This document shows positions 1 to 64,000 of a stretch of DNA of 64,000 bases, in pieces. A program made the translations under genes and the position numbers. Within the stretch, counting starts at the first letter, position 1, and the number at the start of each line of letters is the position of its first letter. The notes under the pieces were generated by a model. The model had not been told where the DNA came from and ran no database searches. It saw only the letters and a program-made list of their open reading frames with translations. Source of the stretch: Hymenobacter siberiensis (GTDB taxonomy: Bacteria; Bacteroidota; Bacteroidia; Cytophagales; Hymenobacteraceae); the NCBI RefSeq assembly GCF_018967845.1, contig NZ_JAHLZZ010000001.1, positions 1,798,001 through 1,862,000 of the forward strand. The letters are read 5' to 3'.

Positions 1-84
1 GCCGCCCACAATGTGCGTGGCCGAAGCCGCCAGCGGCAGCAGCAACAGCAGCAACAGCAGTCTAAGCGAGCGGAGGGTTTTCAT
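1..84 (-). CDS. N-terminus of a secreted protein (partial)
   Basis: Read on the minus strand from ATG at 84, 28 codons run off the window edge. They encode a Lys/Arg start, a run of eight leucines and an AxA-like cleavage site, followed by ATHIVGG. A mature N-terminus of the form THIVGG(E) is common in large PKD- or gliding-type surface proteins of Bacteroidota, so this is probably the start of a T9SS cargo protein. That identity is inference from a few residues; only the signal peptide is directly visible. Confidence 0.6.
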   Translation of the reverse strand, partial: MKTLRSLRLLLLLLLLPLAASATHIVGG

Positions 85-127
85 GGTAGTAGTGAAGATA
101 ATAAATCGGCCGGCAGCAGCTGAAAAA

Positions 128-227
128 CCTCGCCCCCGGCACCTCTCCAAGATAGGGGTGCCACGCGACTTTCAGCGCGGGCTAACGTCAGGTTCCCCTC
201 TCTTTTGGAGAGGTGCCGGGGGCGAGG
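128..227. repeat. Inverted repeat with 23-bp perfect arms
   Basis: The arms at 128-150 and 205-227 are exact reverse complements (CCTCGCCCCCGGCACCTCTC and 3 more bases) around a 54-bp loop. It lies between the starts of the partial secreted gene and the end of the small lipoprotein gene. It could be a terminator-like hairpin or a member of an interspersed palindrome family. Confidence 0.7.
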
Positions 228-242
228 TACCCCTGTGCCGGG

Positions 243-428
243 TTAGTTAGCGCCCGTGCCCGTACCGGTTCCCGTCGTAGTCGTGGTCGTCGGCGGAGTG
301 GCCGTCGTGATTTTCTTGGTGCAGCCGCCGTTGGGGCCCACATTGTCTTTCTCGCAGCCTGAGAAACTGCTCATGGAGCATAGCAGCGCCGCGGCGCTGG
401 CAAAACGTAGGAGGTTAGTGAAGCGCAT
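243..428 (-). CDS. Small lipoprotein with Thr/Gly-rich tail
   Basis: The predicted protein has 61 residues. Residues 1-25 form a lipoprotein signal peptide with the lipid-attachment cysteine at C25 (SSFSGC). The mature part is only about 36 residues: a charged EKDNVGPNGG start, then a low-complexity Thr/Pro/Gly tail ending in TGTGTGAN. No domain is recognised. It lies upstream of, and in the same direction as, the partial secreted gene. Small lipoproteins of this kind are common in Bacteroidota and usually have no known function. The signal peptide is convincing; the coding status of such a short gene is somewhat less certain. Confidence 0.55.
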   Translation of the reverse strand: MRFTNLLRFASAAALLCSMSSFSGCEKDNVGPNGGCTKKITTATPPTTTTTTGTGTGTGAN

Positions 429-482
429 AAAAGTTGGTTGGGGAAAAAGGGTTGAAAAATGGAAAAAATAATGAAAGGAAGG

Positions 483-1661
483 CTAGTGAATGTTGCCGCC
501 CACGGCCAGGCCGCTGGGCACGGCGGCGGGCACGGTGCGGTCGTAGCTGGTGGCGGTGAGGGATTGCAGAAAGGCGATGATGTTCTGCGGATTGGTCACG
601 CGGCCGGGAAACAGCGGGTCGCGCTGCCCCAGGCTCACGTGCGGGTTGGCTGTGGCCGGTGCCCCGGGCGGTGGCGCGTAGAAAGCCAGCACCGCCTGCA
701 GGTTGGGCAGCGTGCCGCTGTGCATGTAGGGCGCAGTGAGGGCCACGTTGCGCAGGCTGGGCGTGCGGAAGGCGTAGCTGCCATTGGCCCCCGCATCAGA
801 AGCCGGGTTTTTGCTATTATCGGCCACGCCGAGGACGTGCAGCTGGTAGTCGCTGAGCATCGGGCCGCTGTGGCACTTGGCGCAGCCGCTGGTCACGAAA
901 TCGTTCAGCCCCTGCACCTGCTGGGCCGTGAGGGCACTTTTGTCGCCGCGCATGTATTGGTCGAAAGGCGCATCGGTGGCCAGCAGCGTGCGCTCGAAGC
1001 AGGCAATGGCCTTGCCGATATTGGCCGCCGAAATGGGCGTGGCCTCCGCGAACGCGGCGCTGAACAGCGGCCCATATGCCGCAATGCCGCGCAGCCGCGC
1101 CACCACCGAATCGAGGGCCACGCCCTCGGTATACTGGTGGCCGCGCATCTCCTCCAGCGTAGCCACGGGCATCAGCGACTGGTTTTCAAGTGACTGTGCC
1201 CGCAAATCCCAGAACATGGCGGCCGTGGCGGGCTGGTAGCTGCCATCGGTCGCCATGCCGTTGAAAGCGGCGTTGAGCACGGTGGGCGAGTTGCGCTGGT
1301 TGAAGGCAATGTCGTTGGGGGCGCGGAAGTGGCGGGCGGTGCCCAGGCCCTGGCCGTTGCTGCCGATGCTGAGGTCGAGGGCGTCGGCGTAGCCGCTGGC
1401 GGGATGGTGGCAGCTGGCGCAGCTCACGTCCTTGCCGCCCGACAGCACGGGGTCCCAGAACAGGGCGCGGCCCAGCGCGATTTTGGCCGCGCTGCTCGGG
1501 TTGCTGGCCGGGGCGGTGGCCTCCTGCGGCAGGGCCGTGATGGCGGCGAGGTCGGCGGTGGTGGGCGTGCTGGGTTCGCGGTCTTTCTGACAGGCCACTA
1601 CCAGCAGCAGCGCGGCGGCGGCCATCATCGAAGCAAGTCGGGGAAGCAGGGTCGAGGCCAT
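483..1661 (-). CDS. Di-haem cytochrome c peroxidase (CcpA/MauG family)
   Basis: The protein has 392 residues if started at the ATG at 1661, which places a lipoprotein signal directly at the N-terminus (LLLVVACQK, Cys about 24). The frame is open a further 24 codons upstream, but those encode no signal. Two c-type haem sites are visible: CASCH at about residues 81-85 and CAKCH at 260-264, the spacing of bacterial di-haem peroxidases. The family reduces hydrogen peroxide in the periplasm with electrons from small cytochromes; MauG relatives oxidise protein side chains instead. Being lipid-anchored, it probably acts at the outer face of a membrane. No electron-donor gene is adjacent. The family call is firm, the substrate is not. 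Confidence 0.9.
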   Translation of the reverse strand: MASTLLPRLASMMAAAALLLVVACQKDREPSTPTTADLAAITALPQEATAPASNPSSAAKIALGRALFWDPVLSGGKDVSCASCHHPASGYADALDLSIGSNGQGLGTARHFRAPNDIAFNQRNSPTVLNAAFNGMATDGSYQPATAAMFWDLRAQSLENQSLMPVATLEEMRGHQYTEGVALDSVVARLRGIAAYGPLFSAAFAEATPISAANIGKAIACFERTLLATDAPFDQYMRGDKSALTAQQVQGLNDFVTSGCAKCHSGPMLSDYQLHVLGVADNSKNPASDAGANGSYAFRTPSLRNVALTAPYMHSGTLPNLQAVLAFYAPPPGAPATANPHVSLGQRDPLFPGRVTNPQNIIAFLQSLTATSYDRTVPAAVPSGLAVGGNIH

Positions 1662-1733
1662 GAAGAAAGCAGGGGGGAGGAGCGGAGGAGTAAGCGGCAA
1701 TCTGCCAGCCAATAGGCAGCGGGTTTGGCTCAA

Positions 1734-2048
1734 ATTTGCGGCTCCTTAATAACTGGGGCCAACTGCAATCGCCGAGCTACTGTCCCGCGTCGCCCATTCG
1801 CCTTTTTAGCCCCCCCAAACGGCGCGGTCAATTGGGGCCACGCCGCACCAGCGGCCTATAGTGCCGACTGGGCGATATCCACCCCCTGCTGGCCGATACA
1901 AGGCCCGGGCACCCAAGGGCGAGTTGTAGCTTTGGAGAGAGTTAAAAGTTGGGAGTATAAGAGCTAAAAATGGGGGTTGAGGACTGGCCGCCGTTCGTTC
2001 TCGCTACGCAACGCTTCACTTTTAACTCCTAACTCCCAACTCCTAACT
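1734..2048. other. Intergenic region with iterated AGTTAAAAGT/AGTTGGGAGT inverted repeat
   Basis: This 315-bp gap separates the divergent peroxidase and sensor-kinase genes, so promoters for both should lie here. A TAGCTTTG at 1927-1934 fits the Bacteroidota -7 element but no good -33 partner is seen. From about 1940 to 1956 the strand reads AGTTAAAAGTTGGGAGT, and the reverse complement of closely related decamers fills 2018-2048. Together they form an imperfect inverted repeat that ends at the kinase start codon. The 1734-1920 part shows nothing else recognisable. Confidence 0.5.
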
Positions 2049-3161
2049 ATGCCCATACCCCTGCTCCGTTCGGCTTCCACGCTGCTACTGCACGCTCTGG
2101 TCTGGGGGCTGGTGGCGGTGTTGCTGGTGGCCCAGCAGCCCGACTACCCCGGCCCCAAGCCCATCGAGTTCTGGCTGACGCAGGCCGTGGTGTTTGGCCT
2201 GCTGGTGGGCGTGTTTTACCTGAACGTGGCGTGGGCCGCGCCGCGCCTGCTGTATGGCGGCAAAGGCTGGGCCTACGTGGTGCTGAATGCCGCGCTGGTG
2301 CTGGCGGTGCTGGCCATTCATCAGCAGGCAGAGCAACGCCTGGGGGTGCCCGAGCTGATTTCGGCTGCCCGCGAGGCCGTCCTCAACCCGCCCAATCCGT
2401 GGTCGGCGCCGCGCCCGTACCCGGTGCCGGGCCTGGAGGAAGGTAGCCCGTTCGTCAATTCCGGGGTGCTGCTGCTGGCGCTGCTGGTGCTGGGCATTGC
2501 CACCAGCCTCGCGGCCATGCAAAAGGGCCAGCGCGACGCCGAAAGCAGCCTGGAGCTGGAGCGCCGCCAGGTAGCCACCGAGCTGAGCCTGCTGAAAGCC
2601 CAAATCAACCCGCACTTCTTCTTCAACACCCTCAATAACATCTACGCCCTCACGCTGCTCGACGCCGACCAGGCCCGCGCCGCCCTGCACCGTCTCTCGC
2701 GCATGATGCGCTACGTGCTGTACGAGTCGCCGGCCGGCCACACCTGCCTGAGCCAGGAAATCAGCTTCCTGCGCGATTATGTTGAGCTAATGCACCTGCG
2801 CCTGACCAACAAAGTGCAGGTCAGCTTCGAGATGCCCGACCCGCTCAGCCCCGACCCGTTCATCGCGCCCATGCTGTTCCAGCCGTTTGTTGAGAATGCG
2901 TTTAAGCACGGCGTGAGCGCCACCGCGCCCAGCCGCATCAGCATCGAGCTGCGCCAGCCCACGGCCCATACCGTGGAGCTGTGCGTGCGCAACACCGTGT
3001 TCCCCGACCGGCCCGCCGACGACGACGATGAGCCCGGCGGTATTGGCCTGGCCAACACCCAGCGCCGCCTCGATTTGCTCTATCCCCACGCCCACACCGT
3101 GCGCGTAAACCCCCACAACGCCGCCAACGAATACGAAGTATGCCTGCACCTGAATCTATAA
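2049..3161 (+). CDS. LytS/YehU-type sensor histidine kinase
   Basis: The protein has 370 residues. Hydrophobic segments near residues 9-28, 40-60, 78-95 and 135-155 suggest four membrane helices, followed by a short coiled coil. The His_kinase domain has the motif KAQINPHFFFNTLNNIYAL with its phosphoacceptor His, and the HATPase part shows the N-box FVENAFKHG and GIGLANTQRRL. This is the usual small LytS-like architecture of Bacteroidota. The ATG at 2049 is chosen because the upstream in-frame codons come from the repeat. The response regulator starts 22 bp before this gene ends, so the two are translationally coupled partners. The signal sensed is unknown. Confidence 0.92.
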   Translation: MPIPLLRSASTLLLHALVWGLVAVLLVAQQPDYPGPKPIEFWLTQAVVFGLLVGVFYLNVAWAAPRLLYGGKGWAYVVLNAALVLAVLAIHQQAEQRLGVPELISAAREAVLNPPNPWSAPRPYPVPGLEEGSPFVNSGVLLLALLVLGIATSLAAMQKGQRDAESSLELERRQVATELSLLKAQINPHFFFNTLNNIYALTLLDADQARAALHRLSRMMRYVLYESPAGHTCLSQEISFLRDYVELMHLRLTNKVQVSFEMPDPLSPDPFIAPMLFQPFVENAFKHGVSATAPSRISIELRQPTAHTVELCVRNTVFPDRPADDDDEPGGIGLANTQRRLDLLYPHAHTVRVNPHNAANEYEVCLHLNL

Positions 3162-3937
3162 TCCCCGCCGTTGCCGCCGCCCCGTTCGTCATCAACTGCG
3201 TAGCCGTCGACGACGAGCCCCTGGCCCTGGGCCTGGTGTGCTCCTTCATCGAGCAAACCCCGTTTCTGCGCCTTGTGGGCCGGCACGAAAGCGCCGTGGC
3301 CGCCCTGCGCTCGCTGCACGAGCGCCCCGATGCCCAGCTGCTGTTTCTTGACATTAAGATGCCCGACCTCAGCGGGCTGGAGCTGGCCAAGGTGCTGCAG
3401 CACGGCCCGCGCATCATCTTCACCACCGCCTTCAACCAGTACGCCCTGGAGGGCTTCCGCGTCGATGCGCTCGATTACCTGCTCAAGCCCTTCGACTACC
3501 AGGAGTTTCTGCGCGCTGCCCTCAAGGCCAGAACCTATTTCGAAATGAAGCAGGCCAGCGAAATCCCCGCGCCCGCCACCACCCCACCAATCCCCCAACC
3601 CGCCAATCCACCAGAGGACGACTACATCTACCTCAAAGTGGAGTACCAGCTGGTGCGCGTGCCCCTGGCCGACATCGTGTACGTGGAGGGCCTGAAGGAC
3701 TACGTGAAGGTGCACCTGGCCAGCCAGACGCGGCCGCTGCTCTCGCTCACCAGCCTGCGCGGCATGGAGGAAAAGCTGCCCGCCGGCAAGTTTCTGCGCA
3801 TCCACCGCAGCTACATCGTGGGGCTGGGCCACATCCAGTCGGTGGGGCGCGGCACGGTGCAGATTGCCGGCGAAACCCTGCCCGTGAGCGACGGTTACCG
3901 CGAGGGCTTCGACCAGTTTTTTAGTCGCTGGAAATAA
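3140..3937 (+). CDS. LytTR-family response regulator
   Basis: The protein has 265 residues. A receiver domain occupies about residues 17-135, with acidic residues VDDE near 23-26, the phosphoacceptor Asp71 in FLDIKMPDLSG, and the conserved Lys in DYLLKPFDY. A Pro/Ala-rich linker leads to a C-terminal LytTR DNA-binding domain (about 165-265) with IVYVEGLKDYVKVHL and the FLRIHRSYIVG segment. LytTR regulators bind paired direct repeats upstream of their targets; none was identified here. The gene overlaps the end of the kinase gene by 22 bp, which marks them as a cognate pair. The family call is firm; target genes are unknown. Confidence 0.93.
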   Translation: MPAPESIIPAVAAAPFVINCVAVDDEPLALGLVCSFIEQTPFLRLVGRHESAVAALRSLHERPDAQLLFLDIKMPDLSGLELAKVLQHGPRIIFTTAFNQYALEGFRVDALDYLLKPFDYQEFLRAALKARTYFEMKQASEIPAPATTPPIPQPANPPEDDYIYLKVEYQLVRVPLADIVYVEGLKDYVKVHLASQTRPLLSLTSLRGMEEKLPAGKFLRIHRSYIVGLGHIQSVGRGTVQIAGETLPVSDGYREGFDQFFSRWK

Positions 3938-4011
3938 ACTTCCGGGCCCGTGCGCCAATCCAACCAATGTTCACGCTGCGTTAATAGTAGCGTCACTACC
4001 TTGGCTGCATT

Positions 4012-4236
4012 ATGACTGAGAATCAGCCTGATTACTTCGATACCGATGACCGCCCCCAACCCGCTGACTATGCGAGTGCTGCCGCCGAGCGCAAGCTCAG
4101 AATCTGGGCCGTGCTCAACGCCGTGGAGCAAGGCCTGATGGATGCCGTGGAGGCCTGCGCCGCCTACGGCATCAGCCCCGCCGAGCTGGAAGAACAGCGC
4201 GCCGACTGGCTCGATTTCGAGTCGGGCCGCCGCTGA
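4012..4236 (+). CDS. Small helix-turn-helix-like protein
   Basis: The protein has 74 residues, is acidic at the N-terminus, then shows AERKLRIWAVLNAVEQG followed by a helical segment, VEACAAYGISPAELEEQ. The pattern KLRI...(turn)...YGIS.EEL resembles helix-turn-helix modules of the DUF1153/SciP or transposase-associated kind. That resemblance is by eye only. It lies just after the LytTR gene and 46 bp before an IS3 end. A function cannot be assigned; it may be a small regulator or a leftover of mobile-element cargo. Confidence 0.6.
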   Translation: MTENQPDYFDTDDRPQPADYASAAAERKLRIWAVLNAVEQGLMDAVEACAAYGISPAELEEQRADWLDFESGRR

Positions 4237-4360
4237 TTGCCGGCCGGGCTGGAATTAACTTTTAAGCCTCTTTGTATGAATTGTAAGCTTCCCCCGAAAG
4301 TGAGCCAATCAAAAATAGAGAGAGGTAGTAACTTTTCACTTCTTCTATTTTTAACTGTTC

Positions 4361-4624
4361 ATGAAAAAAAGTCGCTTTAGTGAAGCCCAGATTCCGGGAA
4401 TTTTACGCCAACAGGACCAAGACCAGACAGTGGTCCAGATTTGCCGGGAACACGGCATCAGTGAGCCCACCTTTTACGCGTGGAAAAGCAAGTTTGGGGG
4501 CATGGGCGTGAGCGAGTTGCAGCGCCTCAAGCACTTGGAATAGGAAAACCGCCGCCTCAAACAGCTCTACGCCGAGTTGAGTCTGGAACACCAGGTTATC
4601 AAGGAGGTATTGCGAAAAAAGTAG
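4361..4624 (+). pseudogene. IS3-family transposase OrfA with in-frame stop
   Basis: OrfA (88 codons) begins MKKSRFSEAQIPGILRQQ, the DNA-binding helix-turn-helix of IS3-type transposases, and continues to a leucine-zipper-like ENRRLKQLYAELSLEHQVI. A TAG at 4541-4543 interrupts it between KHLE and ENRRLKQ, where a sense codon is expected. The end overlaps the A AAA AAG heptamer at 4615-4621, the classical site for -1 frameshifting into orfB. The nonsense codon and the missing orfB end make it non-functional. Confidence 0.8.
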
Positions 4625-4915
4625 TCACCCCCACGGCCCGGCGCGCCGTGGCCCATTACGCCAGTGGGCGGGGGCTGAGCCAGCGCCAGGCGTGTGCACT
4701 CGTGGGCCTGGCCCGCAACAGCTACGCCCCGCCACCGGGCGGGGGCCGTGGGGGACTCCAGCCCGCCGATGCCGAACTCGTTGCCCGGCTGCGGGCACTG
4801 GTGCAGCGGCACGGCGGCTGGGGCTTTTGGAAATACTACTACCGCCTGCGCAAGCTGCGGGTCGTGGTCAATCACAAGCGTGTATGGCGTATCTATCAGC
4901 TACTGAATTTACAAC
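4621..4915 (+). pseudogene. IS3-family transposase OrfB, truncated
   Basis: In the -1 frame relative to OrfA the sequence reads VVTPTARRAVAHYASGRGLS, then GWGFWKYYYRLRKLRVVVNH and KRVWRIYQLLNLQL. This is the N-terminal HTH_21 region of an IS3 OrfB integrase. Full OrfB proteins are about 270-290 residues with a DDE core; here about 100 remain and the DDE domain is missing, because the IS630 element begins at 4916. Confidence 0.78.
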
Positions 4916-4931
4916 TAGTGGTCAAAAAACA

Positions 4932-5582
4932 TTAAATAGTTGGGTATAATCGGTTTAATTTAATGCGGGCATCAGCGGTTTTGAATTGCCAGTTGCGCGG
5001 TTTTAGGTTGGCATTTTGCTTGTTTTTCCACCGTTTGACGACCGCCTGCACGGCTTCTTTGCTCGAAAAGGAGCGGTCAAGCACTTGGCGCGTGAGGACG
5101 GAGAATTCAATTTCGGCCATATTCAGCCACGACCCGTGGACGGGGGGGTAAATGATTTCCATCCGCTGCACATAGGCCCGGGCGACTTCCGGTGGGAAGT
5201 GGGCGTAGAAGTTGCTGATTCGGTGCGTACTCAGGTTGTCCATCACCCAGCGCACTTTTTTCGCTTCCCGGTAGGTCGTGTCCATTAGCCGGGCCACAAA
5301 CTGCACCCACGTGGCGGCTTTGTGGTCGTTCTCCACGGTCAACTCGCGCCAACCGCGCAACGGTTCGGTGGCGACGAACAACTCCACCACGCCCCGGCGC
5401 ACGTATTCCGAATCGCGGTGTGGCTGCCCGTTGGAAGCAGTAAATTCTTGGTAATCGAGTAGTTGTTTAGGCGATTCGTCCAGGCACACAACGGGAAAAT
5501 CCGCGTCGTAGGGCTGCTCGTACACGTCTAGCACCTGCTCCATCTGGCACACAAAGGCCGCGTTCTCTTCGGCCGGAATCAC
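4932..5582 (-). CDS. IS630 transposase, catalytic part
   Basis: This frame encodes the DDE domain: VVCLDESPKQLLD (first Asp), VRWVMDNLSTH (second Asp) and SWLNMAEIEFSVL (Glu), the canonical IS630/Tc1-mariner signature. The nominal start is a GTG at 5582, but the sequence upstream in this frame still reads AKKNELKPFQGPTQWVIP, the normal continuation of the N-terminal frame. It is therefore the second half of a fused protein made by a -1 shift at the A8 run at 5616-5623, not an independent gene. All catalytic residues are present, so the element may be active if frameshifting occurs. Confidence 0.85.
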   Translation of the reverse strand: MIPAEENAAFVCQMEQVLDVYEQPYDADFPVVCLDESPKQLLDYQEFTASNGQPHRDSEYVRRGVVELFVATEPLRGWRELTVENDHKAATWVQFVARLMDTTYREAKKVRWVMDNLSTHRISNFYAHFPPEVARAYVQRMEIIYPPVHGSWLNMAEIEFSVLTRQVLDRSFSSKEAVQAVVKRWKNKQNANLKPRNWQFKTADARIKLNRLYPTI

Positions 5583-6061
5583 CCACTGCGTGGGGCCCTG
5601 AAAAGGCTTAAGTTCGTTTTTTTTAGCAGCCGCGCCACCATTGTGGTCGAAATATGCTCGACCACCTGCAACTCCACCAGCCGGTTGGCCAGCATCCCCA
5701 ACTGCCAGCGCGGGTGGTCGTCGGGGGGGCTTTGGCAGAGCAAGACCGTCAGATGGGTTTCTACCCGACCGTCTATCTTTTTGTCAGAGCGCGTTTTACG
5801 TACTTTCGGCTCGAACATCTTCAGGCCTTCCTCGCAGAACTGACGGCGTACCCGTTCCACCGTGCGGGTGCAGATACCCAGCACGGCAGCCAGTTCCAGG
5901 GCCGGGCGGCGCCCGGTCTGCTCGTCGCTGTTCAACAAAATTTGAATGTCCCGAAGTTTAGCCGAATGGGCTTTATACTTCTTCTGCCACCCCTCTAGGG
6001 TCTGGCGTTCGTCGGCGGTCAGGTAAAGGCGATAAAGGGTCATAACGAAGGACTTAGTCAT
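5579..6061 (-). CDS. IS630 transposase, N-terminal helix-turn-helix part
   Basis: The frame has 160 codons. It carries the DNA-binding half of an IS630 transposase: ELAAVLGICTRTVERVRRQF is a helix-turn-helix, followed by a second HTH_32-like region. It ends LLKKTNLSLFRAPRSG, which is not conserved; a shift to the -1 frame at the run of eight A (plus-strand T at 5616-5623) restores LKKNELKPFQGPTQWV and joins the catalytic frame. IS630-family elements often use such slippage. Whether this is programmed or a plain mutation cannot be decided from one copy. Confidence 0.83.
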   Translation of the reverse strand: MTKSFVMTLYRLYLTADERQTLEGWQKKYKAHSAKLRDIQILLNSDEQTGRRPALELAAVLGICTRTVERVRRQFCEEGLKMFEPKVRKTRSDKKIDGRVETHLTVLLCQSPPDDHPRWQLGMLANRLVELQVVEHISTTMVARLLKKTNLSLFRAPRSG

Positions 6062-6109
6062 CCTTAATCCGATACGACCAATTAAAGTTTTTGAACCACT
6101 AGTCCGCCT

Positions 6110-7819
6110 TTACTCCACGAATAGGCGGCGCACCTGCCCGCCAGTGCGCACCAAGTACACCCCTGCCGGTAACCCGGCTGGTAAGACTAGGTGGGCCGCG
6201 CCTTGGGCGTTGGACTTGGTGATAAGCACTTCTCGGCCCAACCCGTCAAGCACGGTGATTGTGGTGTTCGGGGCACCCCCGGTTATTCTAGCAGTACCAT
6301 GGGTAGGGTTGGGGAATAGGTCCAGCTCAGTGGCTGAGCTGTTCGGAGAGCTGGATAGCGGGCCCGTGCCGCCATTCAAATACACGTTAATTGTGGCGTT
6401 AGAGGCAGCATTGACGGTCAAAAAATCTAGGTCGCTGTCGCCGTCTAAGTCAGCAAGGAGTAGGTTGCTATTGCCAATGCCTCCGGCAAGGGTCATGTTT
6501 TGGGAGCCTCCAAAGAGGCCGCTGCCGTTGTTTAAACGGATGCTCAAGTTGCTGCCGAAGCCGGAAAGAAGGTCGGCGTCGCCATCGGCGTCTACGTCGC
6601 CCACTGCTAAACTAAATGCGTTAATTCCACTCACATCCTGGTTGCCGCTGAACGTGCCTGTGCCGTCATTAAGACGCACACTTACGTTTGAGGAATAAGA
6701 ATTAGCTGCCAGAATGTCTAAGTCGCCATCACCGTCCACGTCACTTATCGCCACTTGGCCGGGGCCACTTCCCACGGATAAATCCTGAGTTCCGCTGAAT
6801 GTGCCCGAGCCGTTGTTCAGCCTGATGCTTATCGTGCCCGGTCCGTTCCTGCTTGCGTTGGCTACAAGCAGGTCCAAGTCGCCATCGCCGTCCACATCGC
6901 CCATAACAATGTCCGCTGGCTGGTTGCCCACCAGTACACTGGTAGGGGCCCCGAACGTACCAGTGCCATTGTTGAGCTGCACGCTCGCCAAACTATTCGC
7001 GCTGACCGTGAGCAGGTCCAAATCACCATCGCCGTCCACATCGCCAAGTACGAGCCGTTGAACGTCAGAACCGCCTGCTTGGATGGTTTGTGCGTTAGTA
7101 AACGTACCAGCCCCAACGTTCAGCAATACGCTCGACTGATTGAAAAAGAGGTTACCAGCTACGGCGTCCAAGCTACCGTCGCCATTTATGTCACCCACGG
7201 CCACACTGCTAGGGTTAAACCCAACAGATGTGCGCAGGGGGCTTCCAAATGTGCCGGTTCCGTTATTGAGTCGTACGTCTACGGTTCTGCCTTCAAAATT
7301 GGCGGTGACGATGTCTAGGTCACCATCGCCATCCATGTCGCCAACCTTCACGTTGCGGATAGAATTAAGTGAGGCATCTGTCCCCCGAAAGCCTGCCACA
7401 AAAGAGCCCGTGCCCGTACCACCCACCGCTGTAGTAAACTGCCCAACTAGCGCCCTCGCCAAGGAGCCTCCGTTGCTCGTCGCAAGAGTAGACACGGTAA
7501 ATTGCACCGTTTCGCCTGGCCGGAAATCATAAGGCGTCGGTGCGAAGCTGAGGTTACTCCCATTTACTACAGCTGGTGTAGCGCCACGCGAACGCAGCCC
7601 GCCACGCTGGTTGCTGAATACTTTCAACGCTCCAGCCGAGGCCGCTGTCAGTGGCTGGGTAAAAGTAACGGTGAGTGGGGCGGTGCGTGATGCTGCCTTA
7701 GCGTTGGCCATCGGTACGATGGTCGAAATGGTAGGAGCCTGGGCAAAGGCTACCCCAGATGGGGCGAGTAGCAAGGCAGAACAGAGCGCCCGAATGGCGC
7801 GGGGGTAGAGATGGTTCAC
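6110..7819 (-). CDS. FG-GAP/VCBS-repeat surface protein with T9SS sorting domain
   Basis: The protein has 569 residues. A signal peptide (about 1-27, ending GVAFAQA) is followed by an Ig-like Big_5-type domain (about 30-130, starting PTISTIVPMANA). Then come seven or more VCBS/FG-GAP repeats with calcium-binding cores such as VGDMDGDGDLDIV and LRLNNGTGTF, which predict a beta-propeller. The last about 75 residues are a T9SS type A sorting domain (LDLFPNPTHGTARI ... GVYLVRTGGQVRRLFVE). The protein should be exported and attached to the cell surface or secreted; the family often binds polysaccharide or protein ligands. A -7-like TACATTTG lies at 7872-7879, about 50 bp upstream of the start. Confidence 0.92.
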   Translation of the reverse strand: MNHLYPRAIRALCSALLLAPSGVAFAQAPTISTIVPMANAKAASRTAPLTVTFTQPLTAASAGALKVFSNQRGGLRSRGATPAVVNGSNLSFAPTPYDFRPGETVQFTVSTLATSNGGSLARALVGQFTTAVGGTGTGSFVAGFRGTDASLNSIRNVKVGDMDGDGDLDIVTANFEGRTVDVRLNNGTGTFGSPLRTSVGFNPSSVAVGDINGDGSLDAVAGNLFFNQSSVLLNVGAGTFTNAQTIQAGGSDVQRLVLGDVDGDGDLDLLTVSANSLASVQLNNGTGTFGAPTSVLVGNQPADIVMGDVDGDGDLDLLVANASRNGPGTISIRLNNGSGTFSGTQDLSVGSGPGQVAISDVDGDGDLDILAANSYSSNVSVRLNDGTGTFSGNQDVSGINAFSLAVGDVDADGDADLLSGFGSNLSIRLNNGSGLFGGSQNMTLAGGIGNSNLLLADLDGDSDLDFLTVNAASNATINVYLNGGTGPLSSSPNSSATELDLFPNPTHGTARITGGAPNTTITVLDGLGREVLITKSNAQGAAHLVLPAGLPAGVYLVRTGGQVRRLFVE

Positions 7820-7871
7820 GCTAGAAGATGTTGTTATTGGAAAAATTGCCTGCTCCAGCCGACAATCTCAT

Positions 7872-7879
7872 CAAATGTA
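7872..7879 (-). promoter_or_regulatory. Candidate -7 promoter element for the FG-GAP gene
   Basis: The minus strand reads TACATTTG, a match to the Bacteroidota TAnnTTTG element, 52 bp upstream of the start codon. A clear -33 TTTG at the right distance is not seen. Confidence 0.4.
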
Positions 7880-7989
7880 GCAACTTCATCAAAACAACTT
7901 TTCGAGGCTGCGTAAGCCAGGCCCTGAAAATTGCTCTTCGTTGAGCATCAACAAAGTTTTGTCCCGTGAGCCGTCCCGCAGAAAGAAAA

Positions 7990-8030
7990 AGACCCTGCAA
8001 CTTGCTAATAATTAGCTGGTTGCAGGGTCT
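7990..8030 (-). terminator. Terminator after tRNA-Arg
   Basis: The arms AGACCCTGCAAC (7990-8001) and GTTGCAGGGTCT (8019-8030) are perfect reverse complements. On the minus strand they are followed by TTTTTCTTTC. It sits 5 bp after the tRNA 3' end, so it is an intrinsic terminator for it. Confidence 0.85.
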
Positions 8031-8035
8031 AATAG

Positions 8036-8109
8036 TGGTCGTGTAAGGAGTCGAACCTTAAACCTTCTGATTCGTAGTCAGATGCTCTATCCAATTGAGC
8101 TACACAACC
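8036..8109 (-). tRNA. tRNA-Arg (anticodon ACG)
   Basis: The 74-nt cloverleaf is complete. The acceptor GGTTGTG pairs with CACGACC with one G-T wobble; the D arm is GCTC...GAGC; the anticodon arm TCTGA/TCAGA holds the loop CTACGAA, giving anticodon ACG (Arg, CGN codons after A34 to inosine). The T arm is TAAGG/CCTTA with loop TTCGACT, and the discriminator base is A. The CCA end is not encoded. A near-perfect promoter lies upstream and a terminator downstream, so it is a single-gene transcript. Confidence 0.97.
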
Positions 8110-8129
8110 CTTTTCCCGTGTTGGGAGCA

Positions 8130-8162
8130 CAAAGGTAAGAGGATAAAAAGCGCCTGTGCAAA
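8130..8162 (-). promoter_or_regulatory. Promoter of tRNA-Arg
   Basis: On the minus strand TTTG (8159-8162) is followed after 21 bp by TACCTTTG (8130-8137). This is the Bacteroidota sigma-A pattern, TTTG about 20 bp before TAnnTTTG. The tRNA begins 20 bp downstream. It is the best promoter in the window and sets the local consensus TACCTTTG. Confidence 0.8.
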
Positions 8163-8232
8163 CCACGCGCCCATTTTTCCTCAATAAAAATGTGCAGATG
8201 GCAGCAAGTGACTAATAATCAGCTGGAGATTT

Positions 8233-8949
8233 TTACTGATTTCCGGTGCCGCCTTGGCGCAATACCCGATTCAGGGCTTGGTTGAAGACAAAATAGAGGC
8301 CGAATAGCGAGGCCGCCACCAGCCCCACCAGCACCAGTTTGCTGAGGGTGCCTTCGTCGGGGTCCTTCAGCAGGGCCAGCACGTCGGAGGCTTCCGTGCC
8401 CAGCCAGTAGAAGAACAGGCTGCGCGGCAGCATGCCCAGCACCGAAGCGGCCAGGAAGCGCTTGCGCGGCACGCCCACAATGGCCAGCACAAACGTCATG
8501 AGGGCAAACGGCAGCACGGGCGAGAGGCGCGTGAGCAGGATGAGCTGCCAGCTCTGGTTTTGCAGCTCGCCCAGCACGGCCTCGGCCTTGGGAAACAGAT
8601 GCAGGAAGTGGCGCAGCTTGCCGTGGTCGAGCCGCTTGGCCAGCTCGTAGCCGATGGCGGCCGCCAGCGCGTAGGCCAGTACCATGCCCGGCAGCCCCGC
8701 CCACCCGAAATAGTAGCCCGTGATGATGGCCACGAACGTGGTAGGCGTGAGGGCAAAGGCCATGGTGAAGGCAATAACCACGAAATACAGCACGACCTGG
8801 CCGGCGCTGAGGTGCTCCAGCAAATCCTGCTTTTCGTAGAGCAGCGTTAGCAGCGAGGCCGAACCCAGCAGGGGCACGGCCACCAGCAGGAACATGGTGA
8901 AGAACGTGGAGAAGTTTTTCTGGAAAAGCTCGCGCAGCAGTCGGAACAT
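8233..8949 (-). CDS. TVP38/TMEM64-family (SNARE-associated/DedA-like) membrane protein
   Basis: The protein has 238 residues from the ATG at 8949 (MFRLLRELFQKNFST); the longer open frame upstream encodes an Arg-rich stretch that is unlikely to be translated. There are about six hydrophobic segments. The signature region reads TPTTFVAIITGYYFGWAGLPG, then a helix-rich loop and RLSPVLPFALMTFVLAIVGVPRKRF, the conserved motif of the VTT/DedA domain. Members are inner-membrane proteins linked to lipid scrambling or flippase activity and membrane homeostasis; the exact role here is unknown. It lies downstream of the DUF2167 gene in the same direction with an 80-bp gap and may be cotranscribed. Confidence 0.88.
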   Translation of the reverse strand: MFRLLRELFQKNFSTFFTMFLLVAVPLLGSASLLTLLYEKQDLLEHLSAGQVVLYFVVIAFTMAFALTPTTFVAIITGYYFGWAGLPGMVLAYALAAAIGYELAKRLDHGKLRHFLHLFPKAEAVLGELQNQSWQLILLTRLSPVLPFALMTFVLAIVGVPRKRFLAASVLGMLPRSLFFYWLGTEASDVLALLKDPDEGTLSKLVLVGLVAASLFGLYFVFNQALNRVLRQGGTGNQ

Positions 8950-9029
8950 AAGGAAGGCCGAAACCCCGCCAGTTGGCAGCGGGGCTTCGGCCTGCAAGTA
9001 CGGTGGAAAGCGGGGGAGCGACGAAATAT

Positions 9030-9929
9030 TTACGCCTCGGGGGTTTCTTCGGTGGGCTCGTCGTCGGGGGTGGGGCCGCCGGCGGGGGTCAGCTTTTTGC
9101 CGGTGAAAAAGCACTTGGTGCCCGCCCAGGCACCGCTGAGCGCCAGCAGGCCCAGCTTCCAGAACTTCAGTATCACGGCAAACAGGCCCACTTTGGCCAG
9201 CACTTTGCCCGCAATCAGTCCGCCGATGCCGTAGGCGGCCACCTCGTCGAGGCCGGCTTTGAAGTCGGTGTACTGCTGGCCCTTGGCGAAGCTCACGGCG
9301 CTGAGTAGGCCCGGAATGCTGGCCTTGATGTCGGCCAGCTGTTGCTCGGAGCCCACGGCATTCAGAATGAGCACACCCTTGCGGCCGAGCACGCGCACGT
9401 TGTAGTTCAGTGTGTTATCGGGGCTGTTGCCGAAGTTTAGGCTTTTGGCCCAGTGCAGGGTGTGCGTGGTTTTGTCGTAGTAGGGCGAAGAGGCCCAGCC
9501 CACCAGCGCCACGGGCTCGTAGCCGGCGGCGGTGCGCTCCTTGTTGGCATCCACCATATCGTCGCGCATTTCCTTCAGCAAGTCGTCGTAGTTGATGTCG
9601 TCGGCATCGTCGTCCTTCACATGGCCCGAGGGGTCATATTCGATGACGTAGGCCCAGCTGTTTTCATCCAGTGGATTCAGCTTGCTGGGAAACAGCATGC
9701 CCAGCGAGCCGCCGTCGGGGTTGTGCCAGTAGCGGGTGAGTACCGTGCGGCTCTGGGCCGAGTCGAGGTAGCGAAAACCGCTGGGCACCTCAATCTCGCT
9801 GATGCCGCCGGGCAGCGTGACGTGGCCCTGCTGGTAGTGCAGGGCGTGGTTCAGCGAATCGATGTAGAAGGTGCGGCGGGCGGTCGAGTCGGCGGGCGTG
9901 AGCAGTGGTTTGGGCGTAGCCTGGGCCAC
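9030..9929 (-). CDS. DUF2167 membrane-anchored protein, signal peptide out of frame
   Basis: The open frame has 299 codons from GTG 9929. The body matches DUF2167 by eye: HVTLPGGISEIEVPSGFRYL, WAYVIEYDPSGHVKDDDADD, YDKTTHTLHWAKSL and a C-terminal hydrophobic hairpin (about 235-270) before an acidic tail, TPDDEPTEETPEA. Family members are periplasmic domains with a signal peptide and a C-terminal membrane anchor, of unknown function. The signal peptide is present at ATG 9973 (MKHFLLALAT) but in another frame. Restoring one C at about 9941-9945 would give ALATLGLPLVAQATPKP. So this is either a one-base sequencing error or a recent frameshift that removes export. Confidence 0.8.
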   Translation of the reverse strand: MAQATPKPLLTPADSTARRTFYIDSLNHALHYQQGHVTLPGGISEIEVPSGFRYLDSAQSRTVLTRYWHNPDGGSLGMLFPSKLNPLDENSWAYVIEYDPSGHVKDDDADDINYDDLLKEMRDDMVDANKERTAAGYEPVALVGWASSPYYDKTTHTLHWAKSLNFGNSPDNTLNYNVRVLGRKGVLILNAVGSEQQLADIKASIPGLLSAVSFAKGQQYTDFKAGLDEVAAYGIGGLIAGKVLAKVGLFAVILKFWKLGLLALSGAWAGTKCFFTGKKLTPAGGPTPDDEPTEETPEA

Positions 9930-10126
9930 CAGTGGTAGCCCTAGGTAGCCAGCGCGAGTAGAAAATGCTTCATGTAGGAGCAGGGGAAAAGGGGGGAATG
10001 AAAGGAATTGAAAAAATCAGCAGGTAAGATAGGCACGGCCGTCGAGCCGGCAACCGGGGCCGTTTCCGATTAATCGCCGACCTTTGCCGGCGGCCCATCC
10101 GGCCGCTCAACTTCTACAGCCCACCC

Positions 10127-11266
10127 ATGAAATTCGCCACCAAAGCCATTCACGCCGGCGTGCACCCGGACCCCGCCACCGGCGCCATCATGACGCCCAT
10201 CTACCAGACTTCGACCTACGTGCAGTCCTCGCCCGGCAAAAACATGGGCTTCGAGTACTCGCGTACCCACAACCCCACTCGCTCGCAGCTGCAGGCCGCC
10301 GTGGCCGCCCTCGATAACGGCAAGCACGGCATCGCCTTCGCCTCCGGCATGGCCGCCATCGACTGCGTGATGAAGCTGCTGAAACCCGGCGACGAAGTCA
10401 TTTCGACCAATGACCTGTACGGTGGCAGCTACCGTCTCTTCACCAAAGTGTACGAGCCTTATGGCATCAAATTCCACTTCGTGCCCATGCATGATATGGA
10501 AGCCGTGAAGGCCGTGGTGAGCGAAAAAACCAAGCTGATTTGGGTGGAAACGCCCACGAACCCGCTGCTCAACATCATCGACATCGCCGCTGCCTCGGCC
10601 GTGGCCAAGGAGTGCGGTGCGCTGCTGGCCGTGGATAACACCTTCAGCACGCCCTACCTGCAAACCCCGATGGACCTCGGGGCCGATATCGTGATGTACT
10701 CGCTGACCAAATACATGGCCGGCCACTCCGATACCGTGATGGGTGCGCTGGTGGTGAACGACGACGAGCTGCACGAGCGCCTGAGCTTCTATCAGAATGC
10801 CTGCGGTGGCACGCCCGGCCCCCAGGACTGCTTCTTGGTGCTGCGCGGCCTCAAAACCCTGCACATCCGCATGCAGCGGCACTGCGAAAACGGCCGCGCC
10901 GTGGCCGAGTACCTGCGCCAGCACCCCAAAGTGGAGAAAGTGTACTGGCCCGGCTTCGAAAACCATCCCAACCACGCCATTGCTGCCAAGCAAATGCGCG
11001 ATTTCGGTGGCATGCTTTCTTTCATCCTGAAGGGTGATAAGCAGGAGGATGCCATCGCCGTGCTCGAGAAATTCCAGTACTTCACCTTGGCCGAAAGCCT
11101 GGGCGGCGTGGAAAGCCTGAGCGGCCACCCCGCCACCATGACGCACGCTAGTATTCCGGCCGAGCAGCGCCGCAAGTCGGGCCTCAGCGACTCGCTCATC
11201 CGCCTGAGCGTGGGCATCGAGGATGCCGAGGATTTGATTGCCGATTTGGCCCAGGCCATCGGGTAA
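10127..11266 (+). CDS. metB: Cystathionine gamma-synthase / gamma-lyase family PLP enzyme
   Basis: The protein has 379 residues, the usual length for Cys/Met-metabolism PLP enzymes. Visible signatures are YSRTHNPTRSQLQ, the phosphate-binding FASGMAAID, WVETPTNPLLNIID, the internal-aldimine lysine in MYSLTKYMAGHSD, and GGVESLSGHPATMTHASIP near the C-terminus. The enzyme joins cysteine to an activated homoserine in methionine synthesis, or works in reverse as a gamma-lyase; sequence alone does not separate these well. It is a cytosolic homotetramer in the family. It is followed with a 1-bp overlap (TAATG) by a small secreted protein. The family call is firm and the choice of synthase is likely. 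Confidence 0.9.
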   Translation: MKFATKAIHAGVHPDPATGAIMTPIYQTSTYVQSSPGKNMGFEYSRTHNPTRSQLQAAVAALDNGKHGIAFASGMAAIDCVMKLLKPGDEVISTNDLYGGSYRLFTKVYEPYGIKFHFVPMHDMEAVKAVVSEKTKLIWVETPTNPLLNIIDIAAASAVAKECGALLAVDNTFSTPYLQTPMDLGADIVMYSLTKYMAGHSDTVMGALVVNDDELHERLSFYQNACGGTPGPQDCFLVLRGLKTLHIRMQRHCENGRAVAEYLRQHPKVEKVYWPGFENHPNHAIAAKQMRDFGGMLSFILKGDKQEDAIAVLEKFQYFTLAESLGGVESLSGHPATMTHASIPAEQRRKSGLSDSLIRLSVGIEDAEDLIADLAQAIG

Positions 11267-11805
11267 TGCGCGGCTTTGCCTTACTGGTGGGCTGTGCGAT
11301 GATTGGCAGTGGGCTGGGCGGAACGCGCCCGGCCCACTTGCGCTTGCAGCCCGACCCCACGACCAGCGACCAACCCTTCAGCCGTGCCAATATTGTGCTG
11401 GCGCATACCACCGCCCGACCCGATTCAGTGCTGGATGCGCTGGTGCACCACATTCAGCGCGAAGGTTTCGAACTCGATACCCTGGACCCGGTGCGTGGCC
11501 TCGTCACGACCAAGGTCGAGCTGGAATCGGCCTACCGCCAGGGAGATATTAAAATCCGGGCTGTTCGGCTGGCTTCGGGCACCGACTGGAAGCTGACTGG
11601 CACCTACGTAATTGCCGCTTACGGCAGTGGCGTAGCCTATCCCGCCGAGTTCCGGGCAGTAGAAGCGATGCCCGCGACGACTTACTTTCGGATGGTGGAA
11701 CACACCGCGCAGGCCATTCCGCGGGCCCAACTGCGTTATGCGCGCGGCAAGGTGCCTTTCGGGGTGGCTACCCGGCTCGAAAAGGCGCTGCAAGCAACCT
11801 GGTAG
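11266..11805 (+). CDS. Secreted protein of unknown function
   Basis: The protein has 179 residues. The N-terminus (MRGFALLVGCAMIGSGLGG) is a short hydrophobic signal-like segment; the cysteine at position 10 is too early for a classical lipobox. The mature part, with VLDALVHHIQREGFELDTLD and LVTTKVELESAYRQGDIKIR, predicts an alpha/beta fold like small periplasmic proteins that compare a value with a threshold, but no family is recognised. The start overlaps the stop codon of the cystathionine synthase gene, so the two are cotranscribed and probably coupled. A functional link to sulfur metabolism is not evident. Confidence 0.7.
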   Translation: MRGFALLVGCAMIGSGLGGTRPAHLRLQPDPTTSDQPFSRANIVLAHTTARPDSVLDALVHHIQREGFELDTLDPVRGLVTTKVELESAYRQGDIKIRAVRLASGTDWKLTGTYVIAAYGSGVAYPAEFRAVEAMPATTYFRMVEHTAQAIPRAQLRYARGKVPFGVATRLEKALQATW

Positions 11806-11884
11806 GGGCAATGGTGGGCACCCGGCCCAAGGTTGAGAAGCGGCTGTTGCGGCCCGTCAAGTCAGACTAATAATAGCTAGTGGA

Positions 11885-12724
11885 ATGCCCATGCAGCAGC
11901 CCCCAATCATCACCCTGCCGCTCTTCCCGGAGCTGGACCGCCTGCTGCTGGAGCTGCTGCCAAGTCTGACGCCCGCCGACTGGCAGCGCCCTACTCTGGC
12001 CCGCGAGTGGACGGTGCAGGACGTAGCCGCGCACTTGCTCGATGGCAACCTGCGCACGTTCTCCATGTTGCGCGACGGCCATTTTGGCGAAGCCCCGGCT
12101 GATACCAGCTACGCCGGCATTGTGGCCTACCTCAACCGGCTGAACGCCGACTGGGTGCGAGCCGCCCGCCGCCTCAGTCCGGCGGCGCTGATTGAGCTGC
12201 TGGCGCAGTCGGGTCGCGAATACACGGCCTATCTGAACACGCTTGACCCGTGGGCCCCGGCCGCTTTTGCGGTAGCCTGGGCCGGCGAAAGCGCGTCGCT
12301 GAACTGGTTCCACATGGCCTGCGACTACACCGAGAAATGGCACCGCCAGCAGCTCAATCAGCACCGCTGTGGGCCAGACCGCGCCGCTGATGCAACCGGC
12401 ATTTTTTTCAGCCATTTATTGAGACAATGATGCGGGGTTTGCCGCACGCGTACCGGGCAGTAGCTGCGCCGGTGGGCACGCTGGTCCGAGTGGTCGTCAC
12501 GGGCAATGCGGGTGGGCACTGGGAGGGAGCTGGCCCGCACGGCTGGCAGCTGCAGCCGCCCGGGGGCGCCACCCCGGCCGCCATCGTCGCGCTGGCCCCG
12601 GCCGATGCGTGGCAGCTGTTCACCAAAGGCCTGAGCGCACCAGAGGCCCGGGAGCGGGCTCAGGTAGCCGGCGATGCGGCCCTGGCCCTGCCTAACCCTG
12701 CGCATGGTGGCCGTGATGGGGTAG
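11885..12724 (+). pseudogene. Maleylpyruvate isomerase/DinB-like protein, three frameshifts
   Basis: Frame 1 (11885 onward) encodes about 160 residues of a DinB-fold, mycothiol-type maleylpyruvate isomerase N-domain: ADWQRPTLAREWTVQDVAAHLLDGN and LNWFHMACDYTEKWHRQQ. Continuity is then lost. The next frame carries AVGQTAPLMQPAFF (12366-12407), the third QPFIETMMRGLPHAYR (from 12409), and the last LRMVAVMG followed by TAG at 12722-12724. Each step is one extra base, near 12355-12362, in the T7 run at 12402-12408 and near 12693-12700. Three insertions restore the original phase at the end. Either the gene is decaying or the assembly has indel errors. The family normally acts as a small-thiol-dependent transferase or isomerase. 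Confidence 0.75.
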
Positions 12725-12805
12725 GGGAAAGCGGGCTGGCACCGGGCGGGGGCAATCTGCAGCCGGCGGCGCGGCGTACGTGTGCCGCCTACTGCCAAAC
12801 TACTC

Positions 12806-13021
12806 ATGATGTCGCTGCACCCGCTGCTGTTGTTTCTGATTTTTTGCTGCAGCGGCTGCGCCGTGCAGCTCCCGGCCGCCGCTACCGGCGCAAAAGCAAA
12901 AGTGTCTGGCGAGTCGTTTCTGGCGCTGGGCTACTCGTCCACCATCGGCGCGGGCGTGGAGGGTGCGGCCTGTTCGCCCGCGCCGCCGCCGCAGTGCAGG
13001 AATCGGGCAGGCAAAGGTTAA
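12806..13021 (+). CDS. Possible small lipoprotein
   Basis: A 71-codon frame starts MMSLHPLLLFLIFCCSGCAV, a convincing lipoprotein signal with a lipobox SGC. The mature part of about 54 residues (ATGAKAKVSGESFLALGYSS, then Pro/Arg-rich) has no known domain. It lies between a frameshifted gene and a phosphoesterase gene, and it may itself be the start of a decayed longer gene. The gap 12725-12805 in front of it holds nothing else recognisable. Only the signal peptide supports it. Confidence 0.35.
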   Translation: MMSLHPLLLFLIFCCSGCAVQLPAAATGAKAKVSGESFLALGYSSTIGAGVEGAACSPAPPPQCRNRAGKG

Positions 13022-13110
13022 AAGTGAATTAATTTCCAACCCTTACCCGGAAGAATCGGTTTAAAGAGGATTCTGTTTTTATTGGTCGGTCCTGGGCCGG
13101 TTTTATCATT

Positions 13111-13941
13111 ATGCTTCTCCTTACTAATCTGCGCCGCTGGAGGCACGTGCTGCCCGGCATCGCACTGCTGGGATTAGCCGGCTGTAACCTCATTGAGTTC
13201 AGCCCCAACGACCACCGCGTCCCCGAAGAATTCACCAACCTCACCGAAAAGAACCTGGCCAAGCTGCAAGCCCGGCCCCTCGCGCCCGGCGATTCGCTGC
13301 GCTTCATCTTCACCGGCGACTCGCAGCAGTTTTACGACGAGGCCGAGGCCCTGGTGGCCAGCGTGAACCAGCAGCCCGGCATCTCCTTCCTGGTGCTTGC
13401 CGGCGATATTTCCGATTTCGGCCTAGCCCGCGAAATGCAGTGGATGGATGAAAAGCTGCGCCGCCTCACGGTGCCCTACGTCACGGTTATCGGCAACCAT
13501 GATTTGGTGGGCAATGGCCGGCCCACCTACCAGCACATTTTCGGGGCCTTCAACTATTCGTTTGTGTACGGCAACACCAAGTTCATCATGGTGGACACCA
13601 ACGGCCGCGAATATAATTTCGACGGTACCGCCCCCGACATGGCCTGGCTGAAACCCCAGCTGGCCAATTTCGACGGCGCCCGGCGGCAGGTGGTGATTTC
13701 GCACGTACCGCCTACCAACGACGACTTCGACCCCGCCCTGCGCACGCCCTACGTGCAGGCCCTGCACGAAGCCCCGAACCTGGTGTTCGAGATGAACGGC
13801 CACAACCATTCCTACAGCATCACGCAGCCTTATAACGACGGCGTAACCTACGTTAATTCCGACGCTTTTTCGGAACGGCGCTACCTGGTGGTCACCGTGT
13901 GGGGCGACAAGCAGTTTCGCATCAAACGCGTCAAGTTCTAA
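13111..13941 (+). CDS. Lipoprotein calcineurin-type metallophosphoesterase
   Basis: The protein has 276 residues. The lipobox LGLAGC (Cys about 25) predicts a lipid anchor. The metallophosphoesterase fold shows its metal ligands in order: IFTGDSQQF, LAGDISDFG, VIGNHDLVG, VISHVPPTND and MNGHNHSYS. These are the di-metal sites of the calcineurin-like family, which hydrolyses phosphate mono- or diesters; the substrate is unknown. It acts outside the cytoplasm. The next gene starts on its stop codon (TAATG) and encodes an outer-membrane-like protein, so the two form an envelope pair. Confidence 0.9.
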   Translation: MLLLTNLRRWRHVLPGIALLGLAGCNLIEFSPNDHRVPEEFTNLTEKNLAKLQARPLAPGDSLRFIFTGDSQQFYDEAEALVASVNQQPGISFLVLAGDISDFGLAREMQWMDEKLRRLTVPYVTVIGNHDLVGNGRPTYQHIFGAFNYSFVYGNTKFIMVDTNGREYNFDGTAPDMAWLKPQLANFDGARRQVVISHVPPTNDDFDPALRTPYVQALHEAPNLVFEMNGHNHSYSITQPYNDGVTYVNSDAFSERRYLVVTVWGDKQFRIKRVKF

Positions 13942-14576
13942 TGAAAGAGCTCCTGTTCTCCGCCCTTTTGCTGGTTGCTGGTGTTCCGGCCTTCGCCACC
14001 CCGCCCGATACCGCCGCCGTCCGTATTCCCCCCGCTGCCCGTCGCGTCGAGCGGCCCTGGTACCGCCCCGCCCACCTGGCCTTGCAAACCGGTGGCGGCC
14101 TGGGCATGGTAGCCGCCGGGGCCGGCTACGAATTCTCAAAAACCCATCTCGAAACTGATATTCTTATCGGCTACGTGCCAAAGTATTACGCCGGCTCCAC
14201 GCTGAGCCTGGCTTCGCTGAAGTTCATGTATTCGCCCTTCCACTTGCCGGTGGGCGATAAATTCCAGGTGGTGCCCCTCACCGTGGGCGCGTATTTTAGC
14301 TACACCCACGGCACCATCAACGACGAGCTGAAGGGCCAGTACGCCAGCGACTACTACTGGTTTTCGACCGATACCCGCTACGGGCCGCTGCTGGGCAGCC
14401 GCGTCACGTTTCTGGCCCCGCCCGTGGCGGCCACCGGCCAGCCGCGCAAAATATCCCTGTATTATGAGCTGGGTAGTAACGATTTGTACCTTGCTAGCTA
14501 CCTCAATAACCGCAACGGCGGCCTGGGCTTCGGCCAGCTGCTGACCCTGGCGCTGGGCATAAAAGCCGATTTTTAG
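13941..14576 (+). CDS. Outer-membrane beta-barrel-like protein
   Basis: The protein has 211 residues from ATG 13941, overlapping the phosphoesterase stop codon. It has a signal peptide (MKELLFSALLLVAGVPAFA). The mature chain alternates polar and aromatic/hydrophobic residues with many glycines (LALQTGGGLGMVAAGAGYEF, YYELGSNDLYLASYLNN) and ends LLTLALGIKADF with a terminal Phe. This is what an 8-strand beta-barrel looks like. No specific family is recognised. Tight coupling to the phosphoesterase suggests a joint envelope role, perhaps in phosphate-ester use; that is inference. Confidence 0.72.
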   Translation: MKELLFSALLLVAGVPAFATPPDTAAVRIPPAARRVERPWYRPAHLALQTGGGLGMVAAGAGYEFSKTHLETDILIGYVPKYYAGSTLSLASLKFMYSPFHLPVGDKFQVVPLTVGAYFSYTHGTINDELKGQYASDYYWFSTDTRYGPLLGSRVTFLAPPVAATGQPRKISLYYELGSNDLYLASYLNNRNGGLGFGQLLTLALGIKADF

Positions 14577-14606
14577 CCTCGCCCGTAAAGGCAGAATCTT
14601 CAGGCC

Positions 14607-14681
14607 GTGCTTTCCCAGAGTCGTTGCGCCGGTCTGACCGCCTAGGACGGTCTGACCGGCGCAACGACTCTGGGAAAGCAC
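14607..14681. repeat. Palindromic element, CCGGTCTGACCG family copy 1
   Basis: This 75-bp near-perfect palindrome starts GTGCTTTCCCAGAGTCGTTG and ends with its complement. The centre CCGGTCTGACCGCCTAGGAC is shared with the element at 20733-20893. It lies 30 bp after the stop of the beta-barrel gene. Confidence 0.85.
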
Positions 14682-14758
14682 GTTCGGGGCTCCCACCTTT
14701 AGCACAGCTTTCCGGTTCTTCATCAAACATTGCGGCCGCTGCTTCGTCTGTGCTCGCG

Positions 14759-15766
14759 ATGAAACCAGTAGCCTCCGCCCGCCTGCAAGCCGTTCGCACC
14801 GGCAAAATCTACCAGAACGCCGTGCCCACGCGTGTTGGCCCGCCCTCCGGCTACGGCGTGCTCCTCAAGCGCTGGTTGTGTGAAAAGGCTGAGCGGGAGC
14901 CCCAAAAGCCCCTTGGTCCTTTCCGGGCCGATGTTGCTGCCCTGGCGGCCCCCGTGTCGGCCACGGCCCTGCGCGCCACCTAGCTGGGCCACAGCAGCAT
15001 GCTGTTCGAAATCGATGACCGCCGCATCCTCGCCGACCCTGTGTGGAGCGAGCGGGTGTCGCCGTCGCAGCTGGTGGGGCCGAAGCGGTTTTTTGTCCCG
15101 CCGCTGGCTTTGGATAAGCTGCCGAATCTGGACGCCGTCGTCCTCTCGCACGACCATTACGACCACCTCGACCCCGCCGCCATTCGGGTGCTGGGCCGCA
15201 CGGGCGTGCCGTTTTTCTGCCCACTGGGTGTGGGCGCGCACCTGCGCCGTTGGGGCGTACCCGCCGTCAGCATCACCGAGCTGAGCTGGTGGGAATCGGC
15301 CCGGTTGGGCGACGATTTTACGCTGGTGGCTACGCCGGCCCGGCATTTCTCGGGTCGGGGCCTCACCAGCAATAATACGCTATGGACCTCCTGGTGCCTG
15401 CTCGGGCCAACGCACAAAGTGTTTCTTGGCGGCGATTCCGGCCCCTTCGAAGAAGGCTTCCGGCAGATAGGGGAGGCCTACGGGCCGTTCGATTTGACGA
15501 TGCTGGAAATCGGCGCTGCCGACCCCGAGTGGGCCGATATCCACCTGGGCCCCGACCACGCCTTCGCGGCCCACCGGCTGCTGGGCGGCGGCCCGCTGCT
15601 GCCGCTGCACTGGGGCACGTTCAACCTGGCCTTTCATGCCTGGCGGCAGCTCGTGCAACGCCTGCTCGAAGCCGCCGGGCCCGAAGTACCGCTGCTGCTG
15701 CCCGCCCCCGGCCAGCGCGTGGACGTAGCCGCCGGTCCACTGAATTCGCAGTGGTGGGAGCGGTAG
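14759..15766 (+). pseudogene. Metallo-beta-lactamase-fold hydrolase (RomA/UlaG-like) with nonsense codon
   Basis: One continuous frame runs from ATG 14759 to 15766 but is broken by TAG at 14981-14983. The stop falls in ALRAT(stop)LGHSSMLFEID; relatives have W there (ATWLGHSS), so a TGG to TAG change is likely. Downstream the fold is intact: DPVWSERVSPSQ, the metal motif LSHDHYDHLD, LGGDSGPF and HLGPDHAFAAHR. This pattern matches N-acyl-phosphatidylethanolamine-hydrolysing PLD/UlaG-type lactonases, zinc hydrolases of the cytosol or periplasm. A product could restart at ATG 14999, losing about 80 residues. The nonsense codon is directly seen. Confidence 0.8.
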
Positions 15767-15807
15767 TGCAGCCTTAGCAGTTGTTTATGACGGGTTTTTT
15801 TAGCGTC

Positions 15808-15904
15808 TGTCATCCTGAGCTTGCGAAGGACCTTATCACGGCTGGAACGTATTTGAACCTGGCTATTCGACCGTGACAAGGTTCTTCGCAAGCTCAGAAT
15901 GACA
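15808..15904. repeat. Interspersed inverted repeat, TCATCCTGAGC family
   Basis: The arms TGTCATCCTGAGCTTGCGAA (15808-) and their complement ending at 15904 differ at a few positions and enclose a loop of about 50 bp. The same arm start (GTCATCCTGAGC or GTCATGCTGAGC) recurs at 39573, 56627 and 60381. Confidence 0.85.
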
Positions 15905-16450
15905 GGATTTTTGAATTACCAGACGGGTGCGAAAAACATTTGCCGCGCCCGTCGCTTATACCCACTCGATTCCGGCCGCTGCCGTGGCCCGGCAATCTGA
16001 CTTTATGCTTATCTCGTGATACAATTCCTCGCAGCCGCCCCCTTATCGGGCAATCGGCTGGCCTCTCCCAGCTTTTCCCCGAACCTTGCCAGCTTGCCCG
16101 CGCCCATGCGCGTGGCCGTGGTAGGATGCTGTTGCTGTTGTTGTTAGGATAGGGTGTTGGCTGGGAGTGCCTGAGTGCCTTGCCCGGCTGAATGCCAGTC
16201 CAGAAAAGTGCGGGTGTCTGATTCCAACGTAGCAACTGCCGCGTTGCTGGCGGGCCAGTCGCGTAACCCGTTTGGGTGTTTCTGGTATATGCTATTTGTG
16301 AAATTTATGGGTGCCTTGCCGGGCAGAGCTGCTTCGTGGGCGGCTCTCGCCAGTCGACACCGTGGCTTTTCTTTTTTCTGGGTTAATCCGGCCTGAACCC
16401 CATTCTCTGGGCTGCCGGAAACCTGTTTTATTTCCCTCTCTTTTTTACTG
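15905..16450. other. Intergenic region upstream of the TonB receptor
   Basis: This gap of about 545 bp holds no convincing gene on either strand; the reading frames present look like random frames of GC-rich DNA. It should contain the promoter of the receptor gene at 16451. The base composition becomes less GC-rich towards 16280-16450 (CTATTTGTGAAATTTATG and CTTTTCTTTTTTCTG), typical for a promoter, but no clear TAnnTTTG/TTTG pair and no riboswitch core was recognised. Confidence 0.4.
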
Positions 16451-19222
16451 ATGATACACCCCACAACTACCCGCATCGGGCTGGTGGCGCTGCTCCTGTG
16501 GCTGACCACCGCCGCCACCTGGGCCCAGAACCTCACCGTAACCGGCCGCGTGCTCGACGCCACCGGCCAGACCCAGCCCGGCGTGACCGTGCTCCAGCAA
16601 GGCACTTCCAACGGCACCAGCACCGACGGCGACGGCCGTTTTAGCCTAAACAACGTGCCCGGCACCGCCACGCTGGTGTTTTCTGCCGTGGGCTCGCTCA
16701 CGCAAACCGTGCCGTTGAACGGCCGCACCACCCTCGAAATTCGCCTCGCCGCCAACCAGACCGAGCTGAACGAAGTGGTGGTCACCGGCTCGCGCGCCAC
16801 CGAGGGTCGCTCCAACATCCTCACCACCTCGCCGGTGGACGTGATTTCGGCCCGCGAAATCAAGGCTTACGCCCAGACCGACATCACCCAGATTCTCACC
16901 TACATCGCGCCCTCGTTCCAGAGCACGCGCCAGACCGTGACCGACGGCACCGATTTCGTGGACCCCGCCACCCTGCGCGGCCTGGGCCCCGACCAGGTGC
17001 TGGTGCTCGTGAACGGCAAGCGCCGCCACACCTCGGCCCTCGTCAACATCAACGGCACGCCCGGGCGCGGCTCGGTGGGTACCGACATGAACGTGATTCC
17101 GCCGGCCGCCATCAAGCGGATTGAGGTGCTGCGCGATGGCGCGGCGGCCCAGTATGGCTCCGACGCCATTGCCGGCGTCATCAACATTCAGCTGAAGGAC
17201 GACACCACCGGCATCAGCGTGAGCAGCACTGCCGGCCAGACCACCAAGAGCGACGGCCAGCTGTTTCAGGCCGATGCCAACCTGGGCTTCGGCCTCGGCC
17301 ACCGGGGCTTCGTGGACGTGAGCGGCCAGTTCTCGAACCGCAGCTACGTGGACCGCAGCGGGCTCGATACGGCTCCGCTCATCTACCTGGGCACCAGCGG
17401 CGGCAACTACCCCGCCGGCCTCACCGACCAGCAAAAGCTCGACCTGAAAGCCCGCGATAATGCCCTGGTGGCCCAGAATGGCTTTAATCGCCGCGACATC
17501 CGGGTGGGCGGCGCCGATACCCGCACCTACGGCAGCTTTGTGAACGCGGCCTACACACTGGTCCCCAGCATCGGCCTTGAAGCGTATTTCTCGGGTGGCC
17601 TCACGCGCCGCACGGGCTCGTCGGGCGCGCTCTACCGCCTGCCCACGGCCGTTACCCAAACCGATGCCAGCATCTACCCCAATGGCTTCCTGCCCTTCAT
17701 CAACAGCACCGTGAACGACGGCTCGGCCATCGTGGGCCTGCGCGGCAAGGTATTCGGCTTCGCCGCCGACCTCAGCAATACCTACGGCCGCAACGCGCTG
17801 AAATACAACATCAGCAACACCCTCAACGCCTCGCTGCCGGTAGGTACCAGCCCCACCAGCTTCTACGCCGGCGAGCTGGCTTTTCAGCAGAATACCACCA
17901 ACCTGGGCTTCACCCGCAAGTTCAGCGAAGTGGGCCCGCTGGCCACGCTGAACGTGGCGTTTGGTGGCGAGTTTCGGGTTGATAATTTCCAGATTAATGC
18001 CGGTGATGTAGGCTCCTATATCCTTGGCGACCGCAAGGTGAACGGCAGCCCCGCCGCCGCCGGCTCGCAGGGTTTTGCGGGCTACCGGCCGACCGATGCC
18101 CTGAACCAGAGCCGCAACAACGTGTCGGGCTACGTCGATTTAGAAAGCGACCTCACCGACAAGCTGCTGGTGGACGTGGCCGGCCGCGCCGAGCGCTACT
18201 CCGATTTTGGCTCCAATGTGAGCGGCAAAGTGGCCGCCCGCTATAGCATTCTTGATGGCTTGGCGCTGCGCGGCGCGCTCAGCAACGGCTTCCGAGCCCC
18301 CTCGCTCCAGCAGCGCTACTTCACCAACTCCAGCACCCAGTTTACCAGCGGCGAACTACGTGAAGTGCTGACTACCAGCAATGACGACGCCATTACCAAA
18401 GCCTTCGGCATTGGCTCGCTGAAGCAGGAAAAGTCGACCAACTACAGCCTGGGCCTCACGGCCCGCCTCTTCAAAACCATCACCCTGACGGTGGACGCCT
18501 ACCAGATTGACATCCGCGACCGCATTGTGCTCAGCTCACAGTTCAGCCGCGGCAACCCGGCCGTGGCTGCCATCCTCACCGCCAACCCGCGCCCCGGCCA
18601 GAACCCGGTGCAGGGCGTGCAGTTCTTCGCCAATGCCGTGAACACCCGCACCCAAGGCATCGACATTGTGGCCAATGAGCGCCTGACCCTCGGCCCCGAC
18701 AGCCGCCTGACCCTGACGGCCGCCGCCAACTTCAACGAAACCACGGTGCGCAGCTTCAACAGCTCTGCCACCATCGACAACAACCCCAGCCTGCAAAACA
18801 CGCTGTTTGACCGCGCCCAGCGCGCTCGCCTCGAAAACGGCCAGCCCCGCAGCAAAATCAACCTCAGCGCCGACTATGGCTACAAAATCTTCGGCCTGAA
18901 CCTGCGCACTGTGCGCTTCGGCGAGGTGCAGACCAAAGACGCCGACCCCACCCGCTCCTACATCGACCAGACTTTTTCGGCCAAATGGGTGACCGACCTC
19001 ACTATCAGCGCCCAGGTTATCAAGAACATCGGCTTGAGCATAGGCGTGAACAATCTGTTCAACGTGTACCCCGACCGCCTCTACCAGGACCCCAACAACA
19101 ACGAGCAGAGCCTGACCTACACCACCCTGGACGGCACCAACCGGGGCCGTTTCCCCTACGGCTCCAACCAGTTCGGCTTCAGCGGCGCGTACTATTTCGG
19201 CCGCGTGAATTTCACGCTGTAA
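16451..19222 (+). CDS. TonB-dependent outer-membrane receptor
   Basis: The protein has 923 residues. It has a signal peptide (about 1-25, ending TWAQ), a carboxypeptidase-regulatory-like domain (about 28-105, LTVTGRVLDATGQTQPGVTV), then a plug with VVTGSRATEGRS, VLVLVNGKRRHTSALVNING and IEVLRDGAAAQYGSDAIAGV. A beta-barrel rich in aromatic strands ends SGAYYFGRVNFTL. It imports a large ligand such as an iron chelate, a cobamide or a small oligomer across the outer membrane using ExbBD-TonB energy. There is no SusD partner beside it, so it is not a glycan-utilisation SusC by context. A strong terminator follows at 19242. The ligand is unknown. Confidence 0.94.
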   Translation: MIHPTTTRIGLVALLLWLTTAATWAQNLTVTGRVLDATGQTQPGVTVLQQGTSNGTSTDGDGRFSLNNVPGTATLVFSAVGSLTQTVPLNGRTTLEIRLAANQTELNEVVVTGSRATEGRSNILTTSPVDVISAREIKAYAQTDITQILTYIAPSFQSTRQTVTDGTDFVDPATLRGLGPDQVLVLVNGKRRHTSALVNINGTPGRGSVGTDMNVIPPAAIKRIEVLRDGAAAQYGSDAIAGVINIQLKDDTTGISVSSTAGQTTKSDGQLFQADANLGFGLGHRGFVDVSGQFSNRSYVDRSGLDTAPLIYLGTSGGNYPAGLTDQQKLDLKARDNALVAQNGFNRRDIRVGGADTRTYGSFVNAAYTLVPSIGLEAYFSGGLTRRTGSSGALYRLPTAVTQTDASIYPNGFLPFINSTVNDGSAIVGLRGKVFGFAADLSNTYGRNALKYNISNTLNASLPVGTSPTSFYAGELAFQQNTTNLGFTRKFSEVGPLATLNVAFGGEFRVDNFQINAGDVGSYILGDRKVNGSPAAAGSQGFAGYRPTDALNQSRNNVSGYVDLESDLTDKLLVDVAGRAERYSDFGSNVSGKVAARYSILDGLALRGALSNGFRAPSLQQRYFTNSSTQFTSGELREVLTTSNDDAITKAFGIGSLKQEKSTNYSLGLTARLFKTITLTVDAYQIDIRDRIVLSSQFSRGNPAVAAILTANPRPGQNPVQGVQFFANAVNTRTQGIDIVANERLTLGPDSRLTLTAAANFNETTVRSFNSSATIDNNPSLQNTLFDRAQRARLENGQPRSKINLSADYGYKIFGLNLRTVRFGEVQTKDADPTRSYIDQTFSAKWVTDLTISAQVIKNIGLSIGVNNLFNVYPDRLYQDPNNNEQSLTYTTLDGTNRGRFPYGSNQFGFSGAYYFGRVNFTL

Positions 19223-19241
19223 TCCGGCCTTATTTTTTGCC

Positions 19242-19275
19242 AAAAAGCCAGCTCCGCGTCCGGGGCTGGCTTTTT
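19242..19275 (+). terminator. Intrinsic terminator after the TonB receptor
   Basis: AAAAAGCCAGC and GCTGGCTTTTT form a stem with a short GC-rich loop, followed by a T-run. It lies 20 bp after the receptor stop codon. Confidence 0.85.
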
Positions 19276-19464
19276 GCTGCCTGGTCCCAGGATGCTAAAA
19301 TGGTGAGGCTTGTCGGGAATTTCTGTTGAATGGCTATTTATACTCGTCATGAAGTGGATTGTGAAAAACGCAGTAGGGTGCGGGGTCGTACCCGGTAGGG
19401 CCTGCCCCCGCCCCCTACTTTGGGACGAGTATAATTCAGCTGATTATGCTAATGCCATAATTTC

Positions 19465-20719
19465 TACTCTACCCTATGATTTTCACAAGGCATTGCTTAA
19501 TAGGTAATTAAGCAAGGGGTAGCTGCTGGCCCACGTTACCGGGCATAAAAACGGGGTGGGCCGACCTTTGCAGTTCCAACACCTCAAAGCTCTTCCCACC
19601 CCGTGAAGCAACGCCTCATCGCCAAAATTACGACCGTTTTACAGCACGTGCCCCTGGTGGGCCACCTCTCGCGGCAAAAGTTCATCGCCCAGTTCGTTAT
19701 TGGGCTGATAAAGAGCCGCAACGTGCCGTTTTGCGAAGTGGCCCAGCACCTGAACGACGCGGCCAAACCGGCCTCGAATGAGACCCGGATTCAAAACTTT
19801 TTCCGCCTCGTGACCCTGGACTATCTCGCCCTGGCGCAGCTCTTTATCCGCCTGTTACCAGCCACAGGTAAGCTGCGGCTGTGCATCGACCGCACCGAAT
19901 GGGATTTCGGCCGGTGTCAGGTCAATATTCTGCTCGTCACCGTGGGCCAGGGCGCGTTTCACGTACCGTTGTACGGGGAACTGCTCGATAACCGCAGCGG
20001 CAGCTCCAACGCCACCCAGCGCATCGCCCTGCTCGAGGTCTGCCTGGCCTTGCTCGGCCGCGCGCGTATCGGCTTGGTCGTGGGCGACCGTGAGTTGGTG
20101 GGCCATGTATAGCTCAAGTGACTCAAGGACAACGGCCTGAACTTCGTCATACGCCTGCCTAAACACCACCTGCTGACTGACGCGCACGGCCACTGCCACG
20201 CCATTGCCGACCTGGGGCTGGCCGAGGGGGAGCACCGGCGCTTTGCCCAGCGCCAGGTGGATGGGGTGTGGGGGCAGGTGTGGGTCAAGGCCCTAGCCGG
20301 CGGCGAGTTTCTCTTCCTCTTCGGCACCTCGGGTTTGCAGCAGATAAGCCAGCGCTACGCCAAGCGCTGGACGATAGAGCAGTGCTTTCAGAATCTGAAA
20401 GGCCGGGGTTTTAACCTGGAAAACAGTCACTTGGCCTGCCGCCACAAGCTGCGTAAACTACTGGTCTTGGTCAGTCTGGCCTACGCCTTTTGTCTGGCCG
20501 TGGGGCACGCCGCAGACCGACGCCAGCCCATCGCCCGCAAAAAACACGGGTACCGGGCCACGAGCCTGAGCCGCCACGGCTTGAACATCGTGCGCCAACT
20601 CACCCGTCCGATGACGGGCGCACAAACAACAGTCAATCAGCTAGTTGAACGGTTGCTGGACTGGATTATCAGACAAGTATCTCATTATCAAATACCTGTG
20701 AAAATTATAGGGTAGAGTA
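19465..20719 (+). mobile_element. IS4-family insertion sequence, dead copy
   Basis: The ends are inverted repeats: TACTCTACCCTATGATTTTC from 19465, and from 20719 on the other strand TACTCTACCCTATAATTTTC. The arms continue for a few more bases with one or two mismatches. The element is about 1255 bp and holds one transposase gene with two nonsense codons. A target duplication could not be defined with confidence. Left of it, 19282-19464 holds nothing recognisable. Confidence 0.82.
19603..20715 (+). pseudogene. IS4-family transposase with two nonsense codons
   Basis: One frame of about 370 codons encodes a DDE transposase: LRLCIDRTEWDFG (first Asp), LVVGDRELVGHV (second Asp) and YAKRWTIEQCFQNLKGRGF, which fits the IS4 signature Y-(2)-R-(3)-E-(6)-K exactly. 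After GHV the frame reads stop-LK-stop-LKDNGLNFVIRL (TAG at 20110-20112, TGA at 20119-20121). Relatives have Trp at both places, so both are TGG to stop changes. The rest is intact. The copy cannot make a full transposase. Confidence 0.85.
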
Positions 20720-20732
20720 CGAAATTTCTAAT

Positions 20733-20893
20733 CCAAAAGGCCCGCTCGACTTCAGCGCAGGCCTTACCCAAGTCGTTGCTCCGGTCAGACCGCCCTAGGC
20801 GGTCTGACCGGTTGAAGTGAGCACGATTCCGGCCTAGCGACAACCGGTTAGACCGGAGCAACGACCCAAAAGGCCGAGCGGGCCTTTTGGGTC
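20733..20893. repeat. Composite palindromic element, CCGGTCTGACCG family copy 2
   Basis: Outer arms AAAGGCCCGCTCG (from about 20735) and CGAGCGGGCCTTTT (ending 20888) enclose GTCGTTGCTCCGGTCAGACC (20772-) and its complement (20844-20865). The inner perfect palindrome is CGGTCAGACCGCCCTAGGCG and its continuation (20782-20810). The 3' part (20863-20893, GACCCAAAAGGCC...GGCCTTTTGGGTC) can act as terminator for the OmpA gene on the minus strand. Confidence 0.82.
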
Positions 20894-20910
20894 GTTGCTA
20901 GCGGCGTGGG

Positions 20911-21927
20911 CTACTTGCCCGTGGCCGCCGTAGCCGAATTGCTGTCCAGAATCTTAAACAGCTCGTTTAGCTTGGGCGTGAGGATAATCTCGGTGCGGCG
21001 GTTCATGGCCTTGTTCTGGGGCGAGTCATTGGCCGCCACGGGCACGTACTGGCTGCGGCCCGAGGCCGTGACGCGTTCCGGGGCCACGCCGGCGGTGGTG
21101 AGCAGGCGCGCAATTTCGGTGGCGCGCAGGGCGCTCAGGTCCCAGTTGTCGGTCATGCCGGCCGTGCCCGACCGGATGGGCACGTTATCGGTGTGGCCTT
21201 CCACCACCACGTTCACGTCTTTCTGCTCCTGGAGCACGGTGGCCAGATTTTTTAGCGCCTCCTGGCCCTTGGGGTCCACTTTCGTCGAGCCCGATTTGAA
21301 CAGCAGCTGCTCCGACAGCGACACGTACACCTTGCCGTCCTTCAGCTTCACCTGCAGGTCGCTGCTGTTGAAGCTGAGCAGGGCCTTGCTCACGCGGGCC
21401 TTCAGGTCGTCCACGGCTTTGTCCTTTTCGGCCAGGGCTTTGGTGAGCTCGGTTAGGCGAACCTCGCGGGTTTTGAGGTCGACGGCGAGGCGGTCGTTAT
21501 CGGCTTTGCTTTTCTGCAGCGTGGTTTCCAGGGAGCCCAGCTCGGCTTCGCGGCGGGCCAGGTCTTTGGCCACTTTGTTGTAGTCGGAGGACTTGTTGGC
21601 CAGCTCGCGGTCGCTGTTTTTCAGCAGCTTGTCGTAGCTGTTGTTCAGCTCGTTGTAGAGGCTGCGGGTTTTGCGATAGGCATTGCCGGTTTCGGCCGAG
21701 TCCGTTACGAGGCGCTTTTGGGTGAGGTGCAGCTGAGCCAGCTCGTCGCTGGCCTTTTGCAGCTCCGCGGTAGCGCCGCGGTACTGCCGCTCGGCGGCCG
21801 CTTTGCCATCGGCATCGGCCCGCTGGCGGGCGCTAAGGTCGTCGTATTTCTTGGCCGTTACGCAGCTGTTCAGCACCGGGGCGGCCAGCAGGTAAAGGCC
21901 CAGCAGGGCAGGGGAGAAGGTTTTCAC
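20911..21927 (-). CDS. Coiled-coil OmpA-family lipoprotein
   Basis: The protein has 338 residues. The lipobox VLNSC (Cys 22) gives an outer-membrane lipid anchor. Residues about 25-190 are a long, charged coiled coil (KASDELAQLHLTQKRLVTDS, RREAELGSLETTLQKSKADN). A C-terminal OmpA/MotB peptidoglycan-binding domain follows, with LLFKSGSTKVDPKGQEAL, VVVEGHTDNVPIRSG and NRRTEIILTP. It should tie the outer membrane to the cell wall at a distance set by the coiled coil. It is transcribed divergently from accD; TACCTTGC on the minus strand at 21989-21996 is a plausible -7 element. Downstream it runs into the composite palindrome. Confidence 0.92.
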   Translation of the reverse strand: MKTFSPALLGLYLLAAPVLNSCVTAKKYDDLSARQRADADGKAAAERQYRGATAELQKASDELAQLHLTQKRLVTDSAETGNAYRKTRSLYNELNNSYDKLLKNSDRELANKSSDYNKVAKDLARREAELGSLETTLQKSKADNDRLAVDLKTREVRLTELTKALAEKDKAVDDLKARVSKALLSFNSSDLQVKLKDGKVYVSLSEQLLFKSGSTKVDPKGQEALKNLATVLQEQKDVNVVVEGHTDNVPIRSGTAGMTDNWDLSALRATEIARLLTTAGVAPERVTASGRSQYVPVAANDSPQNKAMNRRTEIILTPKLNELFKILDSNSATAATGK

Positions 21928-22194
21928 GGGGATAAAAAGGCGCAGCGCCGGGCCATCGGCGGTCGGACTGCCCGGCCGCGTTGGCCCGGCAAGGTAGCGC
22001 TTAACCCGCGCTCAGCCTAGCAAAATACCACTCCGGACAGGTTTTGGAATCGATGCTGGAAACACCGCGAACGAAGCCCATTCCCGCCTCCGTTTGGGGC
22101 TGGGTGCCGCGCCAAAGCAGCGGTCTTGCCCGCGCCAAACCACGCCAGCCCGCTGCCACCAAGGATTTTGCGAAAGATGGCAATAGTTATGGCT

Positions 22195-22202
22195 TATCTT
22201 TG
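22195..22202 (+). promoter_or_regulatory. Candidate -7 promoter element for accD
   Basis: TATCTTTG matches TAnnTTTG. A TTTTG lies about 24 bp upstream, slightly far for the -33 element. It is the only good match in the 375-bp gap 21928-22302 between the divergent genes and predicts a leader of about 95 nt. Confidence 0.45.
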
Positions 22203-22302
22203 ATGCCCTGTAATTTGCCGCTGCACGCCCGAAGCCGGCGGCTTTTCCATCTAAAAATTCAAGCTGACAGCCCCGTGCTGGCAGCTGTTAGTTAAACGAA
22301 AT

Positions 22303-23211
22303 ATGGCCTGGTTCAAGCGCGTAGAAAAGGGCATTGTGACCCCCACCGACCAGAAAAAAGAGACTCCCGACGGCCTCTGGTACAAGTGCCCCGAGTGCAA
22401 AACCGTGGCCACTATGGCCGAGCACAAGCGCCTGCTGCATGTGTGCGGCAATTGCAGCCACCATGGCCGCATTGATGCCATCGACTACTTCGAATTCCTC
22501 TTCGACCAGGGCGGATTCACGGAGCTCGATGCCAACCTCACCTCCGGCGACCCGCTGCACTTCGTGGATACCAAAGCCTACCCGCAGCGTGTGGAGGCCA
22601 CCGAGCGCAATACCGGCCTGAAAGATGCCGTGCGTACCGCCCACGGCCTGAGCGCCGGCCAGCCGCTGGTGGTGGCGGCCATGGATTTCAAGTTCATCGG
22701 CGGCTCGATGGGCTCGGTGGTGGGCGAGAAAATTGCCCGCGCCATCGACTACGCCCGCCAGACCCGCACGCCGTTTCTGATGATTTCGCGCTCCGGCGGG
22801 GCCCGCATGATGGAGGCCGGCTACTCGCTCATGCAAATGGCCAAAACGTCGGCCAAGTTGGCCCTGCTCTCCGAAGCCGGCGTGCCCTACGTAAGCTTGC
22901 TGACGGACCCCACCACGGGCGGCGTCACGGCCTCGTTTGCCATGCTGGGCGATTTTAACATTGCCGAGCCCGGCGCGCTCATCGGCTTTGCCGGCCCGCG
23001 CGTCATCAAGGAAACCATCGGCAAGGACCTGCCCAAGGGTTTCCAGAGCGCCGAGTTCGTGCTGGAGCACGGCTTCCTCGACTTCATCGTGGACCGCCGC
23101 GAGCTGAAGCAGCGCCTGGCCAACCTGCTGGGCATGCTGCAGCCCGCGCCGGCCGCCGCCGCCAGTGCCCCCGCGCCGCGCCGCGCCGCTACCAAGGCCC
23201 ACCAACAATAA
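22303..23211 (+). CDS. accD: Acetyl-CoA carboxylase carboxyltransferase subunit beta
   Basis: The protein has 302 residues. An N-terminal C4 zinc ribbon is complete ([20 protein letters not shown], then [10 protein letters not shown]). The crotonase-like carboxyltransferase core shows [75 protein letters not shown] and [20 protein letters not shown]. With AccA it transfers carboxyl from carboxybiotin to acetyl-CoA, the first step of fatty-acid synthesis. The tail (about 285-302) is Ala/Pro-rich and not conserved. The accA partner is not in the window. Length and motifs are normal, so this is a firm call. Confidence 0.97.
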
Positions 23212-23323
23212 AAAAAGGCACTTTTCGTTTTCGGCACACTTCTTGAAAAATCCGCTTCCAGCCCCGGAACGGGTTTTTCCGTATAAGGGCTGAACACAAC
23301 TTCACCAACCCCCTCATTTTCAC

Positions 23324-24070
23324 ATGAACACCTCCAAATCCCTTCTTTCTGTATTGATGGCTTTCGTGCTGCTGTTTAGCTCCTGCGCCACTTCGCAGCA
23401 AGCCAGCTCCACGCAGCCCGATCTTTCGACCAACAACGGTACCGGTGCCCGCAAAACTGGCATGAGCAAAACCGTTAAAGGTGGCCTGCTGGGCGCTGGT
23501 GGTGGTGCTATTCTTGGTGGCGTAGTTGGTGGCTTGCTGGGCGGTGGCAAGGGCACGGCTATCGGGGCCATCGTAGGTGCTGCTGCGGGTGGTACCACGG
23601 GTGCCATCATTGGTCGCAAAATGGATAAGCAGGCCGAAGACCTGCAAAAAGACATGCAGAACGCCAAGGTTGAGCGCGTGGGCGAAGGCATTAAAATTAC
23701 CTTCGACTCGGGTATCCTCTTCGATACCAACTCGGCTACGCTGCGTTCGGCTTCGGAATCGGACATCACCAAGATGGCTGCCATTCTCCAGAAATACCCC
23801 GATACCAACGTGCTGGTGGAAGGCCACACCGATAACTCGGGTTCGGATGCCATCAACCAGCCCCTGTCGGAGCGCCGGGCCCAGGCCGTGGCCAACTCCA
23901 CCATCGCCAAAGGTGTTTCGTCGAGCCGCATCACCACTCAGGGCTACGGCTCGACCCAGCCCGTGGGCGACAACACCACGGCCGAAGGCAAGCAGGCCAA
24001 CCGTCGCGTAGAAATCGCTATCTACGCCAACGAAAAGATGAAGAAAGCGGCCGAGCAAGGCCGTTTGTAA
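23324..24070 (+). CDS. Glycine-zipper OmpA-family lipoprotein
   Basis: The protein has 248 residues. The lipobox LLFSSC (Cys 21) is followed by a Ser/Thr/Gln-rich linker, then a glycine zipper (about 50-100: GGGAILGGVVGGLLGGGKG, AIVGAAAGGTTGAIIG) that can insert in or bind a membrane. The OmpA domain (about 115-240) has LFDTNSATLRSASESD, VLVEGHTDNSGSDAINQPLS and NRRVEIAIYANE, with the Asp and Arg that hold diaminopimelate. It is the first of three related envelope genes in a row; the third (24751) is a clear paralogue. The likely role is outer-membrane to wall linkage. Confidence 0.92.
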   Translation: MNTSKSLLSVLMAFVLLFSSCATSQQASSTQPDLSTNNGTGARKTGMSKTVKGGLLGAGGGAILGGVVGGLLGGGKGTAIGAIVGAAAGGTTGAIIGRKMDKQAEDLQKDMQNAKVERVGEGIKITFDSGILFDTNSATLRSASESDITKMAAILQKYPDTNVLVEGHTDNSGSDAINQPLSERRAQAVANSTIAKGVSSSRITTQGYGSTQPVGDNTTAEGKQANRRVEIAIYANEKMKKAAEQGRL

Positions 24071-24104
24071 GCAGTATTTGTCGGGCCACTGCTGCCCGGT
24101 ATGC

Positions 24105-24140
24105 AAAAAAAGGTCACTCCACCGGGGCGGCCTTTTTTTT
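24105..24140 (+). terminator. Possible weak terminator
   Basis: A7GG and CCT8 can pair around a GC-rich loop, ending in eight T. It lies 35 bp after the OmpA lipoprotein gene. The stem is mostly A-T, so efficiency is doubtful. Confidence 0.5.
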
Positions 24141-24253
24141 GTGAATGCGGAAGCCTTGGGCGCGCAAACAGACGCATTTTCTTCAGCAACTCTGCCCGCC
24201 TGGTATGCGTTGAAATCCCGTAATCCCTCCCATCAACTTTAACCTCCTGAATT

Positions 24254-24532
24254 ATGAAATCCCTGCGTGTAGTATTCGCTTTGTTTTTAATGCTGTTCGT
24301 GCTGGCCGGCACCAGTGCGCAGGCCCAGACGCCCAAAAAAGGTTGGAGTAATAAGGCCAAAGGCGCGGCCATTGGCGGCGGTGCGGGTGCCGTGACGGGT
24401 GCCGTGATTGGCGGCGGTAAAGGGGCCATTATTGGCGGGGTAGCCGGCGTGATTGGCGGCGGCCTGATTGGCCGCAACAAAGACAAGAAAAAAGACCCGG
24501 CCCGCTACAACGCTTACCACAAAAAGAAGTAA
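24254..24532 (+). CDS. Small glycine-zipper protein
   Basis: The protein has 92 residues with a signal peptide (about 1-25, ending TSAQAQ). A glycine zipper covers most of the mature part (KGAAIGGGAGAVTGAVIGGG, IIGGVAGVIGGGLIG) and a basic tail follows (RNKDKKKDPARYNAYHKKK). It matches the zipper region of its two neighbours but lacks the OmpA domain. Gly-zipper proteins of this YMGG type are small envelope proteins of unclear function. It is flanked by hairpins on both sides, so it may be a separate transcript. Confidence 0.82.
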   Translation: MKSLRVVFALFLMLFVLAGTSAQAQTPKKGWSNKAKGAAIGGGAGAVTGAVIGGGKGAIIGGVAGVIGGGLIGRNKDKKKDPARYNAYHKKK

Positions 24533-24569
24533 TTCGGCCGCGCTACGCCGATAGGCTATCGCGCTTATA

Positions 24570-24600
24570 AAAGGCCCTGCCACCCGGCAGGGCCTTTTTT
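24570..24600 (+). terminator. Intrinsic terminator
   Basis: AAAGGCCCTGCC and GGCAGGGCCTTTTTT form a strong stem with a 4-base loop and a T-run, about 40 bp after the small glycine-zipper gene. Confidence 0.9.
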
Positions 24601-24750
24601 GTGGTTGAACGAGCCGGCTAATGAGTTGGGAGGGCCAAAAGGCGCGCTGGCCCCGAGGAGTTTGGCAAGGTGGTTGCAAATGGCGTACTTGCCGGCCTGT
24701 TCGCACACCGCGATTTTTGCTGGTATTTTTTATCCAAACCTTTTTTTAAC

Positions 24751-25467
24751 ATGAAATTTCTTCGTTCATCCATTGCGTTTCTGTTCGCCCTGCTGCTGCT
24801 GGTAAACAATTTTGCGCAAGCCCAGACCTCTACCGTTTCGACTGCCAAGCCGAAGGGCATGAGCAAAACCCTCAAAGGCGGCCTCATTGGTGGCCTGGGT
24901 GGTGCCGTAGTTGGTGGCGTGGCCGGCCGCCTGATTGGCGGTAAGTCGGGCACGGCCAAAGGGGCCATCATTGGGGCTGTAGTAGGTGGTACGGCGGGTG
25001 CCCTCATCGGCCGCAAAATGGATAAGGCGGCCGCCGAGCTGCGCCGCGACCTGGAAGGCGCAACTGTAGAGCGCGTGGGCGAAGGCATCAAAATTACCTT
25101 TGCATCGGGCATCCTGTTCGGCACCAACTCGTCGAACCTGACCCCGGAAGCTGCCGGCAACATCGACCAGCTGGCCACCACCCTCAAGAAGTATGCTGAT
25201 ACCAGCGTGGTGGTGGAAGGCCACACCGATAGCTCGGGCTCAGATGCCATCAACCAGCCCCTGTCGGAGCGTCGGGCCCAGGCCGTGTCGAACGAGATTC
25301 AGGGCCAGGGCGTAGACTCGGGCCGCATCACGGCCACCGGCTACGGCGCTACCCAGCCCGTGGGCGACAACGCTACCGCCGCCGGCAAATCGGCCAACCG
25401 CCGCGTAGAAGTAGCCATCTTCGCCAACGACAAGATGCAGAAGGCCGCCAAAAAAGGCCAGCTGTAA
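24751..25467 (+). CDS. Glycine-zipper OmpA-family protein (paralogue)
   Basis: The protein has 238 residues from ATG 24751, where a clear signal peptide begins (MKFLRSSIAFLFALLLLVNN, ending FAQAQ). There is no lipobox, unlike the paralogue at 23324. The glycine zipper (about 45-95) and OmpA domain (about 105-232; VVVEGHTDSSGSDAINQPLS, NRRVEVAIFAND) align with that paralogue almost without gaps. The zipper may replace the lipid anchor for outer-membrane attachment. The pair probably arose by tandem duplication. Confidence 0.92.
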   Translation: MKFLRSSIAFLFALLLLVNNFAQAQTSTVSTAKPKGMSKTLKGGLIGGLGGAVVGGVAGRLIGGKSGTAKGAIIGAVVGGTAGALIGRKMDKAAAELRRDLEGATVERVGEGIKITFASGILFGTNSSNLTPEAAGNIDQLATTLKKYADTSVVVEGHTDSSGSDAINQPLSERRAQAVSNEIQGQGVDSGRITATGYGATQPVGDNATAAGKSANRRVEVAIFANDKMQKAAKKGQL

Positions 25468-25470
25468 TTG

Positions 25471-25650
25471 TCAGAACCGCGGATTTATCGGATGACACGG
25501 ATTGGTCGGATTTTGTAGCTGACCAAAAACGTAAGCCGAACCGTAGTGAGATTGAAAAAAGCCGCCTACCCGGGCGGCTTTTTTGCGTTTGATGAAAATC
25601 GTCCACGAAATCCGACCAATCCGTGCCATCCGATAAATCCGCGGTTCTGA
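25471..25650. repeat. Long inverted repeat with internal terminator
   Basis: Arms of about 43 bp (TCAGAACCGCGGATTTATCG... at 25471 and its complement ending 25650) are nearly perfect. The loop contains the terminator at 25555-25584. The left arm starts 4 bp after the OmpA stop codon and the right arm contains the apparent start codon of the next gene. Confidence 0.9.
25555..25584 (+). terminator. Intrinsic terminator inside the inverted repeat
   Basis: AAAAAAGCCGCC and GGGCGGCTTTTTT form a stem followed by T. It would stop transcription from the OmpA paralogue. Confidence 0.85.
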
Positions 25651-26398
25651 CTTCTTCGCCGGCCGAGAAAGCCTTGGCCGACCACCAGATACTCGACCAT
25701 TTCTACGGCCATCTGCTGCCCGAGCCGCGCCGCACACCTATGCGTGAGCTCATTTCCACCGTGCTATCGCACCGCACCACTCACGCCGATGAAGAGCTAG
25801 CCTACGACCGCATGCTGGAAGCTTTTGGCGACTGGACCGGGGTGGAGGCTGCCCCACGGCCGACCTGGCCCACGCCATCCGCACCACGCGCTGGCCCGAT
25901 ACCCAGGCCCCGCGCATTCAGGAAATTCTGCGTCGCATCCGGGCCGAAACGGGCGGGGCGTTCGACCTGGACTTTCTGGCCGACTGGCCCACGGAACGCG
26001 GCCTGGCCTGGCTCACGGATATGCTCGGTATCGGCCTGAAAACGGCTTCGCTGCTACTGCTCTTCAATTATCATAAGTCGGTGCTGCCCGTCGATACGCA
26101 CGTGCACCGGGTAGCGCAGCGGGTGGGGTTTTTGGGCCCCAAGGTATCGGTCGAGAAGGCGCACAGCGTGCTGCTGGCCCTGCTCCCCAATGATGCCGAA
26201 ACACTGTTTAACTTCCACAAGCACAACTACTGGCACGGGCAGCAAATCTGCTTTTTCCTGAAGCCGAATTGCGCCCGCTGCCCACTGAAAGGGTTTTGCA
26301 ATTACTATGAAGAGCATTTTGGCGAAGCCACGGCCGAGGCGCTGGCGGCCACGCCAACGCAGTGGGATGCCGCCGCCTGGGGCAAGCTGCCGCATTGA
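25623..26398 (+). pseudogene. nth: Endonuclease III-like glycosylase with one frameshift
   Basis: The N-terminal frame (from GTG 25623, or TTG 25674) reads DHQILDHFYGHLLPEPRRTP and MRELISTVLSHRTTHADEEL. One base is missing in the C run at about 25853-25857; with it, the next frame gives TADLAHAIRTTRWPDTQAPR in phase. The C-terminal part holds the helix-hairpin-helix with catalytic Lys (LGIGLKTAS), the Asp motif LPVDTHVHRVAQR and the 4Fe-4S ligands C-x6-C-x2-C-x5-C (ICFFLKPNCARCPLKGFC). The intact protein would excise oxidised pyrimidines and nick abasic sites. All active-site residues survive, so a sequencing error is quite possible. Confidence 0.82.
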
Positions 26399-26400
26399 CC

Positions 26401-26496
26401 TAGCTGTTAGCTTTTAGCTGTTAGCTTCGTTGTGGCGCTTGGAGGAGGCCGGAACATAAAAAGCTGATAGCTAAAAGCTAATGGCTAACAGCTAAA
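26401..26496. repeat. A/T-rich inverted repeat of AGCTGTTAGC units
   Basis: The left half iterates TAGCTGTTAGCTTTTAGCTG and the right half AGCTGATAGCTAAAAGCTAA with complement order, around about 35 bp of unique sequence. It begins 3 bp after the endonuclease stop codon and ends 3 bp before the radical SAM start codon. Confidence 0.8.
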
Positions 26497-26499
26497 AAT

Positions 26500-27483
26500 A
26501 TGCGTCTCGTTAAGCACCCCGTCCTTTGCAATTACTACGTCACTTACCGCTGCAATGCGAAGTGCGCGTTTTGCGATATCTGGGAGAAGCCCTCGCCCTA
26601 CATCACTCTGGAGGATGTGGACCGCAACCTGCGCGACCTCAAGCGGCTGGGCGTTTCGGTGATTGACTTCACCGGCGGTGAGCCGCTGTTGCACCGGCAG
26701 CTGCCCGAGTTTCTGGGACTGGCGCGGGAGCTGGGCTTCATCACTACCGTCACGACCAACGGCCTGCTTTACCCCAAAAACGCCGAAAAGCTGCGCGGTA
26801 AGGTCGATATGCTGCATTTCTCGCTCGACTCGGCCGACCGCGACACTCACGACCTGGGCCGGGGCGTGGCCTGCTACGATTTCGTGCTCGAAAGCATTCG
26901 CGTAGCCAAAGAGCTGGGCGAGCGGCCGGATATCCTCTTCACCGTATTCCGCAAAAACCTGGCGGATTTGGAGGCCGTGTACCGCGACATTACCCAGCCC
27001 AACGGCCTCGTGCTCATCCTCAATCCCGCCTTCGAATACGGCGACGTGGAAACCGGTGAGCAGCTCACTCCCGAGGAGCTGGACTATCTCTCGGCCTTCG
27101 GCAAGCGCAAGGGCGTGTACCTGAACGAAGCCTTCATCGAGTTGCGGCGCGATGGCGGCAACCACATTGCCGCGCCCGTGTGCCGGGCCGCCAGCACCAC
27201 GCTGGTTATCTCGCCCAGCAACGAGCTGGTGCTGCCCTGCTACCACCTCGGCGAACAGAAATTCCCCATCGACGGCAAGCTGTTCGACCTCTACAACGCG
27301 CCCGAAACCCAGCGCCTGGCTGCCCTTGAAGGCCGCCTGCCCGCCTGCGAGGGCTGCACTATCAACTGCTATATGCAGCCCAGCTTCGCGGTCGAAACCA
27401 GTAAATATTTCTGGCAGGCGCTGCCGAGTACGCTGAAGTATAACTGGGAGAAGGGGACGTGGAAACGGCTGCTTGTGAGGTAA
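26500..27483 (+). CDS. Radical SAM protein with C-terminal cysteine cluster
   Basis: The protein has 327 residues. The radical SAM 4Fe-4S motif C-x3-C-x2-C is at about residues 18-25 (YRCNAKCAFCDIW), followed by FTGGEPLLHRQLPEF and LHFSLDSAD. The C-terminal part has further cysteines (VCRAAS, LPCYHLG, CEGCTINCYMQPS) like the SPASM/auxiliary-cluster region of peptide- or lipid-modifying enzymes. The reaction is unknown; by layout it resembles HpnH- or MoaA-type proteins. It is not beside a precursor peptide gene. Inverted repeats flank it on both sides, so it is probably its own transcript. Confidence 0.88.
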   Translation: MRLVKHPVLCNYYVTYRCNAKCAFCDIWEKPSPYITLEDVDRNLRDLKRLGVSVIDFTGGEPLLHRQLPEFLGLARELGFITTVTTNGLLYPKNAEKLRGKVDMLHFSLDSADRDTHDLGRGVACYDFVLESIRVAKELGERPDILFTVFRKNLADLEAVYRDITQPNGLVLILNPAFEYGDVETGEQLTPEELDYLSAFGKRKGVYLNEAFIELRRDGGNHIAAPVCRAASTTLVISPSNELVLPCYHLGEQKFPIDGKLFDLYNAPETQRLAALEGRLPACEGCTINCYMQPSFAVETSKYFWQALPSTLKYNWEKGTWKRLLVR

Positions 27484-27535
27484 GCTTTAGCTTGCCGTCT
27501 CATTGCCGATACGGCAAGCTAAAGCTTACCTCACA
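27474..27535. repeat. Perfect 25-bp inverted repeat overlapping the radical SAM stop codon
   Basis: TGTGAGGTAAGCTTTAGCTT and 5 more bases (27474-27498) are exactly complemented at 27511-27535 around a 12-bp loop. The left arm contains the last codons and the TAA of the radical SAM gene. The right arm ends 4 bp before the carbonic anhydrase start. Confidence 0.92.
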
Positions 27536-27539
27536 ACTC

Positions 27540-28055
27540 ATGCCCGCTCTAATTCTCCCTGTTCACGGCATCTCGCCCACCATTCCCGCCGACTGCTTCG
27601 TTGCCGATAACGCCACCATCATCGGCGATGTCGTCCTTGGCTCAAAATGCACCGTCTGGTTCACGGCCGTGATTCGCGGCGACGTGCACCGCATCCGCAT
27701 CGGTGACGAAACTAATATCCAGGATGGGGCCGTGCTGCACTGCACCTACCAGCAGGCCCCGCTCAACATCGGCAGCCGCGTTAGTATCGGGCATCGGGCG
27801 ATGGTGCACGGCTGCACCGTGGAGGACGACGTGCTCATCGGCATGGGAGCCATCGTGATGGACCACGCCGTGGTGGGCACCGGCTGCATCGTCGCGGCCG
27901 GGGCCGTGGTACTCGAAAATTTCGTGTGCGAGCCCGGTTTTCTGTACGCGGGAGTGCCCGCCAAAAAGATTAAGCCCGTGACGGAGAAGCAGCGCGAGGG
28001 GCTGAAGCGCACGGCTGCTAATTACCAGACTTATGCCAGCTGGTTGGAGAATTAA
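27540..28055 (+). CDS. Gamma-class carbonic anhydrase family protein
   Basis: The protein has 171 residues from ATG 27540; the longer upstream frame is only repeat sequence. It is a left-handed beta-helix of hexapeptide repeats: ADNATIIGDVVLGSKCTVWF, AVIRGDVHRIRIGDETNIQD, then IGHRAMVHGCTVEDDVLIGM. The metal histidines of the family are visible (VLHCTYQ, SIGHRAMVHG). A C-terminal helix follows (KQREGLKRTAANYQTYASWL). The family is trimeric and zinc- or iron-dependent; many YrdA/PaaY-like members show little CO2 hydration, so the reaction is not certain. Confidence 0.93.
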   Translation: MPALILPVHGISPTIPADCFVADNATIIGDVVLGSKCTVWFTAVIRGDVHRIRIGDETNIQDGAVLHCTYQQAPLNIGSRVSIGHRAMVHGCTVEDDVLIGMGAIVMDHAVVGTGCIVAAGAVVLENFVCEPGFLYAGVPAKKIKPVTEKQREGLKRTAANYQTYASWLEN

Positions 28056-28062
28056 AAATGAA

Positions 28063-28110
28063 GAATTAAGAATGGTCCTCCTGCATCGTCAGGAGGACCA
28101 TTCTTAATTC
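28063..28110. repeat. Inverted repeat between convergent genes
   Basis: GAATTAAGAATGGTCCTCCT plus G (28063-28083) is exactly complemented ending at 28110 around a 6-bp loop. It fills the gap between the stop codons of the carbonic anhydrase and CorC-type genes and can terminate both. Confidence 0.9.
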
Positions 28111-28113
28111 CCT

Positions 28114-29448
28114 TTACACCTCGTCGCTTAGCTCGCCGCGCGGGGCCTCGCGCTCGGCGTGGGTGGTCACGCGGAGTTGCACCAGCTCCACGGCGCGGCG
28201 CGAGCGTTGCAGCACGCGGAACTCGTAGGGGTCGAGCACGGCCACGTCGCCCACTTCCGGGATGCTGCCGTAGATGACGTTGAGCAGGCCGCCCACGGTT
28301 TCGTAGTCTTCGCCCTCGGGTAGGGGGAAGGGGAGGTACTCGTTGGCGTCGGAGATGGGGGTGGCGGGGTTTACGCGGTACTCGTCTTCGGCCACTTTTT
28401 CCACCACGGGCACCTCGTTGTCGTATTCGTCCTGGATTTCGCCCACCAGCTCCTCCATAATGTCTTCGATGGTGACAATGCCGGACACGCCGCCGAACTC
28501 GTCGCTCACAATGGCCATCACAATGTGCTTGCGCTGAAACTGGCGCAGCAGGCGGTTGATTTTCTTGGTTTCGGGCACAAAGTAGGGCGGGCGCATGATG
28601 CGGGCCAAATCCACGGCCTCGCCGCGCCGGATGATGGGCAGCAGGTCCTTCACGTTGAGCACCCCCACGATGTTGTCGATATTGCCCTCGAACACCGGCA
28701 TGCGCGAAAAGCCTTCGCTGAATACCAGGTCTAGAATGGTTTCTTCGGGCGCATTCACCTCCAAGGCCGAAAGCTTGGTGCGGGGCACCATAATCTGCTT
28801 CACCATGCGGTCGTTGAACTGAAAAACATTTTCAATCAGCTCATGCTCAGAGTCTTGGATTTCGCCGCTCTCTTTGCCCTGGTCGATGAGCAGGCGTAGC
28901 TCTTCGGCCGTATGAATCTCGGCCCCGTGCGTCGATTTCACCCCAAACATGCCCAGCAGGCCGTTAGAAAGCACGTTCAGCAGCCAGATGGCCGGGAAGG
29001 TAATGATGTAGAAGAAGCGCAGCGGTGCGGCAATAACCAGCGTGGTGGCCTCGGGCTTCTGAATGGCCAGCACCTTGGGAGCCTGCTCGCCAATAACGAT
29101 GTGCAGCACCGTGATGGTAGCAAACGACGCGAACAGGGCAATGGTGTGCACGGTTTCGGGTGCGATTACCAGCCCGAGCTTGTGAATAATGGCCAGCAGC
29201 ACCTCCGCCACCACACTTTCGCCAATCCAGCCCAGCCCCAGCGATGCCAGCGTGATGCCCAGCTGGGTGGCCGAGAGGTAGGCATCTAGGTTGTGGAGCA
29301 TGGTCTTGGTGAGCTGCGCCAAGCGGTTGCCCTCCTGTGCTCGCAGGTCAATCTGCGAAAGTCGAACCTTGACCAGCGCAAACTCGGCGGCCACAAAAAA
29401 TCCGTTTACCAAGACCAGTAAAACGGTGAAAAGTATTTTTAAACCCAT
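28114..29448 (-). CDS. Hemolysin-family CNNM/CorC-type membrane protein
   Basis: The protein has 444 residues. A DUF21/CNNM membrane domain (about 1-190, three to four helices; FFVAAEFALVKVRLSQIDL, GEQAPKVLAIQKPEATTLVI) is followed by a CBS pair (about 205-330; MVPRTKLSALEVN, GVLNVKDLLPIIRR, FGGVSGIVTIEDIMEELVGE) and a C-terminal CorC/HlyC domain (about 350-430; NEYLPFPLPEGEDYETVGGL). Despite the name, family members mostly handle magnesium or cobalt efflux. It converges with the carbonic anhydrase gene. A -7-like TACTTTTG lies at 29493-29500 on the minus strand. Confidence 0.93.
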   Translation of the reverse strand: MGLKILFTVLLVLVNGFFVAAEFALVKVRLSQIDLRAQEGNRLAQLTKTMLHNLDAYLSATQLGITLASLGLGWIGESVVAEVLLAIIHKLGLVIAPETVHTIALFASFATITVLHIVIGEQAPKVLAIQKPEATTLVIAAPLRFFYIITFPAIWLLNVLSNGLLGMFGVKSTHGAEIHTAEELRLLIDQGKESGEIQDSEHELIENVFQFNDRMVKQIMVPRTKLSALEVNAPEETILDLVFSEGFSRMPVFEGNIDNIVGVLNVKDLLPIIRRGEAVDLARIMRPPYFVPETKKINRLLRQFQRKHIVMAIVSDEFGGVSGIVTIEDIMEELVGEIQDEYDNEVPVVEKVAEDEYRVNPATPISDANEYLPFPLPEGEDYETVGGLLNVIYGSIPEVGDVAVLDPYEFRVLQRSRRAVELVQLRVTTHAEREAPRGELSDEV

Positions 29449-29492
29449 GTCGGCGGCCCCGCGACGCGGTCGGTCTGGAAGCCTTTGTAGGC

Positions 29493-29500
29493 CAAAAGTA
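29493..29500 (-). promoter_or_regulatory. Candidate -7 promoter element for the CorC-type gene
   Basis: The minus strand reads TACTTTTG, an exact TAnnTTTG, 44 bp upstream of the start codon. Confidence 0.45.
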
Positions 29501-29566
29501 CGCAGTTTGGCGCAGGTGGTTGGCTTGCTGAACTTTTAACTCATCGGTTTGTCATTCAACGAGGCT

Positions 29567-29574
29567 TAATTTTG
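29567..29574 (+). promoter_or_regulatory. Candidate -7 promoter element for dsbD
   Basis: TAATTTTG matches TAnnTTTG, and a TTTG lies 15 bp upstream, which is short for the -33 spacing. It predicts a leader of about 130 nt before the ATG at 29714. The gap 29449-29713 holds no gene. Confidence 0.4.
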
Positions 29575-29713
29575 TGCTCTGAAGTAGGTGTAAGCTATGG
29601 CCGGGTGAAGCGACTACCCGTGGCCTCCAACCGGGGTAATTGCAACGAGAGCGGCTCTTTGCCGGTTAGAAAGAAGCCAGGCGTGGCCAACCACAACGCG
29701 TCATTCAAATACA

Positions 29714-31933
29714 ATGAAGAATTTTCGGATATTAACTGCAGCGCTGTTTTGGCTGGCCCTGATGGGCCCCGCCGCCGCTCAGATTCTCACGCCTACCCAC
29801 CTAAGCACCGCCCTGAGCAAGCCCACCGCCAAAGTAGGCGAGGAGGTCGAATTAATTATCAACGCCCGCATCGACGACAAGTGGCACCTCTACGCCTCCG
29901 ATTTCAGCGATGAAGTCGGCCCCGTGGTGTTCACGCTCAAATTCAAGCCCAGCCCGGCCTATGCGCTGGTGGGCAAGCTCCAGGCCATCAAGTCGCACCA
30001 CGAGCAGGACGAGATTTTCAAGGGCGAAGTCGCCTTCTGGGAAAAAACCGGCCAGATGCGCCAGCGTATCAAAATACTGCAGCCCGGCGCGCTCAGCATC
30101 GTGGCCGATGCCGACTACCAAAGTTGCACCACCGTGGACGGCAAATGCGTGCCCGGCAGCGAAACCCTGAAATTCGGCCCGCTTACTGCCATCGGCGCGG
30201 CTGCTCCGGCTAAAGCCACCGGGGCCATGCCGCCCGCTGCCATGCCCACCACAGCGGCGGTAGCGGCTGCCCCAACTGCTGCCGCCCCCGCCGCTGTGCA
30301 GGCGGCCGACCCTGCCGGTGATACGGCTGCCCAGGCAGCCACTGCGGCAGTTGTGCCCGCCCCAGCCACCAGCGCCACCCCCGAAGCCACGGCCGCGCCC
30401 GCGCCCGCCGTGGCCAGCGTAGCCCTCGCCGCCGACCCCGTGAACAAAGCCGGCGGCCTGTGGGCCTTCGCGCTGCTGGCCTTCACCTTTGGCCTGGCCG
30501 CGTTGGTTACGCCCTGCGTGTTCCCGATGGTACCAATGACGGTTTCGCTTTTCACCAGCGGCAACGACAGCCGCCAGCGCGGTATTTTCAAGGCGCTGGT
30601 GTACGGGGCCAGCATCATTGGTATTTATGTGCTGATGGGCGTGCTCGTATCGGTGCTGTTGGGCGAAGACGGCCCTAATCTCATTGCCACGCACTGGATT
30701 CCAAACCTGATTTTCTTCATCGTTTTTGTAGTGTTTGGCCTGTCGTTTCTGGGCTTGTTTGAAATTACGCTGCCCCACCAGATTGTGAATTCGGTGGATG
30801 CGCAGGCTGATAAAGGCGGCTGGGCCGGCATCTTCTTCATGGCTCTTACGCTGGTGGTGGTGTCATTTTCGTGCACCGCGCCCATTGTGGGCAGCATTCT
30901 GAGTATGGCCGCGCGCGGCGAGCGCATCACGCCTATTGTGGGCATGCTGGGCTTCTCGCTGGCGTTTGCGCTGCCGTTCACGCTGTTTGCCATCTTCCCT
31001 TCGTGGCTGAAAAGCCTGCCCCGCTCGGGTGGCTGGCTAAACACGGTGAAGGTGGTGCTGGGCTTCATTGAGCTGATGCTGGCCCTGAAATTCCTGAGCA
31101 CCGCCGACCTGGCCTACCACTGGCACCTGCTCAACCGCGACGTGTACATCGTGCTCTGGATTGTGCTTTCGGCGCTGCTGGGTTTCTACCTACTAGGCAA
31201 GTTCCGCCTCTCGCATGACTCGCCCCTCGACCACCTCAGCGTGGGCCGCCTGCTGATGGCCGTGCTGGCCTTCGCCTTCACCGTGTACTTGGTGCCGGGC
31301 CTGTTTGGGGCGCCGCTGCCGCTGCTGGCCGGCTACCTGCCGCCCCAGAGCAAGCACGACTTCTCCCTGGCCACGGCCGAGGGTGGGGCCGCGCCCGCCA
31401 TGGCAACCAGCACTGCCGGGGCCGCCGCCCGCGAAACGCCCCGCTTCGGCGAGTTCCTGGAGCTGCCTCACAACCTCGACGGCTATTTCGACTTGGAGCA
31501 GGCCAAGCGCGTGGCTCGGTTGCAGCACAAACCCATTTTTATCGATTTCACCGGCCATGCCTGTGTGAACTGCCGCAAGATGGAAGCTACGGTGTGGAGC
31601 GACCCGCAGGTGCTCACCCAACTCCGCAACGATTACGTGGTGGTGGCGCTGTACGTGGACGATAAAACCGAGCTGCCCCAGAAGGAGTGGTACACCTCCA
31701 CCCACGATAACCAAATTAAAACCACCCTCGGCAAGCAAAACGCCGACCTCCAGATAACGCGCTACGGCATCAATGCCCAGCCGTACTATGTGATTCTCGA
31801 TGCCGACGATGCAACCAGCCAGCCCCTGGTAACGCCTATTGCCTATGAGCCCGACGTAGCGCAATTCAGCGCTTTCCTGCAAGCCGGCTCGAAGCAGTAC
31901 CGTACGCAGCGGGTCCCGGTAGCGGCCCGCTAA
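29714..31933 (+). CDS. dsbD: Thiol:disulfide interchange protein DsbD
   Basis: The protein has 739 residues. It has a signal peptide (about 1-22), an N-terminal DsbD-alpha-like domain (about 25-160, ending GKCVPGSETLKFG with a Cys pair at YQSCTTVDGKC), then an Ala/Pro-rich linker (about 162-235). A membrane domain of eight or so helices has the paired cysteines LVTPCVFPMVPM and SFSCTAPIVG. The C-terminal thioredoxin domain (about 590-735) has FIDFTGHACVNCRKME. It carries electrons from cytosolic thioredoxin across the inner membrane to periplasmic thiol proteins and cytochrome c maturation. The long alanine linker is unusual for DsbD. No partner is adjacent. Confidence 0.93.
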   Translation: MKNFRILTAALFWLALMGPAAAQILTPTHLSTALSKPTAKVGEEVELIINARIDDKWHLYASDFSDEVGPVVFTLKFKPSPAYALVGKLQAIKSHHEQDEIFKGEVAFWEKTGQMRQRIKILQPGALSIVADADYQSCTTVDGKCVPGSETLKFGPLTAIGAAAPAKATGAMPPAAMPTTAAVAAAPTAAAPAAVQAADPAGDTAAQAATAAVVPAPATSATPEATAAPAPAVASVALAADPVNKAGGLWAFALLAFTFGLAALVTPCVFPMVPMTVSLFTSGNDSRQRGIFKALVYGASIIGIYVLMGVLVSVLLGEDGPNLIATHWIPNLIFFIVFVVFGLSFLGLFEITLPHQIVNSVDAQADKGGWAGIFFMALTLVVVSFSCTAPIVGSILSMAARGERITPIVGMLGFSLAFALPFTLFAIFPSWLKSLPRSGGWLNTVKVVLGFIELMLALKFLSTADLAYHWHLLNRDVYIVLWIVLSALLGFYLLGKFRLSHDSPLDHLSVGRLLMAVLAFAFTVYLVPGLFGAPLPLLAGYLPPQSKHDFSLATAEGGAAPAMATSTAGAAARETPRFGEFLELPHNLDGYFDLEQAKRVARLQHKPIFIDFTGHACVNCRKMEATVWSDPQVLTQLRNDYVVVALYVDDKTELPQKEWYTSTHDNQIKTTLGKQNADLQITRYGINAQPYYVILDADDATSQPLVTPIAYEPDVAQFSAFLQAGSKQYRTQRVPVAAR

Positions 31934-32339
31934 AAATCAGTTGAGCAATTCCGTGGCGGTAGCACACACAATCCCCGGACGAGTTAAAGCACGAAGAGGC
32001 GGCCCCCACCCAGAGGCCGCCTCTTACAAATGTGAGGTGCGCACCCACCCAGATGCGCAGCCCCGTTTTCCCCTCTTCTCCTCCGTATCCAACCACGGCC
32101 GTAACAAAAGGAAGTTTCCTTTTATGAAGAACTTAGCGAATGGCATGGTCGAGGTATCGGCCTTGTTTCAAGCACTAGTACGTTCTTACTTAGCACCGTG
32201 GCCTTCTGCCTAGGATTATGACAAATGTAAGATGTATGGTTAGATGATGCAAATAATTCTTTCATCTAACTCGAGCTTTGCAATAAATTTAATTTTAAGC
32301 GTTTAATTCAACACTCTCTCCAACTCCTTTCCGCAAAAA
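31934..32339. other. Intergenic region with a hairpin
   Basis: This gap of about 406 bp follows dsbD. AAGAGGCGGCC (31994-32004) pairs with GGCCGCCTCTT (32015-32025) and could terminate dsbD, although no T-run follows. From 32210 onward the DNA turns AT-rich and should hold the promoter of the Lrp gene. No gene with support is seen. Confidence 0.5.
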
Positions 32340-32804
32340 ATGGCCAGAAATTACGAACTTGATGACACCGACCGGAACATCCTGAACTTACTGATTCAGG
32401 ATGCCAAAATGCCGTACACCGAAATTGCCCGCAAAGTCAATGTTTCGGGCGGCACGGTCCACGTGCGAATGGCCCGGCTGGAAGAGCTGGGAATTGTACA
32501 GGGCGCTACCCTGCGCATTGATTACCAAAAGCTAGGCTACGGCGTGAGCGCCTTTCTGGGTATTTATCTGCTGAAAAGCTCGGTGTATACCAGCGTGGTG
32601 CAGCAGCTCCGTGAAATACCGGAGGTTGTGAGCATTCACTTCACCACCGGCGCCTACGGGGTTTTTGCCCGTTTGGTGTGCCGCGATACCCAGCATCTGC
32701 GCGATGTGCTCCACGACCGCATTCAGCCGATTGACGGTATTGAGCGCACCGAAACCCTTATTTCGCTGGAAGAAGTAGTGAACCGACCCACGCAACTGAC
32801 GTAG
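32340..32804 (+). CDS. Lrp/AsnC-family transcriptional regulator
   Basis: The protein has 154 residues. The N-terminal winged helix-turn-helix (about 8-60) has LDDTDRNILNLLIQDAKMPY, TEIARKVNVSGGTVHVRMAR and LEELGIVQGA. The C-terminal RAM/ligand-binding domain (about 70-145) starts LGYGVSAFLGIYLL and holds VVSIHFTTGAYGVFARLVCRD. Such proteins form octamers and respond to amino acids. It stands alone between dsbD and a glycosyltransferase gene, so its targets are not evident. Length and motifs are typical. Confidence 0.93.
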   Translation: MARNYELDDTDRNILNLLIQDAKMPYTEIARKVNVSGGTVHVRMARLEELGIVQGATLRIDYQKLGYGVSAFLGIYLLKSSVYTSVVQQLREIPEVVSIHFTTGAYGVFARLVCRDTQHLRDVLHDRIQPIDGIERTETLISLEEVVNRPTQLT

Positions 32805-32957
32805 CTGCACCGGCTGAGATTGAGCAGCAGCAGCAGCAGCCAGGATATGCGGCATTGGCCAGGCTTGGATAGCCTTGGTCGGTGCCGCATATCTGCTTTT
32901 TAATCCCTGCGTGCGTGCAGCTTGCCGCCGCAAGCACGCGACGTGCCCGCGCCGCTG

Positions 32958-32965
32958 TAATTTTG
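32958..32965 (+). promoter_or_regulatory. -7 promoter element implying a leaderless GTG start
   Basis: TAATTTTG lies only 4 bp before the GTG start of the glycosyltransferase gene. With the Bacteroidota geometry, transcription would begin at or next to the start codon. Confidence 0.45.
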
Positions 32966-32969
32966 TGCC

Positions 32970-34076
32970 GTGCCCACGACTCCTGCCCCGCCCGCCACGC
33001 TACTCATTCAAACCGCCTTCATCGGCGACGTTATTCTGATGACGGCGCTGCTGGAATATCTGCATCAGTCCGAGCCCGCCACGCCCGTCGATGTGCTGGT
33101 GCGCCGCGGCAACGAGGGCCTGCTGGCCGGCCATCCGCACGTCCGCAACGTGCTGATTTGGAATAAGAAATACCGCAAATACGCCGCGTTGTGGGACTTG
33201 CTGGGCCAGATTCGGGCGGCGCACTACGGCCGCGTCGTGACCCTGCAGCGCTTTGCCAGCACGGGCTTTCTCACGGCGTTTTCCAAAGCCCGGGAGCGTA
33301 TCGGGTTCGCTAAAAACCCGTTGAGCCGGTTTTTCACGCGCCGCGTGCCCCACCAAATTGGCGACGGCACCCATGAGGTGACGCGCAACCTGCGGTTGGT
33401 TATAGTTAAAAGTGAAGAGTTAAAAATTAAAAGCGAAAAAGTAGCCGGTAAATCCGCAGAGGTTTTAACTTCTAACTCTTCACTTTTAACTCTCTACCCG
33501 CCCCGGCTCTATCCCTCGGCCGCCGATGAAGCGGCCATTGCCCCGTATGCCATGGCCGGCCCCTACATCTGCCTGGCCCCGACCTCGGTGTGGTTCACCA
33601 AGCAATACCCCGAGGAGAAGTGGCTGGAGCTGCTGGCCGCCCTGCCCCAGGGCGTGCGGGTGTACCTGCTGGGCGGCCCGCCCGACGTGGCCGCCTGCGA
33701 GCGCCTGGCCGCCGCCAGCAGCCGCGCCAACGTGACCAGCATTGCCGGCAAAATCGGCCTGCTCGCCTCCGCCGCCCTCATGCGCGGGGCGATGATGAAT
33801 TATGTGAACGACTCGGCTCCGATGCACCTGTGCTCGGCTGTGGGCGCACCCGTGACGGCCGTTTTTTGCAGCACAGTGCCAGCGTTCGGGTTCGGGCCGC
33901 TGAGCCCCGTTTCGTTCATCGTCGAAACCCAGGAGGCGCTGGCCTGCCGGCCGTGCGGCCTGCACGGCCACGCGGTCTGCCCGTTGGGGCACTTTCGCTG
34001 CGCCTACGGCATTGAGGTGGGGCAACTACTGGCTACGCTGCCGGTTATATCATCCGAAAGCCGGCTGTTATCCTGA
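32970..34076 (+). CDS. Glycosyltransferase family 9 (heptosyltransferase-like) with repeat-encoded insert
   Basis: The protein has 368 residues. It has the GT-B fold of ADP-heptose:LPS heptosyltransferases: LLIQTAFIGDVILMTALLEY at the N-terminus, and APTSVWFTKQYPEEKWLELL, VYLLGGPPDVAACE and VNDSAPMHLCSAVGAPVTAV for the donor-binding half. It adds a sugar to lipid A core or a related glycolipid on the cytosolic face. Residues about 145-175 (VKSEELKIKSEKVAGKSAEV and on to TLYPPR) are foreign: they are the translation of an 88-bp inverted repeat inserted in frame between the two lobes. The C-terminal residues and stop codon come from another repeat fragment. The start is GTG 32970. Confidence 0.88.
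   Translation: MPTTPAPPATLLIQTAFIGDVILMTALLEYLHQSEPATPVDVLVRRGNEGLLAGHPHVRNVLIWNKKYRKYAALWDLLGQIRAAHYGRVVTLQRFASTGFLTAFSKARERIGFAKNPLSRFFTRRVPHQIGDGTHEVTRNLRLVIVKSEELKIKSEKVAGKSAEVLTSNSSLLTLYPPRLYPSAADEAAIAPYAMAGPYICLAPTSVWFTKQYPEEKWLELLAALPQGVRVYLLGGPPDVAACERLAAASSRANVTSIAGKIGLLASAALMRGAMMNYVNDSAPMHLCSAVGAPVTAVFCSTVPAFGFGPLSPVSFIVETQEALACRPCGLHGHAVCPLGHFRCAYGIEVGQLLATLPVISSESRLLS
33404..33491. repeat. Inverted repeat inside the glycosyltransferase gene
   Basis: AGTTAAAAGTGAAGAGTTAA (33404-) pairs with the sequence ending at 33491 over 25 bp with two or three mismatches. The unit resembles that at 1940-2048. It is inserted in frame, adding about 29 codons without a stop, at the junction of the two Rossmann lobes. 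Confidence 0.85.
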
Positions 34077-34097
34077 GCTTGCGTGACTGCCCAGCCG

Positions 34098-34105
34098 TAC
34101 CTTTG
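34098..34105 (+). promoter_or_regulatory. -7 promoter element of the M16 peptidase gene
   Basis: TACCTTTG, identical to the tRNA-Arg -7 element, lies 8 bp before the ATG at 34114. This predicts a leader of only a few nucleotides. Confidence 0.5.
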
Positions 34106-34113
34106 CCCTACTT

Positions 34114-35352
34114 ATGCTCGATTATCACATTCACGAATATCCTAACGGTATCCGCCTCTTACACAAGCAGGTACTGCATACTAAAATAGCGCATTGCGGG
34201 TTTTTACTCGATATCGGCTCGCGTGATGAGGCCCCGCACCAGCAGGGCCTGGCCCACTTTTGGGAGCACATGGCCTTTAAGGGTACCGAAAAGCGCAAGT
34301 CGTTCCACATCCTCAACCGCCTCGAAACCGTGGGCGGCGAGCTGAACGCCTACACCACCAAAGAGAAAATCTGCTTCTACGCTGCGCTGCTCAGCACGCA
34401 CTTCGAGCGGGCGTTTGAGCTGCTGACCGACCTCACGTTCAATTCCATCTTTCCGGGCCGCGAGGTGGAGAAGGAGCGGGGCGTGATTCTGGAGGAGATG
34501 AGCATGTACCAGGACGCCCCGGAAGATGCCATCATCGACGATTTTGATACCGTCGTATTCGGCGACCACCCGCTGGGCGTGAACATTCTGGGCACCCGCG
34601 AGAGCGTGAGCCGCTTCCAGACGGCCGATTTCTACGCCTTTTTGCAGGAGCAGCTGCGGACCGACCGGCTGGTATTCAGCTCGGTGAGCAACCTGCCGTT
34701 TGAGGCGGTGAAAAAACTGGCCGATAAATTCTTGGCCCCGCTGCCGGCCCGGCTGGGCCCGCGCACCCGCCGCCCCGTGGGCAGCTACGAGCGCAAGTCG
34801 CAGACCGAAACCCGGCCCATCTCGCAGGCGCATTGCCTGCTGGGCGGCCCGGCGTATTCGCTGAACGACGCCCGCCGCATCCCGTTCTTCATGCTGAACA
34901 ACATCCTCGGCGGCCCGGGTATGAACTCGCGCCTCAACCTGGCCGTGCGCGAGAAATACGGCCTCGTGTACACCATCGACAGCACGTATTCGCCCTACAC
35001 CGACACCGGCCTGTTCGGTATCTACTTTGGCACCGAGGGCAAGCAGGTGAAGCGCACGCTGGGCCTGGTGCAGAAGGAGCTAAAATTGCTGCGCGAAAAA
35101 TCGCTGACCACCAACCAGCTGCACATCGCCAAGCACCAGCTCATGGGCCAGCTCGCCATGAGCGAGGAAAGCAACGGCGGCCTGATGCAGCTCCTCGGCA
35201 AAAGCACGTTGGACCTGGGCCGCGTGGAGCCGCTGAGCGAGATTTTTGGTAAAATCGAGCAGATTTCGGCCGCTGAGCTGCAGGAAATGGCCAATGAAGT
35301 GCTGACCGAGGAGCACCTTAGCGTGCTGCAATACGTGCCGGAAGGGAAGTAA
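34114..35352 (+). CDS. M16-family zinc metallopeptidase
   Basis: The protein has 412 residues, one pair of M16 domains. The inverted zinc motif H-x-x-E-H is in GLAHFWEHMAFKGTEKR, with the third ligand Glu about 75 residues later in EVEKERGVILEEMSMYQD. The second, inactive half includes NILGGPGMNSRLNLAVREKY and GLVYTIDSTYSPYTDTGLFG. Pitrilysin/processing-peptidase relatives degrade small peptides; bacterial YmxG/PqqL-like forms are cytosolic or periplasmic. No signal peptide is present, so it is cytosolic here. The SRA-domain frame begins directly at its stop codon. Confidence 0.93.
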   Translation: MLDYHIHEYPNGIRLLHKQVLHTKIAHCGFLLDIGSRDEAPHQQGLAHFWEHMAFKGTEKRKSFHILNRLETVGGELNAYTTKEKICFYAALLSTHFERAFELLTDLTFNSIFPGREVEKERGVILEEMSMYQDAPEDAIIDDFDTVVFGDHPLGVNILGTRESVSRFQTADFYAFLQEQLRTDRLVFSSVSNLPFEAVKKLADKFLAPLPARLGPRTRRPVGSYERKSQTETRPISQAHCLLGGPAYSLNDARRIPFFMLNNILGGPGMNSRLNLAVREKYGLVYTIDSTYSPYTDTGLFGIYFGTEGKQVKRTLGLVQKELKLLREKSLTTNQLHIAKHQLMGQLAMSEESNGGLMQLLGKSTLDLGRVEPLSEIFGKIEQISAAELQEMANEVLTEEHLSVLQYVPEGK

Positions 35353-35802
35353 TGGCTGCCGCCGGTTTTTGGCCACGTAGGCACCTACCGGCCGGGCGAC
35401 ACCTTTCACAACCGCATCGAGCTGGCTTTTAGTGGTGTGCACCGGCCGCGCCGGGCGGGCGTGTGCGGCACCCGGGCGTTGGTGGCCGAAAGCATCGTGC
35501 TGGCCGGGCAGTATGAGGACGACGAATTTGGTGAGCCCGAAATCCGCTACTCCGGCAACGGCGGGCGCGACCCCAAAACCGGCCGGCAGGTGACCGGCCA
35601 GCTGGCGGTTGGCACCAATCTGGCCCTGCTCAAAAGCCAGGAAACCGGCCGGCCCGTGCGCGTGCCCGGCAAGGTGCCAGGCGAGTACGGGCCGGATGTT
35701 TATCGCTACGAGGGGCTGTGCCGGGTGGTAGAGGCGCGCTTTGGGCCGGGGAAATCGGGGTACAACGTTTTGTCTTTCGCCTCCGGCCGTTTTTGTAGTT
35801 AA
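35353..35802 (+). CDS. YDG/SRA-domain protein, start and end uncertain
   Basis: The frame gives a near-complete SRA/YDG domain: VFGHVGTYRPGDTFHNRIEL, GVHRPRRAGVCGTRALVAES, GQYEDDEFGEPEIRYSGNGG, RDPKTGRQVTGQLAVGTNLA and RYEGLCRVVEARFGPGKSGY. SRA domains flip out and bind 5-methyl- or 5-hydroxymethylcytosine. In bacteria they are usually fused to an HNH or other nuclease in modification-dependent restriction; here no nuclease is attached. The domain begins right after the M16 stop codon with no ATG in frame; GTG 35437 would cut off about 28 residues. At the end, adding one T at 35768-35771 gives NVFVFRLRPFL and a stop at 35796. The gene therefore looks damaged at one or both ends. Confidence 0.65.
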   Translation, partial: WLPPVFGHVGTYRPGDTFHNRIELAFSGVHRPRRAGVCGTRALVAESIVLAGQYEDDEFGEPEIRYSGNGGRDPKTGRQVTGQLAVGTNLALLKSQETGRPVRVPGKVPGEYGPDVYRYEGLCRVVEARFGPGKSGYNVLSFASGRFCS

Positions 35803-35804
35803 AA

Positions 35805-35874
35805 TTTCTCACCGAGGTACGCGGAGGTCGTCTCCGCGTACCTCGGCGTTTTCCTCCGCGAACCTCAGCGAGAA
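35805..35874. repeat. Triple-arm inverted repeat
   Basis: TTTCTCACCGAGGTACGCGG (35805-) can pair with CTCCGCGTACCTCGG (35832-35846) or with CTCCGCGAACCTCAGCGAGA (35853-). The two alternative hairpins share one arm. It sits between the SRA frame and the methyltransferase gene. Confidence 0.75.
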
Positions 35875-35887
35875 ACCCGAATAGCCC

Positions 35888-36523
35888 ATGACCACCGACC
35901 GCTACGCCGAACTCCACACCGCGCCCGAGCCGCCGCTCCTCGCCCAGCTCACCCGCGAAACCCACCTGCAGCTCCTGATGCCGCGCATGAGCAGCGGGCA
36001 CGTACAGGGCCGTATGCTCAGCCTGCTCAGCCACCTGGCGCGCCCGCGCCGCATTCTCGAAATTGGCACGTTTTGCGGGTATGCCACGCTGTGTTTAGGT
36101 GAGGGGCTGGCAGCTAACGGCCTGCTGCACACCATTGAAATTGACCCGGAGAAGGAAGCCCGCATCCGGCGCTACGTGGCAGCGGCCGGCCTCACGGAGC
36201 AGGTGCGGCTGCACATTGGCGCGGCGCTCGACGTTTTGGCCGGCCTGGTCGATGAAGTGTGGGATTTGGTCTTTATTGATGCCGACAAGCGGAATAATGA
36301 CGCTTATTTTGAAGCAGTGATTGACCAGGTGCGGCCCGGCGGGCTGCTCATCGTTGATAATGTGCTGTGGGGTGGCAAGGTGCTGCCCACGCACGCGTTG
36401 AAAGCCGGCGACAAGGACACGGCCCTGGTGCGGGCTTTCAACGACAAGATGGCCCGGGACCCACGGGTGGAGCCGGTGTTTCTGCCCCTGCGCGACGGCT
36501 TGCTGCTGCTGCGTAGGAAGTAG
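35888..36523 (+). CDS. Class I SAM-dependent O-methyltransferase
   Basis: The protein has 211 residues, the normal size for the caffeoyl-CoA/catechol-type O-methyltransferase family. The SAM motif I is ILEIGTFCGYATLCLGEGL; further motifs are LHTIEIDPEKEARIRRYVAA, WDLVFIDADKRNNDAYFEAV and PGGLLIVDNVLWGGKVL, with the metal-binding Asp residues in FIDADK and IVDNVLW. It transfers methyl from SAM to a hydroxyl of a small aromatic or similar substrate with a divalent metal; the substrate is unknown. It is cytosolic. Confidence 0.93.
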   Translation: MTTDRYAELHTAPEPPLLAQLTRETHLQLLMPRMSSGHVQGRMLSLLSHLARPRRILEIGTFCGYATLCLGEGLAANGLLHTIEIDPEKEARIRRYVAAAGLTEQVRLHIGAALDVLAGLVDEVWDLVFIDADKRNNDAYFEAVIDQVRPGGLLIVDNVLWGGKVLPTHALKAGDKDTALVRAFNDKMARDPRVEPVFLPLRDGLLLLRRK

Positions 36524-36611
36524 CCGCCGCCCGCGTTGACCCACCAGGCCAACTCTCAGCCGCAGAATACCGAATACCGTCAGACACCGCTACCCTGTTT
36601 TAACCAAGTAT

Positions 36612-39536
36612 ATGCGGCATTTTGCGGTCTTGTTTTTCCTGCTGATTGGCTTACAGGCGGCCCGGGCCCAGGCCCCCACCACAGTGAGTGGGCGCGTGAC
36701 GGACGGCAAGGACCAGTCGGCCCTCATCGGGGCCAACGTGCTGCTGATTCACCTGCCCGACTCGGCCAAGAGCGGCGCGGCGGCCGATGCCGAGGGCCGG
36801 TTTCAGTTTGATAACGTGGCCGCCGGGCGCTACGTGGTCGATGCTTCTTTTGTGGGCTACCAGAAAACCCGGCAGGCCGTGACCGTGGCCGGCGCGCCCG
36901 TGCAGCTGGGCATGCTGGCCCTGCAAGCCGGCGGCGTGCAGCTGAAGGGCGTGGTGGTGACGGGCGCCGCCGCCCAATCGGTGCAGAAGGGTGACACCAC
37001 CCAGTTCAACGCCCGCGCCTTCAAAACCAACCCCGATGCCACCACCGGCGACCTCATCGATAAGCTGCCTGGCGTGAGCCGCGGCACCGACGGCAAGGTG
37101 CAGGCTCAGGGCGAAAACGTGCAGCAGGTACTGGTGGACGGCAAGCCGTTTTTCGGCAACGACCCCGACGCGGTGCTCAAAAACCTGCCCGCCGAAATGG
37201 TGGACAAGGTGGAGGTATTTGACCAGCGCAGCGAGCAGAGCCGCTTTTCAGGCTTTGATGACGGCAACACAACCAAGACCATCAACATCGTGACCAAGGT
37301 GGAATTTCGCAACGGCACCTTTGGGCGGGTGGTGGCCGGCGCGGGGCCGGACCGCTACAAGGCCAGCGGCAACGTAAACAAGTTCAAGGGTAACGAGCGG
37401 ATGTCGGTGCTGGCCCAGAGCAACAACGTGAACGAGCAGAACTTCGGCACCGAAGACCTGCTTGGCGTGGTGGGCAACTCGAACCAGGGCGGCGGCGGGC
37501 GTGGCGGCCGGGGCAGTGGGGGAGGCAGCGGCGGCAACGGTGGCAACGCCGGCGACTTCCTGGTGAACCAGAGCGGCGGTATTACCAAAACCAACGCCGT
37601 GGGCCTGAACTACTCGAATTCCTGGAACAAGAAAACCGACCTCGCGGCCAGCTACTTCTTTAATCGGGCTGATAATACGCTGAACAGCAATGTTAACCGG
37701 CAATATGTGCTGCCGGTCGGTACCACCTATACCCAGAACGCCACCACCAGCAGCCTCAACACCAACCAGCGCTTCAACCTGCGGCTGGAGCACAAGATTG
37801 ACTCGGCCAACTCCATCCTGTTTCGCCCGCGCTTCAGCTACCAGCTGAACGATGCCAACAGCACCGTGGACGGCCTCACGCGCCGCGCCGACACCACGCA
37901 AAGCAAAATAAACAGCCACTACGGCTCCAACAACAAGGGCCTGAACACGGGCGGCGACCTGCTGCTGCGCCACCGTTTTGCCAAGGCCGGCCGCACCGCC
38001 AGCCTCAGCATCGGGGGCACCTATACGCAGCGCAACAGCAATACCACGCTGCAAACCATCGACACCGGCTCGCGCCTCAACAACCTCAACCAGGCCAGTG
38101 ACCTTACGCAGCACGGTGGCAGCATCAACGCCAACCTCGCGCTCACCGAAGCCCTCACCAAAAAGGACGTGTTGCAGGGCAACTACGCCATCAGCTATGC
38201 GCCCAACAACTCCAGCAAATACACCTACGACGTGCTCACCGGCGACACCCGCCAGCAGAACGATGGCCTGAGCAACGTGTTCCAGAACTATTATCTGACA
38301 CAGTCGGGCGGGCTCACCTACCGGCACATCACGCCCAGGTACCAGGCTAGTTTCGGGCTGGCCGGGCAGTATTCGGAGCTGTACAGTGATGCGCAGTTTC
38401 CGCGCCCCAGCATTGGGCGCTACTACTTCGTGAATGTGCTACCGACGGCCAACTTCAACTACAAATTCACACGGCAGAAGAACCTGCGCCTGTTCTACCG
38501 CACCAATACCAACGCCCCCAGCGTGAGCCAGCTGCAGGCGGTGGTGAATAACTCTAACCCCTTGCAGCTCACCATCGGCAACCCCACGCTGCGCCAGGAA
38601 TTTCAGCACTCGCTCAACATCCGCTACTCGGTCTCTAACCCCGAAGTGTCGAGCAACTTCTTCGCGCTGCTATCGGGGGCTTATACCCAGAACCCGATTT
38701 CGAACCGCACCATCGTGGCCGCCCGCGACACTATTGTGACGCCCGAAGGCTCGCCCGCCGTGCGCCTGCCCGCCGGTGGCCAGCTCATTCAGCCCATCAA
38801 CCTCAGCCAGCAGTACACGGTGCGCTCGCTGGTGAGCTACGGCCGGCCCATCAAGGCCATTAAAACCAACGTGAACCTGAGCGCCAATGCCGGCTACACC
38901 CAAACCCCCGGCTTGGTAAACGGCGGCCTGAACTACGCCCGCGTGCCCACCTTTGGGGCCGGCCTCACGCTGAGCTCCAACATCAGCGCCAACCTCGATT
39001 TCACGGCCTCCACCACCTCGAACCAGAATTACGTCATCAATACCCTGCAAACGCGGCTCAATACCAATTACTTCTCGCAGGTGACGCGCTTCCGGCTGAA
39101 CTGGATTGTGGGCCCCGGCATCAATATTGCCACCGATGTGCTGCACCAGGCTTACTCGGGCCTCTCGGCGGGCTACAACCAGCAATATATCCTCTGGAAT
39201 GCCAGTCTGGGCAAGAAGGTATTTCCCGGTCAGCGCGGCGAAATCCGGCTGTACGCCTTCGATTTGCTGGGCCAGAACCGCTCCATCCAGCGCAACGTGA
39301 CCGATGCCTACTACGAGGACGTGCAAACCACCATTCTCCAGCGCTACTTCATGCTGATGTTTACCTACAACATCCGCAGCGGCAACGTGATAGCCCCCAC
39401 GCCGAGCGAAGGCGGCGGGCGCGGCGGCGGGCGCGGCGGCTGGCGTGGCGAAGGGCGTGGCTTCAGCCGTCCGGACGGTGGCGGCGACCGGCCCGGTGGG
39501 GGCGGGGGCCCGCCGCCCGGCGGTGGCCCGCAGTAA
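36612..39536 (+). CDS. Outer-membrane TonB-like receptor with Gly-rich insert and tail
   Basis: The protein has 974 residues. It has a signal peptide (about 1-20, ending ARAQ), a carboxypeptidase-regulatory domain (about 22-105, TVSGRVTDGKDQSALIGANV), a plug-like region (KTNPDATTGDLIDKLPGVSR, VQQVLVDGKPFFGNDPDAVL) and an OMP_b-brl_3-type barrel. Two features are odd. A glycine-rich stretch lies at about 295-315 (GGGGRGGRGSGGGSGGNGGN), and an Arg/Gly/Pro-rich tail of about 45 residues (about 930-974) follows the last strands, where such barrels normally end. The ligand is unknown. No periplasmic or SusD partner is adjacent. Confidence 0.9.
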   Translation: MRHFAVLFFLLIGLQAARAQAPTTVSGRVTDGKDQSALIGANVLLIHLPDSAKSGAAADAEGRFQFDNVAAGRYVVDASFVGYQKTRQAVTVAGAPVQLGMLALQAGGVQLKGVVVTGAAAQSVQKGDTTQFNARAFKTNPDATTGDLIDKLPGVSRGTDGKVQAQGENVQQVLVDGKPFFGNDPDAVLKNLPAEMVDKVEVFDQRSEQSRFSGFDDGNTTKTINIVTKVEFRNGTFGRVVAGAGPDRYKASGNVNKFKGNERMSVLAQSNNVNEQNFGTEDLLGVVGNSNQGGGGRGGRGSGGGSGGNGGNAGDFLVNQSGGITKTNAVGLNYSNSWNKKTDLAASYFFNRADNTLNSNVNRQYVLPVGTTYTQNATTSSLNTNQRFNLRLEHKIDSANSILFRPRFSYQLNDANSTVDGLTRRADTTQSKINSHYGSNNKGLNTGGDLLLRHRFAKAGRTASLSIGGTYTQRNSNTTLQTIDTGSRLNNLNQASDLTQHGGSINANLALTEALTKKDVLQGNYAISYAPNNSSKYTYDVLTGDTRQQNDGLSNVFQNYYLTQSGGLTYRHITPRYQASFGLAGQYSELYSDAQFPRPSIGRYYFVNVLPTANFNYKFTRQKNLRLFYRTNTNAPSVSQLQAVVNNSNPLQLTIGNPTLRQEFQHSLNIRYSVSNPEVSSNFFALLSGAYTQNPISNRTIVAARDTIVTPEGSPAVRLPAGGQLIQPINLSQQYTVRSLVSYGRPIKAIKTNVNLSANAGYTQTPGLVNGGLNYARVPTFGAGLTLSSNISANLDFTASTTSNQNYVINTLQTRLNTNYFSQVTRFRLNWIVGPGINIATDVLHQAYSGLSAGYNQQYILWNASLGKKVFPGQRGEIRLYAFDLLGQNRSIQRNVTDAYYEDVQTTILQRYFMLMFTYNIRSGNVIAPTPSEGGGRGGGRGGWRGEGRGFSRPDGGGDRPGGGGGPPPGGGPQ

Positions 39537-39572
39537 GGGCCGGATTTTCCGGAGCGAAAGCAATAAAATGCC

Positions 39573-39660
39573 CGTCATGCTGAGCGCAGTCGACCCATCT
39601 TTACCACGATAGTAGCTACTTACTTCCTCGGTAAAGATGGGTCGACTGCGCTCAGCATGA
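39573..39660. repeat. Interspersed inverted repeat, TCATGCTGAGC family
   Basis: GTCATGCTGAGCGCAGTCGA (39573-) is complemented over about 33 bp ending at 39660, around a 22-bp loop. It lies after the receptor gene, before the LysM gene. Confidence 0.9.
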
Positions 39661-39766
39661 TGTTTCTCTGTCTCATGAGCGTCCCGCTGTTTGCGCAAAA
39701 ATCAGGTTCTTTGTAACTTCCGGGTCGAAAGCTGCTGCGGTAGCTGCTGCCGGCCCGGGGTTATTT

Positions 39767-42133
39767 ATGCGAAATTCGATTCTGCTGCTGGGGATTTTAC
39801 TAACGCTGACGGGCGCATTGGCCGCCCAGTCGCTGGCCCCGCGCCCGCACCCCGACGTGCCCGCCGCCATGGACGTGGCCGGCATTCACCTCGTGCTCAG
39901 CGAAGAAGCCCAGCGCCTGGTGCAGCAAAAGGCCGACGGCCTGTGCCGCCACCAGCCCTCTTTCCAGGCGCGGGTTGATTTGGCCGATGCCTCATTTCCC
40001 ATCATCGACCGGGTGCTGAAGGAAGAAGGCGTGCCGCTCGATTTCCGCTATCTGGCCCTTCAGGAAAGCGCCCTGCTGGGCAATGCGCGCAGCAACCACG
40101 AGGCCGTGGGCTACTGGCAGCTCAAGCAGGAAACTGCCACCGGCTTGGGCCTCAGCGTGAACGATGCCGTGGATGAGCGCCAGCACCTCACCACCAGCAC
40201 CCGCGCCGCCGCCCGCTACCTCACCCGCAGCAACGCCAGCCTGCACAACTGGATGAACGCCCTGCTGAGCTACTACACCGGCCTGGGCGGCGTGAAACCC
40301 TACACCTTGCCCACCGACGCGGACGCCACCGAAATGGCCATCACCGAGGCCACTTCGCCCTACGTGCTGATGTTTCTGGCCCAAAAAATCGCCTTCGAGC
40401 CATCCTGCGGCCTCAACCCCCGGCCGAAGCTGCTGCTCCAGGAGTTCCCCGCCGTGGCCGGCCAAACGCTTTATGCCCAGGCCCTCACGCTGCACGTCGA
40501 CTCGGGCGCGCTGACCATCCACAACCACTGGCTGCTGGCCGCCACCGTGCCTGCCGATAAAGCCTACACGCTCATCGTGCCGGTGGGCGACGTGACCCAG
40601 GCCGCCGGCATTGTGGCCAACCAGCGCCTCCAAAGCCGGGGCCAGCTCCTGAATGCCCCCACCGTGGCCGCCAACACCGCCGAGGTGCGCCTCAACAAGC
40701 TGCGCGCGCTCATCGCCCTGCCCGGCGAAACCATGGCCGACCTGGCCCGGCGCGGCCACCAGCGCCTGGGCGAGTTCCTGAAACACAACGAGCTATCGGC
40801 CTTCGACCAGGTGGTAACGGGCCGGCCTTATTTCCTGGAGAAAAAGCGCGACGTGGCCGCCGTGCCATACCACGTCCTCTCGCCCGGCGAGCGCATTTTT
40901 GATGTGGCCCAGAAGTACGGCATCCGCCAGAAGGCCATTTACAGCAAAAACCGCATGGCCCGCGTCGAGGAGCTGCGGCCCGGCCGGGTGCTGTGGCTCC
41001 AGCACACCCGCCCCCGCGAAACCGCCATCGAATACCGCACCCTGCCCGAAGGCGCGGCCCTGGAGCGGCCCAGCGTAGCCACCACGGCCGCCGAAACGGA
41101 GACGGATATATTGGTCGACCAGGCCAACGAAGCCCTGGCCGCCCGCCGCACGGGGTCTCCTGGCGATGGCAAAGTGAAGGTCAAAATCAAAGTGAAAAAT
41201 GAGTCCGGCAAAACCAAGCGCGTCACCATCGAAAGCACCGACGGCTGGGGAGAAGCGCTGGAAACGGCTACTACCGCTGCGGCGACGCTGCCAGCGGTAG
41301 CGCCCGCTTCGGTGGTAGCTGCTCCGGCCCCGGCGCGCCCGGCTCCGGCCCCCGCGCAGCCGTCGTTTGCTAAAAGAACCTACCTGCCGCCGCCCGCTGC
41401 CGCCCCGGCCCCCGCGCCCCTGGCCGATGAGCCGCGCCAGCCCGACTCGACCGTAGCGGCCCCCGTGGCCAGCCGCCCGGCGGTAGCGGCCCGGCCTGTG
41501 CCTGTAGCTGCGCCTGCCGCGCCCGTTTATTCACCAAAGCCAGCTCCGGCCGTAGTGGCCGCGCCGATTGCCGCTGCGCCCCGGCCCGAAGCTGCCCTGG
41601 TGCCCGCCGCTGTCGTGCCCGCGCCAAAGCCCGCCGCTGTTGTGGCCGTGCGCGCCATTCCCGGCGACGCAAGGCACCGCGTGGAAGCCCGCGAAACGGT
41701 GTATTCCGTGGGCCGCCTGTATAATATTGCTCCCGCTACGTTGATTGCCATCAATCAGCTGGCTCCGCCTTATGGCCTGGTTACGGGCCAGGTGCTAACG
41801 CTGAAAGATGCTGAGCAGCAGCCAGCTCCGGTGGCTAAAGCGGCACCTGTAAAAGCGCCCGCGCCAATGCCCGCTGCGCGTGCTGCCGGGCAAATAAACC
41901 CGGCGCTGTTGTACGTACCCAAAAAAGCGAATCTAACGGCGGTAGCTACCGCCGCGCCATCCGCGCCGGCTGCCGAAGCGGCTGTGCAGCACATCGTTGT
42001 GAAAGGCGAAACGCTGTATAGCATCGCCCGGCGCTACCAGGTAACCATCGCCGACCTGCAAGCTTGGAACAACAAGCCCGATGCCTCCGTGAAGCTGGGC
42101 GAAGTGCTGCGCGTGCAGGCTGCTACGAAATAA
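39767..42133 (+). CDS. Lytic transglycosylase-like protein with three LysM domains
   Basis: The protein has 788 residues. A signal peptide (about 1-20) is followed by a goose-lysozyme-type SLT domain (about 75-215): FRYLALQESALLGNARSN with catalytic Glu100, then EAVGYWQLKQETATGLGLSV and YYTGLGGVKPY. LysM domains follow at about 365-410 (YHVLSPGERIFDVAQKYGI), 643-688 (HRVEARETVYSVGRLYNIA) and 743-786 (HIVVKGETLYSIARRYQVTI). Two long Ala/Pro-rich linkers separate them. It resembles MltD, which cleaves peptidoglycan to 1,6-anhydro products, with LysM holding it on the wall. The Pro/Ala linkers would let the enzyme span the periplasm. Confidence 0.92.
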   Translation: MRNSILLLGILLTLTGALAAQSLAPRPHPDVPAAMDVAGIHLVLSEEAQRLVQQKADGLCRHQPSFQARVDLADASFPIIDRVLKEEGVPLDFRYLALQESALLGNARSNHEAVGYWQLKQETATGLGLSVNDAVDERQHLTTSTRAAARYLTRSNASLHNWMNALLSYYTGLGGVKPYTLPTDADATEMAITEATSPYVLMFLAQKIAFEPSCGLNPRPKLLLQEFPAVAGQTLYAQALTLHVDSGALTIHNHWLLAATVPADKAYTLIVPVGDVTQAAGIVANQRLQSRGQLLNAPTVAANTAEVRLNKLRALIALPGETMADLARRGHQRLGEFLKHNELSAFDQVVTGRPYFLEKKRDVAAVPYHVLSPGERIFDVAQKYGIRQKAIYSKNRMARVEELRPGRVLWLQHTRPRETAIEYRTLPEGAALERPSVATTAAETETDILVDQANEALAARRTGSPGDGKVKVKIKVKNESGKTKRVTIESTDGWGEALETATTAAATLPAVAPASVVAAPAPARPAPAPAQPSFAKRTYLPPPAAAPAPAPLADEPRQPDSTVAAPVASRPAVAARPVPVAAPAAPVYSPKPAPAVVAAPIAAAPRPEAALVPAAVVPAPKPAAVVAVRAIPGDARHRVEARETVYSVGRLYNIAPATLIAINQLAPPYGLVTGQVLTLKDAEQQPAPVAKAAPVKAPAPMPAARAAGQINPALLYVPKKANLTAVATAAPSAPAAEAAVQHIVVKGETLYSIARRYQVTIADLQAWNNKPDASVKLGEVLRVQAATK

Positions 42134-42270
42134 AAGAGCACGAAAAGGGGGTTGGCTTTCGGCGCGCGAGCCGAAATAAATGCAGCTATCAGGGAATCAG
42201 GCAGCAGGCTTTGGGCATTTGGCAATGCCCGCTGGTCGGGGGTATCTTTACTAAAACCAGCCACTGAAGC

Positions 42271-42349
42271 TGTTTAGAAAGTCCCCGAACGGTCATGCAG
42301 AGCGCAGCGAAGCATGACCGTTTGAGTGCCTTTTGTGACTTTCTAAACA
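42271..42349. repeat. Palindromic element, TGTTTAGAAAGTC type
   Basis: TGTTTAGAAAGTC (42271-) and GACTTTCTAAACA (ending 42349) enclose a hairpin, CGGTCATGC...GCATGACCG. The same parts recur in different order at 55897-55981. Confidence 0.88.
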
Positions 42350-42353
42350 ACCC

Positions 42354-42396
42354 CACTGTTAATTAATAATTAGTAATTATTAATTAGTAATTAAAA
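42354..42396. repeat. A/T-only repeated TTAATTAGTAATTA units
   Basis: About 40 bp of TTAATTAATAATTAGTAATT repeats lie immediately upstream of the dnaE start codon, between the palindrome and ATG 42400. They give an AT-rich promoter-like tract. Confidence 0.6.
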
Positions 42397-42399
42397 GAT

Positions 42400-45300
42400 A
42401 TGCCCGTTTTCTCGCACCTTCACAGCCATACGCAATACTCGCTGCTCGACGGCCAGGCCAGCATCAGCAAGCTGATGAAGAAGGCGCAGGCCGATGGCAT
42501 GCCCGCTGTGGCCCTCACCGACCACGGCAATATGTTCGGCGCGTTCAACTTCGTGGCCGAGGCCAACAAGTATAACGTGAAGCCCATCGTGGGCTGCGAG
42601 TTCTACCTAGTGGAGGACCGCCACAAAAAGTCGTTCAGCAAAGAAAAAGGGGAGAAGGATAAGCGCCACCACCAGTTGTTGCTGGCCAAGGACCAGGCCG
42701 GCTACCACAACCTGAGCAAGCTGTGCTCGCTGAGCTTTATTGAGGGCGTGTACTCCAAGTTTCCGCGCATCGACAAGGAGCTGCTGGAACAATACCACGA
42801 GGGCCTCATTGCCACCAGCTGCTGCATCGGTGCCGAGATTCCGCAAACCATTCTTTTCAAAACCGAAGCCGAGGCTGAAGAAAAGCTGAAGTGGTGGCTC
42901 GATATGTTCGGCGAGGACTACTACATTGAAATTCAGCGTCACGGCCTGATGAATTTCGATGGCACCGGCAAAAGCCAGGAAGACGTGAATCAGGTGCTGC
43001 TGCGCCTGGCCCGGAAACACAACGTCAAAGTCATCTGCACCAACGACTCGCACTACGTGGACCAGACCGACTACGCGGCCCACGACCTGCTTCTGTGCGT
43101 GAATACCGGGGAGGAGCGTAGCAATCCGATTGGGGATATTCGCACCAATTACTATACCCTGATGACCGGCAAGGGCGAGGTGAAATACGACCTGCTGGAG
43201 AACCTGCGCCGCGACAACTCCCGCGACGAAAAAGCCCAGCGCCAGCTCCGCCGCATCGACGAGGAGCTGCAGAAGCCCAAGCCGCACACCCGTTTCGGCT
43301 TCGCTAACGACCAGTTCTTCTTCAAGAACCAGGCGCAGATGAACGAGCTGTTCATTGACGTGCCCGAGAGCGTGGACAATACCAATGAGATTGTCGGCAA
43401 AATCACGCCCCCCAAGCTGGCCCGCGATATCCTGCTGCCCAACTTCCCCATTCCCGCGCCCTTCGCCAACGCCGACGAATTCCTGCGCGAGCTGACCTAC
43501 GTGGGCGCGTTTGGCCCCAGTGCCGGCAACGGTACCGTGACGATGACCAAGCCGCCGCGCTATTCCGACCGCACGCCCGAAGTGGAGGAACGGCTTGATT
43601 ATGAGCTGCGCATCATCCAGACGATGGGCTTCGCGGGCTACTTTCTCATCACCCAGGACTTCATCAACCACGGCCGCAACATCGGCGTGGCCGTGGGGCC
43701 GGGTCGAGGCTCGGCCGCCGGCTCGGCGGTGGCCTACTGCGTGGGCATCACCAATATCGACCCCATTAAGTACTCGCTGCTGTTCGAGCGTTTCCTGAAC
43801 CCCGAGCGCGTGTCGATGCCCGATATCGACATTGACTTTGACGACGTGAACCGTCAGAAAGTCATCGATTACGTGGTGGAGAAGTACGGCAAAACGCAGG
43901 TGGCCCAGATTATCACCTTCGGCACCATGGCCGCCAAGTCGGCTATCAAGGACGTGGCCCGCGCCATGGAGCTGCCTCTGCCCCAGACCAACGACCTCAC
44001 CAAGATGGTGCCCGACAAGCCGGGTACCACCCTGGCCGGCGCTTTCGCCGAGAATCTGGAGCTGGATATGATTCGGCGGGATGAGTCGCCCGACAACCTC
44101 AAGGGCCAGATTCTGCGTCTGGCCACGCAGCTGGAAGGCTCGGTGCGCAACACCGGCATCCACGCGGCCGGCGTGATTATCGCGCCCGACGACATCACGA
44201 AGTACATCCCCGTTTCGACTTCCAAGGACTCCGACCTGCTCATCACGCAGTTCGACGGCAAGGTGATTGAGAGCGCCGGGATGCTGAAAATGGACTTTCT
44301 GGGCCTCAAAACCCTGACGGTGATTGTGGATGCCATGCGCCTGATTGAGCGCAACCACGGCGTGAAAATCGACATCGACGAAATTCCGCTCGATGATGAG
44401 AAGACCTACGCGCTGTACCAGCGCGGCGATACCATCGGCACGTTCCAGTTCGAGTCGGAAGGGATGCGGCAGTACCTCAAGGACCTGAAGCCGACCAACA
44501 TCGAGGATTTGATTGCGATGAACGCCCTGTACCGGCCCGGCCCCATGCAGTTCATCCCGAACTTCATCAACCGCAAGCACGGCCGCGAGGAAGTGGTGTA
44601 CCCGCACGAGCTGCTAAAACCCATCCTGGAATACAGTCAGGGCATTATGGTGTACCAGGAGCAGATTATGCAGACGGCCCAGATTCTGGCCGGCTACTCC
44701 CTGGGCGGAGCCGACCTGCTGCGCCGCGCCATGGGTAAGAAGGACATGAAAAAGATGGCCCTCGAGCGCGAGAAATTCATCGAAGGCTCAAAAAACCTGC
44801 ACGACATTCCGGCCAAAAAAGCCAACGAAGTGTTCGACGTGATGGAGAAATTCGCGGAGTACGGCTTCAATCGCTGCTTAACGGGTGATGCGGTCGTGTT
44901 CGATGCCCTCACCGGCCGGCGCTGGACGATGGCCGAAATTCATACGCAGCGGCCCGCCGACCTGCACGTACACGCCCTGACCGAGGCCGGCACCCTGCGT
45001 GTGCAGCCCGTGACCGATGTGTTTGCCAACGGCACCAAGCCCGTATTTGAGGTGCTGACGCGGCAGGGTAAGCGCCTGCGGGCCACCGCCAATCACCCGT
45101 TGCGCACGCCGACAGGCTGGACGCTGCTGGAAAACCTGGCTCCCGGCGACCGCATCGCAGCCCCGCGCCAACTGCCCGTTGCTACCGCCGCCACCTGGCC
45201 CGCACATGAGCTGATTGCGCTGGCCGGCCTGATTTCGGAGGGCAACACCTGCCACCCCAGCTGCTTGTATTTCTTCGGCAACCAGTTCGACTTCGTGGAG

Positions 45301-47421
45301 GACTTTGCGGCGGCCATCGGGCAGTTTCCCGACACCGTGGGCCGCATCTATCAACGTGCCGATTCGAAGCGCTATGAAGTGTGCGCCAGCACGGGCCGGC
45401 AAAGCCACGCGGGCAGCGGGCCGCGCCGCTGCGGGTCTTATGCCTGGGCCGAAAAGCTGGGGCTAACGGGCAAGAAAGCCACCGAAAAGTTTGTACCCGC
45501 GCCGATATTTGCGCTGTGTGACAGCAACCTAACACTGTTCTTGGGCCGCCTGTGGGCCGGCGACGGCTTCATTGCCAACCACAAAGAGCGGACGCCGTTC
45601 TACGCTACGTCCTCGCGCCAGCTGGCCGACGATGTGCAGGCCCTACTGCTGCGCGTGGGCATCCAGAGCGGTATTCACGCCAAGCAGTTCAAGTACCGCG
45701 ACACGTTGCGGCCCGGCTACACGGTGCGCCTGATAGGCACGGAGGCCGTGGAGCGGTTTGCTGACCTGATTGCCCCGCACTGCCTGAGCCGCGAGGCGGC
45801 CGTGGCCACGTTGCGCACCTACTTGGCCAGTATGCAGCGCGGCCTGACCAGCAAAGACACCGTGCCGCACCGCTACGCTCGGCAGTTGGTTGCCACGGCC
45901 CGCGAAGGCCGTGGCCTCACTTGGCGGGAAGTGGGGGCGCAGTCGGGCGTGAGCATGAAGGAATTTATCGGGCAGGGCAGCCAGGCCAAGCAGGCATTCC
46001 GGCGCAGCACCCTGGCCCTGCTGGCCGATTTTTTCCAGTCGGAAGCTTTGAGCCAGGTCGCACATAGCGACATTTTCTGGGATGAGGTTGTGAGTATCAC
46101 GCCGGCAGGTGAGGAGCCAACCTACGACCTGACCGTGGCCGAGGACCATAACTTCGTGGCTAACGGACTGATTGTACATAACTCCCACTCAGCGGCTTAC
46201 AGTGTGGTGGCATATCAGACTGGATATTTAAAAGCGAACTACCCGGCCGAGTACATGGCCGCCGTGCTCACCAACAACATGGGCGACATCAAGAAGGTGA
46301 CTTTCTTCATCGAGGAAGCCCGCAAGCAGGGCGTGCCCGTGCTCGGCCCCGACGTGAACGAAAGCCTCCTGAAATTCAACGTGAACCAGGAAGGGGCCAT
46401 CCGCTTCGGCATGGGCGCGGTGAAGGGCGCGGGCGAGCTGGCCGTGGAAAGCATGGTGCAGGAGCGCGAAAGCAGTGGCAACTACTCCGATATTTTCGAC
46501 TTCGCCAAGCGCGTGAACCTGCGCACCGTGAACAAGAAAACCTTCGAAAGCCTGGCCCAGGCCGGCGCGTTCGATGGCTTCGACAAGCACCGCCGCCTCT
46601 ATCTCGATGCCCCGGCCGGCGACCAGAACCTCATCGAAAAGGCCATGAAAGTGGGCCAGCAGCATGCTGCCGCTAAGGAATCGGCCCAACACAGCCTATT
46701 TGGCGCGGGCGCTTTCGGGGCCGTGGCTGCGCCCATGCCCAAAATCCACGAGATGGAGCCCTGGAGCAAAACCGAGCAGCTGCGCCGCGAAAAGGAAGTG
46801 GTGGGCTTCTACCTTTCGGGCCACCCGCTCGATGCCTTTAAGCTGGAGCTGGATGCTTATTGCACCTGCGGCCTGGAAAAGGTCGACGAAATCAAGAACA
46901 AAGAAATTACCGTGGCGGGCCTGATTAACAACGTATTATTCAAGACCACTAAAACCGGCCAGCCCTTTTGCACCTTCACCCTGGAGGACTACGAGACGAG
47001 CATCAACCCGGCCCTGTTCCGCGACGATTACACTAAGTTTGCCCCGCTCATCAACCCGCGCAACTACCCCAACGAGCAGGTGCCGCCCATGTACGTCAAG
47101 CTCAAGCAGGAGCTGCGCCGCCACACCCAGGACCAGTGGGACCTGCGCATCCTGACCATGGAACCGCTGGCCGACGTGGCCGAAAAGCGCAGCAAAGGCG
47201 TGCGCGTGCGCCTCGACCTGCGCACCGTCACCGCGCCCATGCTTGACCGCCTCGAAGAAGCCATCGAACACGCGCCCGGCAGCAAGCGGCTCGAAATCCA
47301 GTTTGTGGAGCCGCACGAGCACCTGGCAGTGGATATGTTCTCGCGCCGCTTCCAGATTGAACCCAAAACCTTCATCGAAAAGATGAGAGAGCTGGATATG
47401 GAAGTTTGCACCCTGATATGA
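42400..47421 (+). CDS. dnaE: DNA polymerase III subunit alpha, interrupted by an intein
   Basis: The precursor has 1673 residues; 1237 remain after removal of a 436-residue intein (residues 826-1261). The extein has a PHP domain (HLHSHTQYSLLDGQASISKL, ALTDHGNMFGAFNF), the C-family catalytic core with MPDIDIDFDDVNRQKVIDYV (Asp475 and Asp477), VGPGRGSAAGSAVAYCVGIT and GFNR/SHSAAYSVVAYQTGYL, a helix-hairpin-helix region (LAQAGAFDGFDKHRR) and an OB fold (ITVAGLINNVLFKTTKTGQP). It is the replicative polymerase subunit of the cytosol. No SD site is seen; an AT-rich tract precedes the start. The T9SS gene follows 58 bp downstream. Confidence 0.97.
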   Translation: MPVFSHLHSHTQYSLLDGQASISKLMKKAQADGMPAVALTDHGNMFGAFNFVAEANKYNVKPIVGCEFYLVEDRHKKSFSKEKGEKDKRHHQLLLAKDQAGYHNLSKLCSLSFIEGVYSKFPRIDKELLEQYHEGLIATSCCIGAEIPQTILFKTEAEAEEKLKWWLDMFGEDYYIEIQRHGLMNFDGTGKSQEDVNQVLLRLARKHNVKVICTNDSHYVDQTDYAAHDLLLCVNTGEERSNPIGDIRTNYYTLMTGKGEVKYDLLENLRRDNSRDEKAQRQLRRIDEELQKPKPHTRFGFANDQFFFKNQAQMNELFIDVPESVDNTNEIVGKITPPKLARDILLPNFPIPAPFANADEFLRELTYVGAFGPSAGNGTVTMTKPPRYSDRTPEVEERLDYELRIIQTMGFAGYFLITQDFINHGRNIGVAVGPGRGSAAGSAVAYCVGITNIDPIKYSLLFERFLNPERVSMPDIDIDFDDVNRQKVIDYVVEKYGKTQVAQIITFGTMAAKSAIKDVARAMELPLPQTNDLTKMVPDKPGTTLAGAFAENLELDMIRRDESPDNLKGQILRLATQLEGSVRNTGIHAAGVIIAPDDITKYIPVSTSKDSDLLITQFDGKVIESAGMLKMDFLGLKTLTVIVDAMRLIERNHGVKIDIDEIPLDDEKTYALYQRGDTIGTFQFESEGMRQYLKDLKPTNIEDLIAMNALYRPGPMQFIPNFINRKHGREEVVYPHELLKPILEYSQGIMVYQEQIMQTAQILAGYSLGGADLLRRAMGKKDMKKMALEREKFIEGSKNLHDIPAKKANEVFDVMEKFAEYGFNRCLTGDAVVFDALTGRRWTMAEIHTQRPADLHVHALTEAGTLRVQPVTDVFANGTKPVFEVLTRQGKRLRATANHPLRTPTGWTLLENLAPGDRIAAPRQLPVATAATWPAHELIALAGLISEGNTCHPSCLYFFGNQFDFVEDFAAAIGQFPDTVGRIYQRADSKRYEVCASTGRQSHAGSGPRRCGSYAWAEKLGLTGKKATEKFVPAPIFALCDSNLTLFLGRLWAGDGFIANHKERTPFYATSSRQLADDVQALLLRVGIQSGIHAKQFKYRDTLRPGYTVRLIGTEAVERFADLIAPHCLSREAAVATLRTYLASMQRGLTSKDTVPHRYARQLVATAREGRGLTWREVGAQSGVSMKEFIGQGSQAKQAFRRSTLALLADFFQSEALSQVAHSDIFWDEVVSITPAGEEPTYDLTVAEDHNFVANGLIVHNSHSAAYSVVAYQTGYLKANYPAEYMAAVLTNNMGDIKKVTFFIEEARKQGVPVLGPDVNESLLKFNVNQEGAIRFGMGAVKGAGELAVESMVQERESSGNYSDIFDFAKRVNLRTVNKKTFESLAQAGAFDGFDKHRRLYLDAPAGDQNLIEKAMKVGQQHAAAKESAQHSLFGAGAFGAVAAPMPKIHEMEPWSKTEQLRREKEVVGFYLSGHPLDAFKLELDAYCTCGLEKVDEIKNKEITVAGLINNVLFKTTKTGQPFCTFTLEDYETSINPALFRDDYTKFAPLINPRNYPNEQVPPMYVKLKQELRRHTQDQWDLRILTMEPLADVAEKRSKGVRVRLDLRTVTAPMLDRLEEAIEHAPGSKRLEIQFVEPHEHLAVDMFSRRFQIEPKTFIEKMRELDMEVCTLI
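44875..46182 (+). other. Intein with LAGLIDADG homing-endonuclease domain in DnaE
   Basis: The intein runs from Cys1 (CLTGDAVVFDALTGRRW) to His-Asn at the C-terminus (NFVANGLIVHN). The +1 extein residue is Ser (SHSAAY). Splicing blocks A, B (RATANHPLRTPTGW, with the TxxH pattern), F (TYDLTVAEDHNF) and G are present, so self-splicing is expected. Two DOD motifs are visible: LIALAGLISEGN at about intein residue 113 and FLGRLWAGDGF at about 223, with acidic residues retained. A stretch at about 340-390 (GLTWREVGAQSGVSMKEF) looks like an added helix-turn-helix. It is inserted in the highly conserved YGFNR/SHSAAY site. Confidence 0.93.
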
Positions 47422-47479
47422 GCGGTTGCATGATTGCGGAATAGTAACTTGCCGCCTGATTTCTACCCAATCAGCTAAA

Positions 47480-49725
47480 ATGCGACACCACTTACTGAAA
47501 CAGTTGAGCCTGCTGGCACTGCTGTTGCTGGGCGGCCCACTGGCGGCCCGGGCCCAGGCTACCGGCCCATGCCCGGCCACTGGCATTAGCACCGACCCCA
47601 ATCAGCCCACCAACCCACTCCGGCCCGACCGCCGCAACACGTTCTTCAACTGGTTCGCGCCCGGTGGTACTGGCTCCAGCGCCAATCGGCTGTACCAGCT
47701 CTATGGCTTCGACCCGCATAGTGGGCAAGGGCTGGCGTACGAGCTCTACACGCCTTACCAGCAGTCGGACAACCCCATGCTAACGTCCCTGCTCGGGGCT
47801 GGCGACCTGCCCGCCAACGGTTGGGAGCTGCTGGCTTATAACCTCGGCTACACCGAGCACGGGCAGCCTCGGGCCGGTGGGGCGGCGCTGCCCTACGTGG
47901 TGCTCTACCACCGCTTTACGGGCACAATGCGGGTGTTTGCCACGGAGGCCAACCGGCAGCGGGACCTATCAATCATTCTATTAGCCTGCGCTTTGCCAGC
48001 GGCCAGGGATTAGCTATGAAATCGGGTTTGCTAAACCGGGTGGCGGCTCCGGCTACCGCCTTGCTCGATGCTCCGGCTGGCGTGGCGGCCGTGCTCACGG
48101 GCGTTGGGCAGCATTTGAACCAATCAGGTAAGTGGTTTTTTGCTGATTTTCCGCTCGACTATGACCCGTGCACCTGTTTATTTCGGTCGGAGCTGGAGGT
48201 GGAAGTAGCCGGTATCGACCCCCGGGTGCCCGGTAATCCCACGGCCGTGTACAACCTGCCCAGCGTGAACGTTGCAGGGCCTGTAAGCGGCCTGGTATTG
48301 TCGCCTTACGGGGCTGGTAACGTGCAGAGCTCTACGCTGCGCGGCCTGCCCATGCTCGGCTACGTGGGCCAGGTACCGGGCGCATTTCTGACAATGGGCT
48401 ATACCAGCAGCGCGGTGGCCAGCCAGCAGCGCAACGTGCGCGACTGGCTGCAGGCCCGAACGCACGACGCGGCCTTGGCCGTGGCCCTCGACTCGGCCGC
48501 ATGGTACTGGTTCAAAGCCCGCGATGCCGATGCCAGCACCGGCAGTCGACGCTTCCTCAGCCCCGGTTTTCTGCAAAATCCGCGCACCGAGCGCCTTACC
48601 AACGGGCTCGATTTTCTGACCCTCGGTGGCCTCAGTGCCAACCTGCCCGGGCCGGGCGTGCCGCAGGTTTCTCAGCCCAGTGCCTTTGCCCAAACGGGTA
48701 GCCGCCTACGCGGGTATTCCACGCCCAACGTATCATTGGGCACCATTCGCCTGGCTACCCCGGGGGCTGCGGCGGGGGCCGATTCGAGCCGCTACCCCTA
48801 CTACAACGAAGCGCTGGGCGTGCTGAGCCTGTTGCGTCGCCCCGTGGTGGAACGTAGCATCGAGCCCGTTCGCGACGCGGCCGGGCAGCCGCGCCTGCGC
48901 TACCGCTTCCGCCTGCCCGCCGACCTGGAATACGCGCTGAACCCGGCCGCCGGCCTGGAAGTGACTGATTTCCGGGCTGCCCTGGTGGTGGGGGGCAATA
49001 CGTATCCCGGCACGCCCGCACCCGGCAACTTTGGCACCTACGAAGCCCCGGTGCCCCTCACCGATGACCCGGCCGGCCCCATGCAGCATTTGGTGCGCAC
49101 CGACTACGTGAGCGCCGCCTGCCTGGCCGGGCGCGTGTTTACCCTGGACGGCCCCGCGAACTGCGCGGCCGGTTTCCTCCCCGACAGCGCCGTGAGCGTG
49201 AAAATATGGGTGCAGCTGCGCCGGCCCGGTGTGCCGGCCGCTCAGCCGGTGCTGCTGGTGGCCCGTTACCCAGCCACCCTGGTTGAGGTGCCGGACCTGG
49301 GGTCGGCTCCGGTGGCGGCACCTTGCACGGGGCTGCTTGCGCCTCAGCCCAACCATGCCGTGGCAAGCCTGTGCCTCAGCTCGACCTATGCCGAGGCCAT
49401 GCGCCTGAGCCGGTCGTCGGCTGCACCGGTGGCTTCGGCTCCCGCCGCTGCTGTTGCATTGGCAATGAGCGTGTTTCCCAATCCAGCTGCCGGGCCGGTA
49501 TCGGTACGACTTGTGCTGCCCGAAGCCCGGTGCATCCGCCTGCGCCTCTACGATGGCCTGGGCCGGCTGGTGGTCGTGCCGCTGGCTCCCACACCGTATC
49601 CGTCCGGTTCCACTACTTTTGTGCTGAGCAGCCTGCCGCGCCTCGCGGCAGGGCTTTATTTCCTGGTGCTGGACGCCGATAACCAACGGTTGGCAACTAC
49701 GCAGCTGGTGATAGTAACAGAATAA
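47480..49725 (+). pseudogene. T9SS cargo protein split by one frameshift
   Basis: ATG 47480 starts a signal peptide (RHHLLKQLSLLALLLLGG, ending ARAQ) and about 160 residues of mature protein. The frame ends at 48013, but the neighbouring frame has NHSISLRFASGQGLAMKSGL in phase before the second open frame (48016-49725), so one base was lost at about 47960-47971. The second part (569 codons) is beta-rich, with Asp/Gly turns, and ends in a T9SS sorting domain (MSVFPNPAAGPVSVRLVL ... GLYFLVLDADNQ). The whole gene would encode about 748 residues and be a surface or secreted protein. The function is unknown; no enzymatic domain was recognised. Confidence 0.78.
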
Positions 49726-49854
49726 ACCAGGCTTGGCCCACCCCACTGAACTTTCCTCCGGCCCCGCTGTTTTACCATACTATCTGCTACCTTGCGACCC
49801 CGTTGGCCGTATACGCCAGACTATTCTATCTAATTAACCTCAACCCAAATTGAA

Positions 49855-50184
49855 ATGGGACACAAAGCAATTGAGATAACCGACGCCAACTTTGACGAAA
49901 TCATCAGCGGCGATAAGCCCGTACTGGTCGATTTCTGGGCCGAATGGTGTGGCCCCTGCCGCATGGTAGGCCCCGTAGTGGAAGAGCTGGCCGGCGAATA
50001 CGAAGGCAAAGTCATTGTCGGCAAAGTTGACGTTGATGCCAACCCCCAGATTTCCATGAAGTTCGGTATCCGCAGCATCCCGACGCTGCTGGTATTTAAA
50101 AACGGTCAAATCGTTGATAAGCAAGTAGGCGCCGTGCCCAAGCACGTACTCGCCCAAAAGCTGGAAGCCCAGGTAACGGCTTAA
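49855..50184 (+). CDS. trxA: Thioredoxin
   Basis: The protein has 109 residues, normal for thioredoxin. The active site is [18 protein letters not shown]; the cis-Pro motif [13 protein letters not shown] and the buried-Asp strand [10 protein letters not shown] are present. It reduces disulfides in the cytosol (ribonucleotide reductase, peroxiredoxins, and DsbD, which is also in this window). A strong terminator follows. The start at ATG 49855 fits the family N-terminus. Confidence 0.96.
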
Positions 50185-50203
50185 TCGCCACCGCTTGACG
50201 CTG

Positions 50204-50239
50204 AAAAAGCCCTTTGCCGCACTGGCAAAGGGCTTTTTT
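50204..50239 (+). terminator. Intrinsic terminator after trxA
   Basis: AAAAAGCCCTTTGCC and GGCAAAGGGCTTTTTT form a perfect stem with a short loop, 20 bp after the stop codon. Confidence 0.92.
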
Positions 50240-50286
50240 GTGGCCGGCTGTTACAGCCGGTCTTAATCAGCTGCTGGTACGTCGGT

Positions 50287-50373
50287 AACTCCTGAGCCAG
50301 GAGTTCAAATAGGTTTTTGGTTGCTCGTTTCTCGCCCTAAAATGCAGCTTACAAGCGTTCAACGAGCAACCAA
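50287..50373. repeat. Two small hairpins upstream of the GTAGCGG repeat
   Basis: AACTCCTGAGCCAGGAGTT (50287-50305) is a hairpin. TTGGTTGCTCGTT (50317-) pairs with AACGAGCAACCAA (50361-50373). Together with 50406-50559 they fill the otherwise empty gap 50240-50574. Confidence 0.65.
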
Positions 50374-50405
50374 GCTAGTTAATCCAAGTTGCGAAGTACC
50401 TCAAC

Positions 50406-50559
50406 AGCCGCGTAGCGGCTACAGGTTTGTAGCAGGGCGGTGGACAAAAGAGGGAAAGCCACGTAGCGGCGACAGAAAAACGGGGCGATTCTGTCACTGC
50501 TACGCGGCTTTTTCCGGTTTATCCCTCTTTTTCTACAAACCTGTTGCCGCGCTGCGGCT
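50406..50559. repeat. Inverted repeat of CGTAGCGGC units, copy 1
   Basis: AGCCGCGTAGCGGCTACAGG (50406-) pairs with the stretch ending 50559 (ACAAACCTGTTGCCGCG...). Inside, AAAGAGGGAAAGCC plus ACGTAGCGGCGACAG pairs with CTGTCACTGCTACGCGGC. The unit GTAGCGG recurs at 62784-62911. Confidence 0.82.
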
Positions 50560-50574
50560 ATTCCGCAGCGCGGG

Positions 50575-50943
50575 TTAGTTAAGCGCGCGGGTGCAACGCC
50601 GTTTGCGGGCCTGCGAGGCGTGCAGGGCCTCCCGCTTCAGCTGCTGCTGATGCAGCTGCCAGTCCAGCTTGCCCGGGGAGGTAACTTTCCGAGTGGCTTC
50701 CAAGCCCAACAGTGCCAGTATGGCGTAGTTGAGCTTGGTGGCCGTTTTGCGGGTGGTGCGGGCATTATTACGGGTTATGAGGGCGGCTCTTTTGGCGGCT
50801 GCTGCGCGTACCCGCGCGGCCTTGCGCTAGATTTCGGTGGGGCTGTCGGCGGGCGACGAAGCCGGGCGAGCTACCGCAGGAGCATTCCCCGACAGCAAGA
50901 ACAGCCCGCTGCCTGCCAATAGCGAGTAGCAATACGTTTTCAT
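50575..50943 (-). pseudogene. Small basic secreted protein with in-frame stop (paralogue of 51204-51599)
   Basis: From ATG 50943 a signal peptide is read (KTYCYSLLAGSGLFLLSGN), then ASSPADSPTEI and TAG at 50827-50829. The same frame goes on for 83 codons (RKAARVRAAAAKRAALITRN, KLNYAILALLGLEATRKVTS, then PGKLDWQLHQQQLKREALHA) to TAA at 50575-50577. This aligns with the neighbour, where DTPADVQRKAAAREK has Gln at the stop position, so a CAG to TAG change is likely. It is an inactivated copy of the family. Confidence 0.72.
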
Positions 50944-51143
50944 GGGATACAGCAATGGGTGACACAAACAGTGGGGCAGTATTGCCAACACGCCGCCCGG
51001 GCCCCCAGAGTAGCCCGGCACAACTGGCTCAGTCAATTACATGCTAAAATATATATTATTAAATAAAATAGCAAATAATTTATAGCAAGTCTGTGAGGCA
51101 TGGCTGGAGCCGGGCAAGACAACTTCTGAAAACCAGTAGACAG

Positions 51144-51180
51144 CAAAATACCCTTTACCATGGCGGCAAAGGGTATTTTG
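51144..51180 (-). terminator. Terminator of the small basic protein gene
   Basis: CAAAATACCCTTT and AAAGGGTATTTTG form a stem on either strand, 24 bp after the stop codon of the minus-strand gene. Confidence 0.8.
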
Positions 51181-51203
51181 AGAAACCCAGGTGAGTACGG
51201 ATA

Positions 51204-51599
51204 CTACTCGTGGGTGCGGTGGCGATGGGCGCGGGCGGCCATGAGGGCCCGGGCCTTCAGCTGTTTCTGGTGGCTGTGGAGCTGGCGGCGCAGGCGGGCC
51301 GGCGAGGTTACAGCCTTGCTTTCTTCCAGGCCCAGAAAGACGAGCATGGTACGTTGCAGCTTACCCGTGACCTTGCGGGATTTGATGGCCAGGCGCTGCA
51401 TTTTGGAGGCTTGCTTAGCCGCTTTAGCAGCAACAACTTTTTCACGGGCGGCAGTCTGTTTCTCGCGGGCGGCGGCTTTGCGCTGCACATCGGCGGGCGT
51501 ATCGCTCAGGCTGTGGCGAGTGGGGGTCGCGGTGGCGGAAGCCGGCCCGAGTAAAAATAAAGCGCTGATGGTTAGGACAGAGTAGAGAATGTGCTTCAT
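51204..51599 (-). CDS. Small basic secreted protein
   Basis: The protein has 131 residues from ATG 51599. Its signal peptide is KHILYSVLTISALFLLGPAS (ending SATA). The mature part is very basic and helical: RKAAAREKQTAAREKVVAAK, QRLAIKSRKVTGKLQRTML, VFLGLEESKAVTSPARLRR and a His/Arg-rich tail (ARAHRHRTHE). No domain is recognised. It has a decayed paralogue at 50575 in the same direction. A basic exported helical protein could bind the wall or nucleic acid; that is speculation. Terminators lie on both sides, so it is a single transcript. Confidence 0.72.
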   Translation of the reverse strand: MKHILYSVLTISALFLLGPASATATPTRHSLSDTPADVQRKAAAREKQTAAREKVVAAKAAKQASKMQRLAIKSRKVTGKLQRTMLVFLGLEESKAVTSPARLRRQLHSHQKQLKARALMAARAHRHRTHE

Positions 51600-51705
51600 A
51601 TATAAGGCGGCAGGAAGTGGGAGTATACACCGGCTTGGTTTAGCCGGCTGTGTGATTGATTGCACTAAAGTAGTATTATATTTTAAATATCAAACATAAT
51701 TTAAT

Positions 51706-51745
51706 AAAAAATCCCTGCATCTGACAAAAGATGCAGGGATTTTTG
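51706..51745 (-). terminator. Intrinsic terminator of the charged-helix gene
   Basis: AAAAAATCCCTGCATC and GATGCAGGGATTTTT form a strong stem. On the minus strand it follows the gene 51777-52115. Confidence 0.85.
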
Positions 51746-51776
51746 TGACGAAAAAGGGGCCGTATTACCGACGCGC

Positions 51777-52115
51777 TTAGCGCTCGGCGCGGGGCCGTTC
51801 CTGGCCGTCGTGCTTCTGGCGGTAGATGGCGCGGCTGGCCTTGGCTTCATCCTTGCGGATGTCCTGGCGCTCGTCGCGGGTTACCACGCCGTCGGCGCGG
51901 GCGGCGCGCTTGTCCTGCCGGATATCGGCTTCGCGGCTTTTGAGGCGGGCAGCTTCGGTGCGGGTCAGCTCGCCGGTGGCCACGCCCTGGCGGATGCGGG
52001 CGCTTTCGTTGCGCTGGCGGGCATTGATGCCGGGCATAACGACCTGCGCTGCGGAAGTGTAGGAAACGGCCAGAAAACCAACAGCGGCCAAGAGCGAAAA
52101 CAAGGACTTTTTCAT
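51777..52115 (-). CDS. Secreted charged-helix protein
   Basis: The protein has 112 residues from ATG 52115. The signal peptide is KKSLFSLLAAVGFLAVSYTS (ending SAAQ). The mature chain is highly charged and helical, with alternating units ARIRQGVATGELTRTEAARL, READIRQDKRAARADGVVTR and RQDIRKDEAKASRAIYRQKH. The 'GELT..EA' and 'DG.VT..E' spacing resembles EF-hand-like or YcaK-type small periplasmic helical repeats, but a match to a named family is not certain. The function is unknown; it may be a stress-related periplasmic protein. Confidence 0.78.
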   Translation of the reverse strand: MKKSLFSLLAAVGFLAVSYTSAAQVVMPGINARQRNESARIRQGVATGELTRTEAARLKSREADIRQDKRAARADGVVTRDERQDIRKDEAKASRAIYRQKHDGQERPRAER

Positions 52116-52314
52116 GGGAATAAAAAACAGTGATAGGGGAAAAGATGCGGGTTGGAGGCCCGGCGGCCGGGAAGGTTTAATGCGTGCCGTAAGGGAGAAA
52201 ACGAGGTTGGCAGGAGGCGTAAAAAAATAGCTGCATTGGTATCCAACCACGCGGCCCGAAACCCCGTAAGAGGCGAATTATCACACCATTCAGCTTATTC
52301 TCACTCCCAATCTC

Positions 52315-52770
52315 ATGAAACGCATTCTCGGATTCCTCGTTTCCCTCAGCTTGCTTGGTAGTTCGGTGGCCCATGCCCAAACTGCTACGCCGGCCGGCAC
52401 CCAGATGAGCACTAGTTCGTCGAAAATGACGACGACCAAAACCATGCAGGCCCCCGCCACCAGGACCACGGTAAAATCATCGACGATGAGCAACCCGGCG
52501 GGCATGACCAAGTCGAGCACCACGACCAGGGGCGCGGCTGTGACCAGCAAATCGAGCACGATGACCACGCCCTCGGGCATGACCAAATCGTCGACGGCCA
52601 CCAGCAGCACCAAAATGAAAGCCGATGGCACGCCCGATATGCATTACTCGGAGAACAAATCGACCAAAACCACCAAGATGCGCACCGGCCCGATGAAGGC
52701 CGACGGCACGCCCGATATGCGCTACCATGCCAACAAAATGACGGTGAAAAAGACCTCAACTAAAATGTAA
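52315..52770 (+). CDS. Thr/Ser/Lys/Met-rich repetitive secreted protein
   Basis: The protein has 151 residues. It has a signal peptide (about 1-21, ending VAHAQ), then low-complexity sequence with repeated units: SSTMSNPAGMTKSSTT, then SSTMTTPSGMTKSSTA, and later KADGTPDMHYSENK and KADGTPDMRYHANK. No domain is recognised. It is basic and probably disordered. It could be a surface or periplasmic filler or a metal-binding protein because of its Met/His/Asp content, but there is no direct evidence. Its own terminator was split by the IS at 52815. Confidence 0.7.
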   Translation: MKRILGFLVSLSLLGSSVAHAQTATPAGTQMSTSSSKMTTTKTMQAPATRTTVKSSTMSNPAGMTKSSTTTRGAAVTSKSSTMTTPSGMTKSSTATSSTKMKADGTPDMHYSENKSTKTTKMRTGPMKADGTPDMRYHANKMTVKKTSTKM

Positions 52771-52797
52771 GGCCCAGCTGTTTGCTATTTTAAAAGG

Positions 52798-52814
52798 CCC
52801 TTGCTTCTCGTAAG
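52798..52814. repeat. 17-bp direct repeat, left flank of the IS50-like element
   Basis: CCCTTGCTTCTCGTAAG occurs here and again at 54411-54427, directly outside the right end of the insertion sequence. It looks like a target duplication, although longer than the 9 bp usual for IS50 relatives. Confidence 0.6.
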
Positions 52815-54410
52815 CCTTGTCCTTACCCAAAACTTTTGAAGAGCGCCGGCCGAGAGGCCGGCGCTCTTTTTGTAGGCGGTTGGTAGCTTGCGGGCATGAG
52901 CATTTCAACTGGTTTTGGCAACGCGCAGCAGTGGGCGCACACGCATTTTGAGGGGGTGTCGCTCGGCGACGTGCGTCGCAGCCGGCGGGTATGTACGCTG
53001 GCGGCGGGCTGGGCGCGCGCGCCCGGCGCCAGTATTCCGCGCCTGAGCCAGGGGCAGGCCTACGCCGGTAAGGCCGCCTACCAGCTACTGGGCCACGCCC
53101 AGGCCACCCCCGATGTTTTGCAAATCCATCACCGTCAAGTGGTTGCACAGCAGCTGCAGGCCCCCGGCACGTACCTGCTGGTCGAGGACACCACGGAGCT
53201 GAGCTGGCCCGAAGCGGCCGAGCGCCGGGCGGGCCTCGGGCCGGTCGGGCCAGGCAAGGCCACGAGCCAGGGCGTTCTGCTGCACTCGCTGGTGGCCGCC
53301 GCCTGGCCGGCGCAGGACCCGAACCCGACGGCCAAACGGCCCGCCTTGCCGCTGCTGGGCCTGCTCGACCAGCAGTATCACGTGCGCCAGCCCGTGCCCG
53401 AAGCCGAAAAAGCGCACCCGAACGGCGGCTCGCGCCCCCGCCAGGGCCGCGTGCGCGAATCGGCCCTGTGGGCCCAGAGCCTGCGGGCGGTCGGCAGTCC
53501 GCCGCCAGGGGCCCGCTGGGTGGTGGTGGCCGACCGCGGGGCCGACATTTACGAGCACCTACAGCAGTGCCAGGCCCAGGGGCTGGGCTTCGTGGTGCGG
53601 GCCGCCCAAAACCGGGCCCTGGTGGCCGGGGCGGCCAAAACGCCGGCCGGCCGCCTCTTCGCCTCGGCGCGGGCCCAGCCCAGGGCCGGCACGTTCGTGC
53701 TGGCCCTGCGCGGGCGGCCCCGCCAGCCGGCCCGCGAGGTGGTGTTGCAGGTCAGTTTCACCCTGGCCCTGGCCCTGCGGGCCCCGCAGCGGCCGGGCGG
53801 GGCCACCGGCAAGGGCGAACCAGTGCCCGTCGGCCTGGTGCGGGTCTGGGAAGAACGGGGCCCGGACGCCGCAGGGCCCGGCCTGGAGTGGCTGCTGCTC
53901 AGCGACCAGCCCGTCACCGACTTCGCCCAGGCCCTGACCTGCGCCCGCCAGTACGCGAGCCGCTGGCTGATTGAGGACTTCCACAAGGCTCTAAAAACGG
54001 GGCTGGGGGCCGAAAAGCTGCAACTGCAAACCGCCCACCGGCTCTTCGCCGCCGTGGCCCTGCTCAGCGTGGTGGCGCTGGCGCTGGTGGACCTGCGCGA
54101 GAAAAGTCGGCTGGAACCGGATGCCCCCGCCGAATCCGCCGGCTTGACGACCAATGAGTTGCGGGTGCTGCGCCACCAGCGCCGGCGCCCGCTGACCACG
54201 GTGCGCGAGGTCTACCTGGCCCTGGCCGCACTCGGCGGCCACCTGGGCCGCACAGGCGACGGGTCGCCCGGCTGGCAAACCCTCTGGCTCGGCCGCCGGA
54301 GCCTGCGCCTGCTCGTGGAGGGGGTCAACATGGCCGCCCAACTACTAGACGAATGACAGACAAAAAAAGCGCCGACCTATCGGCCGGCGCTTTTTGAGTT
54401 TTGGGTAAGG
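52815..54410 (+). mobile_element. IS50-like (IS4 superfamily) insertion sequence
   Basis: Inverted ends CCTTACCCAAAACTTTTGAA (52821-) and, on the other strand from 54410, CCTTACCCAAAACTCAAAAA continue into GC-rich hairpins (GAGCGCCGGCCGAGAGGCCG near 52840 and GCGCCGACCTATCGGCCGGC near 54369) followed by T-runs. Each end thus carries a terminator. Six bases (CCTTGT) lie between the left direct repeat and the left end. One intact transposase gene is inside. Confidence 0.85.
52896..54356 (+). CDS. IS50-like transposase (Tn5 type)
   Basis: The protein has 486 residues, intact. The N-terminal Tn5-like DNA-binding region (AQQWAHTHFEGVSLGDVRRS) is followed by the DDE core: YLLVEDTTELSWP (first Asp), VVVADRGADIYEH (second Asp) and YASRWLIEDFHKALKTGLG, which fits Y-(2)-R-(3)-E-(6)-K. 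The C-terminal part (LRVLRHQRRRPLTTVREVYL) is the family's DNA-binding and dimerisation tail. TAGCTTGCG 6 bp before the ATG resembles the local -7 element. Codon use is very GC-rich. All catalytic residues are present, so it may be active. Confidence 0.93.
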   Translation: MSISTGFGNAQQWAHTHFEGVSLGDVRRSRRVCTLAAGWARAPGASIPRLSQGQAYAGKAAYQLLGHAQATPDVLQIHHRQVVAQQLQAPGTYLLVEDTTELSWPEAAERRAGLGPVGPGKATSQGVLLHSLVAAAWPAQDPNPTAKRPALPLLGLLDQQYHVRQPVPEAEKAHPNGGSRPRQGRVRESALWAQSLRAVGSPPPGARWVVVADRGADIYEHLQQCQAQGLGFVVRAAQNRALVAGAAKTPAGRLFASARAQPRAGTFVLALRGRPRQPAREVVLQVSFTLALALRAPQRPGGATGKGEPVPVGLVRVWEERGPDAAGPGLEWLLLSDQPVTDFAQALTCARQYASRWLIEDFHKALKTGLGAEKLQLQTAHRLFAAVALLSVVALALVDLREKSRLEPDAPAESAGLTTNELRVLRHQRRRPLTTVREVYLALAALGGHLGRTGDGSPGWQTLWLGRRSLRLLVEGVNMAAQLLDE

Positions 54411-54443
54411 CCCTTGCTTCTCGTAAGCAAGGGCCTTTTTGGT
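54411..54443 (+). terminator. Split terminator / right flank direct repeat
   Basis: GGCCCTTGCTT and AAGCAAGGGCC form a stem followed by TTTTT. The first half is the 17-bp direct repeat at 54411-54427. It is the original terminator of the gene at 52315, now separated from it by the transposon. Confidence 0.75.
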
Positions 54444-54535
54444 TTTTAGCCCCAGCTAAAGCCCGCTTGTGGCTGCCGCCCATGCCGGCTGCCGGCTACC
54501 TAACTTGCGGCCCCATTCCAACTCAACTCCCGCCC

Positions 54536-55825
54536 ATGCGCTACGCTCCCCTTGCCCCCGAGCTTTTTATTGAAAACCGCCGCCGTTTCCGTGAGCTGCT
54601 GCCGCCGGCTTCGCTGGCCATTTTCCAGAGCAACGATGTGATGCCGACCAACGCCGACGGTACCATGGCATTTCGCCAGAGCAACGACCTGTTCTACCTC
54701 TCCGGCGTAGACCAGGAGGAAAGCATCCTTGTTATTTTCCCCGATGCGCGCCTGCCTCAGCACCGCGAAATCCTGTTTTTGAAGGAAACTTCCGAGCACA
54801 TTCTTATCTGGGAAGGCTATAAGCTGACCAAGGACGAGGCCCGCCAGAACTCCGGCATCCCCACCATTATGTGGCTGGAGAGCTTCAAGTCGGTGCTGCC
54901 CGCGATTATGAACGAGGCCGAAAACGTGTATCTAGCCTCCAACGAGCACATTCGGGCCGTGGTTGAAGTGGAAACGCGCGATGCCCGCTTCATTAAGAGC
55001 CTGCAGGCGCAGTACCCGCTGCACACCTACCGCCGGGCGGCGCGCTTGCTGCACCAGCTGCGTGCCATCAAGAGCCCCGAGGAAATCCGGGTAATGCGTG
55101 AGGCTTGCGACATTACGGGCAAGGCGTTTCGGCGCTTGCTGGGCTTCGTAAAGCCGGGCGTGTGGGAGTTTGAGATTGAGGCCGAAATCGTGCACGAGTT
55201 TATGCGCAACCGCAGCCGGGGGCCGGCCTACGGCAGTATTGTGGCCAGCGGCAAAAATGCCACCGTGCTGCACTACACCACCAACGACAACCAGTGCCAG
55301 GACGGCGAGGTGATTCTGCTCGACTTCGGGGCTGAATACGCCAACTACGCCGCCGACCTTTCGCGCTCAATTCCGGTCAATGGCAAGTTCAGCCCGCGCC
55401 AGCGCCAGGTGTACGATGCCGTGCTGAACGTGATGGATTTCGCCAAAACGCGCCTCGTACCCGGCACCGAAATCGAAGAATACCACCGCCAGGTAGGCGA
55501 AGCCATGGAGCAGCAGCTCATCAAGCTCGACCTGCTGAATGCCGCCGACGTGAAAAACCAGGACCCCGCTGCGCCGCTCTACAAGAAGTACTTCATGCAC
55601 GGCACCAGCCACTACCTCGGCCTCGATGTCCACGACGTGGGCTATAAGTACCGCACCTTCGAAGCCGGCATGGTGTACACCTGCGAGCCCGGTATCTACA
55701 TTCCCGAGGAAGGCCTGGGTATCCGCCTGGAAAATGATATCCTGCTCACTGCCAATGGCAATGAAGATTTGATGGCCAATATTCCGATTCAGGCCGATGA
55801 GATTGAGGCCTTGATGAGAAAATAA
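54536..55825 (+). CDS. Xaa-Pro aminopeptidase (M24, aminopeptidase P family)
   Basis: The protein has 429 residues from ATG 54536; the earlier in-frame codons come from the transposon flank. An aminopeptidase P N-domain (about 1-130, RFRELLPPASLAIFQSNDVM) precedes the pita-bread domain. The five metal ligands are visible: ILLDFGAEYANYAADLSRS (two Asp), HGTSHYLGLDVHD (His), VYTCEPGIYIPEE (Glu) and IRLENDILLT (Glu). It removes an N-terminal residue from peptides with Pro second, using two Mn ions, in the cytosol. Its stop codon touches the nested palindrome. The call is firm. Confidence 0.94.
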   Translation: MRYAPLAPELFIENRRRFRELLPPASLAIFQSNDVMPTNADGTMAFRQSNDLFYLSGVDQEESILVIFPDARLPQHREILFLKETSEHILIWEGYKLTKDEARQNSGIPTIMWLESFKSVLPAIMNEAENVYLASNEHIRAVVEVETRDARFIKSLQAQYPLHTYRRAARLLHQLRAIKSPEEIRVMREACDITGKAFRRLLGFVKPGVWEFEIEAEIVHEFMRNRSRGPAYGSIVASGKNATVLHYTTNDNQCQDGEVILLDFGAEYANYAADLSRSIPVNGKFSPRQRQVYDAVLNVMDFAKTRLVPGTEIEEYHRQVGEAMEQQLIKLDLLNAADVKNQDPAAPLYKKYFMHGTSHYLGLDVHDVGYKYRTFEAGMVYTCEPGIYIPEEGLGIRLENDILLTANGNEDLMANIPIQADEIEALMRK

Positions 55826-56029
55826 TGTGAAGAATTGAAAAATGTGGGAAATGTGAGAATAGGGTAAGCTAGTTGTACAGCGCCCAAGAATATTGGAGTT
55901 GTTTAGAAAGTCACAAAAGGTCCCCGAACGGTCATGCAGAGCGCAGCGAAGCATGACCGTTCGGGGACTTTCTAAACAACTCCATTTTCACATTCCCCAC
56001 ATTCCCCACATTTTTCAATTCTTCACATT
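55824..56029. repeat. Nested inverted repeat between two convergent genes
   Basis: The outer arms AATGTGAAGAATTGAAAAAT... (55824-55860) and their complement (55984-56029) run from stop codon to stop codon. The loop contains a complete second palindrome (55897-55981) of another family. Confidence 0.9.
55897..55981. repeat. Palindromic element, TGTTTAGAAAGTC type, inside another repeat
   Basis: AGTTGTTTAGAAAGTC and GACTTTCTAAACAACT are the outer arms; TCCCCGAACGGTCATGC and GCATGACCGTTCGGGGA the inner. Compare 42271-42349, where the same segments occur with the spacer ACAAAAGG on the other side. Confidence 0.9.
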
Positions 56030-56583
56030 CATTTACCGGTGGCCTGCACAATCTGCGGCAGGTATTTGCTCAGGGCTGCTACCTGGGCACTGGTGAAATT
56101 GCCCTGTACCGACACTAGCACGAACGAATCGGCTACGTCGGGCAGGGTGCCGAGGGCGGCAAACTCCGAAATGCTGTTGCCCGCGCCGCGCGTAGACACG
56201 GCGTAGTTGCTGCCGCCGAAGCCGGCGGTGGTGAGGGCGTCATACTTGTTACTTTGCAGAATGCCCGATGCTTCGCTACGCAGTCCCTGGCTGGCCAGCT
56301 CCTTGGCCGAAGTGGTGATGGGCGCAAAGCTAATAACCTTGGCCGAGCGAATGCCGGTGATGGCGTTGGTGAGGTCGGAGCCGCCGAGGAACTTGGCGGC
56401 TTTCACCAGGGCCAGGCGCTGGAGCAGGTCGGCCGACCATTCGGTGGTTTTGAAGCCTTCGCGGCCGTTGTATTTCGAGAAAAACGAAGAAACGGTGCGC
56501 GAAGGACTGCCGGGGCCACCGGCGCGGCAACCCGACAGCAGTAAGAACAGGATGAGGACCGGGAAGCGGAGTTTAGTAATCAT
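56029..56583 (-). CDS. DUF4252/DUF4197-like small lipoprotein
   Basis: The protein has 184 residues. The lipobox LLLSGC (Cys 19) is clear. The mature chain reads SSFFSKYNGREGFKTTEWSA, KAAKFLGGSDLTNAITGIRS, AKVISFAPITTSAKELASQG and FVLVSVQGNFTSAQVAALSK. This fits the DUF4252 pattern of Bacteroidota lipoproteins of unknown function, judged by eye; DUF4197 is an alternative. It converges with the aminopeptidase gene. The minus strand reads TACCTTTG only 4 bp before its ATG (56588-56595), so its mRNA is probably leaderless. Confidence 0.75.
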   Translation of the reverse strand: MITKLRFPVLILFLLLSGCRAGGPGSPSRTVSSFFSKYNGREGFKTTEWSADLLQRLALVKAAKFLGGSDLTNAITGIRSAKVISFAPITTSAKELASQGLRSEASGILQSNKYDALTTAGFGGSNYAVSTRGAGNSISEFAALGTLPDVADSFVLVSVQGNFTSAQVAALSKYLPQIVQATGK

Positions 56584-56587
56584 GCGG

Positions 56588-56595
56588 CAAAGGTA
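56588..56595 (-). promoter_or_regulatory. -7 promoter element implying a leaderless mRNA
   Basis: TACCTTTG on the minus strand ends 4 bp before the ATG at 56583. The same octamer drives tRNA-Arg and lies before the M16 gene. Confidence 0.5.
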
Positions 56596-56626
56596 GGGGA
56601 GGCGATTGGGCTACAAGTGCAGGCAT

Positions 56627-56732
56627 TTGTCATCCTGAGCGGAGCGAAGGACCTTATCACGTTGGCAGGGGTTTGAAATTACTGCAAACTGTTCTTATGT
56701 GATAAGGTCCTTCGCTCCGTTCAGGATGACAA
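56627..56732. repeat. Interspersed inverted repeat, TCATCCTGAGC family
   Basis: TTGTCATCCTGAGCGGAGCG (56627-) is complemented over about 35 bp with few mismatches, ending at 56732. It lies between two minus-strand genes in tandem. Confidence 0.9.
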
Positions 56733-56742
56733 ACGATTTTTC

Positions 56743-58338
56743 CTAAAACACCACCGAATTCAGGAAAAAAACGTCGCGGTCTTTGCCACGCTCCACGCGC
56801 ACGTGCTGGTAGCCCGTGGCCACGAAGCGGCTGCCGAACCAGGGCAGCAGGTCGGCCTGATAGGTATCGGTGGCGTGTTCGGCTCCGTTGTCGTTGGGGC
56901 CGGCCCCGAGTTGGACGGGCACCTGCTGGTCGTTGGGCGACGACTCGGCCCCGTTCACCAGCTTATAGCGTAGCTTTTCCTCGTCGAGGTAGGCCAGCAC
57001 CAGGCGGCCATCGGGCAGGATTTGCAGGCGCACGGCTTCTTCGAGCTCGGAGCGGCGCAGGTTTTCTACCACAAAAGTATTGTCCCAGAGCAGGTTGCCG
57101 GCACGGTCGAACCCGCATACCAGGGCGTGCGTGGTTTCGTAGCCATCGAATATCCGGGAGCTGCCGTAGGGCGAGCCATACTGGTTGCCGATGCCGCTAT
57201 TGAGCGGGCCGGTGTAGCTGCCGTAGCTGTTGTAGCGGTAGTGCGGGTAGTACACTTCGGCCACCAGCACGTAGCTGCCGTCGGGCTGGGGCCGCAGCTC
57301 GTGCAGTAGCAGCCGGTAGTGCCAGCGCAGGGGTGGCACCGCGCGGGCAATGCGCCGCTCGGTGCGCAGCCGCAACCGGGCCTGGCGGCTGGGCTTGAGG
57401 TAGTCGAAGAAATGCTTGAGGTGCAGGAAGTCGTAGAACCGCAGCGGGGGCTTGATGCCGGTGTTGGCCCCTAGGCGCAGGTCGGTGGCAAACAGGCCCT
57501 GCGCATAAGTGGGGTCACGGAGCGAGTAGGTGCCCATGAGCAGGCGGGCCGTGGTGTCCTGCAGCGGCGTGAGCTGGGCCGTGATGAGGCTGCGCTCGCT
57601 CTCGGCCTGCACAAATTCGGAGCTCACGAGCTGGCCCTTATCGGTGAGCTGCTTGAGGAGCAGGCGGCTTTTGCGGCCGTTGGTCTGGCTCAGCACGTAC
57701 TCGGCGCGGCGGGTGGCGGCATCGGCCACGAAGGTGAGCTGCGTAGGCAGCGGCTCGTACACGGAGGGCAGGTACTGCATCTGGCCGGTGGCCACGTCCA
57801 GCAGCAGCGCCGTGACGTGGAGCTGGTCGTTCAGCAGTACCGTGGCAAACAGGCGGCCATCGAGCGCCTTCAGCTCCACCACCTCGCGGCTGAGCTTGGT
57901 ATCGAAGGTTTGGGTACGGGTCTGGCTCACCGGGCCATTGAAGGCGGCCACCAGCAGCCGGCCGGCGGTGCTGTGCGACGTGAACAGCGCGTACACCGTG
58001 GTGCCCTCGGCGCACATACGAACAAAATCAAACTCCTCGTCCACTTCCAGCGGCAGCTCCTGCCGCAGGTGCAGGTCGCGGTCGTACTGCTGAAACGAGA
58101 ACTTAGTTTTGTTCGACAGTGGCCGGTCGCGGCCTATCAGTACCACCACGGTGCTGTCCGGGGCCAGGGGCTGCACGTGCACCTCGCTTTCGTGGCGCTC
58201 CAGCAGGAGCTCGGTGCGGGCCGGCTGGTGGGGCGCGTTGGCGGGGGGCGGCAGCGGAAGCTTGTGCTGAGCGCGCACCGGTGCCAGGTCGGCCAGCGTG
58301 GCCAACGAAATCAACAGCAAAAGGTAGCGAAGTTTCAT
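56743..58338 (-). CDS. Secreted protein of unknown function
   Basis: The protein has 531 residues. It has a signal peptide (about 1-24, ending PVRAQ), then a Pro-rich stretch (KLPLPPPANAPHQPARTELL) and a long region rich in alternating beta-strand patterns (VVVLIGRDRPLSNKTKFSFQ, LYSLRDPTYAQGLFATDLRL-like, SYVLVAEVYYPHYRYNSYGS). A beta-propeller or similar fold is plausible but no family is recognised. A Tyr/Ser/Gly-rich loop lies at about 365-395. There is no T9SS sorting domain. It is likely periplasmic or outer-membrane associated. The function is unknown. Confidence 0.78.
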   Translation of the reverse strand: MKLRYLLLLISLATLADLAPVRAQHKLPLPPPANAPHQPARTELLLERHESEVHVQPLAPDSTVVVLIGRDRPLSNKTKFSFQQYDRDLHLRQELPLEVDEEFDFVRMCAEGTTVYALFTSHSTAGRLLVAAFNGPVSQTRTQTFDTKLSREVVELKALDGRLFATVLLNDQLHVTALLLDVATGQMQYLPSVYEPLPTQLTFVADAATRRAEYVLSQTNGRKSRLLLKQLTDKGQLVSSEFVQAESERSLITAQLTPLQDTTARLLMGTYSLRDPTYAQGLFATDLRLGANTGIKPPLRFYDFLHLKHFFDYLKPSRQARLRLRTERRIARAVPPLRWHYRLLLHELRPQPDGSYVLVAEVYYPHYRYNSYGSYTGPLNSGIGNQYGSPYGSSRIFDGYETTHALVCGFDRAGNLLWDNTFVVENLRRSELEEAVRLQILPDGRLVLAYLDEEKLRYKLVNGAESSPNDQQVPVQLGAGPNDNGAEHATDTYQADLLPWFGSRFVATGYQHVRVERGKDRDVFFLNSVVF

Positions 58339-58441
58339 GCCCGTACGCCGTAAAAAGCAACCGTGAATACTTGTTTCTAACGCGCAGCTACTGCTTTAAA
58401 GTTACAACTGTATTCTGCGTTTTATCTGGCCGCTCAACCGG

Positions 58442-58852
58442 CTATTCGGCCCCCATCTCCAGGATGGCATCAAACTCCTCGGGCCGCACCGGTAGCACTG
58501 ATAACCGCGACTGCCGGATGAGCGCCAGCTCGCCCAGCCGCGCATCGGCCTTGAGCTGGGCCAGGCCCACGGGGCGCGAAATGGGCTGCACCGGCCGCAG
58601 CGGCACGGCCACCCAGGGCGAGCCGGCCTCGGCCGTGGCATCGGGGTGGGCCAGGGCGGCTACTTCGGCCAGGCCCACAATGGCCTTTTCGCTCACGCTG
58701 TGGTAGAAGAGCACGAGGTCGCCGGGCTGCATCAGGTTCAGGTTGTTGCGGGCCTGGTAGTTGCGCACGCCGGTCCAGGCGGTGCCGTCTTCCTGCACGA
58801 AGGTGGCCCAGGAGTAAGCTTCGGGTTCTGATTTAACGAGCCAGTGTTTCAA
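58442..58852 (-). CDS. EVE-domain protein
   Basis: The protein has 136 residues if started at TTG 58852, where the conserved N-terminus begins (KHWLVKSEPEAYSW). The frame is open further upstream, but that part is the translated GTAAATGG repeat. Motifs: WTGVRNYQARNNLNLMQPGD, VLFYHSVSEKAIVGLAEVA and RPVGLAQLKADARLGELAL. EVE/thymocyte-protein relatives (PUA-like fold) bind modified bases, including modified cytosine or RNA; several serve in modification-dependent restriction. Here it is a single domain. An unusual TTG start is needed. Confidence 0.88.
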   Translation of the reverse strand: MKHWLVKSEPEAYSWATFVQEDGTAWTGVRNYQARNNLNLMQPGDLVLFYHSVSEKAIVGLAEVAALAHPDATAEAGSPWVAVPLRPVQPISRPVGLAQLKADARLGELALIRQSRLSVLPVRPEEFDAILEMGAE

Positions 58853-58854
58853 GC

Positions 58855-58896
58855 GGTAAATGGGTAAATGGGTGAGTGAGTAAATGAGTAAAGTAG
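58855..58896. repeat. Tandem GTAAATGG/GTGAGTGA tract
   Basis: About 42 bp of iterated GTAAATGGGTAAATGGGTGA and GTGAGTAAATGAGTAAAG lie immediately upstream of the EVE start codon. Confidence 0.6.
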
Positions 58897-59000
58897 GGCA
58901 ATGGCGCGACACGCAAACGGCCGGCACTGGCATTGATGCCGGCCGGCCGTTGGTTTACACACCACAAAGAAAATAAAGCCGGGCGCAAATGCCCCGGTTT

Positions 59001-60374
59001 CTATAGGGCAAAGCCCAAATCGAAGCTGATAATATTGGCTTTCAGGTCGGCGCGGTCGGCGGCGAGGTAAATGGAGGAGCCGGTTTGCTGGTAGTTGGCG
59101 TAGCGTACATCCAGCGACTTGAAGCGCATGACGCGGGGCAGGCCCTGCGCGTTTTTGCCCGGTACGTGGAAGCGCCCAATTCCGTACACCGGCGAGTAGC
59201 GCAGGCCCAGGCCCACTTTGTTGGCCGAGAGGGCCGCCAGGTCGTAGTCGGAAGTATAATACGTGTCGTTGATGGAATGCTGAGCAAACGGCGCGAAATA
59301 CTTGGCCGCCGTCTGGGTATGGTAGCGGTAGAAGGGGTAGGCCACGAAAAACGGCGTGATTTTCACGGGCAGCTCCAGCTCAAAGGTGTGGGCTACAACG
59401 CCAAAGTTGTCGTTGTAAAAGCGGTAGAATCCACGAATCTGCACCAAATCAGAGGCGTAGTAGTTCAGCCGCAGGCTCACCGGATACTTAAAGCGGGCGC
59501 GGGGCAGGTTTTCGATGCGGGCCGCCGTGGGGAAGCGCGGAATGAAGTTGTCGCTCAGGGTCGGAACGGTATTCTGCGCGGGGTTGTCGCGGAAATACAC
59601 CCGGTGGAACGGCGTGCTCAGCAGCCCGTTCTGTGACACCAGCTCGGTGCTAATGGCCGCCTGCAAGCGCTTGGTGAGCACCTGCGAGTAGGTGGCCGTG
59701 AAGTTGTAGGTCTGGCGCGTGTCGGTGCCATACTGACTTTTGCCGCGACCATTGCCCGGCTCACGTAGCTCAATGGGTGTAATCAGCGTCACTTGGTCGA
59801 AGAATACCTGCCCGGCCAGGCTCAGCTGGCGGTTGCCGTCCTGCGAGGTTTTGGCGAAGGAGCCAGCCAAGTTAAACGACAGGTAATCATATTCTTTCGA
59901 TACGCCCGTGCCCACGCCCCAGATGGTGCCCTTGGCCTTCTGCTCGCGGCTGTAGCCGAAATCGCCGTGGATGCGCACGTCATGGGCCGAAGGCGTACTC
60001 AGTGCGAAGTCAATACGGTCGGTTGAGGCCGAGGCATAGAAATCGGCCCCTACGTTCACGCTCAGGCGGCTCACGGTATCCAGCGGCACATTGATGATGA
60101 TGGCCGGGGGAACATCGGTGAGCTGCTGGGTGCCCCGGCCGCCTTCTACCGCGCCGTGGCTGCCGGTTTGCTGGTAGTAGCCGCCGATGATGTCGATGGT
60201 CGTTTCGTCGGCCGCACGGCTCACCGGCACCGAAGGGCTCACGGGCGCACCGTAGCCGTCGATGCGGTTCGGGTTTTGCGTGGTACCGGTCTGGGCCAGG
60301 GCCGGGGTGGCCAGGGCACTCAGGGCCAGCAGGGGGAGTAGTAGCTTTTTCAAGGAACTGGTTTTGTAGAACAT
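59001..60374 (-). CDS. DUF3570 outer-membrane beta-barrel protein
   Basis: The protein has 457 residues. It has a signal peptide (about 1-27, ending TPALAQ), then repeated beta-hairpins (IDIIGGYYQQTGSHGAVEGG, RIHGDFGYSREQKAKGTIWG, YPVSLRLNYYASDLVQIRGF, IGRFHVPGKNAQGLPRVMRF) ending AYNIISFDLGFAL-like with a terminal strand. This fits the DUF3570 family, usually encoded with DUF4266 and ApbE genes. It is probably a porin-like barrel that serves the redox or flavin system of this operon. The TCATGCTGAGC repeat at 60381-60486 lies between it and DUF4266. Confidence 0.88.
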   Translation of the reverse strand: MFYKTSSLKKLLLPLLALSALATPALAQTGTTQNPNRIDGYGAPVSPSVPVSRAADETTIDIIGGYYQQTGSHGAVEGGRGTQQLTDVPPAIIINVPLDTVSRLSVNVGADFYASASTDRIDFALSTPSAHDVRIHGDFGYSREQKAKGTIWGVGTGVSKEYDYLSFNLAGSFAKTSQDGNRQLSLAGQVFFDQVTLITPIELREPGNGRGKSQYGTDTRQTYNFTATYSQVLTKRLQAAISTELVSQNGLLSTPFHRVYFRDNPAQNTVPTLSDNFIPRFPTAARIENLPRARFKYPVSLRLNYYASDLVQIRGFYRFYNDNFGVVAHTFELELPVKITPFFVAYPFYRYHTQTAAKYFAPFAQHSINDTYYTSDYDLAALSANKVGLGLRYSPVYGIGRFHVPGKNAQGLPRVMRFKSLDVRYANYQQTGSSIYLAADRADLKANIISFDLGFAL

Positions 60375-60380
60375 TGTAAG

Positions 60381-60486
60381 AGAGCGTCATGCTGAGCGCA
60401 GCCGAAGCATCTCGCCTGTGGTAGTAATCAATGCTGGTTGCAACGAAGCGAGCGAGATGCTTCGGTTGCGCTCAGCATGACGCTCT
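60381..60486. repeat. Interspersed inverted repeat, TCATGCTGAGC family
   Basis: AGAGCGTCATGCTGAGCGCA (60381-) is complemented almost perfectly ending 60486. It sits inside the operon between DUF4266 and DUF3570 genes and could attenuate transcription. Confidence 0.9.
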
Positions 60487-60499
60487 TTTGTGCTTTGAA

Positions 60500-60748
60500 T
60501 CAGTTGCAGCCGCAGCCGCCGCCTACTTTGCCGCCATTGGCCCCCCCGGCTCCCTCGCGGTAGCTTTCGAAGTTGGTTTCGGGCGTTTCCACGGTTTTGC
60601 TGGCCAGCTTCATGTCCTCGTCGTTGAGATACACTTTCTGGTAGGCTTTCACCGACACGCAGCTCGGCAGCGCCGCCCCGAAAGGCAGCAGCAGCAGCCC
60701 CAGCGCCAGGCGGGGATGCGCAGATAAGGAGATGGTTTTCAAAGTCAT
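60500..60748 (-). CDS. DUF4266 lipoprotein
   Basis: The protein has 82 residues. The lipobox is LPSCVSVKAYQKVYLNDEDM (Cys 29). The conserved core KVYLNDEDMKLASKTVE is the DUF4266 signature, and the tail is Gly/Cys-rich, ending GGKVGGGCGCN. The last cysteine pair could bind a metal, haem-like or flavin cofactor; this is inference. DUF4266 genes typically stand with DUF3570 and ApbE, as here. It is exported and lipid-anchored. The ApbE gene ends 15 bp upstream, so it is in the same operon. Confidence 0.9.
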   Translation of the reverse strand: MTLKTISLSAHPRLALGLLLLPFGAALPSCVSVKAYQKVYLNDEDMKLASKTVETPETNFESYREGAGGANGGKVGGGCGCN

Positions 60749-60763
60749 AGGAATTGCAAAAAA

Positions 60764-61810
60764 TCAGGGACGGGCGGCCGGAGTCGCGCCGTGGTAGTAG
60801 TTCAATGTCATGCCCCGCGAGGCCAGCGTGCGGTTGTCGTCGGTTATCAGCGTGCAATCAATACCTTTCAGGCTGTTGATGAAAGCCAAACCGGCGGTTG
60901 GGCCTTTCACGAAGACGACTTCGTCTAATCCATCGGCGAGCTCCACATCGGAGCAGAGGATGGTAACCGAGCGCAGCCCGATAGACGGGTAGCCGGTGTG
61001 CGGGTTGATGATGTGGCCGTACACCTGCTTGTCCACCGTGAAATACTGCTCGTAGTTGCCGGCCGTCACCACGGCCATGTCCGTCACGTCCACCCAGGCG
61101 GCCATGCTGTTGGGGTGGTCGGGGTCGCCGATAGCTACGCGCCAGAGCGAGCCGTCGGCCTGCCGGCCCCAGCAATAGATGTCGCCCGAGCCATTCATCA
61201 GCCCGCCTTTGATGTCCATTTTGTCGAGCACCTGCTTGGCTCGGCGCAGGCCGTAGCCCTGCAGAATGCCCGCTAAGTTGATGCGCATGCCTTTTTCGGG
61301 CAGGAAAACCGTGTGCTTCGCGGCATCCATCTGAATTTTCTGCCAGCCAATGCGCCGCACCGATGCCCGGACGGCCGCCGAATCGGGCAGGGCAGGGTGG
61401 GCATGCCGGTCAAACTTGTACAGCTTGTCGGCGCTGGCGAAGGTGATATCGAACGCGCCCCCGCTGAGCCGCGACAGGTTAAGGGTGCGGGTAATCAAAT
61501 CGAACGTTTCGGCGGACACGGCCACCGGCTGCACGCCCGCCGCCCGGTTGATGCGCACCACTTCGGACGTGGAATCCCAGAACGACATCAGCCGGTCGAT
61601 GCGCTTCACCTCGCCCAGGCCGGCGCGCAAGGCCTGTTGCCCCGCCGAATCATTCTCGGCCACCACCGTGAACGTAAAGTGCGAACCCATGAGGTGGGCG
61701 CTGCGCGTGAAGGTGTGGCGCGGGGCCGAAACGGTTTGGGCGCTGCCCGACCTTGCTGAAAACAGCATCACCAGCAGCGCCCAAACGGCTATTCCAGGTG
61801 TTAGTTTCAT
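60764..61810 (-). CDS. apbE: ApbE-family FAD:protein FMN transferase
   Basis: The protein has 348 residues from ATG 61810 (an alternative is ATG 61816). It has a signal peptide (about 1-25, ending GSAQ), then the ApbE fold: HLMGSHFTFTVVAENDSAG, RLMSFWDSTSEVVRINRAAG, LSGGAFDITFASADKLYKFD, RINLAGILQGYGLRRAKQVL and GHIINPHTGYPSIGLRSVTI. ApbE attaches FMN from FAD to a Thr/Ser of an exported protein using Mg ions. The normally conserved LGGIAKGYA is LAGILQGYG here. It lies between the thioredoxin-like and DUF4266 genes. The flavinylated target is not obvious in the window. Confidence 0.92.
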   Translation of the reverse strand: MKLTPGIAVWALLVMLFSARSGSAQTVSAPRHTFTRSAHLMGSHFTFTVVAENDSAGQQALRAGLGEVKRIDRLMSFWDSTSEVVRINRAAGVQPVAVSAETFDLITRTLNLSRLSGGAFDITFASADKLYKFDRHAHPALPDSAAVRASVRRIGWQKIQMDAAKHTVFLPEKGMRINLAGILQGYGLRRAKQVLDKMDIKGGLMNGSGDIYCWGRQADGSLWRVAIGDPDHPNSMAAWVDVTDMAVVTAGNYEQYFTVDKQVYGHIINPHTGYPSIGLRSVTILCSDVELADGLDEVVFVKGPTAGLAFINSLKGIDCTLITDDNRTLASRGMTLNYYHGATPAARP

Positions 61811-61883
61811 GTGCATGCTAGTCGCAAAGTCCAAAGGACCGACATTGGTTCGTGCCCGGCTGGCCCATCAGCCTTAAGATTTC

Positions 61884-62591
61884 CTAAAGCGTGGGCACCA
61901 CCTTTTTCAGGTAGGCCTCGAAGGCAGCCGGGCCGCCGGCAATGTAGCCGGTTTTGGCCAGCACCTTGCCATCGGGCGCGATAACGACGGCCAGCGGGAA
62001 ATCACCTTCCTTATTGAGCTGGGCAGCGGCGGCCTCGTTCAGCTTGAGCTGCGCGGCGGTGGGCTGGTTTTTTTTCATGCGTGGAAAATCGAAGTGCGCC
62101 AGCACCAGCTTATCCTTGGCATAGGCCATGAACTCGGGCTTGGCAAAAACTTCCTGCTCATACATAATGCAGGGCTTGCACCAGTCGGAGCCCGAAAAAA
62201 CGGCCAGAATGGGCCGGTTGGTGGCCTTGGCTTGGGCCTGCGCCGCGCCGAGGTCGGAAATCCATTCGGCGGGCAGCCCAGCCGGAGCGGCCGGGGCCGC
62301 CGTTACTACCTGCGGCGACGAGGCGACGGGCGAAACTGGTGCGGGAGCGGGCTGCTCGGGTGCATTCGCAGGCCTGGGCGCATACTGGGGCTCCATTGCA
62401 ACCACAGGGGCCGAAGGGGCTACCACAGTGGTTTTGCTGACGGTAGTGCCGGAAGCATCCGAAATCTTGGTTTTAACCTTGCTCTTGTTGGTCTTAACAG
62501 TGGTTTTCTGGGCTTGGGCCGGGGCCAGGCTAATGAGGGCCAGCCCGAGGGCAAAAGCCCGCACGGGACCAAAAGAATTGATGAGTGACAT
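61884..62591 (-). CDS. Secreted thioredoxin-like protein
   Basis: The protein has 235 residues from ATG 62591. The signal peptide (about 1-27, ending PAQAQ) is followed by a Lys/Thr- and Pro/Ala-rich linker (about 28-110) and a thioredoxin_7-type domain (about 112-235): ILAVFSGSDWCKPCIMYEQE with active site CKPC, and GDFPLAVVIAPDGKVLAKTG with the cis-Pro. It probably keeps thiols reduced or oxidised in the periplasm for the partners in this operon, such as the DUF4266 cysteine protein. It is the first gene of the operon. Confidence 0.9.
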   Translation of the reverse strand: MSLINSFGPVRAFALGLALISLAPAQAQKTTVKTNKSKVKTKISDASGTTVSKTTVVAPSAPVVAMEPQYAPRPANAPEQPAPAPVSPVASSPQVVTAAPAAPAGLPAEWISDLGAAQAQAKATNRPILAVFSGSDWCKPCIMYEQEVFAKPEFMAYAKDKLVLAHFDFPRMKKNQPTAAQLKLNEAAAAQLNKEGDFPLAVVIAPDGKVLAKTGYIAGGPAAFEAYLKKVVPTL

Positions 62592-62783
62592 GAGGATATA
62601 CACGTAGAAAGTGAGAGACTGTGAACAATGCCGTCCATGCTGCGTCGGGTTCTACGACGGGCGGGGCCGGAAGTTGAAGCGCGGAGCCGAGGCGGGTTCG
62701 CTCGCTGCAGTATGCCAAAACTCCTGCCAGAAAATGAGTATGGCATGAAACGTCAGCCGCCGCCGCCGTTGGTGCTATAAAAC

Positions 62784-62911
62784 CCAGGTTGGGAGTAGCC
62801 GTGTAGCGGCGGCAGGTTTGTAGCAGACCGGATAATAAGCGGGCGAAAGCCGCGTAGCGGTGACAGCTTACCAGCGGGAACGCCACCGCTACGCGGCTAT
62901 TTCCAACCTGG
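62784..62911. repeat. Inverted repeat of CGTAGCGGC units, copy 2
   Basis: CCAGGTTGGGAGTAGCCGTG (62784-) pairs with the sequence ending 62911, including CCGCTACGCGGCTA. The unit and the phrase CAGGTTTGTAGCAG are shared with 50406-50559. The rest of the gap 62592-62942 holds nothing else recognised. Confidence 0.82.
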
Positions 62912-62942
62912 AGCATAAAAGCCCTTTGTGAAGGGAAGCACC

Positions 62943-63356
62943 TTAGTTCACCCGCCGCAGTTCCAGTACCTTTTTGTCAAGCGACAGAATTTCAAAAGTA
63001 TAGTCCGGCTGCTGGCCCTCGGTGAGGTGAATGCGCAGGCGGGTGTCGCCGTCGGCGGTCCAGGTACCGGGGCGGCCGATAAGGCCGTCGGTGGGCGCGA
63101 TATCGAACTGCTCAAACCGGCCGTAGGGCCTGATAGCGAAGCCCGTGCGGCCCCGCGTCGGTGGGAACTTGTGGGTATTGGGGCGGTACACCAGCGTATC
63201 GCCGTGGTTCTCTTCGTGCGCAGCCAGCCAGGTGCCTTCCAGCTGCTCAATAGAAGCGGGGGAGGAGGTAATAACGGCGGTTTTGGGGTGCTCGCAGGCG
63301 GCAGCCAGCAGGAGCGGGGCCAGCAGCAGCCGGGGCGAAAAAGGCGGTTTGGACAT
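62943..63356 (-). CDS. Small lipoprotein, lipocalin-like
   Basis: The protein has 137 residues from ATG 63356. The lipobox LLLAAAC (Cys 19) is clear. The mature part has IEQLEGTWLAAHEENHGDTL, VYRPNTHKFPPTRGRTGFAI, RPYGRFEQFDIAPTDGLIGR, PGTWTADGDTRLRIHL and a final strand, DYTFEILSLDKKVLELRRVN. The GTW start and up-and-down strands resemble lipocalin-like DUF4488/DUF5640-type lipoproteins of Bacteroidota. The function is unknown. It is divergent from polX. Confidence 0.8.
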   Translation of the reverse strand: MSKPPFSPRLLLAPLLLAAACEHPKTAVITSSPASIEQLEGTWLAAHEENHGDTLVYRPNTHKFPPTRGRTGFAIRPYGRFEQFDIAPTDGLIGRPGTWTADGDTRLRIHLTEGQQPDYTFEILSLDKKVLELRRVN

Positions 63357-63518
63357 GGCAATGGGGTGGGCTGAGCGGGCTGTTTCGCGCTCCCGGCCCG
63401 GTGGCCAAGGTACTGCCTGCGGGCCGGGCACTTCCGAGCCGAGCGGGTTGGTCGCCCGTTGCCGCGCCACGTAAGCCCCGGGATAAACTACCTTCGTGCC
63501 TCCCAAAGCCCCTTCCCC

Positions 63519-64000
63519 GTGGATAACCGCGCCCTCACCCGTGCCTTCAAGCTGGCCGCCCAGCTCATGGAGCTGCACGACGAAAACCCGTTCAAAGTCC
63601 GCGCCATCGAAGGCACGGCCAGCGCCCTCGATGCCCTGAGCTTTCCGGTGGCGGAAGTGGAGCGCGCCGGCCTGCCCGACCGCACCGGCCTGAGCAAAAC
63701 CGCCGCCGCCAAAGTGGCCGAGCTGCTCGATACCGGCACCTTCTCCGACCTGCAGCGCCTGCTGGACGTGACGCCGCCTGGCGTGGTCGAAATGCTGGCC
63801 ATCAAAGGCATTGGTCCGAAAAAAATCCGCAGCCTGTGGCGTGAGTTGGGCCTCGAAACCATTGAGCAGCTGCGCGAGGCCGCCGAAACCGACCAGGTGA
63901 GTAAGCTCAAGGGCTTCGGTAAAAAGACCCAGGACAGCATTCTGGAGGCCTTGGAATTTGCGGGCCAGAGCAAGGGCAAGCTGCTCTACCCGCAGGCCGA
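63519..64000 (+). CDS. polX: PolX-type DNA polymerase/3'-5' exonuclease, N-terminal part (partial)
   Basis: A GTG at 63519 opens a frame that runs off the window: VDNRALTRAFKLAAQLMELH, DENPFKVRAIEGTASALDAL, then VVEMLAIKGIGPKKIRSLWR and LKGFGKKTQDSILEALEFAG. This is the 8-kDa helix-hairpin-helix domain of family X DNA polymerases; bacterial PolX then has a polymerase and a PHP exonuclease domain, beyond the window. It acts in base-excision gap filling in the cytosol. TACCTTCG lies about 25 bp before the GTG and resembles the -7 element. Confidence 0.92.
   Translation, partial: MDNRALTRAFKLAAQLMELHDENPFKVRAIEGTASALDALSFPVAEVERAGLPDRTGLSKTAAAKVAELLDTGTFSDLQRLLDVTPPGVVEMLAIKGIGPKKIRSLWRELGLETIEQLREAAETDQVSKLKGFGKKTQDSILEALEFAGQSKGKLLYPQA

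Follow-up and report, generated by a model that had tools for sequence, protein, structure and literature searches.

How does a near-perfect palindrome come to lie in the middle of a glycosyltransferase gene without closing its reading frame? We addressed this question for a 64,000-nt stretch of Hymenobacter siberiensis DNA (the window), taken from a genome of 4.95 Mb. An open reading frame of 368 aa on the forward strand (positions 32970..34076, GTG start as listed) matches the Pfam family Glyco_transf_9 (E 6e-27) and encodes a heptosyltransferase-like protein of the GT9 family. Within it lies an inverted repeat of 88 bp, at positions 33404–33491. Its left arm (33404..33432, forward strand) consists of the 7-bp units AGTTAAA, AGTGAAG, AGTTAAA and AATTAAA, and its right arm (33463..33491, forward strand) of units that are their reverse complements. 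The arms are 29 nt each, with 27 of 29 positions paired (93% complementary), and they enclose a 30-nt loop (33433..33462, forward strand) that is absent from the other family members compared. The palindrome covers residues about 145–174 and is read through with zero stops. Its palindrome score is 25, whereas 100 dinucleotide shuffles averaged 8.6 and reached at most 19. It is likewise higher than the score of every one of the 40 dinucleotide and 40 codon shuffles in the test used for the other linkers below. Since an alignment-free structure prediction was poor (mean pLDDT 37.5), we used a model built with a 75-sequence alignment. In this model, both lobes are confident and a low-confidence insert lies between them; residues 151–170 (block pLDDT 44 and 48) are likely a disordered stretch in the predicted structure. 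The fold matches that of the heptosyltransferase 1psw and the GT9 structure 3tov. An Rfam scan of the window returned tRNA only, and nothing at the palindrome. The arms, the reading frame, the shuffles and the structure model thus confirm what the first-pass annotation had described, an 88-bp inverted repeat in frame in the middle of a GT9 gene, between its two lobes.

The palindrome sits in a variable linker slot between the GT9 lobes (33399..33500, forward strand; residues 144–177). A search for GT9 orthologues gave a match in each of 120 Hymenobacter genomes, and we read 110 linkers. Here and below, G000 denotes the genome of the window, G072 a same-species genome, and other G numbers other genomes of the genus; the ten linkers outside the count are those of G002, G017, G018, G023, G056, G062, G090, G094, G099 and G108. 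Linkers are short (27–48 nt) in 78/110 genomes and long (63–153 nt) in 32/110, and all 110 lengths are multiples of three, so that the frame is kept. Outside the genus, 51 of 51 orthologues have short linkers (33–48 nt). Residues about 145–175, whose absence from orthologues had been proposed as a check on the insertion, are accordingly missing from most of the orthologues read in the genus and from all 51 read outside it. The TDAVPTPLV stretch that close short-linker relatives carry is not interrupted by the palindrome but replaced.

Among the 32 long GT9 linkers, 24 are palindromic against both the 40 dinucleotide and the 40 codon shuffles, and 21 beat all 100 dinucleotide shuffles. The long, non-palindromic linkers include GC-rich ones in G048, G049 and G077. 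The slot holds six or so palindrome vocabularies (AGTTAAA, AATTAGG/AATGAAG, AATTAAA, TGGTTNC, GGTGTTG and GAATTC-like), families having been assigned by eye in this slot as in all others. The AGTTAAA vocabulary is found in G000, G072, G009, G020 and G078, and close relatives diverge at the slot: the linker of G046 is short, and that of G045 holds a different palindrome family. A tree of the GT9 lobes, computed without the linker, implies at least 12 changes between short and long, or 17 when palindrome families are counted, and 5 or more are forced by its starred branches. The precise count should be read loosely, because the tree came from a quick LG+G4 search (four short-linker outgroups of 33, 33, 33 and 48 nt, many weak branches) and gene trees mix histories; near-identical genomes, moreover, are non-independent data points.

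The arms of the GT9 palindrome belong to a family dispersed through the genome, in which each arm is a tandem row of 7-bp units (AGTTRRR) mirrored in the other arm. The arm pattern AGTTRRRAGTKRRRAG has 66+55 = 121 matches in G000, as opposed to 1+2 = 3 for the reversed control. Two-armed elements consist of inverted arms of two to four AGT[T/G]RRR units each around a loop of about 15–75 nt. Our element set was drawn from 100 listed of the 121 matches: outside the window we read 39 element places, which gave 33 distinct sequences after six single-arm places were collapsed (their matched 16-mer being identical to another's), and the search for open frames covered the distinct sequences. A second member lies in the window itself, at 1940..2048, with all frames closed across the hairpin. 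The first-pass annotation had considered this repeat alike; it does belong to the same 7-bp family, but with an unrelated loop and differing arm units it is not a copy. Of 296 genomes drawn from the phylum, 3 carried the strict inverted pattern of the AGTTRRR family, two of them from Hymenobacter.

The loops are private to each element. Among 22 elements of G000, no pair had more than 15 nt of loop in common, the common words being mostly 7-bp units, and at E 0.01 there were no loop matches among 26 elements of G020 nor among 12 of G078. This is not the pattern expected from recent copy-and-paste. The two arms of an element, by contrast with permuted pairs, resemble each other: arm units agreed with their own partner at 0.888 in G000 and 0.877 in G020, compared with 0.793 and 0.776 after permutation (0/2000 permutations in each), while mirroring in the 12 elements of G078 was not significant (0.812 vs 0.785, 366/2000). 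In some elements, the arms wrap another perfect hairpin, which is terminator-like in the G000 element L147 and in two G020 elements; two G078 elements also wrap perfect hairpins, one of them a CGTCATTCC-type repeat. In L147 (1518–1587), the 7-bp arms and the enclosed terminator-like hairpin form one continuous palindrome.

Most family members lie outside recognised genes. Eight of the 33 distinct elements outside the window are spanned by an open frame of 118–899 aa, and six of these frames match protein families: IleS, HrpB, methylmalonyl-CoA mutase, an AddB-like protein (scoring well below the family cut-off), pyruvate dehydrogenase (PDH) E1, in the form of a fused E1 alpha/beta, and topoisomerase III. 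The other two match nothing and were left out of the gene count. Including GT9, 7/35 distinct elements are thus in genes, five of them complete (GT9, ileS, hrpB, mutase and addB-like) and two one-arm remnants. The complete in-gene members are read in a single common peptide frame of the form VKSEELKV..TLNSSLLT; a peptide of the VxSEEL/VxSEKL..LLT type is encoded in GT9, IleS, HrpB and the AddB-like frame, and an LFT variant in the mutase. Some frame is open across 5/5 two-armed elements in genes and 2/17 others, a comparison that describes and does not test, because in-gene members are open by definition. All seven open two-armed elements contain AGTG units, at places where AGTTAA would give a stop; such units are also present in two closed elements. 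Occupied sites are not always domain borders, as the mutase insert falls inside the part of the protein that the N-terminal domain model matches. The genome search that had been suggested for the arm and its in-gene copies therefore recovered a dispersed family with four other complete in-frame members in the same genome.

We then read the corresponding slots in other species, for IleS in 50/61 genomes and for the mutase and HrpB in 30/61 each. The IleS slot is short in 42/50 (loops of 12–45 nt); it holds the AGTTRRR family in G000, G034, G067, G077 and G078, a half copy in G048, and a CCTCACCCCC-type palindrome in G113 and G101. In the mutase slot, five genomes have the AGTTRRR family, two an AATGAAG-type palindrome, four a CCTCACCCCC-type, one a TGGTTGC-type and one a AAGCTTTAGCTTGCC-type, with nine more long linkers non-palindromic (9/22 long) and eight linkers short. 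The HrpB slot is long in 27 genomes and palindromic in 18, with at least seven vocabularies by eye. When the four slots are pooled, 220/220 linkers are in frame and 89 are long, of which 62 pass the palindrome test with 40 shuffles each of dinucleotides and codons and 27 fail it. The 7-nt autocorrelation of the 62 palindromic linkers is 0.488, compared with 0.259 in codon shuffles, and 7 is the best lag (of 4–12) in 49 of them; in a few families the phasing looks like 8 nt, and a 7-nt period is lacking in the CCTCACCCCC and GC-rich ones. The same protein slots are re-used by unrelated palindrome families in other species.

Turnover could be followed most closely within the species. The ileS hairpin of G000 is missing in G072, which has a 12-nt loop between flanks that are 96.7% and 98.8% identical. 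At this single presence/absence pair, about 15 nt in G072 stand opposite about 87 in G000, so that about 15 nt were replaced, with no clean insertion and no target-site duplication seen. The short allele of G072 resembles those of G073 and G093, which makes allele exchange between species possible. Of the 14 elements (out of 33) that have both flanks in G072 stretches and are thus comparable, 13 are common to the two genomes, suggesting that turnover is slow, and 3/14 differ by exactly 7 bp. Beside the L130 element, at L359 of G072, the same-species genomes show a 107-bp length difference, possibly a small mobile element in G072.

Slot occupancy follows the abundance of the family in the genome. 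The five genomes with the AGTTRRR family in the GT9 slot have 101–156 family matches, and the other 105 a median of 1; the 11 genomes with this family in any slot have 7–156 matches and the 104 without it a median of 1 (p 8e-8, with counts that include the slot copies and with the kinship of genomes uncorrected). Abundance does not decide occupancy: G006, with 123 family matches, has its GT9 slot filled by a different family, and G067, with 64, has a short GT9 linker. From the turnover we infer that the repeat is probably mobile, as the first-pass annotation had suggested. Recurrent gain, loss and exchange at one site, the same-species difference in ileS and the tracking of copy number by slot family indirectly favour mobility, but copy-and-paste of one element was not found, there being no common loops, no target duplication at the ileS pair and no transposase linked to the family. 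The further proposal, that the repeat was inserted in frame and is tolerated within proteins in the manner of Rickettsia palindromic elements (RPEs), is supported by the short linkers (78/110 and 51/51), the dispersed family and the four additional in-frame members.

Palindromes of other kinds also vary along the window. In syntenic stretches of G009 and G020, several window palindrome positions hold different palindromes. The window positions 39575–39660, 55819–56034 and 60378–60489 carry TCATGCTGAGCG-type and nested palindromes, and their G009 and G020 counterparts are other palindromes or almost nothing: position 55819–56034 differs in both genomes, and position 39575–39660 differs in G020 and is nearly absent in G009. 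An AGCTAAA-type 7-bp hairpin at 26401–26494 corresponds to a GCGAACTTTGTAGTTCGCG hairpin with a GTAG-like end in G009, and G020 keeps an AGCTA-type. Separately, window segments 23459–24070 and 24856–25467 each align at about 75% with the other's G072 counterpart, which suggests a local duplication.

The 88-bp segment belongs, in frame, to the genome-wide 7-bp hairpin family, and we consider it probable that it entered GT9 at a permissive interdomain linker and persists there because one frame stays open through both arms. Since related species hold different hairpins or none at the same linker, it is likely that palindromic repeats arrived in conserved enzymes, or were rewritten there, on many occasions and left the enzymes intact. 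The repeats may spread as non-autonomous selfish DNA, with new occupants drawing, by some activity, on the 7-bp vocabulary of the host genome. After arrival they could be edited in place: the 7-bp length differences suggest that arm length shifts in 7-bp steps by slippage, and the mirrored arms suggest that hairpin-templated correction keeps the two arms alike. Selection would remove copies that close all frames, leaving AGTGARG variants in place of stop-bearing AGTTAAR. The added peptide, a predicted disordered loop, probably has no function of its own. More tentatively, and in our view rather improbably, what spreads may be an architecture and not a sequence, through an activity that writes mirrored, 7-bp-phased hairpins in the host vocabulary, wraps terminator or REP hairpins and refills permissive enzyme linkers.

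Growth in situ, without any mobility, is a serious contender, though we do not favour it. A linker could become palindromic by 7-bp slippage and hairpin template switching, with the mirror arm being copied and the vocabulary reflecting a genome-wide mutational bias. The private loops in the three genomes tested (G000, G020 and G078), the mirrored arms of G000 and G020 (those of G078 not being significant), the exact 7-bp differences between same-species genomes and the arms that wrap other perfect hairpins (L147, two G020 elements and the CGTCATTCC-type case in G078) are all consistent with such growth. Harder to account for by such growth are the tracking of genome copy number by the slot family, the filling of one slot by unrelated families and the narrow vocabulary within one genome. 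The reading as an ordinary low-complexity loop, rich in Lys, Glu and Ser and under relaxed selection, fits the variable linker and the low model confidence. It was rejected on DNA-level palindromy beyond codon shuffles in 62/89 long linkers, and with the 7-nt period and the match to a dispersed repeat also against it, we find it hardly credible.

We regard it as unlikely that the palindromes are REP- or MITE-type repeats moved by REP-associated tyrosine transposases (RAYTs). The genome does encode four RAYT-like genes (L033–L036), one above the NF047646 cut-off, and three of the four have hairpins of other families beside them, one with a GTAG tag. The window element (33404–33491), however, lacks the GTAG/CGTC tag, the family elements have no conserved core, and no 7-bp hairpin lies within about 1.3–1.5 kb on either side of L032–L036. 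The one 7-bp hairpin near L031 is about 0.8 kb from an IS200 transposase; this gene is an IS200 insertion, and at that distance from the hairpin it was rejected as a mover. Overall, no linked transposase was found at the six Y1 genes of the genome (about 1.5 kb each side). The hairpins beside the RAYT-like genes are of three different families, at L034 1348–2122, L033 2021–2099 and L036 1322–1425. Retention for a function, such as folding of the mRNA at a domain boundary that would hold back the ribosome and aid co-translational folding, seems to us quite improbable. Palindromes do recur at four slots across the genus, and the GT9, PDH E1 and HrpB occupants lie between lobes or in gaps between the stretches that family models match, but most GT9 (78/110) and IleS (42/50) orthologues are short and without a hairpin, the palindrome family varies from species to species, the mutase insert is inside a matched domain range, and the majority of family members are not in recognised genes at all.

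The closest known parallels to an in-frame member of a dispersed hairpin family are the RPEs and intragenic REPs. RPEs are described as palindromic elements of about 150 bp in ten families, with 44 insertions in R. conorii, nearly half of them in ORFs; they lie between genes and in frame within unrelated genes, each with a characteristic peptide (PMC10969869). The Hymenobacter palindrome is likewise found outside genes and in frame within unrelated genes, and gives the same peptide frame in different genes. It is set apart from the RPEs, as described there, by arms of tandem 7-bp units, private loops and families that are interchangeable at one slot, and by its host, a member of the Bacteroidota and not Rickettsia. 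GTAG/CGTC REPs, of 20–40 bp with a tetranucleotide tag, also form hairpins within ORFs in several species, with flexible linkers or loops suggested as sites (PMC3733652). The Hymenobacter element, in contrast, is untagged, spans 88 bp of 7-bp units, and belongs to a hairpin family that does not flank RAYT genes (six Y1 genes, about 1.5 kb each side). Compared with MITEs, which have terminal inverted repeats and target-site duplication, the palindrome has one pair to offer, in ileS, where no duplication was seen and about 15 nt are replaced.

Heptamer repeats (TAACTGA) are reported from Beggiatoaceae, Cyanobacteria and some Bacteroidetes, with indels between two Cyanothece strains mostly in 7-nt increments; as described, they are direct, apart from a single inverted case in the main genome, and mostly intergenic, and sets within ORFs succeed mainly at the protein periphery (PMC4679880). 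The Hymenobacter elements share the tandem 7-bp units and the 7-nt length changes, but their units are inverted and lie mid-protein. In nematomorph mitochondria, long inverted repeats are found in translated genes, where both arms encode conserved protein regions (PMC6649704). The Hymenobacter palindrome is similarly an inverted repeat within a gene, but one that adds extra sequence in a variable linker. By analogy, then, the Hymenobacter element appears to work as RPEs do while being built differently, with its 7-bp architecture, private loops and interchangeable families. Among the matches listed, we found no title in the open-licence literature that dealt with coding palindromes of Hymenobacter or with slots whose palindromes are interchangeable. 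Protein-coding palindromes are reportedly called unique to Rickettsia in the title of a 2002 paper.

Here, a genus of the Bacteroidota displays the process in 110 orthologues of one gene and in 30–50 of three more. With orthologue sets of this size in one genus, the origin of coding palindromes becomes testable, in terms of gain, exchange, 7-bp change and arm matching. The finding also suggests how selfish DNA could lengthen enzymes, isoleucyl-tRNA synthetase among them, by tens of residues while keeping the frame.
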